From an uncultured Alphaproteobacteria bacterium (lineage in GTDB: Bacteria > Pseudomonadota > Alphaproteobacteria > Bin95): a stretch of 33,536 bases of DNA. Each line of letters begins with the position of its first letter. Within the stretch, counting starts at the first letter, position 1. Below the pieces are notes generated by a model. The model did no database searches. It had not been told where the DNA came from and was given only the letters and a program-made list of their open reading frames with translations. Shown in pieces: positions 1 through 33,536 of this stretch. The position numbers and the translations under genes were made by a program. The stretch is from contig CALAHN010000147.1 of NCBI GenBank assembly GCA_937891825.1, positions 1 through 33,536 on the forward strand, in the 5' to 3' direction.

Positions 1-48
1 GAAGGATCGCAACCCATTGCAAGCCTTCATGATCTTTTGATTCAGGCT

Positions 49-153
49 CTTAGATCAACCCCACTTTTGGCGGAATCGCCAAAAGTGGGATAAGTTGATC
101 GCTATCAATAAGATAAAGCATGGACTGCGCGTCCACCTGGACGCGCTATGCTC
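49..153 (+). repeat. Bipartite palindromic repeat, copy 1
   Basis: Two stem-loops joined by an AT-rich linker. Hairpin 1: an outer stem GATCAAC (53-59) pairs with GTTGATC (94-100), and an inner 13-bp perfect stem (60-72 with 77-89) closes a GAAT loop; ATAA (90-93) is bulged between the stems. The linker reads GCTATCAATAAGATA (101-115). Hairpin 2 pairs GCAT (118-121) with ATGC (148-151) and GCGCGTCCA (127-135) with TGGACGCGC (138-146). Relative to the copy at 17047-17157, hairpin 2 lacks about five bases in its right arm. It lies 12 bp beyond the stop codon of the SDR gene at 166-948 and could end its transcription. Repeat status is seen directly; function is inferred. Confidence 0.9.
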
Positions 154-165
154 CGGCGCCAGCTA

Positions 166-948
166 TCAAGGCGTGATCCCCGCGCCGCCGTCCACGTCGA
201 GCACCTGTCCGGTCACATAGGCGCCCGCCTTCGAGGCGAGAAACAGCGCCGCGCCGGCGATTTCATCGGGATTGCCCAGGCGGCGCAGCGGCAGCTTGTT
301 GTTGATCCGGTCGAGCCGGACCGGGTCGGTCCAGAGGGTCTTGGCGAAATCGGTCTTGATCAGTCCGGGCGCGATGGCGTTCACCCGCACGCCCTTGTCG
401 CCATATTCAAGCGCGAAATTGCGCGCCATCTGATGTTCCGCCACCTTGGAGATCGAGTAGGCGAACAGCTCCACATTGCCCACGAGGCCCGCGATCGAGG
501 CGATGATCGTGACGGAGCCCTTGCCGCGCTCCGCCATCCCGGGGATCACCATATTGCACAGCCAGAACGTGCTGCGGATGTTGGTCTCCATGATTTTGTC
601 CCAGGCGCTGTCGGGCATGTCCTTGGAGGGGCCGTAATAGGGATTGACGGCGGCGTTCGGCACCAGGATGTCGATCGGGCCCAGTTTCGCCTCGGTTTCC
701 TCAACCAGGCGCGCGAGTTGGTCCTTGTAGCCGACATGGCAGGGGATCGCCGTGGCGCTGCCGCCGCGCGCGGCATAGTCGGCGTTGATTTCCGCCGCGA
801 CCGCCTCGCAGACATCCGCCTTGCGGCTCGAAACCACGACCTTCGCCCCATACTGCGCCATCCGCGCCGCTATGGCTTTGCCGATGCCCTTGGTCGATCC
901 GGTGATCAAGGCCGTCTGGCCGGAAAGGTCGAAAAGATCGTCCATCAT
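166..948 (-). CDS. SDR family oxidoreductase
   Basis: A 260-residue classical short-chain dehydrogenase/reductase, an NAD(P)-dependent cytosolic enzyme. The cofactor motif TGSTKGIG is at residues 16-23, NAA at 98-100 stands for the usual NNAG, and the catalytic Ser151, Tyr164 and Lys168 (YSISK) are present. The C-terminal VTGQVLDVDGGAGI is typical of the family, and length is normal. The start is the first of two adjacent ATGs, preceded by GAGGGAG about 7 bases upstream. It is the last gene of a minus-strand run with a CoA-transferase and an FAA hydrolase, 126 bp after the preceding gene. SDR plus this type of FAA hydrolase also occurs in non-phosphorylating deoxy-sugar acid routes, so a hydroxyacid or keto-sugar-acid substrate is possible; the actual substrate cannot be read from sequence. 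Confidence 0.92.
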   Translation of the reverse strand: MMDDLFDLSGQTALITGSTKGIGKAIAARMAQYGAKVVVSSRKADVCEAVAAEINADYAARGGSATAIPCHVGYKDQLARLVEETEAKLGPIDILVPNAAVNPYYGPSKDMPDSAWDKIMETNIRSTFWLCNMVIPGMAERGKGSVTIIASIAGLVGNVELFAYSISKVAEHQMARNFALEYGDKGVRVNAIAPGLIKTDFAKTLWTDPVRLDRINNKLPLRRLGNPDEIAGAALFLASKAGAYVTGQVLDVDGGAGITP

Positions 949-1074
949 TCTGCTCCCTCAACGGGTCATGTCATTCATTGCCGACCGCGATGGTAGGCCG
1001 GGAGAGACGGCCGAAACAAGCATCGACAACCCGATGGGCGACACGGGCGGAGGCTCGCCGCGCGGTCTTGGCGG

Positions 1075-1755
1075 TCAGCCGCCCGAGGCGGGCGCGATGC
1101 GGCGAACATGCGGGTCCATGTGCCGGAAGGCGACGCTCACCTCCTGGGCGCCGGCAGGGACCGGGAACGGCGTCGTCGCCAGCACCACGTCGCCGATCTG
1201 GGCGGTCCGAGCCTGCGCCAGCGCGGCGCGGAGCGCGTCCTTGCCGATGCGGCAGGCGACCGGCGGCCCGCCATCGATCCGGATGTCGCATGTGCTCCGA
1301 TGTCCGGCCAGCGCCCGGTCCGCGACCCAGACCCGCCGCCCAAGCGCCACAGCGCCGTCGCCCGGCGTGACCGTCGCCGTCGTCAGCGCGCCCGACCATG
1401 GCCCCGGCCCGCCGACGATCGCCGCCAGGCCGACCCGGAAACCGGCCGCATCGCCGATGGGGCTGCCGGGCGGCGTGAGCGTCAAGGGCGCGGAATCGAA
1501 GTCGGCGTGAATGCGGCCAAGGCCGGCGACAGGCTGCAGCGCCTGCCTGCCGGCCTCGACCAGCGGCAGGGTCTCCGGCTCGATCGCGAGCAGGATATCG
1601 ATTTCGACCGGCTGCAGGAATTCCGGCGTGATGTCCAACAGGACATAGGAGAGATCGCGCCAGTCGCCCTCGCGGTCGATCAGATAGGGGCGCGCCGCGT
1701 CCCCATGCGCATACCGGCCAAGCTGCTGGGATGCGCTGTGTCGTCCGGCTCGCAA
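1075..1755 (-). CDS. FAA hydrolase-like protein lacking metal-ligand glutamates (putative pseudoenzyme)
   Basis: A 226-residue protein I recognise only by comparison with its upstream neighbour. Residues 11-67 align without gaps to the N-terminal lid of the FAA hydrolase at 1763-2608 (shared pattern L-RY--GD--RP---D--G--RDLS and then AI-P--LP-V). Later segments also align: FRVGLAAIVG (106-115) against WEVELCIIVG of the active enzyme, and GDVVLATTP against GDIIMTGTP. At the metal site both glutamates of the E-x-E pair are replaced (Arg and Gly). The GLNYSDH segment and the GNDISERE segment are missing, and the protein is about 55 residues shorter. The start is TTG, 7 bases after the TGA of the upstream gene, with no clear ribosome site, so translational coupling is likely. 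A non-catalytic partner subunit or a decaying duplicate are both possible; the frame is open throughout. Confidence 0.7.
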   Translation of the reverse strand: MRAGRHSASQQLGRYAHGDAARPYLIDREGDWRDLSYVLLDITPEFLQPVEIDILLAIEPETLPLVEAGRQALQPVAGLGRIHADFDSAPLTLTPPGSPIGDAAGFRVGLAAIVGGPGPWSGALTTATVTPGDGAVALGRRVWVADRALAGHRSTCDIRIDGGPPVACRIGKDALRAALAQARTAQIGDVVLATTPFPVPAGAQEVSVAFRHMDPHVRRIAPASGG

Positions 1756-1762
1756 GGCGCCG

Positions 1763-2608
1763 TCAGCGCGCCACGACGATCTGGTCCTGCTCGCCCAGGC
1801 CGTCGATGCCGAGACGCATCCGGTCGCCCGGCTGCAGGAAGCGCGGCGGCTTCTTGCCGGCGCCGACGCCCGGCGGCGTGCCGGTCATGATAATGTCGCC
1901 CGGCAGCAGCGTCATGTATTCCGACACGAAGCTGACGATTTTCCTTACGCCGAAAATCAGCGTCGCGGTCGTGCCGTCCTGCATCATCTCGCCGTTGACC
2001 TCGAGCCAGAGCTTGAGGTTTCCGGGGTCCGGGATCTCGTCCTTGGTCACGAGCCAGGGGCCGACCGGCGCGAAGGTATCGCCGCTTTTGCCCTTGGTCC
2101 ACTGGCCGCCGGGACGCTTGGTCTGGAATTCGCGCTCGGAGATATCGTTGCCGACCGCATAGCCCGCGACATAGTCGAGCGCCTCGTCCTCGTCCACGTA
2201 TGAGGCTTCCGTGCCGACGATGATGCAAAGCTCGACTTCCCAATCGAGTTCCGTCGAATGGGGCGGCTGCAGGATCGGTCCGCCGGGGCCGGTCAGCGCG
2301 GTCGCCGACTTCAGGAAGATGATCGGCTCCGACGGCGGCTGCATGCCGACTTCCGCCGCATGGTCGGAGTAATTGAGGCCGATGCAGACGATCTTTGAGG
2401 GCGTGTCGACCGGCGGCGCGATATCGACCTCGCCCGTGACCTTCGGCAAGCTCATGGGATCGATCGCCGCAATCAGCGCCAGTCCTTCGGGGGATACGGC
2501 GTCGGCGTCGATATCCGGGACGATCGAGGACAGATCGCGGATGGCGCCATCGGCGTCGAGAATGCCCGGACGAACTTCGTCGCCGGCGACATAGCGCAGC
2601 AATTTCAT
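1763..2608 (-). CDS. Fumarylacetoacetate hydrolase family protein
   Basis: A 281-residue cytosolic metal-dependent hydrolase or lyase of the FAH fold. Residues 1-65 are the lid-type N-terminal segment and about 70-281 the catalytic domain. Visible active-site features are GLNYSDH (78-83), the metal ligands Glu124 and Glu126 (DWEVEL), Asp155 (GNDISERE) and the KGKSGDTFAPVGPW loop. This motif set matches the subgroup containing 2,4-diketo-3-deoxy-L-fuconate hydrolase, often mislabelled ureidoglycolate lyase. ATG at 2608 is chosen because homology begins there; upstream in-frame sequence is the overlapping end of the CoA-transferase. It starts 16 bp after the CoA-transferase stop and is followed 7 bp later by its shortened paralogue. 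Exact substrate unknown; C-C cleavage of a diketo acid is the family expectation. Confidence 0.92.
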   Translation of the reverse strand: MKLLRYVAGDEVRPGILDADGAIRDLSSIVPDIDADAVSPEGLALIAAIDPMSLPKVTGEVDIAPPVDTPSKIVCIGLNYSDHAAEVGMQPPSEPIIFLKSATALTGPGGPILQPPHSTELDWEVELCIIVGTEASYVDEDEALDYVAGYAVGNDISEREFQTKRPGGQWTKGKSGDTFAPVGPWLVTKDEIPDPGNLKLWLEVNGEMMQDGTTATLIFGVRKIVSFVSEYMTLLPGDIIMTGTPPGVGAGKKPPRFLQPGDRMRLGIDGLGEQDQIVVAR

Positions 2609-2624
2609 GGCCTTGGGCCTTTCC

Positions 2625-3833
2625 TTATTCGGCGGCGGCTTGTTGCGGCGCGCCACGATTGGCGACGCCAGCATCGACGAGTTCGGCGACGTCGGACGAG
2701 GAGAGGCCCCATTTCGCCAGAATTTCGTCCGTGTGCTGGCCGATGGACGGCGCCTCGTCAAGCGGATTGCCGCCTTCGATCGGGCGGAAGCCTGGAATGT
2801 TGCACATCGGCAGGTCGCCCTGCATGCCCTGATGCTGGATCCAGGAAATGCTGTTGACCGCCTTCACATGCTCGTCGGCCATGAAATGGTCGTAGGTCGA
2901 GACAGGGGCGTTCATGACGCCGGCCTCGGTCAGGGCGGCGGCCCATTCCTCGGTCGTCTTCTTCAGGAATTCGGCGCGGACCATCGGCATCAGCACCTTT
3001 TCCTGGTCGATGCGCTTTTCCCGGCTGTCGAAGCGCGGATCGGCGGCCCATTCGGGTTTGTCCAGCACCTTGCAGAGGCCGACATAGTGGTGCTCGCGCA
3101 TCGCGGTCACGTTGATGTAGCCGTTCGAGGTTTTCATCGTGCCGACGGGGACATACAGCGTCTGCGGCGCGCCGCCTTCAAGGTAATGCTCCATCACCTT
3201 GGCGGCCTGGAATGCCGCCGCGCATTGCATCAGCGAGCAGTCGATATAGGCGCCTTCGCCGAAGCGGACTTTCCGCATCAACGCGGCCGAAATCGCCTGG
3301 AAAGCATAGAGGCCCGTCATCACGTCGACCGCGATCATGCCGATGCGCTGGGGCGTGCCGGCTTCGTCGCGGTTGATCGACATCCAGCCGGAAAACGCCT
3401 GGATGACCGAATCCGTGACCGGCAGCTTGTTATAGGGGCCGTTCTGGCCGAAGCCCGTGACCGACAGATAAATGACGTTCGGGTTGACCTTCTTCACGTC
3501 GGCATAGGACAGGCCGAAGCGGCCCATGACGCCCGGACGGAAGCTTTCGACGATCACGTCGGCTTCCGCGGCGGCTTTCTGGACCAGGGCCTGAGCCTGC
3601 TTTTCCTTCATGTTCAGCGAAACCGAGCGCTTGCCGCGATTGAAGATGATCCCGTGGGCGCAGGTGTCGCCATACATCTTGCCCAGGGTCCGTCCCCAAT
3701 CCCCGTCCAGCGGCTCCACCTTGGTCACGTCCGCGCCCTGCTGGGCCAGGAGCATGGTGGAATGCGGGCCGGCGACGCCCTGGGTCATGTCCAGGACCTT
3801 GAAGCCTTCGAATGGCAGACGCTGTGCGCTCAT
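2625..3833 (-). CDS. CaiB/BaiF family CoA-transferase (class III)
   Basis: A 402-residue class III CoA-transferase, which moves CoA between carboxylic acids through an enzyme-bound aspartyl intermediate. The N-terminal pattern (VLDMTQGVAGP, LAQQGADVTKVEP, NRGKRSVSLNMK, SFRPGVMGRFGL, TGFGQNGPY) is characteristic. Asp170 in IAVDVMTGLYA matches the catalytic Asp169 of formyl-CoA transferase in both position and context. Length is normal. The ATG has AGAGGAG about 11 bases upstream. It is the first gene of the minus-strand operon running to 166 and is divergent from the DUF1178 gene at 3993, so the operon promoter should lie in 3834-3992. A role activating the acid substrate of the FAA hydrolase/SDR pathway is inferred; no acyl group can be assigned. 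Confidence 0.94.
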   Translation of the reverse strand: MSAQRLPFEGFKVLDMTQGVAGPHSTMLLAQQGADVTKVEPLDGDWGRTLGKMYGDTCAHGIIFNRGKRSVSLNMKEKQAQALVQKAAAEADVIVESFRPGVMGRFGLSYADVKKVNPNVIYLSVTGFGQNGPYNKLPVTDSVIQAFSGWMSINRDEAGTPQRIGMIAVDVMTGLYAFQAISAALMRKVRFGEGAYIDCSLMQCAAAFQAAKVMEHYLEGGAPQTLYVPVGTMKTSNGYINVTAMREHHYVGLCKVLDKPEWAADPRFDSREKRIDQEKVLMPMVRAEFLKKTTEEWAAALTEAGVMNAPVSTYDHFMADEHVKAVNSISWIQHQGMQGDLPMCNIPGFRPIEGGNPLDEAPSIGQHTDEILAKWGLSSSDVAELVDAGVANRGAPQQAAAE

Positions 3834-3992
3834 GGGCGGGGACGCTCCTCTGGTGGCATTTCTTGATGATTTCAGTCGATTTAAGCGGCGCAGCGCCCCG
3901 CCGTCAATCAGCGGCCATCTTGGCCTTCGCGCCGGGGGGACCTATCTGATAGATTGGCGGGTCTTTGGCGCCGATGGATTATTGGAGACGAC

Positions 3993-4415
3993 ATGATTCG
4001 CTATGCCCTCTCCTGTGCGGCCGGGCATGAATTCGACGGCTGGTTTCCCGACAGCAGCGGTTGCGACATTCAGCTTGAGCGCCATCTGGTGACATGCCCG
4101 GATTGCGGGTCCGTCAAGGTCCGGAAAGCCTTGATGGCCCCGGCGGTGCGCACCGGAAGCCGCGATGCATCGGCAAAGCGGCAGGCGCTCGCCCTGGCGA
4201 CCCATCAGGCCAAGCTGGAAGCCCTCCGCGCCCATGTGGAGCAGAACTTCGAGAATGTCGGCGACCGCTTTCCCGAAGAAGCTCGCCGCATCCACTACGG
4301 CGAAACTGAAGCGCGGGACATCGTCGGCGAAGCGTCGCTGGATGAAGCCAAGTCCCTGATCGAGGAAGGGGTGGAAGTCGCGCCCTTGCCGATCCGGCCG
4401 CGCACCGACGCCTGA
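3993..4415 (+). CDS. DUF1178 family protein (zinc-ribbon-like)
   Basis: A 140-residue soluble protein of the DUF1178 family, common in Alphaproteobacteria and of unknown function. It opens with the family signature MIRYALSCAAGHEFDGWF, has Cys8 and the CPDCG knuckle at 35-39 that probably form a zinc ribbon, then KALMAPAV, followed by a largely helical, charged C-terminal half (about 65-130). ATG at 3993 is preferred over an in-frame upstream start at 3954, because GGAG lies 7 bases before it and family homology begins there. It is a single plus-strand gene divergent from the CoA-transferase and convergent with the DUF1467 gene 25 bp away. Confidence 0.88.
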   Translation: MIRYALSCAAGHEFDGWFPDSSGCDIQLERHLVTCPDCGSVKVRKALMAPAVRTGSRDASAKRQALALATHQAKLEALRAHVEQNFENVGDRFPEEARRIHYGETEARDIVGEASLDEAKSLIEEGVEVAPLPIRPRTDA

Positions 4416-4440
4416 CGGGCTGCGACGAGCTGGCCCCGCG

Positions 4441-4674
4441 TCACTTCCGGAAGCTGATCAGGTCTGCGGCGATAATCTGCCAGATCGCGAGCGTCATGAT
4501 CAGGCCGCCAGCGGTGGCGATCGCGGCTTTCAGGGCGATGCGCGGGCGGGCTGGGGCGCTTTCCGCATGGCCGGGTTCCGGATTTTGCCTTGGCTGCGAG
4601 CCAAACGGCAGGGCCAGGAAAAAGCAGAACCACCAGCTCAACACAAAGACGACGATGGCGCCGGCGATCGACAT
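4441..4674 (-). CDS. DUF1467 family small membrane protein
   Basis: A 77-residue inner-membrane protein with two hydrophobic segments, about residues 4-24 and 47-70, separated by a polar linker rich in Pro, Glu and Arg. The pattern (MSIAGAIVVFVLSWWFCFFLALPFG, linker, RIALKAAIATAGG, second helix) is that of DUF1467, an alphaproteobacterial family without known function. The ATG at 4674 has only a weak AGG a few bases upstream. It is convergent with DUF1178 and lies downstream of the sugar dehydrogenase gene on the same strand with a 114-bp gap, so co-transcription is possible but not evident. Confidence 0.82.
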   Translation of the reverse strand: MSIAGAIVVFVLSWWFCFFLALPFGSQPRQNPEPGHAESAPARPRIALKAAIATAGGLIMTLAIWQIIAADLISFRK

Positions 4675-4788
4675 GACCTGGCTCGCTTTCTCGATCTATC
4701 CCCATTCCGACAGACGCGCCAGCGGGCGGGTAACCTGATCGTTCTTAATATGTTAGACAAACTCGCCCGGACTTGAGGGCGCGTCAGG

Positions 4789-5838
4789 CTATTTCGGTTC
4801 CAGGCGGTAGAGGCCGCCGTCGCCAGCGTCGGTCAGCAGGTAGACGAGGCCGTCCGGGCCGACGGAGACTTCGCGGATACGCCCGATCTCGCCTTCGATC
4901 AATCGTTCTTCGCTGGCGATCCGCTGGCCGTCCAGTTTCAACCGGACCAGAAGCTGGAATTTCAGCGCGCCTACAAGCAGGTCGCCCTGCCAGTCGGGAA
5001 AAGCGTCGCCTTGATAAAACGCCATGCCGGACGGGGCGATGGAGGGGTCCCAGTAGTATATGGGCGCTTCGAAGCCGGGCGCCGTTCCGGCGTCGGCGAT
5101 GCGGCCGCCGCTATACTCGCGGCCAAAGGTCACGCGAGGCCAACCGTAATTGGCGCCCTCGCGGAGCACATTGACTTCGTCGCCGCCTTTCGGCCCATGC
5201 TCATGGACCCAGATCGCGCCGGTTTGGGGATGCACGGCCATGCCCTGGGGATTGCGGTGGCCCGTGGTGAAGAGCCTCGGCCGTTCCCCTGGCGCGATGC
5301 GATAGACGGACCCAGCGGGATCGGCCGCATCCTGGGCGCGCTCGCGCTCGCCCCGGTCGCCGAAGGCGGCATAGAGCGCGCCGTCCGGGCCGAAGCGCAG
5401 GCGGCCGCCGAAATGTACCGAACTCCGGGTCCGGGGCGCGGCGTCGAAGAGGATGCGGAGGTTGCTCAAGGCGTCGCCCGCCAATGTGGCTTCCGCGACG
5501 CGAGTCGCGGCGCCGCCGTCGCCTGCCGCCGCGTAGGACAGCACGATGCGCCCGGTCGTCTTGAAGTCCGGGGCGGGCCGCGCATCGAACAGTCCGCCCT
5601 GGCCGTAAGCCGCGACCTTTGGAACATTGGCGATCGGGTCAAGGCTGCCGGTCGTCGGCCGCCAGCGATAGAGCACGCCCGGCCGGGTCGTGATGAGGGC
5701 GTCGCCCTCGGGCAGCCATGCCATCGCCCAGGGGTGATCCAGCCCCTCGACCAGCTTGACGACCTTGACCTCCGCCGCCGACGCCGGCGCTGTCCAGGCG
5801 AACGCCGCCAACAGCAGTCCAAGCCACATCCTTTGCAT
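4789..5838 (-). CDS. Secreted PQQ-dependent sugar dehydrogenase (GSDH/sorbosone dehydrogenase family)
   Basis: A 349-residue periplasmic protein: a signal peptide with hydrophobic core LGLLLAAFAW and an ASA site predicts cleavage near residue 21-22, followed by a six-bladed beta-propeller of the soluble glucose/sorbosone dehydrogenase family. Recognisable blades include HPWAMAWLPEGDALITTRPG, VHFGGRLRFGPDGALYAAFGD, GHRNPQGMAVHPQTGAIWVHEHGPKGGDEVN and YYWDPSIAPSGMAFY. The HEHGPKGGDE and GHRNPQG loops correspond to PQQ/calcium-site regions of the family. ATG at 5838 is chosen over an upstream in-frame start because AAAGGAA lies about 6 bases before it and the signal peptide begins there. It is divergent from the ligase-like gene at 6004. 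Many family members have unproven substrates, so aldose dehydrogenase is a family-level call. Confidence 0.9.
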   Translation of the reverse strand: MQRMWLGLLLAAFAWTAPASAAEVKVVKLVEGLDHPWAMAWLPEGDALITTRPGVLYRWRPTTGSLDPIANVPKVAAYGQGGLFDARPAPDFKTTGRIVLSYAAAGDGGAATRVAEATLAGDALSNLRILFDAAPRTRSSVHFGGRLRFGPDGALYAAFGDRGERERAQDAADPAGSVYRIAPGERPRLFTTGHRNPQGMAVHPQTGAIWVHEHGPKGGDEVNVLREGANYGWPRVTFGREYSGGRIADAGTAPGFEAPIYYWDPSIAPSGMAFYQGDAFPDWQGDLLVGALKFQLLVRLKLDGQRIASEERLIEGEIGRIREVSVGPDGLVYLLTDAGDGGLYRLEPK

Positions 5839-6003
5839 GATCGTTCCTTTCGCTTCAGCCCGGTCGCCGCAAGAGCCGGGCGGCCGCAATAAAATGTGTG
5901 GCGCAGGGACTGCGAAACAAGCGGCCGTTAATCGATAGCCATACAATCACGGATAGGTTAGTGCCTTCGGCTGCTTCATTTCTGTCCGCGCAGGCCCCGC
6001 CTC

Positions 6004-7362
6004 ATGCTCGATCGTCTGCTTTTCCATGGCCTGCTTGTGACGGCGTTGGCGCCGGCGCTGATGTTCGCCGGCCGTCCCCTCTGGGCGATTGTCGCCGCGG
6101 CGCTCGCCGCCGGCGTTCTGCTGCTGGCGGCGAGCAGCCTCAGGGCGTTCCGGAAGCCGCAAGGCTGGACCTGGACCGATGGCCTCTTGATCGCGGCGGG
6201 CGGCATCTGGGCGGGCGTGCTCGCCTACGCGGCGTCACAGATCTCGACTGACGGCCCGGCGGCGGCGGCGACGCTCTGGCGTGAGGCCGCCGGTCTGCTC
6301 GGCGAGCCTGTTCCCGTTCGCGGATCGTTGAACCCCGGCGCGACCGGGATCGGCGTGCTCCGCCTCGGCCTCTATGCCGGCGTGCTCGTGCTCGCCTACT
6401 GGCTTTGCGGGTCGCGGGCGCGCGCCTGGACCGTGGTCACGGCCGTGCTGGCGGTCGTCGCCGTGGCGGCGCTTTATGCGGCGGCGCTGAAGGTCGCCGG
6501 CATCGAGTATGTGCTCTGGGAAAAGAAGCGCTACTACATCGGTTGGGCGACGGGTCCCTTCGCCAATCGCAGCACCTTCGCGAGCTATCTGGCGATCGGC
6601 CTGGCCTGCAATGTGGCGCTTTGGGCGCGGGCCTATCGCCGCTTCGTCCCAAGCGAGATCGAGGGCCGGGAGCGTCTCCGGTTGGCGCTGGAGTTCATCA
6701 CAAGGCGCGGCGTCTTTCTGGCGCTGCCGGGCTTTGCGATCGCCGGCGCCGGGCTGATGACCGGCTCTCGCGCCGGGACCGCCGCCATGGCGATCGCCGT
6801 CGTGCTGACCGCTGGCTTGATCGCGCTGCGCTGGCGCCGGGACGCCCTCCTTGCGCCGATCGTTGCGGTCCTGTCCGTCACGGCCGTCGCCGGATTGCTG
6901 TGGGTCGTGGCGGGGGACGGCGTCGCCTCGCGCTTCGACAATCTGGAGGACGCCTATGACGTTCGCCAAAGCCTCTATGAAGACGCAGGCCGCATTCTGG
7001 ACGCCCACGGCGCGCGCGGCGTCGGCCTTGGCGCGTTCTCGGAAGCGTTGCATGCCTACAAGTCAGCCGACACGGGCTATGACCGGTGGCAGGCCCACAA
7101 CACCTATCTGGAAAATCTGATCGAACTTGGGTGGACGGCCGGCCTCGCCATGTTCCTGGCGGCCGGGCTGGTCGGGTTTGCGGCGGCGCGCGCGATCTGG
7201 CGGCGCCGGCGGCTCGCCCCGGTCGCCGCCGCCGCGACCGGCGGCTTCATTGCCGTCGCCTTGCATAGCGCCGTGCATTTCCCGCTGCAGGAGCCAGGGG
7301 TGGCGTTGACCCTGGCCCTGCTGCTAGGCGCCGCCGCAGCTCAGGCGGACGGCGGCGACTGA
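6004..7362 (+). CDS. O-antigen ligase/polymerase family membrane protein (Wzy_C-like)
   Basis: A 452-residue polytopic membrane protein with roughly ten to twelve hydrophobic helices. The family signatures are GPFANRSTFASYLAIG (184-199), GSRAGTAAMAIAV in the next helices, and HNTYLENLIELGWTAGLAMF near the C terminus. These match the O-antigen ligase/polymerase superfamily, whose members join or extend glycan chains on lipid carriers at the periplasmic face. The ATG has a poor ribosome site, so a slightly different start is possible. No glycosyltransferases, flippase or sugar-nucleotide genes lie nearby, which is unusual. It is divergent from the sugar dehydrogenase and ends 6 bp from the convergent GFA gene. 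Ligase versus polymerase cannot be decided. Confidence 0.83.
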   Translation: MLDRLLFHGLLVTALAPALMFAGRPLWAIVAAALAAGVLLLAASSLRAFRKPQGWTWTDGLLIAAGGIWAGVLAYAASQISTDGPAAAATLWREAAGLLGEPVPVRGSLNPGATGIGVLRLGLYAGVLVLAYWLCGSRARAWTVVTAVLAVVAVAALYAAALKVAGIEYVLWEKKRYYIGWATGPFANRSTFASYLAIGLACNVALWARAYRRFVPSEIEGRERLRLALEFITRRGVFLALPGFAIAGAGLMTGSRAGTAAMAIAVVLTAGLIALRWRRDALLAPIVAVLSVTAVAGLLWVVAGDGVASRFDNLEDAYDVRQSLYEDAGRILDAHGARGVGLGAFSEALHAYKSADTGYDRWQAHNTYLENLIELGWTAGLAMFLAAGLVGFAAARAIWRRRRLAPVAAAATGGFIAVALHSAVHFPLQEPGVALTLALLLGAAAAQADGGD

Positions 7363-7368
7363 TCCGGT

Positions 7369-7773
7369 TCAGCCTTTTTGCTTCGCCGGAATGTTCGGCC
7401 AGTCGCCCAGCCAAGTCAGGGCGGATTGGCGCCAGCTTTGGACTTGCGGAACCAGCGCCTGCCGTTCCCGGATCGCGCCCGCGCGCAGCATGTAGACGGG
7501 ACGGGGCTCCTCCGCCGAAGTCGCATAGATCTGCGTGCCGCAGGTCTCGCAGAAGCCTTGCGCCCGCCGGGCGCCGCTATCGCCGACCTTCACGTATTCT
7601 CTGACCGTGCCGGTCAAAAGCTTGAAATCTTCCGTTTTGGACGGCACGTTTACCCGAAATGCGGTCGATGACAGGGCCTGACAATCCGAGCAATGACAGA
7701 TCATGGTCTGCTCGGGATTGACCTCGGCTTCATAGGTGATGGCGCCGCAGTGGCAGCTTCCGTGAATGTGCAT
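7369..7773 (-). CDS. GFA family protein (zinc-binding, CENP-V/GFA fold)
   Basis: A 134-residue protein of the GFA (glutathione-dependent formaldehyde-activating enzyme-like) family. The zinc-site cysteines are visible: CHCG (Cys7, Cys9), CHCSDC (Cys26, Cys28, Cys31) and CETCG (Cys75, Cys78). The length is typical for a single domain. The ATG has AGGAG 8 bases upstream. It is a stand-alone minus-strand gene convergent with the ligase-like gene and divergent from the quinone oxidoreductase at 7832. Glutathione-formaldehyde chemistry is the historical name only; the true activity of most members is unknown. A second GFA protein is at 20796-21203. Confidence 0.9.
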   Translation of the reverse strand: MHIHGSCHCGAITYEAEVNPEQTMICHCSDCQALSSTAFRVNVPSKTEDFKLLTGTVREYVKVGDSGARRAQGFCETCGTQIYATSAEEPRPVYMLRAGAIRERQALVPQVQSWRQSALTWLGDWPNIPAKQKG

Positions 7774-7831
7774 CGCTTTGCTCCTGCTGAATTGCCCCCC
7801 ATTATAGGCTGACAGGGTTCAGGGAGGCGAT

Positions 7832-8827
7832 ATGCGCGCGGCATGGTACGAACAACAGGGTCCGGCTGAGACAGTGCTGAAGGTTGGCGAGATGCCGGCG
7901 CCCACAGCGGGGCCGGGGGAGGTGCGCATCCGGCTTGCGGCCTCGGGCGTCAATCCGGCGGACGTCAAGCTTCGGTCAGGCAAATCGAATTATGGCCATG
8001 CGTTCGACCGCGTGATCCCGAACAGCGACGGCGCGGGCATCGTCGATCAGGCAGGGCCTGGGGTCCAGCCAAGCTGGGTCGGCAAGCGCGTCTGGCTGGT
8101 GAACGGCCAGCGACTTGGCCGTGCATTCGGAACGGCTGCGGAATACATCGCCTTGCCGTCGAAATATGTGACCGAGCTCCCGGACTTCGTCAGCTTCGCC
8201 GAGGGCGCAACCCTCGGTATCCCCGCGATGACCGCCTATCACGGCGTCTTCGCCGACGGCCCCGTCGCGGGCAAGACCGTCCTCGTGACCGGCGGGGCGG
8301 GCGCGGTCGGGTTCTATGCGGCCGCATTGGCGGCCTGGGGCGGCGCGCGGGTCTTCGCAACCGTCAGCGGCCCGGAGAAAGCCGCTCGCGCCGAAGCCGC
8401 GGGCGCCGCCGCGACCATCAATTACCGAACCGAAGCCGTCGCCGAGCGCATCAGGGACCTGACCGGCGGACGGGGCGTCGACCGGGTCGTTTCCGTGGAC
8501 TTCGGCGGCGACATGCCGTGGCTCCCGGAAGTCGTCGCCCTCAATGGCGCCGTATCCGCCTATGCCTCAGACACGGACCGGACGCCAGCCTTTCCGTTCC
8601 ATCTGTTCGCGAGGCGAAATATTACGGTCCGCCCGTTCATTCTGAACTCCTTGCCGCCCGCGGTGCTGGACGCGACGCGCTGGGGCGTCGACGCCTGGCT
8701 TCGCGCCCGGCCGGATGCGCCGCGCCCGGTCGCCGGGACATTCCCGCTGGCTGAGATATCCTCCGCCCATCTCGCGGTTGAAGCTGGCGGTAAGTTCGGT
8801 ACGATCGTCGTCGAGCCACAAGGATAA
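7832..8827 (+). CDS. Zinc-independent NADPH:quinone oxidoreductase (MDR superfamily)
   Basis: A 331-residue medium-chain reductase of the quinone oxidoreductase type. Residues 1-120 form the GroES-like domain (GEVRIRLAASGVNPADVKLRSG). The Rossmann domain follows with GGAGAVG at 154-160, then GGRGVDRVVSVDFGGD. The catalytic zinc cysteines and histidine of alcohol dehydrogenases are absent, supporting NADPH-dependent reduction of quinones or enones. The ATG at 7832 has AGGGAGG 5-6 bases upstream. It is followed after 6 bp by the aspartate-dehydrogenase-like gene, probably co-transcribed. Substrate unknown. Confidence 0.92.
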   Translation: MRAAWYEQQGPAETVLKVGEMPAPTAGPGEVRIRLAASGVNPADVKLRSGKSNYGHAFDRVIPNSDGAGIVDQAGPGVQPSWVGKRVWLVNGQRLGRAFGTAAEYIALPSKYVTELPDFVSFAEGATLGIPAMTAYHGVFADGPVAGKTVLVTGGAGAVGFYAAALAAWGGARVFATVSGPEKAARAEAAGAAATINYRTEAVAERIRDLTGGRGVDRVVSVDFGGDMPWLPEVVALNGAVSAYASDTDRTPAFPFHLFARRNITVRPFILNSLPPAVLDATRWGVDAWLRARPDAPRPVAGTFPLAEISSAHLAVEAGGKFGTIVVEPQG

Positions 8828-8833
8828 AGCGCG

Positions 8834-9643
8834 ATGCGTCAAAAGCTTACGGTTGGCATTGGCGGGTTCGGCGCGGTCGGGCGCAAGGTCGCCGAAGCCC
8901 TGGATCAAGGCGTCGAGGGCCTCGAACTCAAGGCAGTTTCGGCCCAGGATCACGCGAAGGCGCGGGCCAACATGGCCGGGTTCAAGCGGCCCGTGCCGGT
9001 CGTCAGCCTGGCCGAGCTTGCCGATTGCGACATCGTCGTCGAGGGCCTGCCGCCCGCCGTCTTCGACCAGATCGCCAATCCGGCGATCGACCGGGGGCGG
9101 ATCTTCGTGCCGACCAGCGTCGGCCAATTGCTGCTGCGCCCAGAATTGCTGGAGCGGGCCAAGGCGACCGGCGCTCGGATCATCGCGCCGACCGGCGCGC
9201 TCCTTGGGCTGGACGCGGTGCGCGCGGCGGCGGAGGGCGTGATCCATTCCGTCACCATGGTGACGACGAAACCGCCGGGCGGCCTCGCAGGCGCGCCGCA
9301 TCTCGTCGAGCACGGCATCTCGGTCGAGGGGCTGACGGCGCCGAAGCTGGTTTTCAGCGGCTCCGCGCGCGACGGCGCCAGGGGCTTCCCGGCCAATGTG
9401 AACGTCGCGGCCGCGCTGGCGCTCGCCGGCATCGGCCCGGACAAGACCCGGCTCGAAATCTGGGCCGATCCCGGCGTCGACCGGAACATGCACCGCATCC
9501 AGGTTGAGGCCGACAGTTGCCGCTTCACCCTCGAAATCGCCAATGTGCCATCGGAGGAAAATCCGAAGACCGGCAAGAACACCGCCCTCAGCGTGCTGGC
9601 CTGTTTGAAAGGCCTGACGGCGACCATGAAGATCGGGTCCTAA
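8834..9643 (+). CDS. Aspartate dehydrogenase-like protein (NadX family)
   Basis: A 269-residue NAD(P)-dependent dehydrogenase. The dinucleotide motif GIGGFGAVG (8-16) opens the Rossmann domain. Family marks follow: APTGALLGLDAVRAA (118-132), GFPANVNVAAALALAG (184-199), His220 in RNMHRIQVEAD as probable catalytic histidine, and NPKTGKNTALS (243-253). The architecture matches L-aspartate dehydrogenase, which forms iminoaspartate. ATG at 8834 follows AAGGA by 9 bases. It starts 6 bp after the quinone oxidoreductase stop. No nadA or nadC is beside it, so a catabolic amino-acid role is as likely as NAD synthesis. It ends one base from the convergent HAD gene. Confidence 0.88.
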   Translation: MRQKLTVGIGGFGAVGRKVAEALDQGVEGLELKAVSAQDHAKARANMAGFKRPVPVVSLAELADCDIVVEGLPPAVFDQIANPAIDRGRIFVPTSVGQLLLRPELLERAKATGARIIAPTGALLGLDAVRAAAEGVIHSVTMVTTKPPGGLAGAPHLVEHGISVEGLTAPKLVFSGSARDGARGFPANVNVAAALALAGIGPDKTRLEIWADPGVDRNMHRIQVEADSCRFTLEIANVPSEENPKTGKNTALSVLACLKGLTATMKIGS

Positions 9644-9644
9644 A

Positions 9645-10301
9645 TTAGCCGAGCAGCCGCCGCCGGATCAGGCGTTCGAGGGCTGGCCAGCTTTCCGCCT
9701 GATCGTCGGCGGCTTCGACCGGGCCGAGCAGGCGGCGAAGCTCGGGATGGGTCACATAGTGCAGGCGGTAAACGTCGGGCGCGCTCTCGGCGACGCTCAC
9801 GTGGTGCTGGGCGATGTCGTCGACGAATGCGGCCCCGCCGCGCGTCCTGGCGGCGAGCGCCTTGACCGCTTCGCCCTTCGGCCCCGACCAGGGCACGAGC
9901 GCCAGGTCGATGCCAGCCGCTTCCAGCGCATGGCGGCGATCGTCGGCGGCGCCGGACGGAACATTGCTCAGGACGACAGCTTGCACGCCGTCTCGGATCA
10001 ACCGGCGCAGCGCCGGCGCCGCGTCGGGATCGGGCGGGATTTCCCTGGTGCGCTCGACAAAGAAAGCCTCGAGGAGCGCGGTGACAGCCTCCCGGGGCAA
10101 GGGCGGGCCGTCCGCCTCTGCCAGGACATTGCCGGAAAGGGCATATGAGCGAAAAACGAAAGCATGGCCGCGGCTCTCGATGAAACTCAGGAACGCCGCC
10201 ATGAAATGGAACAGCACCTCGTCGGCATCGACGATCAGCAGCGGTTTGGCGGGGTCGAGATGAATGCTGGCCGCAAGGGCTTCGGCGCGTTCGCGGCTCA
10301 T
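9645..10301 (-). CDS. HAD superfamily hydrolase
   Basis: A 218-residue haloacid-dehalogenase-like protein. The four HAD motifs are visible: DADEVL (Asp25 nucleophile, Asp27), LSNVP (Ser112), GPKGEA (Lys142) and FVDD (Asp161, Asp162), indicating a Mg-dependent phosphohydrolase or related activity. An insert of about 65 residues after motif I may form the substrate cap. The start is fixed by an ATGA overlap with the stop codon of the upstream ybaN-like gene, so translation is probably coupled. It is the third gene of the nitroreductase operon. Substrate unknown. Confidence 0.88.
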   Translation of the reverse strand: MSRERAEALAASIHLDPAKPLLIVDADEVLFHFMAAFLSFIESRGHAFVFRSYALSGNVLAEADGPPLPREAVTALLEAFFVERTREIPPDPDAAPALRRLIRDGVQAVVLSNVPSGAADDRRHALEAAGIDLALVPWSGPKGEAVKALAARTRGGAAFVDDIAQHHVSVAESAPDVYRLHYVTHPELRRLLGPVEAADDQAESWPALERLIRRRLLG

Positions 10302-10768
10302 GGGCGATGTTCCAGACGATGGAGGGGCGGCGCCGGCGCGGTCTCGGGCGGGCGGCCTGGCCGGCTGACGATATAAGCGGCGACCGCCGTCAGGGTCGCG
10401 CCGATCAGGATGAGCGCCCAGAGCGGCAGGCGGCCGCTCAGGCACAGGAAGACGAAGCTCGTCGCCATCGTGCCAAGCGCCGCGACCTTGCCCCAGATCG
10501 GGATGACGCCGTGCCGTTCCCAGGCCTTCACGAGCGGGCCGAAGGTCGGCTGGTTATGGATCCAGCGCCGCCAGCGGTGCGAGCATTTGCCGAAAGCCCA
10601 GGCGGCGACCAGCAGAAACGGCGTCGTCGGCAGAAGCGGCAGGATCGCGCCAGCGGCCGCGAGCGCCAGGGCGGTCCACCCAACTACATACCAAAGCGGC
10701 CGCATTATGCGCGACGATTTGAGCGGGCGCTCCTCGTAGCTGTCGCTGTCGCTTTCGTTCTCGGTCAA
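10298..10768 (-). CDS. YbaN/DUF454 family inner-membrane protein
   Basis: A 156-residue membrane protein with a hydrophilic acidic N terminus and hydrophobic helices at about 23-60 and 95-135. The diagnostic stretch LPLLPTTPFLLVAAWAFGKCS and HNQPTFGPLVKAWERHGVIP identify the YbaN (DUF454) family, whose function is unknown. The TTG start at 10768 overlaps the TGA of the nitroreductase gene (TTGA), which supports coupled translation. ATG at 10705 (before RPLWYVVGW) is the alternative and would shorten the protein to 135 residues. Its own stop overlaps the start of the HAD gene. Confidence 0.85.
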   Translation of the reverse strand: MTENESDSDSYEERPLKSSRIMRPLWYVVGWTALALAAAGAILPLLPTTPFLLVAAWAFGKCSHRWRRWIHNQPTFGPLVKAWERHGVIPIWGKVAALGTMATSFVFLCLSGRLPLWALILIGATLTAVAAYIVSRPGRPPETAPAPPLHRLEHRP

Positions 10769-11340
10769 GCGCCGGCGCCAAAAGCTTCGATGAACTGGGC
10801 GGGGTCGGGCCTCGGCTTGTCCGGCACGGGACCGGACGGCCGCCCGATATAGATGAACGCGACGATCTCGTCCGTTGGATTGAGGTCGAAGAACTTTTTG
10901 ACATGGGGATCGCGGGCGTTCTGGCCGGTCAGCATGATGGCGCCGTAGCCCTTGGTCTCGGCGGCGAGCATCACGTTCTGGGCGGCGCAGGCGGTGGCGA
11001 CGATCTGCTCGACCTCCGGCGCTTTCGGATGGTCGGGGACGATCCGCGCCAAAACGGCGATCACCGTCGGCGCGCGGAGCGGGCGGCCAAGCTCCTTCGC
11101 GACCGCTTCGGCGCTGGCGCCCGGGTCGCGGGCCTTGAGGGCGTCGGCGAAGACCTGGCCAAGCTTGGTCCGGTTGTCGCCTTCGATCACGACGAAGCGC
11201 CAGGGCCGCACAGACCCGTGGTCGGGCGCGGTCACGGCGGCGGTGAGGAACTGGCGAACTTCGTCCGCGGACGGACCGTCGCTGGACATCAGCCGGGGCG
11301 GGGTCGACTTCCGGGCGAGCAAGGCCTCCATGACGTCCAT
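10765..11340 (-). CDS. Nitroreductase family protein (YdjA-like)
   Basis: A 191-residue FMN-dependent oxidoreductase of the compact YdjA subgroup. It begins MDVMEALLARKS and has the subgroup block APDHGSVRPWRFVVIEG (38-54), followed by TACAAQNVMLAAETKGYGAIM and a terminal FIYIGRP segment. Members reduce nitro compounds, quinones or enones with NAD(P)H. The ATG at 11340 has AGGAGA about 8 bases upstream. It leads the three-gene operon nitroreductase-YbaN-HAD, with 4-bp and TTGA-type overlaps, and is divergent from the CoA-transferase at 11440. In-frame open sequence further upstream, antisense to that CoA-transferase, is not coding. Confidence 0.93.
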   Translation of the reverse strand: MDVMEALLARKSTPPRLMSSDGPSADEVRQFLTAAVTAPDHGSVRPWRFVVIEGDNRTKLGQVFADALKARDPGASAEAVAKELGRPLRAPTVIAVLARIVPDHPKAPEVEQIVATACAAQNVMLAAETKGYGAIMLTGQNARDPHVKKFFDLNPTDEIVAFIYIGRPSGPVPDKPRPDPAQFIEAFGAGA

Positions 11341-11439
11341 TGGCGATCTCTCCTGTCTGAGCATTCTGGGCGATATGGCGCGACGCGCCGGACTTTGTAT
11401 CATCAGGCTTGTTATATATCCCGACCGGAGAATCATTCC

Positions 11440-12654
11440 ATGACTGACGCCCCGCCGAAAGGCCCGCTTGACGGCGTGCGCGTAATCGACCTGACGACCG
11501 TGATGTTCGGCCCCTATTGCACCCAGATTCTGGCGGAGATGGGGGCGGACGTCATCAAGATCGAGCAGCCCGCCGGCGACAGCTCGCGCCAGACCGGTCC
11601 TTCGAAGACGCCCGGCATGGCCGGCGGCTACCTGACCAAGGCGCGGAACAAGCGGTCGATCATGCTGGATCTGAAACAGCCGGAAGGCCGCGCCGTGTTC
11701 CAGCGGCTGATCGCGGGCGCCGACGCTTTCGTCCACAACATCCGCCCGAAACCGGCCGCCCGGATTGGCGTCGACTACGAAACGGTCAGCGCGATCAAGC
11801 CGGATATCGTCTATTGCGCCGCAACAGGGTTCCGCCCGGACGGCCCCTATGCCGACAAGGCCGCCTATGACGACCTGATTCAGGGCCTGTCCGGATTCGC
11901 CGCCTTGAACGGCAAGGTCTCCGGCGGCGAGCCGCGCTATGCGCCGAGCGTCATCGTCGACAAGGTTTCGGGCCTGTTCGCCAGCTACGCCGTCGCCATG
12001 GCGCTGTTTCACCGGGAGCGGACGGGCGAAGGCCAGCGCGTCGATGTCGGCATGTTCGAGGCGTTCACGGCCTTCCTGATGCAGGAGCATCTGCAGGGCC
12101 GCGCCTTCGATCCGCCGATCGGCCCTGCAGGATATTCCCGGCTGCTGACGACCCATCGTCGGCCCTACCCGACGGCGGACGGCTATATCTGCGTCGTGCC
12201 CTATACGGACCGGCACTGGCGCGCCTTCTTCCGGCTTGTCGGCCGGCCGGAGCTCGCCGCCGACGAACGCTTCGCCAGCTTGCGCGAGCGCACGAAGAAT
12301 ATCGATGCGCTCTATGGCATCGTCGCCGAGGTCCTTCCCGCCAAGACGACGGCGGAATGGCTGACGCTGATGACCGAGGCCGATATCGCGGCCATGCAGA
12401 TGCACGATGTCGACAGCGTCATCGACGATCCGCATATCAAGGCGGTCGGCCTGTTTCAGGTGATGGAGCATCCGACCGAGGGCAAGGTGCGCTACATCGA
12501 ATCGCCGGTGCGCTTTTCGAAGACGCCGGGCGGCTTCCGCCGTCACGCCGACCGCCAGGGCGAGAGCAGCGTGCCCGTCCTGGAGGAAATCGGCTACAGC
12601 GCCGACGAGATCGCGGCCATGATCGAAAGCGGCGTCACCAAGGACGGGCGCTAA
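11440..12654 (+). CDS. CaiB/BaiF family CoA-transferase (class III)
   Basis: A 404-residue class III CoA-transferase, paralogous in family but clearly distinct from the one at 2625-3833. Landmarks are VRVIDLTTVMFGPYCTQIL, MGADVIKIEQP, ARNKRSIMLDLK, NIRPKPAARIGVDY, CAATGFRPDGPYADK and APSVIVDKVSGLFASYAVAMALF; the Asp of VDKVSG sits where the catalytic aspartate is expected. ATG at 11440 follows GGAG by 9 bases. A short AT-rich TATATA box lies at 11413-11418 in the 99-bp divergent spacer and could be its -10 element, though no good -35 is seen. It is convergent with the VOC gene. Acyl substrates unknown. Confidence 0.94.
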   Translation: MTDAPPKGPLDGVRVIDLTTVMFGPYCTQILAEMGADVIKIEQPAGDSSRQTGPSKTPGMAGGYLTKARNKRSIMLDLKQPEGRAVFQRLIAGADAFVHNIRPKPAARIGVDYETVSAIKPDIVYCAATGFRPDGPYADKAAYDDLIQGLSGFAALNGKVSGGEPRYAPSVIVDKVSGLFASYAVAMALFHRERTGEGQRVDVGMFEAFTAFLMQEHLQGRAFDPPIGPAGYSRLLTTHRRPYPTADGYICVVPYTDRHWRAFFRLVGRPELAADERFASLRERTKNIDALYGIVAEVLPAKTTAEWLTLMTEADIAAMQMHDVDSVIDDPHIKAVGLFQVMEHPTEGKVRYIESPVRFSKTPGGFRRHADRQGESSVPVLEEIGYSADEIAAMIESGVTKDGR

Positions 12655-12673
12655 CCGAACCAGTCTTGGGCGG
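12655..12673 (+). repeat. Half-copy of the bipartite palindromic repeat (hairpin-1 left arm)
   Basis: The 19-bp spacer between two convergent genes is almost entirely a match to hairpin 1 of the copy at 17047: 12657-12673 and 17055-17071 agree at 15 of 17 positions (core AACCAGTCTTGGGCGG against AACCAGTCTTAGGCGG). GGGCG can still pair with CGCCC just downstream inside the VOC gene end, but the rest of the right arm has diverged. This is seen directly; descent from the repeat is inferred. Confidence 0.55.
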
Positions 12674-13081
12674 TCAGGCGCCCGGCCGGAGCGCCGACTG
12701 GATTTCGATCTGGTAGCCTTCGGGATCGTCGAAAACGAAGGCCCGGATGCCGAGGGGGTCGTTGGTCCGGAGCTGGCTGAGGTTCGCGACGTTCTGGCCG
12801 GATATCCAGGCATGCCAGCGGTCGACATCGGGCACGCGAATGGCGAACTGAACTGGCTTCACGTCGGCCGCCCGATGGGACCCTCGGGTTTCGTCGACCA
12901 GGCCGATATGCGCGCCTTCGGCGGCGCGGTAGATCTTCGACCAGCCCTGATCGATCGCCAGCGTGAAGCCCAGGACGCGCTCGTAGAACGCCATCGCCTG
13001 CGACAAATTGCGGTAGTAGAAAAACGTGACGCTGAGCGTCGGCCCTTCCGGCGGGCCGATTGTGCTGGCGGAGCCTTGCAT
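12674..13081 (-). CDS. VOC (glyoxalase/bleomycin-resistance) family protein
   Basis: A 135-residue single vicinal-oxygen-chelate domain protein built of two beta-alpha-beta-beta-beta modules. Module 1 has NLSQAMAFYERVLGFTLAID, module 2 ends with AFVFDDPEGYQIEIQ, where Glu126 is a likely metal ligand. Substrate class (lyase, dioxygenase, isomerase or resistance protein) cannot be inferred. ATG at 13081 is preferred over ATG at 13090, because AAGGA lies 10 bases before the former but abuts the latter. It is convergent with the CoA-transferase and divergent from the SulP gene. Confidence 0.85.
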   Translation of the reverse strand: MQGSASTIGPPEGPTLSVTFFYYRNLSQAMAFYERVLGFTLAIDQGWSKIYRAAEGAHIGLVDETRGSHRAADVKPVQFAIRVPDVDRWHAWISGQNVANLSQLRTNDPLGIRAFVFDDPEGYQIEIQSALRPGA

Positions 13082-13193
13082 GGTCGGCATTTCCTTGGCT
13101 TGACGTCTGCCATTCTGGCCATTGGCGGCGGGCGGCCGCAAGGCTCATTCGGCATGCGCTCGCCGAAAGTCGCCGTTAACTGATCTGCGTATA

Positions 13194-13204
13194 TTGCATT
13201 GCAA
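13194..13204. promoter_or_regulatory. Small inverted repeat in the VOC/SulP divergent spacer
   Basis: TTGCA-T-TGCAA is a perfect 5+1+5 palindrome in a locally AT-rich stretch (13190-13220) between divergent genes. TTGCAT here with TATGAC 16 bases downstream is a weak sigma70-like pair pointing at the SulP gene. It may be an operator or promoter part; no experimental or comparative support. Confidence 0.25.
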
Positions 13205-13267
13205 CATAAACCCATTATGACTGCGCGAAACAGAATGCGCCCTTTTCCGATTGAATAGGATTTTCAA

Positions 13268-14878
13268 TTGCCTAGATTGACGCTGGCCGCCTGGGCCGGC
13301 CGGATGGCGGGGGGCAATCGCCCCGCCGATTTCCTGGCCGGCTTTGGCCCGGCCATGCTGAAAACTGAAGTTCTCGCCGGCCTCACCGTCGCGCTCGCCC
13401 TCGTTCCGGAAGCGGTCGCGTTTGCGTTCGTCGCGGGCGTGCATCCGCTTGTGGGTCTGTATGCGGCGTTCATCGTCGGGCTGATTACGGCCTTGATCGG
13501 CGGTCGGCCTGGCATGATCTCCGGCGCGACCGGCGCGCTGGCCGTCGTCATGGTGTCGCTGGTGGCGGAGCACGGCGTCGATTACCTCTTCGCCGCGGTC
13601 GTCCTGATGGGCGTGCTGCAGGTGCTGGCGGGCGTATTCCGGCTTGGCAAGTTCATCCGGCTGGTGCCGCATCCGGTGATGCTGGGCTTCGTCAATGGCC
13701 TCGCCATCGTGATCTTCATGGCGCAGTTGAGCCAGTTTCAGGTCGCCGATGGCGCTGACGGCAAGACATGGATGACCGGGACCCCCTTGTACGTGATGCT
13801 CGGGCTGACAGCGCTCACCATGGCGGTCATCTGGGCGATGCCGAAGTTGACGTCGTTCGTGCCGGCGCCGCTCGCCGGCGTCGCGGTCGTCGCCGGATTG
13901 GTGATCGCCTTCGGCATCGACGTCCCGCGCGTCGGCGATCTGGCGTCGATCAAGGGCGGCTTGCCGGAGTTCGGCATTCCGATGGCGCCGCTTACGCTCG
14001 AGACCCTGAAAATCGTGCTGCCCTATGCGGTGATCCTCGCCGCCATCGGCCTGATCGAGAGCTTGCTGACCCTTAACCTGGTCGGCGAAATGACCGGCCA
14101 GCGCGGCGGCGCCTCGAAGGAATGCGTCGCGCAGGGCATTGCGAACGTCACGACCGGGTTCTTCGGCGGCATGGGCGGCTGCGCCATGATCGGCCAGTCG
14201 ATGATCAATGTGAAATCCGGCGGCCGGACCCGGATTTCCGGCATTTCGTCGGCCTTGTTTCTGCTGGCGTTCATCCTGGTCGGCTCCAGCTTGATCGAGC
14301 AGATCCCGCTTGCGGCGCTGGTCGGCGTCATGTTCATGGTCGTCATCGGCACGTTCGCCTGGCGCAGTCTGACGATCCTCAGGAAAATTCCCCTGACCGA
14401 CGCGCTTGTCATGCTGCTGGTGACGGCGGTGACGGTATTGACCGATCTCGCGGCCGCCGTGGTCGTCGGCGTGATCGTTTCGGCGCTGGCCTATGCCTGG
14501 AACAACGCCACTCGCATCCGGGCGCGCACCCACATCACCCCGGAAGGCGCCAAGGTCTATCGGATCGAGGGGCCCCTGTTTTTCGGCTCCGCCGCCGGTT
14601 TCGACCTTTTGTTCAGCCCGAACACCGACCCTGCCGCCGTCACCATCGACTTCGAACTCAGCCGCGTCGTCGATCAGTCGGCGCTGCAGGCGATCGAGAC
14701 CTTGGCGATGCGGTATCAGGCGCTAGGCAAGACGCTGCAGCTTCGCCATCTCTCGCGCGATTGTCACAAGCTCCTGAAGCGCGCCGGCCAGTTGGTGGTC
14801 GACGCCGACGACGATCCCGATTACGGGCTCGCCGTGGATTACTCGGTCAGGCCCGGCATCCTCGGCGGCGGCGGCTGA
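13268..14878 (+). CDS. SulP family anion transporter with STAS domain
   Basis: A 536-residue inner-membrane transporter. Residues about 30-410 carry ten or more hydrophobic helices with the SulP consensus (AGLTVALALVPEAVAFAFVAGV, LVGLYAAFIVGLITALIGGRPGMISGATGA, RLVPHPVMLGFVNGLAI). The remaining part, about 430-520, is a cytosolic STAS domain, usual for the family. Members move sulfate, bicarbonate or other anions, driven by sodium or protons; specificity is not deducible. The TTG at 13268 is chosen as start because AGGA is 7 bases upstream; ATGs at 13304 and 13355 are alternatives with poorer ribosome sites, the latter fitting the conserved region. It is first in a plus-strand run with the MFS and SDR genes. 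Confidence 0.92.
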   Translation: MPRLTLAAWAGRMAGGNRPADFLAGFGPAMLKTEVLAGLTVALALVPEAVAFAFVAGVHPLVGLYAAFIVGLITALIGGRPGMISGATGALAVVMVSLVAEHGVDYLFAAVVLMGVLQVLAGVFRLGKFIRLVPHPVMLGFVNGLAIVIFMAQLSQFQVADGADGKTWMTGTPLYVMLGLTALTMAVIWAMPKLTSFVPAPLAGVAVVAGLVIAFGIDVPRVGDLASIKGGLPEFGIPMAPLTLETLKIVLPYAVILAAIGLIESLLTLNLVGEMTGQRGGASKECVAQGIANVTTGFFGGMGGCAMIGQSMINVKSGGRTRISGISSALFLLAFILVGSSLIEQIPLAALVGVMFMVVIGTFAWRSLTILRKIPLTDALVMLLVTAVTVLTDLAAAVVVGVIVSALAYAWNNATRIRARTHITPEGAKVYRIEGPLFFGSAAGFDLLFSPNTDPAAVTIDFELSRVVDQSALQAIETLAMRYQALGKTLQLRHLSRDCHKLLKRAGQLVVDADDDPDYGLAVDYSVRPGILGGGG

Positions 14879-14905
14879 TCGACAACGCCCAGGCGCGCAG
14901 CGAGC

Positions 14906-14922
14906 CAGGGCGGGGCGCCCTG
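14906..14922 (+). terminator. GC-rich hairpin after the SulP gene
   Basis: CAGGGCG-GGG-CGCCCTG is a perfect 7-bp stem with a 3-base loop, 27 bp after the SulP stop codon and 58 bp before the MFS start. No T-tract follows, so factor-independent termination would be weak; attenuation or RNA 3'-end protection are alternatives. Confidence 0.35.
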
Positions 14923-14980
14923 TACGCCGTCAGGCATTCAGGCATAGCCTTCGGGACATGTCTGGTGTCTGGAAGTCGTT

Positions 14981-16255
14981 ATGGTCGATCCGCATTCCCC
15001 GTCCGCCGTCATCCGCCGGCACTTCGTGCTGGCGGCCTCGCTGCTGTTCATGGTGATCGGCACCGGCAGCATCTATTTCCTCGTCGTCGCCCTGAAGCTG
15101 ATCAGCGCTGAGTTCGAATGGCCGCGGGTGATCGCGTCGACGGCGTATTCGTTGCTGTATTTCGGCGCCGGCATCGGCGGCATCTTCATGGGCTACGTCC
15201 TGGACCGACTGGGCATGGCGATCCCGGCGCTGGTCGGCGCCAGCATGCTGGGCGGCGGCGCGATTTTGACATCGCTCATATCGAACGAATGGCAGCTCTA
15301 TTTGATTTACGGCGTCATGATGGGCCTCTGCGGCCGCTCCGCCCTGTTCTCGCCGCTGACCGCCAATATCACCCGCTGGTTCGAACATAACCGCGGCATG
15401 GCCGTCGGCATCGTCGGTTCGGGCCAGGCGCTCGCGGGCGCGGTCTGGCCGCCGATCTTCCAGTATTTCTTCGAGGAGATGGGCTGGCGGCAGACATCGC
15501 TCTGGTACGGGATCTTCGCGCTCGCGACGATGTTGCCGCTGGGGTTGGTGCTCGCCCTGAAACCGCCGGCGTCGGCGGAGCCGGATGCGGCGCCGGCGGC
15601 CAAGCCTGCCGGGGGCGGGGCCAAAGTGCGGCCGATCCTGTCGCCGTTGCGCATTCAGGCGACGCTCTCGATCGCGTCGGTCGGCTGCTGCGTCGCGATG
15701 GCCTTGCCGCTCGCCCATCTGCTCTCGCATGTCAGCGATATCGGCTACGATCGGGCGCGGGGCGCGGAAATTCTGTCGCTGATGCTGATCCTGGCGTCGA
15801 TTTCCAGCTTCTTTGGGGTCGGGTTCCTGTCCCGCCGGTATGGCGGCTTGCGGGCGATCTTCGTGTTTTCGTCGATTCAGGCGATCTTCCTGGCGACGAT
15901 GGCCTTTGTCGACAGCCTGACCGCCCTCTACATCGTCGGGGCCTGCTTCGGCATCGGCTATGGCGGCATTCTGCCATGCTATCCGATCATCGTCCGGGAA
16001 TACCTGCCGGCCAGGGAAGCCGGGCGGCGCACGGGCATCGTGATCCTCTGCGCCGGAACGGGCATGGCGATCGGCGCATGGCTCGGGGGCATGCTTTTCG
16101 ACATGACCGGGTCCTACCGCTTCGCGTTCCTGCTCGGCGTCTGGTTCAATATCGCCAATCTGATGATTATCGCCAGCTTGATCGTCCGCGTCCGCCAGCA
16201 GCGCGACAGCGATCGCTCGGCGCTGGTTTTGGCGGAATCGCAAAAAGCCGGATAG
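14981..16255 (+). CDS. MFS transporter
   Basis: A 424-residue major-facilitator permease with about twelve hydrophobic helices and a cytosolic loop in the middle (about 190-220, rich in Ala and Pro). YFGAGIGGIFMGYVLDRLGM after helix 2 is the loop 2-3 signature (G-x-x-x-DR-G), and FGVGFLSRRYGGLRAIF is its counterpart in the second half. The overall pattern, including NRGMAVGIVGSGQALAGAVWPP, resembles the monocarboxylate/oxalate-formate type, so import of an organic acid is a reasonable guess. ATG at 14981 has GGAAG 6 bases upstream. It precedes the SDR gene by 38 bp and is probably co-transcribed with it. Confidence 0.9.
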   Translation: MVDPHSPSAVIRRHFVLAASLLFMVIGTGSIYFLVVALKLISAEFEWPRVIASTAYSLLYFGAGIGGIFMGYVLDRLGMAIPALVGASMLGGGAILTSLISNEWQLYLIYGVMMGLCGRSALFSPLTANITRWFEHNRGMAVGIVGSGQALAGAVWPPIFQYFFEEMGWRQTSLWYGIFALATMLPLGLVLALKPPASAEPDAAPAAKPAGGGAKVRPILSPLRIQATLSIASVGCCVAMALPLAHLLSHVSDIGYDRARGAEILSLMLILASISSFFGVGFLSRRYGGLRAIFVFSSIQAIFLATMAFVDSLTALYIVGACFGIGYGGILPCYPIIVREYLPAREAGRRTGIVILCAGTGMAIGAWLGGMLFDMTGSYRFAFLLGVWFNIANLMIIASLIVRVRQQRDSDRSALVLAESQKAG

Positions 16256-16293
16256 GCTGACGCAATCGTTCATTGCAAGCACAAGGGGGCGCC

Positions 16294-17037
16294 ATGCGGC
16301 TCAAGGACAAGGTTGCGCTGATTTCCGGTGGGGCGCACGGCATCGGCGCCGCGATCTCGACCCGGTTCGCGGAAGAGGGCGCGCACGTCGCCATCGGCGA
16401 CATCGACCCCGCCGGCGGGGAAGCGCTTGCGGCGCGCTTGCGCGGCCAGGGCCATGACGCGCGCTTCATCCTGCTGGACGTGACCGACGCCGCCGCATGG
16501 GCGGCCGCGGCCAGCGCGCTCACTGCGGCCTTCGGCGGCGTCGATATCCTGGTCAACAATGCCGGCATCTACGACCGGCGGCCGCTTGAGGCTATCGACG
16601 AGGCCGACTGGGACCGGATGATGGCGGTGAACGCCAAGGGACCGTTCCTTGGGGTGAAGGCGGTCCTGCCGGCGATGCGGCTGCGAGGCGGGGGGGCGAT
16701 CGTCAACATGTCGTCGACCGCCGGCGTGCGGGCGTCGGTCGCGGCCCACTACGGCGCGTCCAAGGGCGCTGTCCGCCTGCTGACGAAATCCATCGCCGGG
16801 ACCTATGCCAAGGACGGCGTGCGGTGCAATTCCGTGCATCCGGGGCCGGTCGCGACCGAGATGGGCTATGCCGCCGTCCCGGAAGCCGTGCGCGAGGACC
16901 GGTTCGGCCGGATCCCGCTCGGCCGGTTCGCCGCGCCGCCGGAAATCGCAAACGCCGTGTTGTTTCTGGCGTCCGACGAAGCCTCGTTCATCACCGGGGC
17001 CGAACTTCTGGTCGATGGCGGAGCGACGGCCGTCTGA
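16294..17037 (+). CDS. SDR family oxidoreductase
   Basis: A 247-residue classical short-chain dehydrogenase. Visible features are GGAHGIG (12-18), NNAG (88-91), catalytic serine in NMSSTAG (140 or 141), Tyr153 and Lys157 in YGASK, PGPVATEMGY in the substrate loop, and the terminal GAELLVDGGATAV. ATG at 16294 is preceded by AAGGGGG; an in-frame TTG upstream at 16273 lacks a site. It differs clearly from the SDR at 166-948. It follows an MFS permease by 38 bp, so it may oxidise or reduce the imported compound. Its stop is 9 bp from palindromic repeat copy 2. Confidence 0.93.
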   Translation: MRLKDKVALISGGAHGIGAAISTRFAEEGAHVAIGDIDPAGGEALAARLRGQGHDARFILLDVTDAAAWAAAASALTAAFGGVDILVNNAGIYDRRPLEAIDEADWDRMMAVNAKGPFLGVKAVLPAMRLRGGGAIVNMSSTAGVRASVAAHYGASKGAVRLLTKSIAGTYAKDGVRCNSVHPGPVATEMGYAAVPEAVREDRFGRIPLGRFAAPPEIANAVLFLASDEASFITGAELLVDGGATAV

Positions 17038-17046
17038 GGCCGCCGC

Positions 17047-17157
17047 TTAGATCAAACCAGTCTTAGGCGGAAACGCCCAAGACTGGATAATTTGATCGAC
17101 ATCAATAAAGTAGAGCATGGACCGCGCGTCCACTTGGACGCGCGGTCCATGCTCTAC
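17047..17157 (+). repeat. Bipartite palindromic repeat, copy 2 (complete)
   Basis: This is the best-preserved copy. Hairpin 1: GATCAAA (17051-17057) pairs with TTTGATC (17092-17098); inside, a 13-bp stem with one A-C mismatch (17058-17070 with 17075-17087) closes a GAAA loop, and ATAA (17088-17091) is bulged exactly as in copy 1. Hairpin 2 is a perfect 23-bp palindrome with a 2-base centre (arms 17110-17132 and 17135-17157). It fills the space between the convergent SDR and TRIC genes and contains the TRIC stop codon. A bidirectional terminator role is inferred. Confidence 0.92.
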
Positions 17158-17774
17158 AGCGGACGCCCGGGGCGGGACTTGTAGGGCGGCAGGTTCCAGC
17201 CGAAGGCGAGCGCGCCGCCGCGAAACCCGAATGCGACCAGCACGCCGACGCCCGCGGCGAGCGGCAATCGGAGGCCCGCCAGATCGGCGAGCACATAGGC
17301 CAGCCCGCCAGCCATCGCGGCCGAAATATAGATCTCCTTGCGCATCAGCACCGATGGTTCGCTGGTCAGGACATCCCGGAGAATGCCGCCAAGCGTGCCG
17401 GTGATCATGGCCATCACGACCGCGATGATCGGTGACCCGGTCGCCAGCAGGCCCTTGTAAGCCCCGAAAACGCCGTAAGCAGCGAGCGCCAGGGCGTCGA
17501 GCCAGAGCAGCCATCGATAGCGGGATTCCAGCAAGTGCGCCCCGAAGAACGTGGCGACCGCAGCCGCCGCGCAGATCGAGATATAGACCGGCTTCTGGAT
17601 CCAGAAGACCGGCACGTCGAGGATCAGATCGCGCGCCGTGCCGCCGCCCATGCCGGTCACGGTCGCGAGAAAGATGAATCCGATGATATCGAGCTGCTTG
17701 CGCGACGCCGCGAGCGCGCCTGTCGCGGCGAACAGCGCCACACCGGCAAAGTCGAGGACGGCTATGGCATTCAT
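17154..17774 (-). CDS. TRIC-type (UPF0126) trimeric cation channel family protein
   Basis: A 206-residue inner-membrane protein with about seven hydrophobic helices arranged as two repeats. Repeat 1 has MGGGTARDLILDVPVFWI (42-59) and repeat 2 has LGGILRDVLTSEPSVLMRKEIY (128-149): the duplicated GG-x-x-RD element is the mark of UPF0126 proteins, bacterial relatives of TRIC potassium channels. Other members have been linked to amino-acid transport, so ion selectivity is open. ATG at 17774 has GAGGA 7 bases upstream. Its TAG stop (17154-17156) lies inside the right arm of the palindrome at 17110-17157, and a second repeat fragment sits 17 bp upstream of its start. Confidence 0.9.
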   Translation of the reverse strand: MNAIAVLDFAGVALFAATGALAASRKQLDIIGFIFLATVTGMGGGTARDLILDVPVFWIQKPVYISICAAAAVATFFGAHLLESRYRWLLWLDALALAAYGVFGAYKGLLATGSPIIAVVMAMITGTLGGILRDVLTSEPSVLMRKEIYISAAMAGGLAYVLADLAGLRLPLAAGVGVLVAFGFRGGALAFGWNLPPYKSRPGRPL

Positions 17775-17791
17775 CGATCGTTCCTCGCCCA

Positions 17792-17808
17792 GATCAAACC
17801 AGTCCTAG
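17792..17808 (+). repeat. Fragment of the palindromic repeat upstream of the TRIC gene
   Basis: GATCAAACCAGTCCTAG matches the start of repeat copy 2 (17051-17067) at 16 of 17 positions and has the same orientation. The rest of hairpin 1 is not recognisable after 17808. The TRIC gene is therefore bracketed by direct copies of this half-stem. Match is seen; origin as a truncated element is inferred. Confidence 0.6.
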
Positions 17809-17924
17809 TTAGCTGGAGCCTATCTGGAATCGCCAGCGGCGGCGACCTGCCGCCCGCGATTGACGCCCCCGCGTCCAAGGCGGATGCTGTCGGGAACAGC
17901 TTCACCCGCCGAAAGGACAATCCC

Positions 17925-18707
17925 ATGAACATCGCCCAATCCAAGGCTGGCACGCTTGGCTATACGGATGCGGAGTGGCAGGCGCGGGTCGATCTCGCCG
18001 CTGCGCACCGGTCAGCCGTCATGCACGGCCTGCATGAAGGCATCTTCAATCACTTCACCCTGCGCGTGCCCGGCAAGTCGGATCGGTATTACCAGATCCC
18101 CTTCGGCCTGCACTGGTCGGAGGTGACCGCGAGCTGCTTCATGGAAGTCGGCTATGACGGCGAGGTCAAGCGGGGCGAGGGCATTGTCGAGCGGTCGGCC
18201 TACTGCATCCATGCGCCGATGCATCGCCTGATGGAGAAGGCGGACGCGGTCTTCCACACCCATATGCCGTTCGCCAGCGCGCTGACCCGCCTTGAGGATC
18301 AGCACATCAAGCCGATCGGCCAGACCGAACTCGGCACCATGATGAAGACCGGCTACGACGAAACTTATGACGGCCCCGGCCTCGACCCGGCCGAAGGCGA
18401 GCGTCTGGCGGCGGCCTGCGGCGACAATACCGTGATGCTGATGGCGAATCATGGCGCATTGACCATCGGCCGCAGCGTCGCCGAAGCCTATGACCGCCTC
18501 TATTACCTGGAGCGCGTCGCCCAGGTGCAGCTCTACGCCATGTGGACCGGCCAACCCTTGAAGGAACTGCCGGCGCCCATCGTCGAGAAGACCTATGCCA
18601 GCTATCAGGGCTCGTCGATGCGCTATGGCGACAAGTCCAACGCCGAATGGCACTTCGCCGCGCTGAAGCGCATCCTGGATCGGAAAGAGCCCGATTACGC
18701 CGAATAG
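17925..18707 (+). CDS. Class II aldolase/adducin family protein
   Basis: A 260-residue single-domain class II aldolase/adducin fold protein, normally a zinc enzyme that cleaves or decarboxylates/epimerises sugar phosphates or hydroxy acids. Metal-binding histidines are visible at His111 and His113 (HTHMPFASALT) and His176 (MANHGALTIG). The N-terminal LAAAHRSAVMHGLHEGIFNHFTLRVPG is typical. ATG at 17925 has AAAGGA 8 bases upstream; in-frame sequence further upstream is antisense to the TRIC gene and not coding. It precedes an IlvD/Edd dehydratase by 190 bp, suggesting a sugar-acid route. The reaction could equally be decarboxylation of another acid. Confidence 0.9.
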   Translation: MNIAQSKAGTLGYTDAEWQARVDLAAAHRSAVMHGLHEGIFNHFTLRVPGKSDRYYQIPFGLHWSEVTASCFMEVGYDGEVKRGEGIVERSAYCIHAPMHRLMEKADAVFHTHMPFASALTRLEDQHIKPIGQTELGTMMKTGYDETYDGPGLDPAEGERLAAACGDNTVMLMANHGALTIGRSVAEAYDRLYYLERVAQVQLYAMWTGQPLKELPAPIVEKTYASYQGSSMRYGDKSNAEWHFAALKRILDRKEPDYAE

Positions 18708-18897
18708 GCGGCATAGACGCCTGCGCAATCCGTAGCGGCTCTGCCAAGGCGGTTGCAGCGGGGGTCGCCGACGCCTAATTGTCGGCTTGAACCGAAGCGC
18801 GCATGCTGGTCAGATGCCGCGCGAAACCTGGATTGGGCGGGCGGGCAATGCGCTGCGTCTCCCGATCGATGTCTGTCAAGTTAGGAGCCACCGTCCC

Positions 18898-20760
18898 GTG
18901 TCTGAGTCCAAGCCCGTTCTGATCGACGACCATCCCGGCCGCAGCACCCAGGCGTATGGCATCGCCAGGGAGCTCGGCACCGATATGGAATTGATCCATG
19001 CGCCGTCGGTCGGGGTCGTCGGCAACAAGGGCGACAGCCAGTGCTATATTGGCGTCCAGCGCAAAGTTGAGGCGATCCATCAGCGCTTGCTGGACCGGAT
19101 CGGCCGGGAGCCGGGCAAGCTCGCCATGCGCCTGGTGCAGCCGGAATATACGGTCGCCACGTCGGATGGCATTCGCAACGGCACCCGCGAAATGCGCTAT
19201 TCCCTGATCGGCCGCGAAGTCACCCATGACAGCATCTGCGAACACCTGAGCGCCAGCGGCCTCGCCGGGACCATCGCCGTCGTCGCCTGCGACAAGCCCC
19301 CGGTCGGCACGCTCTCCGCGATCCTGGAGCATAATCAGCCGGCGATCATGATGTCGGACGGCTCGATCCACCCGGCCATCGACCCCAGGTCGAACGAGAC
19401 CATCGACCTCGTTTCGGCCTATCAGGTCGCCGGCCATGAGGATCCGGAATATCGCCGGCACATCTCCTGCGTCGCCTGTCCGGGCTATGGCAGTTGCGGC
19501 GGCATGTTCACCTACAACACGATGCAGACCTTCATCGGCGTCGTCGGCATGCAGCCCTTGCACATGGTGGCCCCGCCCTCCGACGACCCGCGCCGGATGG
19601 AAGAGTTCCCCGATGAACTCGTGACCTATCTGCAGGCCATGGTCGAAGCGGACGTCCGTCCCCGGGATATCGTCGGCCGGGATTCGCTCCGCAATGCCGT
19701 GATCGTGGCGATGGCCGTCGGCGGCTCGACCAATGTCGTGCTGCATGCGCCCGAGATCGCCCGCGCCGCCGGGTTCGCGAACTTCTGGCAGGACATCATG
19801 ACGCCGGAGGAGTTCAACCACCTCTCGCAATTCGTCGTCCCGGTCCTGACCGACGCGCGCCCCTATGGCCGCTATTCCATGGTTGATATCGACCGGGTCG
19901 GCGGCGTTCCGGCGATCGTCAAGGAACTGCTGGACGCGGGCATGCTGAACGGCGATGTGCCGACCTGCACGGGCGAGACGCTGGCGGAGCAGGTCGCGCG
20001 CCTGAATCCGGCGCCGACGGACGGCGACGTCATCCATCCCGTCGCCAAGCCCTACAAGGCGACGGGCGGCCTCCGTCTTTTGGGCGGCAACCTGTCGCCG
20101 GGCTATAGCGCGATCCTGAAGCTGGCGGGCGTCGAGGGCGGCCTGGAGGACAATGTGTTCCGTGGCACGGCCAGGGTGTTCGACGGCGAGGCGAGCTTGC
20201 TCGCGGCGATCGTCAAGGACCCGAAGGTGATTGGCGACCGCGACATGATCGTCGTGCGCTACGAAGGCCCGAGCGGCGCCCCCGGCATGCCGGAAATGCT
20301 CGATTCGACCTCCCGCATCACGACCGTCTGCCGCGAGCGCGGCATCGTCGCGGGCCTGATGACGGACGGCCGGTTCTCCGGCGGTTCGGTCGGCCTCGCG
20401 ATCGGCCATGTCGGGCCGGAAGCGGCGCTCGGCGGTCCGATCGCGCTGTTGCAGGACGGCGACGAAATCATCGCGGACCTGAACGCCAACGAACTGAACT
20501 GCACCGAATTGCGCGACCCCGCCGTCTTCGCGGCCCGCAAGGCGGCGTGGCAGAAGGTCGTGGACGACAATGGCGGCATGCACCCGAATTGCGGCGTCGC
20601 GGACACCCGGCTGCTCAACCGGATGCGCCGGTCGGGCGTGCCCGCGACCCAAGGCGCCGGCATGCATCCCGACCGGGAAGTCTGGGTGAAGGCGCCGCGG
20701 AAGCCTGTCCTTACCGGGTTCAAGCCGACGAACAAATGGAAGCAGCAAGCGGCGGAGTAA
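18898..20760 (+). CDS. IlvD/Edd family dehydratase (dihydroxy-acid or sugar-acid dehydratase)
   Basis: A 620-residue iron-sulfur dehydratase. The three probable cluster cysteines are Cys49 (DSQCYIG), Cys131 (ACDK) and Cys200 (GSCGGMFTYNTM), at spacings like E. coli IlvD. DGRFSGGS, with the probable catalytic serine, and IGHVGPEAALGGPIALLQDGD are also conserved. Deviations are SQCYIG in place of the usual PCN-type segment, and CDKPPVG for the common CDKxxPG. This suggests a divergent subgroup acting on an aldonic acid rather than in branched-chain amino-acid synthesis, but that is inference. A GTG start at 18898 is chosen for AGGAG 11 bases upstream; no ATG is suitable. Neighbours are a class II aldolase and, 35 bp downstream, a GFA protein. 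Confidence 0.9.
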   Translation: MSESKPVLIDDHPGRSTQAYGIARELGTDMELIHAPSVGVVGNKGDSQCYIGVQRKVEAIHQRLLDRIGREPGKLAMRLVQPEYTVATSDGIRNGTREMRYSLIGREVTHDSICEHLSASGLAGTIAVVACDKPPVGTLSAILEHNQPAIMMSDGSIHPAIDPRSNETIDLVSAYQVAGHEDPEYRRHISCVACPGYGSCGGMFTYNTMQTFIGVVGMQPLHMVAPPSDDPRRMEEFPDELVTYLQAMVEADVRPRDIVGRDSLRNAVIVAMAVGGSTNVVLHAPEIARAAGFANFWQDIMTPEEFNHLSQFVVPVLTDARPYGRYSMVDIDRVGGVPAIVKELLDAGMLNGDVPTCTGETLAEQVARLNPAPTDGDVIHPVAKPYKATGGLRLLGGNLSPGYSAILKLAGVEGGLEDNVFRGTARVFDGEASLLAAIVKDPKVIGDRDMIVVRYEGPSGAPGMPEMLDSTSRITTVCRERGIVAGLMTDGRFSGGSVGLAIGHVGPEAALGGPIALLQDGDEIIADLNANELNCTELRDPAVFAARKAAWQKVVDDNGGMHPNCGVADTRLLNRMRRSGVPATQGAGMHPDREVWVKAPRKPVLTGFKPTNKWKQQAAE

Positions 20761-20795
20761 TCCCGAGCGATTGCGATCTGCCAAGGAGACCGACC

Positions 20796-21203
20796 ATGAC
20801 CGAACTGTCCGGCCGCTGCCTGTGCGGCGCGATCGCCTTCAGCGGCGACGCCGATATCAAGATGATGGCGAACTGCCATTGCAGCGATTGCCGGGCCGCG
20901 ACAGGCGCGGCCTACGGCACGCTGGTGTTCGTCGATCCGTCCGAGATCGCGATCACCGGCCAGCCGAAGGTGTTCAAGCATGTGGCCGATAGCGGCTCGG
21001 CGATGGAGAAGCATTTCTGCCCGAATTGCGGCTCCCAGATGTTCGGGCGGAATTCCAACCGCCCGAACGTGATGAGCATCCGCGCCGGCGTCCTGGACCA
21101 GAAGGATGCGGTAAAGCCGGCCGCCAACGTCTACATGGACAGCCGTCTCCCCTCGACGCCGATCGACCCGGCCCTGAAGGCCTTTCCGAAGATGCCGGGA
21201 TAG
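20796..21203 (+). CDS. GFA family protein (zinc-binding)
   Basis: A 135-residue GFA-fold protein with CLCG (Cys8, Cys10), CHCSDC (Cys27, Cys29, Cys32) and CPNCG (Cys75, Cys78), the same cysteine plan as the protein at 7369-7773, but otherwise different sequence. The ATG has AAGGAG 7 bases upstream, a strong site. It follows the dehydratase by 35 bp and is probably in the same transcript, then ends 20 bp from the convergent amidase. Enzymatic role unknown; a link to formaldehyde should not be assumed. Confidence 0.9.
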   Translation: MTELSGRCLCGAIAFSGDADIKMMANCHCSDCRAATGAAYGTLVFVDPSEIAITGQPKVFKHVADSGSAMEKHFCPNCGSQMFGRNSNRPNVMSIRAGVLDQKDAVKPAANVYMDSRLPSTPIDPALKAFPKMPG

Positions 21204-21223
21204 GGCTGCCTGCTATCGCCCGA

Positions 21224-22624
21224 TCAGAGCGGCGGCTTGCGTTCGGTCCAACTGGTTTCCGCTTCGTAGGCCTGGGCGACGCGGTAGACGGTCGCTTCGT
21301 CGAAATGGTGGCCGACGACCTGGATTGAGAGCGGCAGGCCGGTTTTCGTCGCGCCCATCGGCATGGCGAGCGCCGGCGCCCGGATGATGTTGAAGGGCGG
21401 GCGGCCTTCCAGGCTGAAGCTCCGCGCGAGGCCCTCGGCGTCGTCGAAGCGGGGCGGCGGCGCGAGCGTCACGATCGTCAATGCGGCGGCGACCCCTTGC
21501 ATGGACTGGCGATAGGCCGCCTCCAGCTTTCGCCGGACTTCCAGAGCGTCCAGGTATTCGGCTGTCGTCTGGCTGGCGCCGGCGGTGATCCGGTCGCGGG
21601 CGAGCGCGCCATAGGCGTTCGCGCTTGTCGCCAAAATGCGGCGGTGGAGGGCGTAGGCTTCGCCCGCCATGATCGGCTTCAGGCAGGCGACATAATTCGG
21701 CAGCGGCTCCAGTTCGATGTCGACCAGGTCCGCGCCCAGGCTGCGGTACACATCGAGCGCCGCCGCCATCGCCGCCGCGACCTCGGGCTCCGCGATGCCG
21801 TCCCGTTCCCAGAAATGGCGGATGACGCCGATCTTCATGCCTTTGACGCCCTTGCCGAGCGCGGCCCCGATATTTTGCGGCGCGACGGCGGCGGATGTCG
21901 GGTCGTCGGGGTCATGGCCGGCGATCGCCTCGAAGATCGCGGCATTGTCGGCGACGGTCCGCGTCATCGGCCCGACATGATCGAGCGTCGTGCTGAGCGG
22001 CAGGACGCCTTTCAACGGCACGCGGCCGTAGGTCGGCTTCAGGCCGACGACGCCGCAGGCGGCCGAGGGATTGCGGATCGACCCGCCCGTATCCGTGCCA
22101 AGCGCCGCCGGGAAGAAGCGGGCGGCGAGGCCGGCGCCAGAGCCGGAGGAGGAGCCGCCCGGCGTTCGTTCCAGATCATAGGGGTTGCGCGCCGGGGGCC
22201 AGGGCAGATCGAAGCTTGGGCCGCCGACGGCGAACTCCCAGGTCGACAGCTTGGCGAGGCAGATGCCGCCAGCGCGCTCGAGGCGGTCCGCCACGGGCGC
22301 GTGGGCCGTAGCTGGCGGCGCGTCAGCGCGGATCTGGGAATGGCCGGTCGTCGGGACGCCGGCGAGGTCGATGATGTCCTTCAGGGCATAAGGCACCCCA
22401 TGGAGCGGGCCGCGCAGGGCGTCGCGGGCGACTTCCGCTTCGGCCCGCCGCGCCGCGTCCATGGCGCGTTCGGGCAGGAGGCGCAGCACGGCGTTCACCT
22501 TGCCGTCCAGCGCCTCGATCCGGGCTAGGCACGCTTCCGTCAGTTCGACGGGCGACAGTTTGCGGGCCGCGATCAGCCCGGCGGCTTCGACGACCCCAAG
22601 GTCGGTCAGGTCAGTTGCGCTCAA
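21224..22624 (-). CDS. Amidase signature family protein
   Basis: A 466-residue amidase-signature hydrolase that splits a C-N amide bond. The Ser-cisSer-Lys triad is visible: Lys82 (YALKDIIDLAG), Ser158 in GGSSSGSG and Ser182 in GTDTGGSIR. Length is normal. The start is TTG at 22624, supported by AAGGA 8 bases upstream and by the junction with the carbamoylase gene, whose TAA ends 11 bp before; no ATG fits. It shares KLSPVELTEA and FDLPWPPARNP exactly with the amidase at 25074-26693, so the two are paralogues. Being directly downstream of an M20 carbamoylase, it probably acts in the same amide or ureide pathway. Substrate unknown; GatA of tRNA amidation is unlikely as no gatB/gatC is nearby. 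Confidence 0.92.
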   Translation of the reverse strand: MSATDLTDLGVVEAAGLIAARKLSPVELTEACLARIEALDGKVNAVLRLLPERAMDAARRAEAEVARDALRGPLHGVPYALKDIIDLAGVPTTGHSQIRADAPPATAHAPVADRLERAGGICLAKLSTWEFAVGGPSFDLPWPPARNPYDLERTPGGSSSGSGAGLAARFFPAALGTDTGGSIRNPSAACGVVGLKPTYGRVPLKGVLPLSTTLDHVGPMTRTVADNAAIFEAIAGHDPDDPTSAAVAPQNIGAALGKGVKGMKIGVIRHFWERDGIAEPEVAAAMAAALDVYRSLGADLVDIELEPLPNYVACLKPIMAGEAYALHRRILATSANAYGALARDRITAGASQTTAEYLDALEVRRKLEAAYRQSMQGVAAALTIVTLAPPPRFDDAEGLARSFSLEGRPPFNIIRAPALAMPMGATKTGLPLSIQVVGHHFDEATVYRVAQAYEAETSWTERKPPL

Positions 22625-22635
22625 TGCAGGTTTCC

Positions 22636-23886
22636 TTAGTCGCGGTTGGCGCGGGTCAAAACCGCATGCATCAGGACGTCGACGCTTGGAAAGATGTCCT
22701 CCGGCAGGCAGTTTTCCGCTTCGTTGTGGGTAATGCCGTCCGTGCACGGACAGAAGATCAGGGCGGTCGGCGTGACGCGGGCCAGATTGAAGGCGTCGTG
22801 GCCGGCCTGGCTCAGGATATCCAGGCGCGGGAAGCCAAGCGCATCGGCGGCCTGGCGCACGAGGTCGACGCACTCGGCGTCGAAGCTTTCCGCCCCGTAG
22901 CTCCACTCATCCACGATCCTGGTTTCGACATTGGCGCGGGCGCCCGCGTCCGACAGCAGGGCCAGGAAATCTTCGCCCATGCGGCGGGCGATCTCCGGGT
23001 CGGGATGGCGCATATCGACGGTGATTTCGGCGCGGCTCGGCACGATCCCGACGAGGTTCGGCCAGTTCGCGATCCGCGTCGCCGTGCTCTTGCCGTCCGG
23101 CGCGTATTTCCAGCCGATGTCGTTGACGCCGACAGCGATCATCGCCGCGCCGACAAGCGCGTTCCGGCGCGCCGCCATGGGCGTCGGTCCCGCATGGGAA
23201 GTTTCGCCGATGACTTCCGTCACGAAGCCGCGGACGGCATAGCTGCCGGTCACGACGCCGACCGGGATGCGCTCCCGGTCGAGGATCGGGCCTTGCTCGA
23301 TATGCAGTTCGAAGTAAGCGTCGAGGTCGCGGCCGCCGACCGGGGCGGACCCGGCAAAGCCGATGCGTTCCAACTCGCCGCCGAATGTGAGGCCGTCGGC
23401 GTCGGTCCGGCCTAGGCCCCAGGCCAGATCGCGGACGCCGGCGAATACGGCCGAGGCCGACATCGGCGGCGCGAACCGGGCGCCTTCCTCATTCGACCAG
23501 TTGACGATCTCGATCGGCCGCCGGGTGGCGATGCCGCGATCGTTCAGCGTCCGCGCGATCTCCAGCCCGGCCAGCACGCCGACGATGCCGTCGAAGCGCC
23601 CGCTGGCGATCTGGGTGTCGAGATGGCTGCCGATCAGCACCGGCGGCAGGTCGGGCTCCGTGCCCTCGCGCCGGGCAAACATGTTGCCCAGTCGATCGAC
23701 CGTCACGGTCATCCCGGCATCCGCGCACCATTCGCGGAAGATATCCCGGATCACCCGGTCCGAATCCGAAAGCGCCAGCCGTCGCAGCCCGCCCGCGACG
23801 CCGGGACCCACTTCCGCCGACCGCATGATCGTCGACCAGAGGCGCGGGCCGTCGATCCGGAGAGCGTTGTCGCCCGGCCCGGTCAT
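22636..23886 (-). CDS. Zn-dependent amidase, hydantoinase/carbamoylase family (M20)
   Basis: A 416-residue binuclear-zinc hydrolase of the N-carbamoyl amino acid amidohydrolase/allantoate amidohydrolase type. Metal ligands are visible: His88 (GSHLDT), Asp99 (GRFDG), Glu134 (NEEG; Glu133 as the general base), His195 (ELHIEQGP) and His387 (THNE). The dimerisation/lid domain lies between about 215 and 330 (GETSHAGPTPM). Such enzymes hydrolyse N-carbamoyl-L-amino acids, ureidopropionate or allantoate. The ATG has GAGGG about 5 bases upstream. It begins a two-gene minus-strand operon with an amidase and is divergent from the isochorismatase-like gene; all suit breakdown of a ureide or N-carbamoyl compound. 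No cyclising hydantoinase gene is present in the window. Confidence 0.93.
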   Translation of the reverse strand: MTGPGDNALRIDGPRLWSTIMRSAEVGPGVAGGLRRLALSDSDRVIRDIFREWCADAGMTVTVDRLGNMFARREGTEPDLPPVLIGSHLDTQIASGRFDGIVGVLAGLEIARTLNDRGIATRRPIEIVNWSNEEGARFAPPMSASAVFAGVRDLAWGLGRTDADGLTFGGELERIGFAGSAPVGGRDLDAYFELHIEQGPILDRERIPVGVVTGSYAVRGFVTEVIGETSHAGPTPMAARRNALVGAAMIAVGVNDIGWKYAPDGKSTATRIANWPNLVGIVPSRAEITVDMRHPDPEIARRMGEDFLALLSDAGARANVETRIVDEWSYGAESFDAECVDLVRQAADALGFPRLDILSQAGHDAFNLARVTPTALIFCPCTDGITHNEAENCLPEDIFPSVDVLMHAVLTRANRD

Positions 23887-24293
23887 CGCGCCCTCGGCCT
23901 TCGACGCGCGTGGTCAGTCGACGCGCAGATCGCCGCAATAAGCGGCAGCGTTGCGACCTTTTGCGGCGCTGCGACATCAGCCAGATTCGAGCTGGAACCT
24001 GGCGGCTGGCGGTTGAATGCGTGATTTTCCATTCGATTGCGCGTCCTCGTTGCGGCCATGTCAGCCGCGGGAACCAAAGGCTCTGGCTGTCTCCATCCGA
24101 TCTCAGCAAATTCCAGGCCAGACAAGGGTCCGCTGTCTTGGCGCCGGATTTGCTAGTGCCATTGTCAGATGAAGCCCCTACGCAGCTCGCGCCCCAGCGG
24201 CTGGACGAAGCGGCGCCGGCGCTTGATCCTGTCGATTGCGGCCCGTTTCAGAAATGTTCAGTCAGTCCGGAGCCCGGACAAAAGGAGATCGAC
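23887..24293. other. 407-bp divergent intergenic region without a gene
   Basis: This separates the carbamoylase (minus) and isochorismatase (plus) genes and must hold both promoters. GC content is visibly lower than in the flanking genes. Two near-identical decamers, GCGTTGCGAC (23948) and GCGCTGCGAC (23966), lie 18 bp apart and could be regulator sites. No convincing -35/-10 pair, hairpin or small coding frame with a ribosome site was found. Confidence 0.4.
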
Positions 24294-24986
24294 ATGCACC
24301 CCTATCAGCTTCCCGCCGCCGCGAAAGCCTTGGTCGCCGCCAAGCTTGGCGCTAGCCACAGCATGACGGGATTTACGCCGGCGAAGACTGCTTTGCTGGT
24401 GGTCGACATGCAGAATTACTTCATGGCGCCGGGCCAGCAGCTTGAAACCCCGGTTGCGCGCGCGATCGTGCCGAACGTCAACCGCCTGGCCGCGGCCTTG
24501 CGCGCTGCGGGCGGCATCGTCGTCTGGATCCGCAACCGCACGCCGGAAGGCTCAGACGAGGATTGGCCATCCTATTCCAGCCGGTATTCGCCGGAGAAGT
24601 GGTCGATCCGCGATGTGGCGATGAAGCCGGACGCATTCGGGTTCGAGTTCTGGCCGGAGCTCGATCGACGGCCGGGCGACCTTGAGGCGGTCAAGACCCG
24701 GTTTAGCGCCTTCATCCAGGGGTCGTCCGACCTTCAGGCGCAATTGGCGCCGCTTGGCGTCGATACGGTTCTGGTCACGGGCGTCGCGACCAACATCTGC
24801 TGCGAATCGACCGCCCGCGACGCCATGATGCTGAACTATCACGTCGCCATGATTTCAGACGCCTGCGCGGCGCCGACCGACGAGCTGCATGCCGCGACGC
24901 TGACCGGGTTCCATCAGTTCTTCGGCGACGTGCTGGAGACCGATGAAGCGATTGCGTTGCTCGGGCGGAAGGCGGCGGCGGCCTAG
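24294..24986 (+). CDS. Isochorismatase-like cysteine amidohydrolase
   Basis: A 230-residue cysteine hydrolase of the isochorismatase superfamily. The Asp-Lys-Cys triad is visible: Asp38 (LVVDMQNYF), Lys134 (VKTRFSAF) and Cys169 (VTGVATNICCES); the usual residue after the nucleophile, Val, is here a second cysteine. The arrangement fits N-carbamoylsarcosine amidase, biuret hydrolase or ureidoacrylate hydrolase-like enzymes more than isochorismate lyases, which carry an aryl-carrier domain. The ATG at 24294 has a strong AAGGAG 7 bases upstream; longer in-frame reading through the intergenic region is rejected. It is flanked by a carbamoylase and an amidase, supporting a role in amide or ureide breakdown. 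Confidence 0.92.
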   Translation: MHPYQLPAAAKALVAAKLGASHSMTGFTPAKTALLVVDMQNYFMAPGQQLETPVARAIVPNVNRLAAALRAAGGIVVWIRNRTPEGSDEDWPSYSSRYSPEKWSIRDVAMKPDAFGFEFWPELDRRPGDLEAVKTRFSAFIQGSSDLQAQLAPLGVDTVLVTGVATNICCESTARDAMMLNYHVAMISDACAAPTDELHAATLTGFHQFFGDVLETDEAIALLGRKAAAA

Positions 24987-25073
24987 ACAATCGCCCATCG
25001 CCTGACCTGCTGAATTTTTCCGCCAGCGCAGCCAGTCGCTCCGCCACGGCATAACGTCTGATTGGAGGCTTCG

Positions 25074-26693
25074 ATGTCGGCAGACCTTGATTTCGTGACG
25101 ATTGCGGAAGCGGCGAAGCTCATCCAGACCCGGAAGCTGTCGCCGGTGGAGCTGACGGAGGCGAAGCTTCAGCGGATCGCCCAGCATGACGGATCGGTGA
25201 ACAGCTTTCGGCTTCTGCTTGCCGATGCGGCGCTGGCGGACGCGCGGCGCGCGGAATCGGAGATCGCGCGCGGCGCCTGGCGCGGTCCGCTCCACGGCAT
25301 CCCGGTCGGCTTGAAGGATATTTACAACACCGCCGGCGTCGCGACGACGGCGCAGTCGGCGGTGCTGCAGGACCATGTTCCCGAGGAGGATGCGACGACG
25401 GTGCGGCTGCTGCGCGAGGCCGGCGCCGTCATCCTAGGCAAGCTCACCACCTATGAGTTCGCGCTTGGCGGCTCGTCCTTCGATCTGCCCTGGCCGCCGG
25501 CCCGCAATCCCTGGGATACCGGCCGCGATCCCGCGGGATCGTCCTCCGGCTCCGGCGCGGCGACGGCGGCTGGGTTCTGTCTGGGCGCGATGGGGTCGGA
25601 TACGGGCGGCTCGATCCGGGGGCCGGCCGCCTGGTGCGGCGTCGCCGGCATCAAGCCGACCTATGGCCTGCTCAGCCGGCGGGGCATTCTGCCGTTGTCG
25701 TTCTCCCTCGATCATGCGGGGCCGCTCTGCTGGACCGCTGAGGACTGCGCCCTGATGATGGATGCGCTCGCGGCGCACGATCCCCTGGATGCCGCAAGCG
25801 CCAATCCCGGGCCGATCGATTTCGCGGGCGCGATCGGCAAGGGCGTCATGGGGCTCCGCGTCGGCGTCGTTCGGCATTTCTTCGAAAACGAGGTCGCGAC
25901 CGATCCCGAAGTCGTCGCCGCGCTGGAGGAAGCCTTGAAGGCGCTTCAAGCCGCCGGCGCCCAGGTCGCCGATGTGACGATGGCGCCGTTCGCCGAATAT
26001 AACGCGGTCGGCATGGTGATTTCCCGCGCGGAGGCTTTCGCCATCCATGAGCACTGGCTCAAGACCTCGCCGGAGAAATACGGCGCGTTCGGCCGCACGA
26101 GGCTGATGTCGGGCGCCTTCATTCCGGCATCGGATTATGTGAACGCGCTCCGGCACCGCGCAAGGCTGATCGCGAACTATGGCGCCTTGATGCAGGACAT
26201 CGACATTCTGATCCTGCCGGCGGCAAGCGGCGTTGCGGAAGCGTTGGGCGCCGATTCTATGTCGGCGCCGGTCGAAAAGTCGCCATTCTTCAGCCGCGTC
26301 TTCAATGTGCTCGGCGGGCCGGCGGTATCGATCTGCAGCGGCTTCTCGAAGGCCGGTCTGCCGCTGTCGCTGCAGATCGCCGGGCGGCCGTTCGGCGATG
26401 CGCTGACATTGCAGGTCGGCGACTTTCTGGAGAAAGCCTTGGGGTCGAGAGATCGGCGGCCCGACCTCATGCAGAAGACGCCGCTCGTCGAACTCGCTCA
26501 GCCCGAAGGCGCGGCGAGCGCGGCCTTCGCCGCCCGCATGCAGGCCATGGGGCTGCCGGCGCTTGCTTCAGGCGAAGTCGCGACGCTGGAACGCATGGCG
26601 GCCGGCATCATGAACTGGGGCATCTTCCTCCGCGAACCCCGGCCCTATGCGGAAGAACCGCCGAACGCGCTGCGTCTGGCGGCCCCCGCATAG
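25074..26693 (+). CDS. Amidase signature family protein with C-terminal extension
   Basis: A 539-residue amidase-signature hydrolase. The triad is Lys81 (VGLKDIYNTAG), Ser156 in AGSSSGSG and Ser180 in SDTGGSIR. It is a paralogue of the amidase at 21224-22624 (both carry KLSPVELTEA, RGPLHG and FDLPWPPARNP), but is about 70 residues longer. After the usual end near residue 455 comes an Ala-rich, probably helical tail with no motif I recognise. The ATG at 25074 has GGAGG 5 bases upstream. It lies 87 bp after the isochorismatase-like gene on the same strand and ends 13 bp from the convergent carboxylase. Substrate unknown; a product of the neighbouring amidohydrolases is plausible. Confidence 0.92.
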   Translation: MSADLDFVTIAEAAKLIQTRKLSPVELTEAKLQRIAQHDGSVNSFRLLLADAALADARRAESEIARGAWRGPLHGIPVGLKDIYNTAGVATTAQSAVLQDHVPEEDATTVRLLREAGAVILGKLTTYEFALGGSSFDLPWPPARNPWDTGRDPAGSSSGSGAATAAGFCLGAMGSDTGGSIRGPAAWCGVAGIKPTYGLLSRRGILPLSFSLDHAGPLCWTAEDCALMMDALAAHDPLDAASANPGPIDFAGAIGKGVMGLRVGVVRHFFENEVATDPEVVAALEEALKALQAAGAQVADVTMAPFAEYNAVGMVISRAEAFAIHEHWLKTSPEKYGAFGRTRLMSGAFIPASDYVNALRHRARLIANYGALMQDIDILILPAASGVAEALGADSMSAPVEKSPFFSRVFNVLGGPAVSICSGFSKAGLPLSLQIAGRPFGDALTLQVGDFLEKALGSRDRRPDLMQKTPLVELAQPEGAASAAFAARMQAMGLPALASGEVATLERMAAGIMNWGIFLREPRPYAEEPPNALRLAAPA

Positions 26694-26706
26694 ATCGGCG
26701 GATCCG

Positions 26707-29700
26707 CTACCAGGCGTCAATCATCGGCCGCTTCTTGCCGGCGCGGGGCGGCGGCGGGCGGTTCGAGGCGAGCAGGTTGGCGAGCCATGTGCGCGATTGC
26801 GCCGGATCGATCACGTCGTCGATGCCGAAGCGGGTCGCGCGCTCCAGGGCCTTGCCGTCCTCATAGGCTTCCGCGACCATTTTCTCGTAATAAACCCGTC
26901 GGGCTTCCGGGTCGGCGATCGCCGCCAGTTCCGCCCGGAAGCCAAGCTTGAGCTGCCCTTCAAGGCCCATCGGTCCGAATTCCCCGGTCGGCCAGGCGAC
27001 CGTCGACATCGGGCTGCGGAAGTTGCCGCCCGCCATGGCGATGGCGCCAAGACCGTAGGCCTTCCGGGTGATGAGGGTGAAATAGGGGACGGTCAGATTG
27101 CAGGCGACGACGAACATCCGGGCCGCATGGCGGACGAGCGCCGTTTTCTCGACCTCGGGCCCGACCATGATGCCGGGCGTGTCGCAGAGGTGCAGGATCG
27201 GCACGTCGAAGGCGTCGCAGAGCTGCATGAAGCGCGCGGCCTTATCGGCGCCGTCGCTATCGATGGCGCCGCCCAGCATGGCCGGGTTGTTGGCGACGAC
27301 GCCGACCGCGCGGCCTTCGATCCGCATCAGGGAGGTAATCATCGTCCGGCCGAAGCTCGGTCGAAGCTCCAGCACTTCGCCTTCATCGGACATCACCTCG
27401 ATCACCCGGCGGACGTCATAGACGCGGAGGCGGTTCTCCGGGACGATCCGGCGCATCTGGCGCTGGTCGGGCTCGGTCCACGACTTGAGCTTGCCCTGGA
27501 AGTAGGCCAGATAGCGTTTCGCCGTCTGGACGGCTTCCGCTTCGTCCTGAACCAGGAGGTCGACGACGCCATTCGGCGCCTGCACCGACATCGGGCCGAT
27601 TTCCTCCGGCGTGAACACCCCAAGCCCGCCGCCTTCGACCATGGCCGGCCCGCCCATGCCGAGGTTGGCGTTCTCCGTCGCGATGATGACGTCGCAGGCC
27701 CCGAGCAGGGCCGCATTGCCGGCGAAACAGCGCCCCGAGACGATGCCGATCATCGGCGCGAGACCGGAGAGCTTGCCGAAATGGCTGAAGGTCGTCTGGC
27801 CGACAAAGCCGCCGTAATCCACGTCGCCCGGACGCCCGCCGCCGCCTTCGGCGAACAGGACGAAGGGCATGCGGCCCTGTTCGGCGACCTGGAGCAATCG
27901 GTCCGTCTTCCAGTGATTGTGGACGCCCTGGGTCCCGGCGAAGACCGTGTAGTCGTAGGCCATGACGGCGGCGCGGCAGTCGGGATCATCGAATAAATCG
28001 CCATTGATCCGCCCGACCCCGGTGACGAGGCCGTCGGCAGGGCTGCGGGTCAGAAGGTCCTCCAGGCCGCGGCGCTGGCGCTGGGCCGCGACGACCAGCG
28101 GCCCGTATTCGACGAAGCTGCCGGGATCGATCAGATCCTCGACGTTCTCGCGGACGGTGCGCTGGCCGGTCTTGCGGCGCCGCGCGACGGCGGCGGGGCG
28201 GTTGGCGTCCAGATTGAGGTCGCGGCGCGCCAGGACCTCGGCCAGATCGGGGCGGATCTCGTCGAGATCGACCTCGTCCGCCGCGACTTCGGCCTCGCCG
28301 TCGTCGTCGACCGGCTCCAGGGTCATCAGCGCTTGCCCGTCCCAAAGGGTGTCGCCCGCTTCGACATGCAGCGCGCGCACGATGCCGGCGAGTTCGGCCG
28401 CGACCACATGCTCCATCTTCATGGCTTCCATGATCGCTAGTTGGTCGCCGCGCCGGACCGTGTCGCCGACCGCGACGGCGAGGGAAATGATCGTGCCTTG
28501 CAAGGGGGCCACGACCGCCGCCATGCCGTCCGCCACTTCGATGGCGTCGCCGGGCTTGGAGGCGGCCATGGCGCCCGTGCGCTCCGCCTGGCCATAGGCC
28601 AGCACGGCCAGCGGATCGGCGTTGTCGACCTTAGCTCCGGCCCGGCCGGGCGAGCGCTGGCCAGTCTCCGCGCCCGTCGGGAAATAGTGGTGGGGATGGG
28701 AATGTGGCGGCGCCGCGACGAAATCGGCCGCGCGCGCTTCGACAAACCGGGTATGGACGTCGCCGGCGCGCACCTCCGGGTCCAGGAGAAGGTTTTGCAG
28801 GAAGCCGATATTGGTCGGCGCGCCCGCGATATTGAACTCGCACAAGGCCCGGTAGCCCTTGTTCATCAGGTCGCCCAGATCGCTTGAGGCCGTATGCACG
28901 ATAAGTTTCGCCAGGAGCGAGTCATAGGCCGGGTTGGTGCGGTATCCGGAATAGCCGTAGCCGTCGACGCGGACGCCAGGCCCGGCGGGCGGCTCGAACG
29001 CCGCGAGGACGCCGCCGCCGGGTTTGGCCTCGCCGTCCGCGCCCATGGTCTCGGTGTTGATCCTGAGCTGCATGGCGAAACCGCGGGGAGCGGGCGTGCG
29101 GTCTCGGGTCAGGCCAAGCGCTTCCAGGCTCTGGCCGCCCGCAAGCTGCAATTGCAACTGGACAAGGTCCAGCCCGGTGACGGCTTCCGTCACCGTATGT
29201 TCGACCTGCAGGCGCGGATTGGCTTCGATGAAGAAGTAGGCCCCGGTATCCGCGTCGACCAGAAATTCGATCGTGCCGAGATTGAGATATCCGGCAGCCT
29301 CGCCAAGGCTGAGGGAGGCCGCGATCAGCTTGTCGCGAAGCGCCGGGTCGAGGCCCGGAGCCGGCGCCAGTTCGACGATCTTCTGCCGCCGCCGCTGCAA
29401 GGAGCAATCGCGCTCCCAAAGGTGCGAGACCGCGTTCCCGTCGCCAATGAGCTGCACCTCGATATGCCGCGCCCGGCGCACCATCTGCTCCACATAGAGA
29501 TTGCCGTCGCCAAAGGCCGATTGCGCTTCCGAGCGGCAGCGCTCGAAGGCTTCCGGCAGGTCCTGCGCGCTGAACGCCGGACGCATGCCGCGCCCGCCGC
29601 CGCCCGCGACCGCCTTCACCATGACAGCCCCGCCAGCCCCAAGGCTTTCGAGGAACGCCGTCGCATCATCCAGGCTGGTGGGCGCGGCGAGGCCGGGCAG

Positions 29701-30090
29701 CGTCGGCACGCCGACCTCGGCGGCCAGGGTACGGGCTGCATGTTTGTCGCCGAAGAGCGCCAGCGTCTCCGGCCGCGGGCCGACGAAGGTCAGCCCGGCG
29801 TCGGCGCAGGCCGTCGCGAACGCGGCGTTCTCCGAGAGAAATCCGTAGCCTGGGTGGATGGCCGTCGCGCCGGCGTTCAGGGCGGCGGCGATGATCGCGG
29901 CGCTGTCGAGGTACGCGGCGACCCCGCGGCCGGGGAGCAGCAGGGTCTCGTCGGCTTTCCTTGTATGCAAGCTGGCGGCGTCATCGGCGGGATGCACGGC
30001 CACCGTCGGCAAGCCGAGTTCAGCGGCTGTCCGACAGATCCGCGTCGCGATTTCGCCGCGGTTGGCGACAAGGAGTTTGCCCGTAATCAT
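26707..30090 (-). CDS. Single-chain biotin-dependent acyl-CoA carboxylase (BC-BCCP-CT fusion)
   Basis: A 1127-residue cytosolic enzyme that carboxylates an acyl-CoA using ATP and bicarbonate. Biotin carboxylase spans about 1-450: KAVAGGGGRGM (159-169), HIEVQLIGDG, ERDCSLQRRRQK and EANPRLQVEHTVTE. The biotinyl domain at about 525-595 carries EAMKMEH with biotin Lys558. The carboxyltransferase, about 630-1127, holds both halves: GTQGVHNHWKTDR and GRCFAGNAALLGACD in the first, DTPGIMVGPEVE and RKAYGLGAIAMAGG in the second. Most bacteria split these domains over separate subunits; the all-in-one order matches long-chain acyl-CoA carboxylases described in Mycobacterium and Rhodopseudomonas. ATG at 30090 is where homology begins, with GGAA 7 bases upstream. 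It is divergent from the monooxygenase gene. Chain-length preference is inference. Confidence 0.95.
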   Translation of the reverse strand: MITGKLLVANRGEIATRICRTAAELGLPTVAVHPADDAASLHTRKADETLLLPGRGVAAYLDSAAIIAAALNAGATAIHPGYGFLSENAAFATACADAGLTFVGPRPETLALFGDKHAARTLAAEVGVPTLPGLAAPTSLDDATAFLESLGAGGAVMVKAVAGGGGRGMRPAFSAQDLPEAFERCRSEAQSAFGDGNLYVEQMVRRARHIEVQLIGDGNAVSHLWERDCSLQRRRQKIVELAPAPGLDPALRDKLIAASLSLGEAAGYLNLGTIEFLVDADTGAYFFIEANPRLQVEHTVTEAVTGLDLVQLQLQLAGGQSLEALGLTRDRTPAPRGFAMQLRINTETMGADGEAKPGGGVLAAFEPPAGPGVRVDGYGYSGYRTNPAYDSLLAKLIVHTASSDLGDLMNKGYRALCEFNIAGAPTNIGFLQNLLLDPEVRAGDVHTRFVEARAADFVAAPPHSHPHHYFPTGAETGQRSPGRAGAKVDNADPLAVLAYGQAERTGAMAASKPGDAIEVADGMAAVVAPLQGTIISLAVAVGDTVRRGDQLAIMEAMKMEHVVAAELAGIVRALHVEAGDTLWDGQALMTLEPVDDDGEAEVAADEVDLDEIRPDLAEVLARRDLNLDANRPAAVARRRKTGQRTVRENVEDLIDPGSFVEYGPLVVAAQRQRRGLEDLLTRSPADGLVTGVGRINGDLFDDPDCRAAVMAYDYTVFAGTQGVHNHWKTDRLLQVAEQGRMPFVLFAEGGGGRPGDVDYGGFVGQTTFSHFGKLSGLAPMIGIVSGRCFAGNAALLGACDVIIATENANLGMGGPAMVEGGGLGVFTPEEIGPMSVQAPNGVVDLLVQDEAEAVQTAKRYLAYFQGKLKSWTEPDQRQMRRIVPENRLRVYDVRRVIEVMSDEGEVLELRPSFGRTMITSLMRIEGRAVGVVANNPAMLGGAIDSDGADKAARFMQLCDAFDVPILHLCDTPGIMVGPEVEKTALVRHAARMFVVACNLTVPYFTLITRKAYGLGAIAMAGGNFRSPMSTVAWPTGEFGPMGLEGQLKLGFRAELAAIADPEARRVYYEKMVAEAYEDGKALERATRFGIDDVIDPAQSRTWLANLLASNRPPPPRAGKKRPMIDAW

Positions 30091-30295
30091 CTGATATTCC
30101 GTTCCAAGCGTGTTTGAAGTGTGTCCTGTCAGGCGTTTCGGGGCCGGATGCGGCCAGTCGAGCGGCCAGTCCGACGCCTCGCCCAAGCGGGCATTACGTG
30201 TGATCCGGGCGAGAGGATATCCGCCGACCGCATTCCGGCCAAGGCGCGGCCCGGCCGCGATAGAGCGCTCCATTCAGGGTGCGGCGCGCGGTCCC

Positions 30296-30313
30296 GGCGG
30301 CGGCGGCGGCGGC
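30296..30313 (+). repeat. (GGC)6 trinucleotide tract
   Basis: Six uninterrupted GGC units lie 76 bp before the monooxygenase start, within the 299-bp divergent spacer 30091-30389. The rest of that spacer has high GC and shows no clear promoter motif or hairpin. Length change by slippage is possible; it may be simply a GC-rich coincidence. Confidence 0.7.
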
Positions 30314-30389
30314 CAGATTGCGGCGGCTTGGTCCGGGGCTGCGACTCCGCCTATTCTCGGGCATAGATCGTTGACCCCCGGAGAAACCG

Positions 30390-32195
30390 ATGAACCACGC
30401 CGATTTCAGAAGCGCGCGCGAGCGCGATGACCTTGAAGTGCAGCAAGTGACGGCCGGTTGGCTCGAAGCGTTCGAGGCGGCGCTGGCGAGCCAGAATGCC
30501 GACCGCGTTGCGGGCCTGTTTGTCGAAGCTGGGAACTGGCGCGACGTGCTGGCGTTCACCTGGCACCTGACGCCGCGCGTCGGCGCCAAGGCGATCGCGC
30601 AAGCGCTTGTGGCGCGGCAGGGAGCCGTCCAGGCCCACGGCTTCGAGATCAATCCGGAGCGGACGCCGCCGCGCCGGGCGAAGCGACTGGGCCAGGCGTG
30701 CATCGAGGCGCTCTATCGCTTCGAAACCGCCGTCGGCCGAGGCGAGGGCTTGCTGCGGCTGGTCCCGGCAGATGCGGGAGGCGCGGCCGGGCACAAGGCC
30801 TGGGTCTTCTCCACCTCGCTCGAGGAACTGAAGGGCTTCGAGGACAAGGTCGGCGACCGGCGCCCGACCGGCGCCGCATTCTCCCGGAATTTCGGCGGCG
30901 ACAACTGGGAGGATGCCCGGCGCAAGGCCCAGGATTATGCGGATCGCGATCCGACCGTTCTGGTTGTCGGCGGCGCCCAGGCGGGCTTGTCCATCGCCGC
31001 ACGGCTCAATCAGGTCGGCGTCGATGCGCTCGTCGTCGAGAAATGGCCGCGGATCGGCGATAGCTGGCGCAAGCGCTACCACTCGCTGGCGCTCCATAAC
31101 TCCATCCACGTCAACAATCTGCCCTATCTGCCGTTCCCGCCGACATGGCCGAACTACATTCCGAAGGACATGCTGGGCCTGTGGTTCGAGTTCTACGCCC
31201 AGGTGATGGAGATCAATCACTGGACCAGCACAGAATTCGCCCATGGCGTCTGGGATGACGCCGCCAAATGCTGGACCGCGACCCTGAAGCGCGCCGACGG
31301 GTCGGAACGCATCATGCGGCCCCGCCATATCGTCTTCGCCAATGGCGTCAGCAGTTATCCCTTGCAGCCGGAGATTCCCGGTCTCGACAGCTTCAAGGGC
31401 GACGTGCTGCATTCCGAAGGCTTCGACAGCGGCGAGCCCTATGCGGGCAAGCGCGCGATCGTCATCGGCACCGGGTCCAGCGCCAATGACATTGCGCTCG
31501 ATCTGCACAGCTTTGGCTGCCACACGACCATGGTCCAGCGCGGCTCGACGACGGTCGTTTCGATCGATCCCGCCGCCAAGCTGAACTACGCGCTCTATGA
31601 CGAAGGCCTGCCGGTCGAGGAATGCGACCTGATCGGCGCGGCCGCGACCCCGCCCATGATCGTGACGGCCTACCAGCTTGCGGTGAAGCGCATGATGGAG
31701 TTGGACAAGGACATGGTCGACGGCTTGAAGCGCATCGGCTTCAAGTACGATATCGGCGAGGATGGCACCGGCCATCAGATGAAATACCGGCGCCGGGGCG
31801 GCGGCTACAATCTCGATGCGGGCAGCTCCGATCTGATGATCCGGGGCGAAATCGACCTGCTGCAGAACGAACGGATCGAGCGATTCTGTCCGGAAGGCGC
31901 GCTGTTGAAGGACGGCTCGATCGTGCCGGCCGATCTCGTGATCCTGGGGACGGGCTATTATCCCCAGGGCGAGTTGGTGCGCCGGGCGCTTGGCGAGGAC
32001 ATGGAGGCGTGCATCGGCCCGATCTGGGGCGAGGGCGCAGACGGCGAGCTTGCCAACATGTACAAGCGCACGCCCCAGGAAGGCGCCTGGTTCATCGCCG
32101 GCAGCCTGACCCAGGCGCGCGTCTACTCCAAATATCTGGCGCTCCAGATCAAGGCGATGGAGGAAGGGCTGGTCGACGCATCGCCCTTTGAATGA
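30390..32195 (+). CDS. Flavin-containing monooxygenase with N-terminal NTF2/SnoaL-like domain
   Basis: A 601-residue two-part protein. Residues about 15-150 look like an NTF2/SnoaL-type alpha+beta domain (WLEAFEAALASQNADRVAGLFVEAGNWRDVLAF is its usual opening). From about 188 on it is an FAD/NADPH class B monooxygenase: FAD site GGAQAG (194-199), the FMO element FKGDVLH (335-341) and NADPH site GTGSSA (360-365). Such enzymes insert oxygen at N, S or carbonyl carbon, or act in YUCCA-like decarboxylation. The ATG has GGAG 8 bases upstream. It is divergent from the acyl-CoA carboxylase and convergent with an MBL hydrolase. The fused NTF2 domain may shape a second pocket; substrate unknown. Confidence 0.9.
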   Translation: MNHADFRSARERDDLEVQQVTAGWLEAFEAALASQNADRVAGLFVEAGNWRDVLAFTWHLTPRVGAKAIAQALVARQGAVQAHGFEINPERTPPRRAKRLGQACIEALYRFETAVGRGEGLLRLVPADAGGAAGHKAWVFSTSLEELKGFEDKVGDRRPTGAAFSRNFGGDNWEDARRKAQDYADRDPTVLVVGGAQAGLSIAARLNQVGVDALVVEKWPRIGDSWRKRYHSLALHNSIHVNNLPYLPFPPTWPNYIPKDMLGLWFEFYAQVMEINHWTSTEFAHGVWDDAAKCWTATLKRADGSERIMRPRHIVFANGVSSYPLQPEIPGLDSFKGDVLHSEGFDSGEPYAGKRAIVIGTGSSANDIALDLHSFGCHTTMVQRGSTTVVSIDPAAKLNYALYDEGLPVEECDLIGAAATPPMIVTAYQLAVKRMMELDKDMVDGLKRIGFKYDIGEDGTGHQMKYRRRGGGYNLDAGSSDLMIRGEIDLLQNERIERFCPEGALLKDGSIVPADLVILGTGYYPQGELVRRALGEDMEACIGPIWGEGADGELANMYKRTPQEGAWFIAGSLTQARVYSKYLALQIKAMEEGLVDASPFE

Positions 32196-32223
32196 CCGCG
32201 AGCGCTGACAGTCGGCGCCGGGG

Positions 32224-33087
32224 TCAGTCGTCGGCCCGTTCGTAATCCAGGCCGGTCTCCCGCTCCAGGACGCGGATGGCGCCCGGATAGGGGATGTGGG
32301 CGCCGGCGAGGCGGATGCCGCTTTTCGCGGCGCTCGCCATCAGCGCCAGACGGGTTTCGAGCGCCTTGGCGCGGTCCGCGTCGAACAGAAAGCCCCATTC
32401 CGGATGCTTGATCTGGAGGGCGGGCAGATGGATCGCGTCCGCCGAGATCAGCACGGGATTGTCCGCGCCAAGGCGGAACCCGACCTGGCCCGGCGTATGG
32501 CCCGGCAAGGCTTCGACCGCGATGCCGGGCAACGCCTCTTCCCCCGGCCGGATCGTCGTCAGGCGGTCGGCGTAGGCCGCCATGGCGGCAAGGGCGAACG
32601 GCGTCTGCGTCGCCTGGATGGCGTCATGCCGGGAGGGATCGCGCCAGAACTGCTGCTCCGCCTCCGAAACATGAAGCTGCGCTTCCGGATAGAGCGCCTT
32701 CCCGGCTTCGACGAGGCCGGCCGCATGGTCGCCGTGGAGATGGGTCATCAGGATGTCGGTGACATCCTCGGGATCGTAGCCGGCTGCATTGATCGCCCGC
32801 CGAAGATGGCCCAGCGAAGCGCCGCGCCGGGAGCCGTCGCCTGCATCGACCAGGCAAAGCCGGCCGCCGTCCTCGATCAGGAAGGCGTTGACTGAGATCG
32901 TCATGTCGTTGAGGTCCTGCCCGTCCACGATCGCCAGATCGTCGCCGACGCCGCGCACCACGTCAGGAAAGCGGGAGAGATCCATATCGAGATAGCCGTC
33001 GGCGAGCGCGATGAGTTTCGGACCGTCGACCGCGATGACGGTCGCGCTGCCGCCAGAGGATCTGATCCGTTTCGTGGTTTCGCCCAT
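32224..33087 (-). CDS. MBL-fold metallo-hydrolase
   Basis: A 287-residue metallo-beta-lactamase-fold protein. The metal motif HLHGDH is at residues 116-121, followed by LPGHTPGQVGF with the third histidine, ISADAIH with the bridging aspartate, and the terminal GAHIPYPG. The sequence class resembles quorum-quenching lactonases and other small hydrolases, without distinguishing between them. The first 20 residues have no clear signal peptide. ATG at 33087 is preferred because homology starts close by and GGAG lies 10 bases upstream; a longer in-frame start at 33201 would read through the divergent spacer. It is convergent with the monooxygenase (28-bp gap). Confidence 0.9.
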   Translation of the reverse strand: MGETTKRIRSSGGSATVIAVDGPKLIALADGYLDMDLSRFPDVVRGVGDDLAIVDGQDLNDMTISVNAFLIEDGGRLCLVDAGDGSRRGASLGHLRRAINAAGYDPEDVTDILMTHLHGDHAAGLVEAGKALYPEAQLHVSEAEQQFWRDPSRHDAIQATQTPFALAAMAAYADRLTTIRPGEEALPGIAVEALPGHTPGQVGFRLGADNPVLISADAIHLPALQIKHPEWGFLFDADRAKALETRLALMASAAKSGIRLAGAHIPYPGAIRVLERETGLDYERADD

Positions 33088-33118
33088 CGCCCGCAATCTC
33101 CGCTGTTCCAAGGTTCGG

Positions 33119-33136
33119 CCGCCAGTGTAGTGGCGG
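33119..33136. promoter_or_regulatory. Inverted repeat in the MBL/small-protein divergent spacer
   Basis: CCGCCA-GTGTAG-TGGCGG is a perfect 6-bp inverted repeat with a 6-base spacer, 32 bp upstream of the MBL gene start. It could be an operator for a dimeric regulator or a leader hairpin; no regulator gene is adjacent. Confidence 0.25.
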
Positions 33137-33232
33137 ATACAGAACCCGTCATTGGGGCTTGCAGGCAGGCGCTGAATGCCCACGTATTGCTGCAAGAACA
33201 AGCGTCGGATCGGCGTGCGGGAGGGGGGGCAG

Positions 33233-33424
33233 ATGCAGAAAATTCAAAGCTTCATGATCGAAGTGGATGGCGACGCCGGCGGCATCGTGATCGGCGATGA
33301 GCGCGGCTTTACGTTTCATGCATCCGTCCAATGGGCGTGGCCGTTGAACGGCAAACGCTACCAAGCCGTCGAGCAAGTCGAGCGGGAGCTTGCCGCGAAG
33401 CGCCCGGCCAAGGCGGCGCATTAG
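33233..33424 (+). CDS. Small hypothetical protein
   Basis: A 63-residue protein I do not recognise. It has no signal peptide or membrane segment; the central part GIVIGDERGFTFHASVQWAWPLNGKRY looks like beta strands, and the tail is a basic, Ala-rich helix. ATG at 33233 is chosen because a purine-rich GAGGGGGGG lies just before it; ATG at 33176 would add 19 residues but lacks a site. It is divergent from the MBL gene. Its TAG stop (33422-33424) is the first triplet of repeat copy 3, so the element may have replaced the original 3' end. Confidence 0.6.
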   Translation: MQKIQSFMIEVDGDAGGIVIGDERGFTFHASVQWAWPLNGKRYQAVEQVERELAAKRPAKAAH

Positions 33425-33487
33425 AGCATGGCGCGTCCAAGTGGACGCGTGGTCCATGCTCTATCTTATTGATAGCGATCAACTTAT
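33422..33487 (-). repeat. Bipartite palindromic repeat, copy 3 (inverted)
   Basis: In inverse orientation to the other copies. Hairpin 2 pairs TAGAGCATGG (33422-33431) with CCATGCTCTA (33454-33463) and CGCGTCCA (33432-33439) with TGGACGCG (33442-33449); four bases are missing from one arm relative to copy 2. The linker and the first arm GATCAAC (33477-33483) plus TTAT are identical to copy 1 over 26 positions (33462-33487 against 90-115). Beyond 33487 hairpin 1 is not conserved; a different small hairpin (33491-33497 with 33504-33510, one mismatch) stands there. It starts with the stop codon of the small gene. Confidence 0.88.
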
Positions 33488-33536
33488 ACCAGCCTGCGGT
33501 GAGGCAGACTCATTTTCGGGATTCCCAAAGCGTTCG

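Follow-up and report, generated by a model that had tools for sequence, protein, structure and literature searches.

Copies of the element in the window

The window (the whole 33,536-nucleotide stretch analysed here, which is one entire contig of a 4.3-Mb alphaproteobacterial assembly in 163 contigs) carries two full copies of a two-hairpin element, located both by direct reading and with a covariance model, and a third, partly degraded copy on the opposite strand (Table 1). The parts that the first-pass annotation had described, namely a 7-bp outer stem, an ATAA bulge, a 13-bp inner stem, a GAAT or GAAA loop, the ATCAATAA linker and a second palindrome, are present in both full copies, and the change from C-G to A-T between their outer stems is real. 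The spans then given (49-153 and 17047-17157) have been redrawn with borders from TA to TA, at 51-155 and 17048-17156; the 3′ TA of copy 1 has been lost and now reads CG. Compared with dinucleotide shuffles the stability of the fold corresponds to z values of −9.9 for copy 1 and −13.2 for copy 2, the inner stem of the latter containing one A-C mismatch. In most copies of the element four nucleotides (GACC) bulge out of the 5′ arm of hairpin 2; copy 2 is atypical in that its hairpin 2 has become a perfect palindrome. The linker of most copies folds into a further small hairpin (CTATC-AATAA-GATAG), whose formation is in competition with the foot of hairpin 2. At copy 2 a gene of the Gly_transporter family takes the edge of the element as its stop. 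A degraded stretch resembling hairpin 1 (TTTTGGCGGAATCGCAAAAAGCCGGATAGGCTGA) was also noted at 16227-16260, at the extreme 3′ end of an open reading frame (ORF 14981-16255) whose TAG stop lies within it; this is possibly an old copy that has been absorbed into a coding end.

Table 1. Positions of the element copies, their parts and the adjoining stop codon in the window
Feature	Position	Strand	Details
Copy 1, TA to degraded TA	51..155	+	Covariance model match 115.5 bits; direct reading
Copy 1, hairpin 1	53..100	+	Outer stem 53-59/94-100; inner stem 60-72/77-89
Copy 1, hairpin 1, unpaired parts	Loop GAAT 73-76; bulge ATAA 90-93	+	
Copy 1, small middle hairpin CTATC-AATAA-GATAA (consensus GATAG)	102..116	+	Alternative to the foot of hairpin 2
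Copy 1, hairpin 2	114..155	+	Outer stem 114-122/147-155; bulge GACT (4 nt) 123-126; inner stem 127-134/139-146
Copy 2, TA 17048-17049 to TA 17155-17156	17048..17156	+	Covariance model match 111.8 bits
Copy 2, hairpin 1, with ATAA bulge 17087-17090	17050..17097	+	
Copy 2, hairpin 2, perfect palindrome GGACC..GGTCC, bulge copied onto the other arm	17111..17156	+	
Copy 3, linker and hairpin 2 intact, hairpin 1 degraded	33422..33512	-	Covariance model match 61 bits
TAG stop of Gly_transporter-family gene (17154-17774, minus)	17154..17156	-	G from the element, TA from the target

Copy number, covariation and distribution

Searching the same genome by blastn with a 101-nt query gave 40 copies, and a covariance model built from 29 of its own copies gave 147 matches at E values up to 1, of which about 105-110 score above 43 bits (some of the lower-scoring ones are fragments, or one place read again on its other strand). 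Pairing is kept in these further copies, so that neither outcome named in the first-pass annotation as refuting it, a lack of more copies or changes that break the pairing, was observed. In a plain MAFFT alignment of the 29 copies 97% of cells pair and eight pairs change on both sides, although most of these both-side changes reflect a single linked split between subfamilies. The set was widened with three genomes of the same genus or family (G001, CALLKY01; G003, CAJXVF01; and G006) and the metagenome-assembled genome CALMUW01, in all of which the stems differ largely in sequence while the order of parts is the same: YTA, outer stem, inner stem, apical loop, ATAA-like bulge, outer stem, ATCAAT linker, TAGAGC hairpin and TAR. 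In the resulting set of 77 distinct copies, drawn from five genomes, both bases vary in 31 of the 37 pairs, 94% of cells are paired (at most 39% in slid controls), 92 further pair types occur against 65.7 in shuffles and the covariation score reaches 0.464, where shuffles give 0.154 and slid controls no more than 0.086, all in an alignment that was fitted to the model and is thus biased towards structure. The covariation is real but it is not specific to RNA.

With a model rebuilt from this wider set of copies (R2), matches at E up to 0.001 per genome were obtained in 32 of the 385 alphaproteobacterial genomes sampled, representing 26 genera; about 0.4 genomes would be expected by chance at that threshold. 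Clear TAGAGC..GCTCTA borders are seen in most of the matched sequences listed, and pSymB of Sinorhizobium meliloti has five matches below 0.001, most of them bounded by TA. The two-part layout, which had seemed unfamiliar when only the window was read, is therefore not unique to this genome but is old and shared.

Target site and candidate mobiliser

The copies of the window's genome have TA at both edges. Among 90 of them 74 begin with TAG or TAA, the preceding base being C or T in 73 of these; the tetranucleotide at the 5′ edge is CTAG in 56/90 and TTAG in 15/90, and in copies from other genomes it conforms to YTAR in 49/54. Duplication of TA at CTAG is shown directly in Sinorhizobium, for a relative picked up with the same model: the site of a copy on S. 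meliloti pSymB is uninterrupted in S. kummerowiae (97% identical flanks), Sinorhizobium sp. K101 and S. medicae, so that ..CTC CTA-element-TAG GGCC.. stands against an empty ..CTC CTAG GGCC.. (CTAT in S. medicae). Another Sinorhizobium site (L285) had an imprecise empty counterpart and was left out of the duplication claim. For copies of the window's own genome a joined-flank search within the genus gave no two-sided empty site and only one-sided alignments, because the relatives are only about 75% identical. At one such site (L047) the gene stops with TAG at the element edge, and its stop codon in relatives without the element is TAA (G002) or TAG (G006). Sites L036 and L038 present a similar picture.

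In 58/90 copies of the window's genome the stop codon of an ORF of 100 codons or more falls exactly on an element edge. At the 5′ edge such stops were found in 42/74 cases, the remaining two frames giving 27/148, and for the 3′ edge the figures are 24/49 and 27/98; with a cut of 120 codons the corresponding edge stops in other genomes were 18/50 against 11/100 and 19/43 against 8/86. As the element starts with G and finishes with C, a TAA or TAG target reads TAG on either strand and the gene end is kept. Both edges are the stops of long ORFs on opposite strands in copies L061, L067, L071, L073, L078, L257, L265, L277 and L282, which suggests that the CTAG target had been the shared end of two convergent genes that overlapped.

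The best explanation, to which we give a probability of roughly 0.8, is that the element is a non-autonomous miniature transposon (MITE) of about 105 bp of the IS630 (Tc1/mariner) type. It would be mobilised in trans by a DDE transposase of the IS630 family that recognises ends starting GAGC or GATC and inserts into the TA of YTAR, with a preference for CTAG, duplicating the TA. Each end is a hairpin in its own right, which would be read by the transposase or through single-stranded DNA at the replication fork, and insertions into stop codons would survive as TAG is regenerated in every case by the end base G. TA and CTAG are known targets of IS630 (PMC2170065, citing Tenzen and Ohtsubo, 1991).

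The sequence of the ends suggests an IS630 transposase as the mobiliser. The tail of one IS630 transposase is present in more than 50 contig-end copies in G001, ending ..GAATCTGCTCTA, and when this was used as a probe 19 of the 30 alphaproteobacterial loci examined, several of which come from the same genome, had GCTCTA 6-18 bp past the stop of the transposase gene, one reading CATGCTCTA as in the window's element. Full-length IS630 copies in G064 and G041 have TAGAGC...GCTCTA within Y..R sites, and both G001 and G064 are element-bearing relatives in which the putative IS630 partner is present. The sequence common to the element and the IS630 ends is in most cases the outermost 6 bp or so, extending to 12 bp (TAGAGCAGATTC) in G006; the 5′ end of the element in the window's genome is GATC rather than GAGC, the latter being found in CALMUW and G006. 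Seven of nine genomes with the element contain this IS630 group, whereas it is present in 15 of about 106 others (P = 1e-4, phylogeny ignored). The window's own assembly, which breaks at repeats, contains one decayed IS630 C-terminal tail followed by GCGCTCTAG, and an intact IS630 transposase was not found in it. As only this decayed remnant seems to be left, the copies in this genome may be immobile relics.

A second IS630 group is present in G006 (L081, L086, L090 and L093), with the end TGAGTGCGGTATA / TGAGGGCAGTATA after the stop, which is unrelated to the ends of the element, and these copies were set aside as belonging to a different group and not to the partner. The G001 assembly breaks at the IS630 copies already mentioned and also at several other repeated ends (e.g. 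L241 and L239); it is an IS-rich genome whose autonomous elements have been lost from the assembly.

Two other mobilisers were weighed against IS630. Movement by a different TA-duplicating DDE element such as one like IS711, which duplicates the TA of YTAR and is associated with the Bru-RS repeats (PMC2266754), appears improbable as the GAGC end matches IS630 members, some of them in the same genomes, in a comparison confined to IS630 among the TA-duplicating families. We consider it very improbable that the element is of the REP/BIME type, moved as single-stranded DNA by a Y1 (IS200/IS605-like, RAYT) transposase reading bulged hairpins. The ends of IS200/IS605 elements and BIMEs do resemble two bulged hairpins, but a search of genomes of the same family, four of them carrying elements, found no Y1 transposase (PF01797), and mobilisation by RAYT/IS200 was rejected on this ground; furthermore, that system inserts without duplication, which is at odds with a TA duplication and a YTAR target, and there is no unpaired GTAG tag beside the hairpin, the edges being YTAG as target.

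Origin of the paired changes and related repeats

The first-pass annotation took the covariation to mean that the fold is selected, in RNA or single-stranded DNA, or copied as a unit. Dispersal as a unit, with the fold kept across genera, is upheld, but the evidence does not favour a structured RNA. A structured RNA or 3′-UTR element (terminator, mRNA stabiliser or sRNA), selected as RNA and with mobility secondary, would account for the very stable folds and the strong covariation, and the many copies lying straight after stop codons are likely to be transcribed as 3′ ends. RNA-level selection would however tolerate G-U and not A-C, and the numbers of these mismatches are similar (66 and 78, P = 0.36), as they are when read in the sense of the adjoining gene (38 G-U and 30 A-C). 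The gene faces either strand (42 at the 5′ edge and 24 at the 3′ edge), no Rfam family was matched at the gathering score, and arm copying also yields compensatory changes, so that we regard selection as RNA as rather unlikely. (A tRNA control for wobble pairs was dropped as A-C pairs are absent from the ARAGORN bracket output.) Insertion at TA/CTAG, IS630-like ends, strand-symmetric mismatches and copying between arms favour a DNA transposon over a structured RNA.

Copying between arms can be seen in individual copies: in hairpin 1 of L154 the 5′ arm has received a copy of the 3′ bulge and the reverse has happened in L171, and hairpin 2 has been perfected in L151 (copy 2 of the window), L161 and L163. 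Separately, both apical loops are inverted in L149 (G000:C28:18082-18186; ATTC for GAAT and AGGT for ACCT), as if the hairpins had been flipped. The arm-to-arm pattern is what template switching at a quasipalindrome would give, a process known in Escherichia coli (PMC7202029). Taken further, the covariation might be purely mutational, template switching keeping the arms identical while the fold is unselected. The known mechanism, the perfecting of palindromes in both directions and the inverted-loop copy speak for this, but the ATAA bulge, which template switching should remove, survives in at least 75 of 90 copies and recurs in other genera, and across 26 genera the outer stems are retained in the same order; mutation as the whole explanation is therefore possible but doubtful. 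Persistence of the bulge implies that selection or a preference of the transposase is probably at work besides template switching. For the IS630-type transposon, stem identity would then come partly from template switching between arms and probably partly from selection on the ends.

By mechanism the closest analogue would be RUP of Streptococcus pneumoniae with IS630-Spn1, which is of similar size (about 107 bp), intergenic, present in about 100 copies and provided with IS630-like ends at a TA target (PMC2229807); its sequence is unrelated and it is described by terminal inverted repeats and not by two separate end hairpins. Going by the published descriptions of these repeats, the element also resembles the alphaproteobacterial intergenic palindromic repeats RIME1 and RIME2 of rhizobia and others of S. 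meliloti (Osteras, 1995), as well as Bru-RS1 and Bru-RS2 of Brucella, which are palindromic repeats of 103-106 bp reported to be hot spots for TA-inserting IS; the S. meliloti pSymB matches share the fold but little stem sequence with the window's element, and may correspond to annotated RIMEs. TA also flanks the Correia elements/NEMIS of Neisseria. These are likewise short MITE-like stem-loop repeats (PMC2229807) but belong to another lineage and differ in ends and layout. REPs with CGTC-type tags are common in Alphaproteobacteria (PMC3733652), and CGTC- or GTAG-tagged REPs share palindromy with the element but are single hairpins of 20-40 bp with an unpaired tag, absent here; where CGTC occurs in the element it lies inside a paired stem, and it is absent from the CALMUW type. 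The literature searched, from which subscription papers were mostly missing, contained no link of such repeats to IS630, to stop codons or to a single class-wide fold.

Tentatively, all of these alphaproteobacterial copies could belong to one ancient class-wide family of two-hairpin MITEs with RIME and Bru-RS among its members, the end hairpins and bulge being recognised by an IS630-type transposase or by the replication fork and insertion into CTAG stops being almost harmless. If so, transposase substrates would be under secondary-structure selection in a DDE system that is not known to need it. Compensatory changes in dispersed palindromes may stem from copying between DNA arms, and covariation alone is no proof of a functional RNA. 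A repeat that inserts into stop codons and rebuilds them with its own end base can reach 100 copies with little harm, and scattered alphaproteobacterial palindromic repeats of unknown origin are brought under one fold model with a likely mobiliser named.
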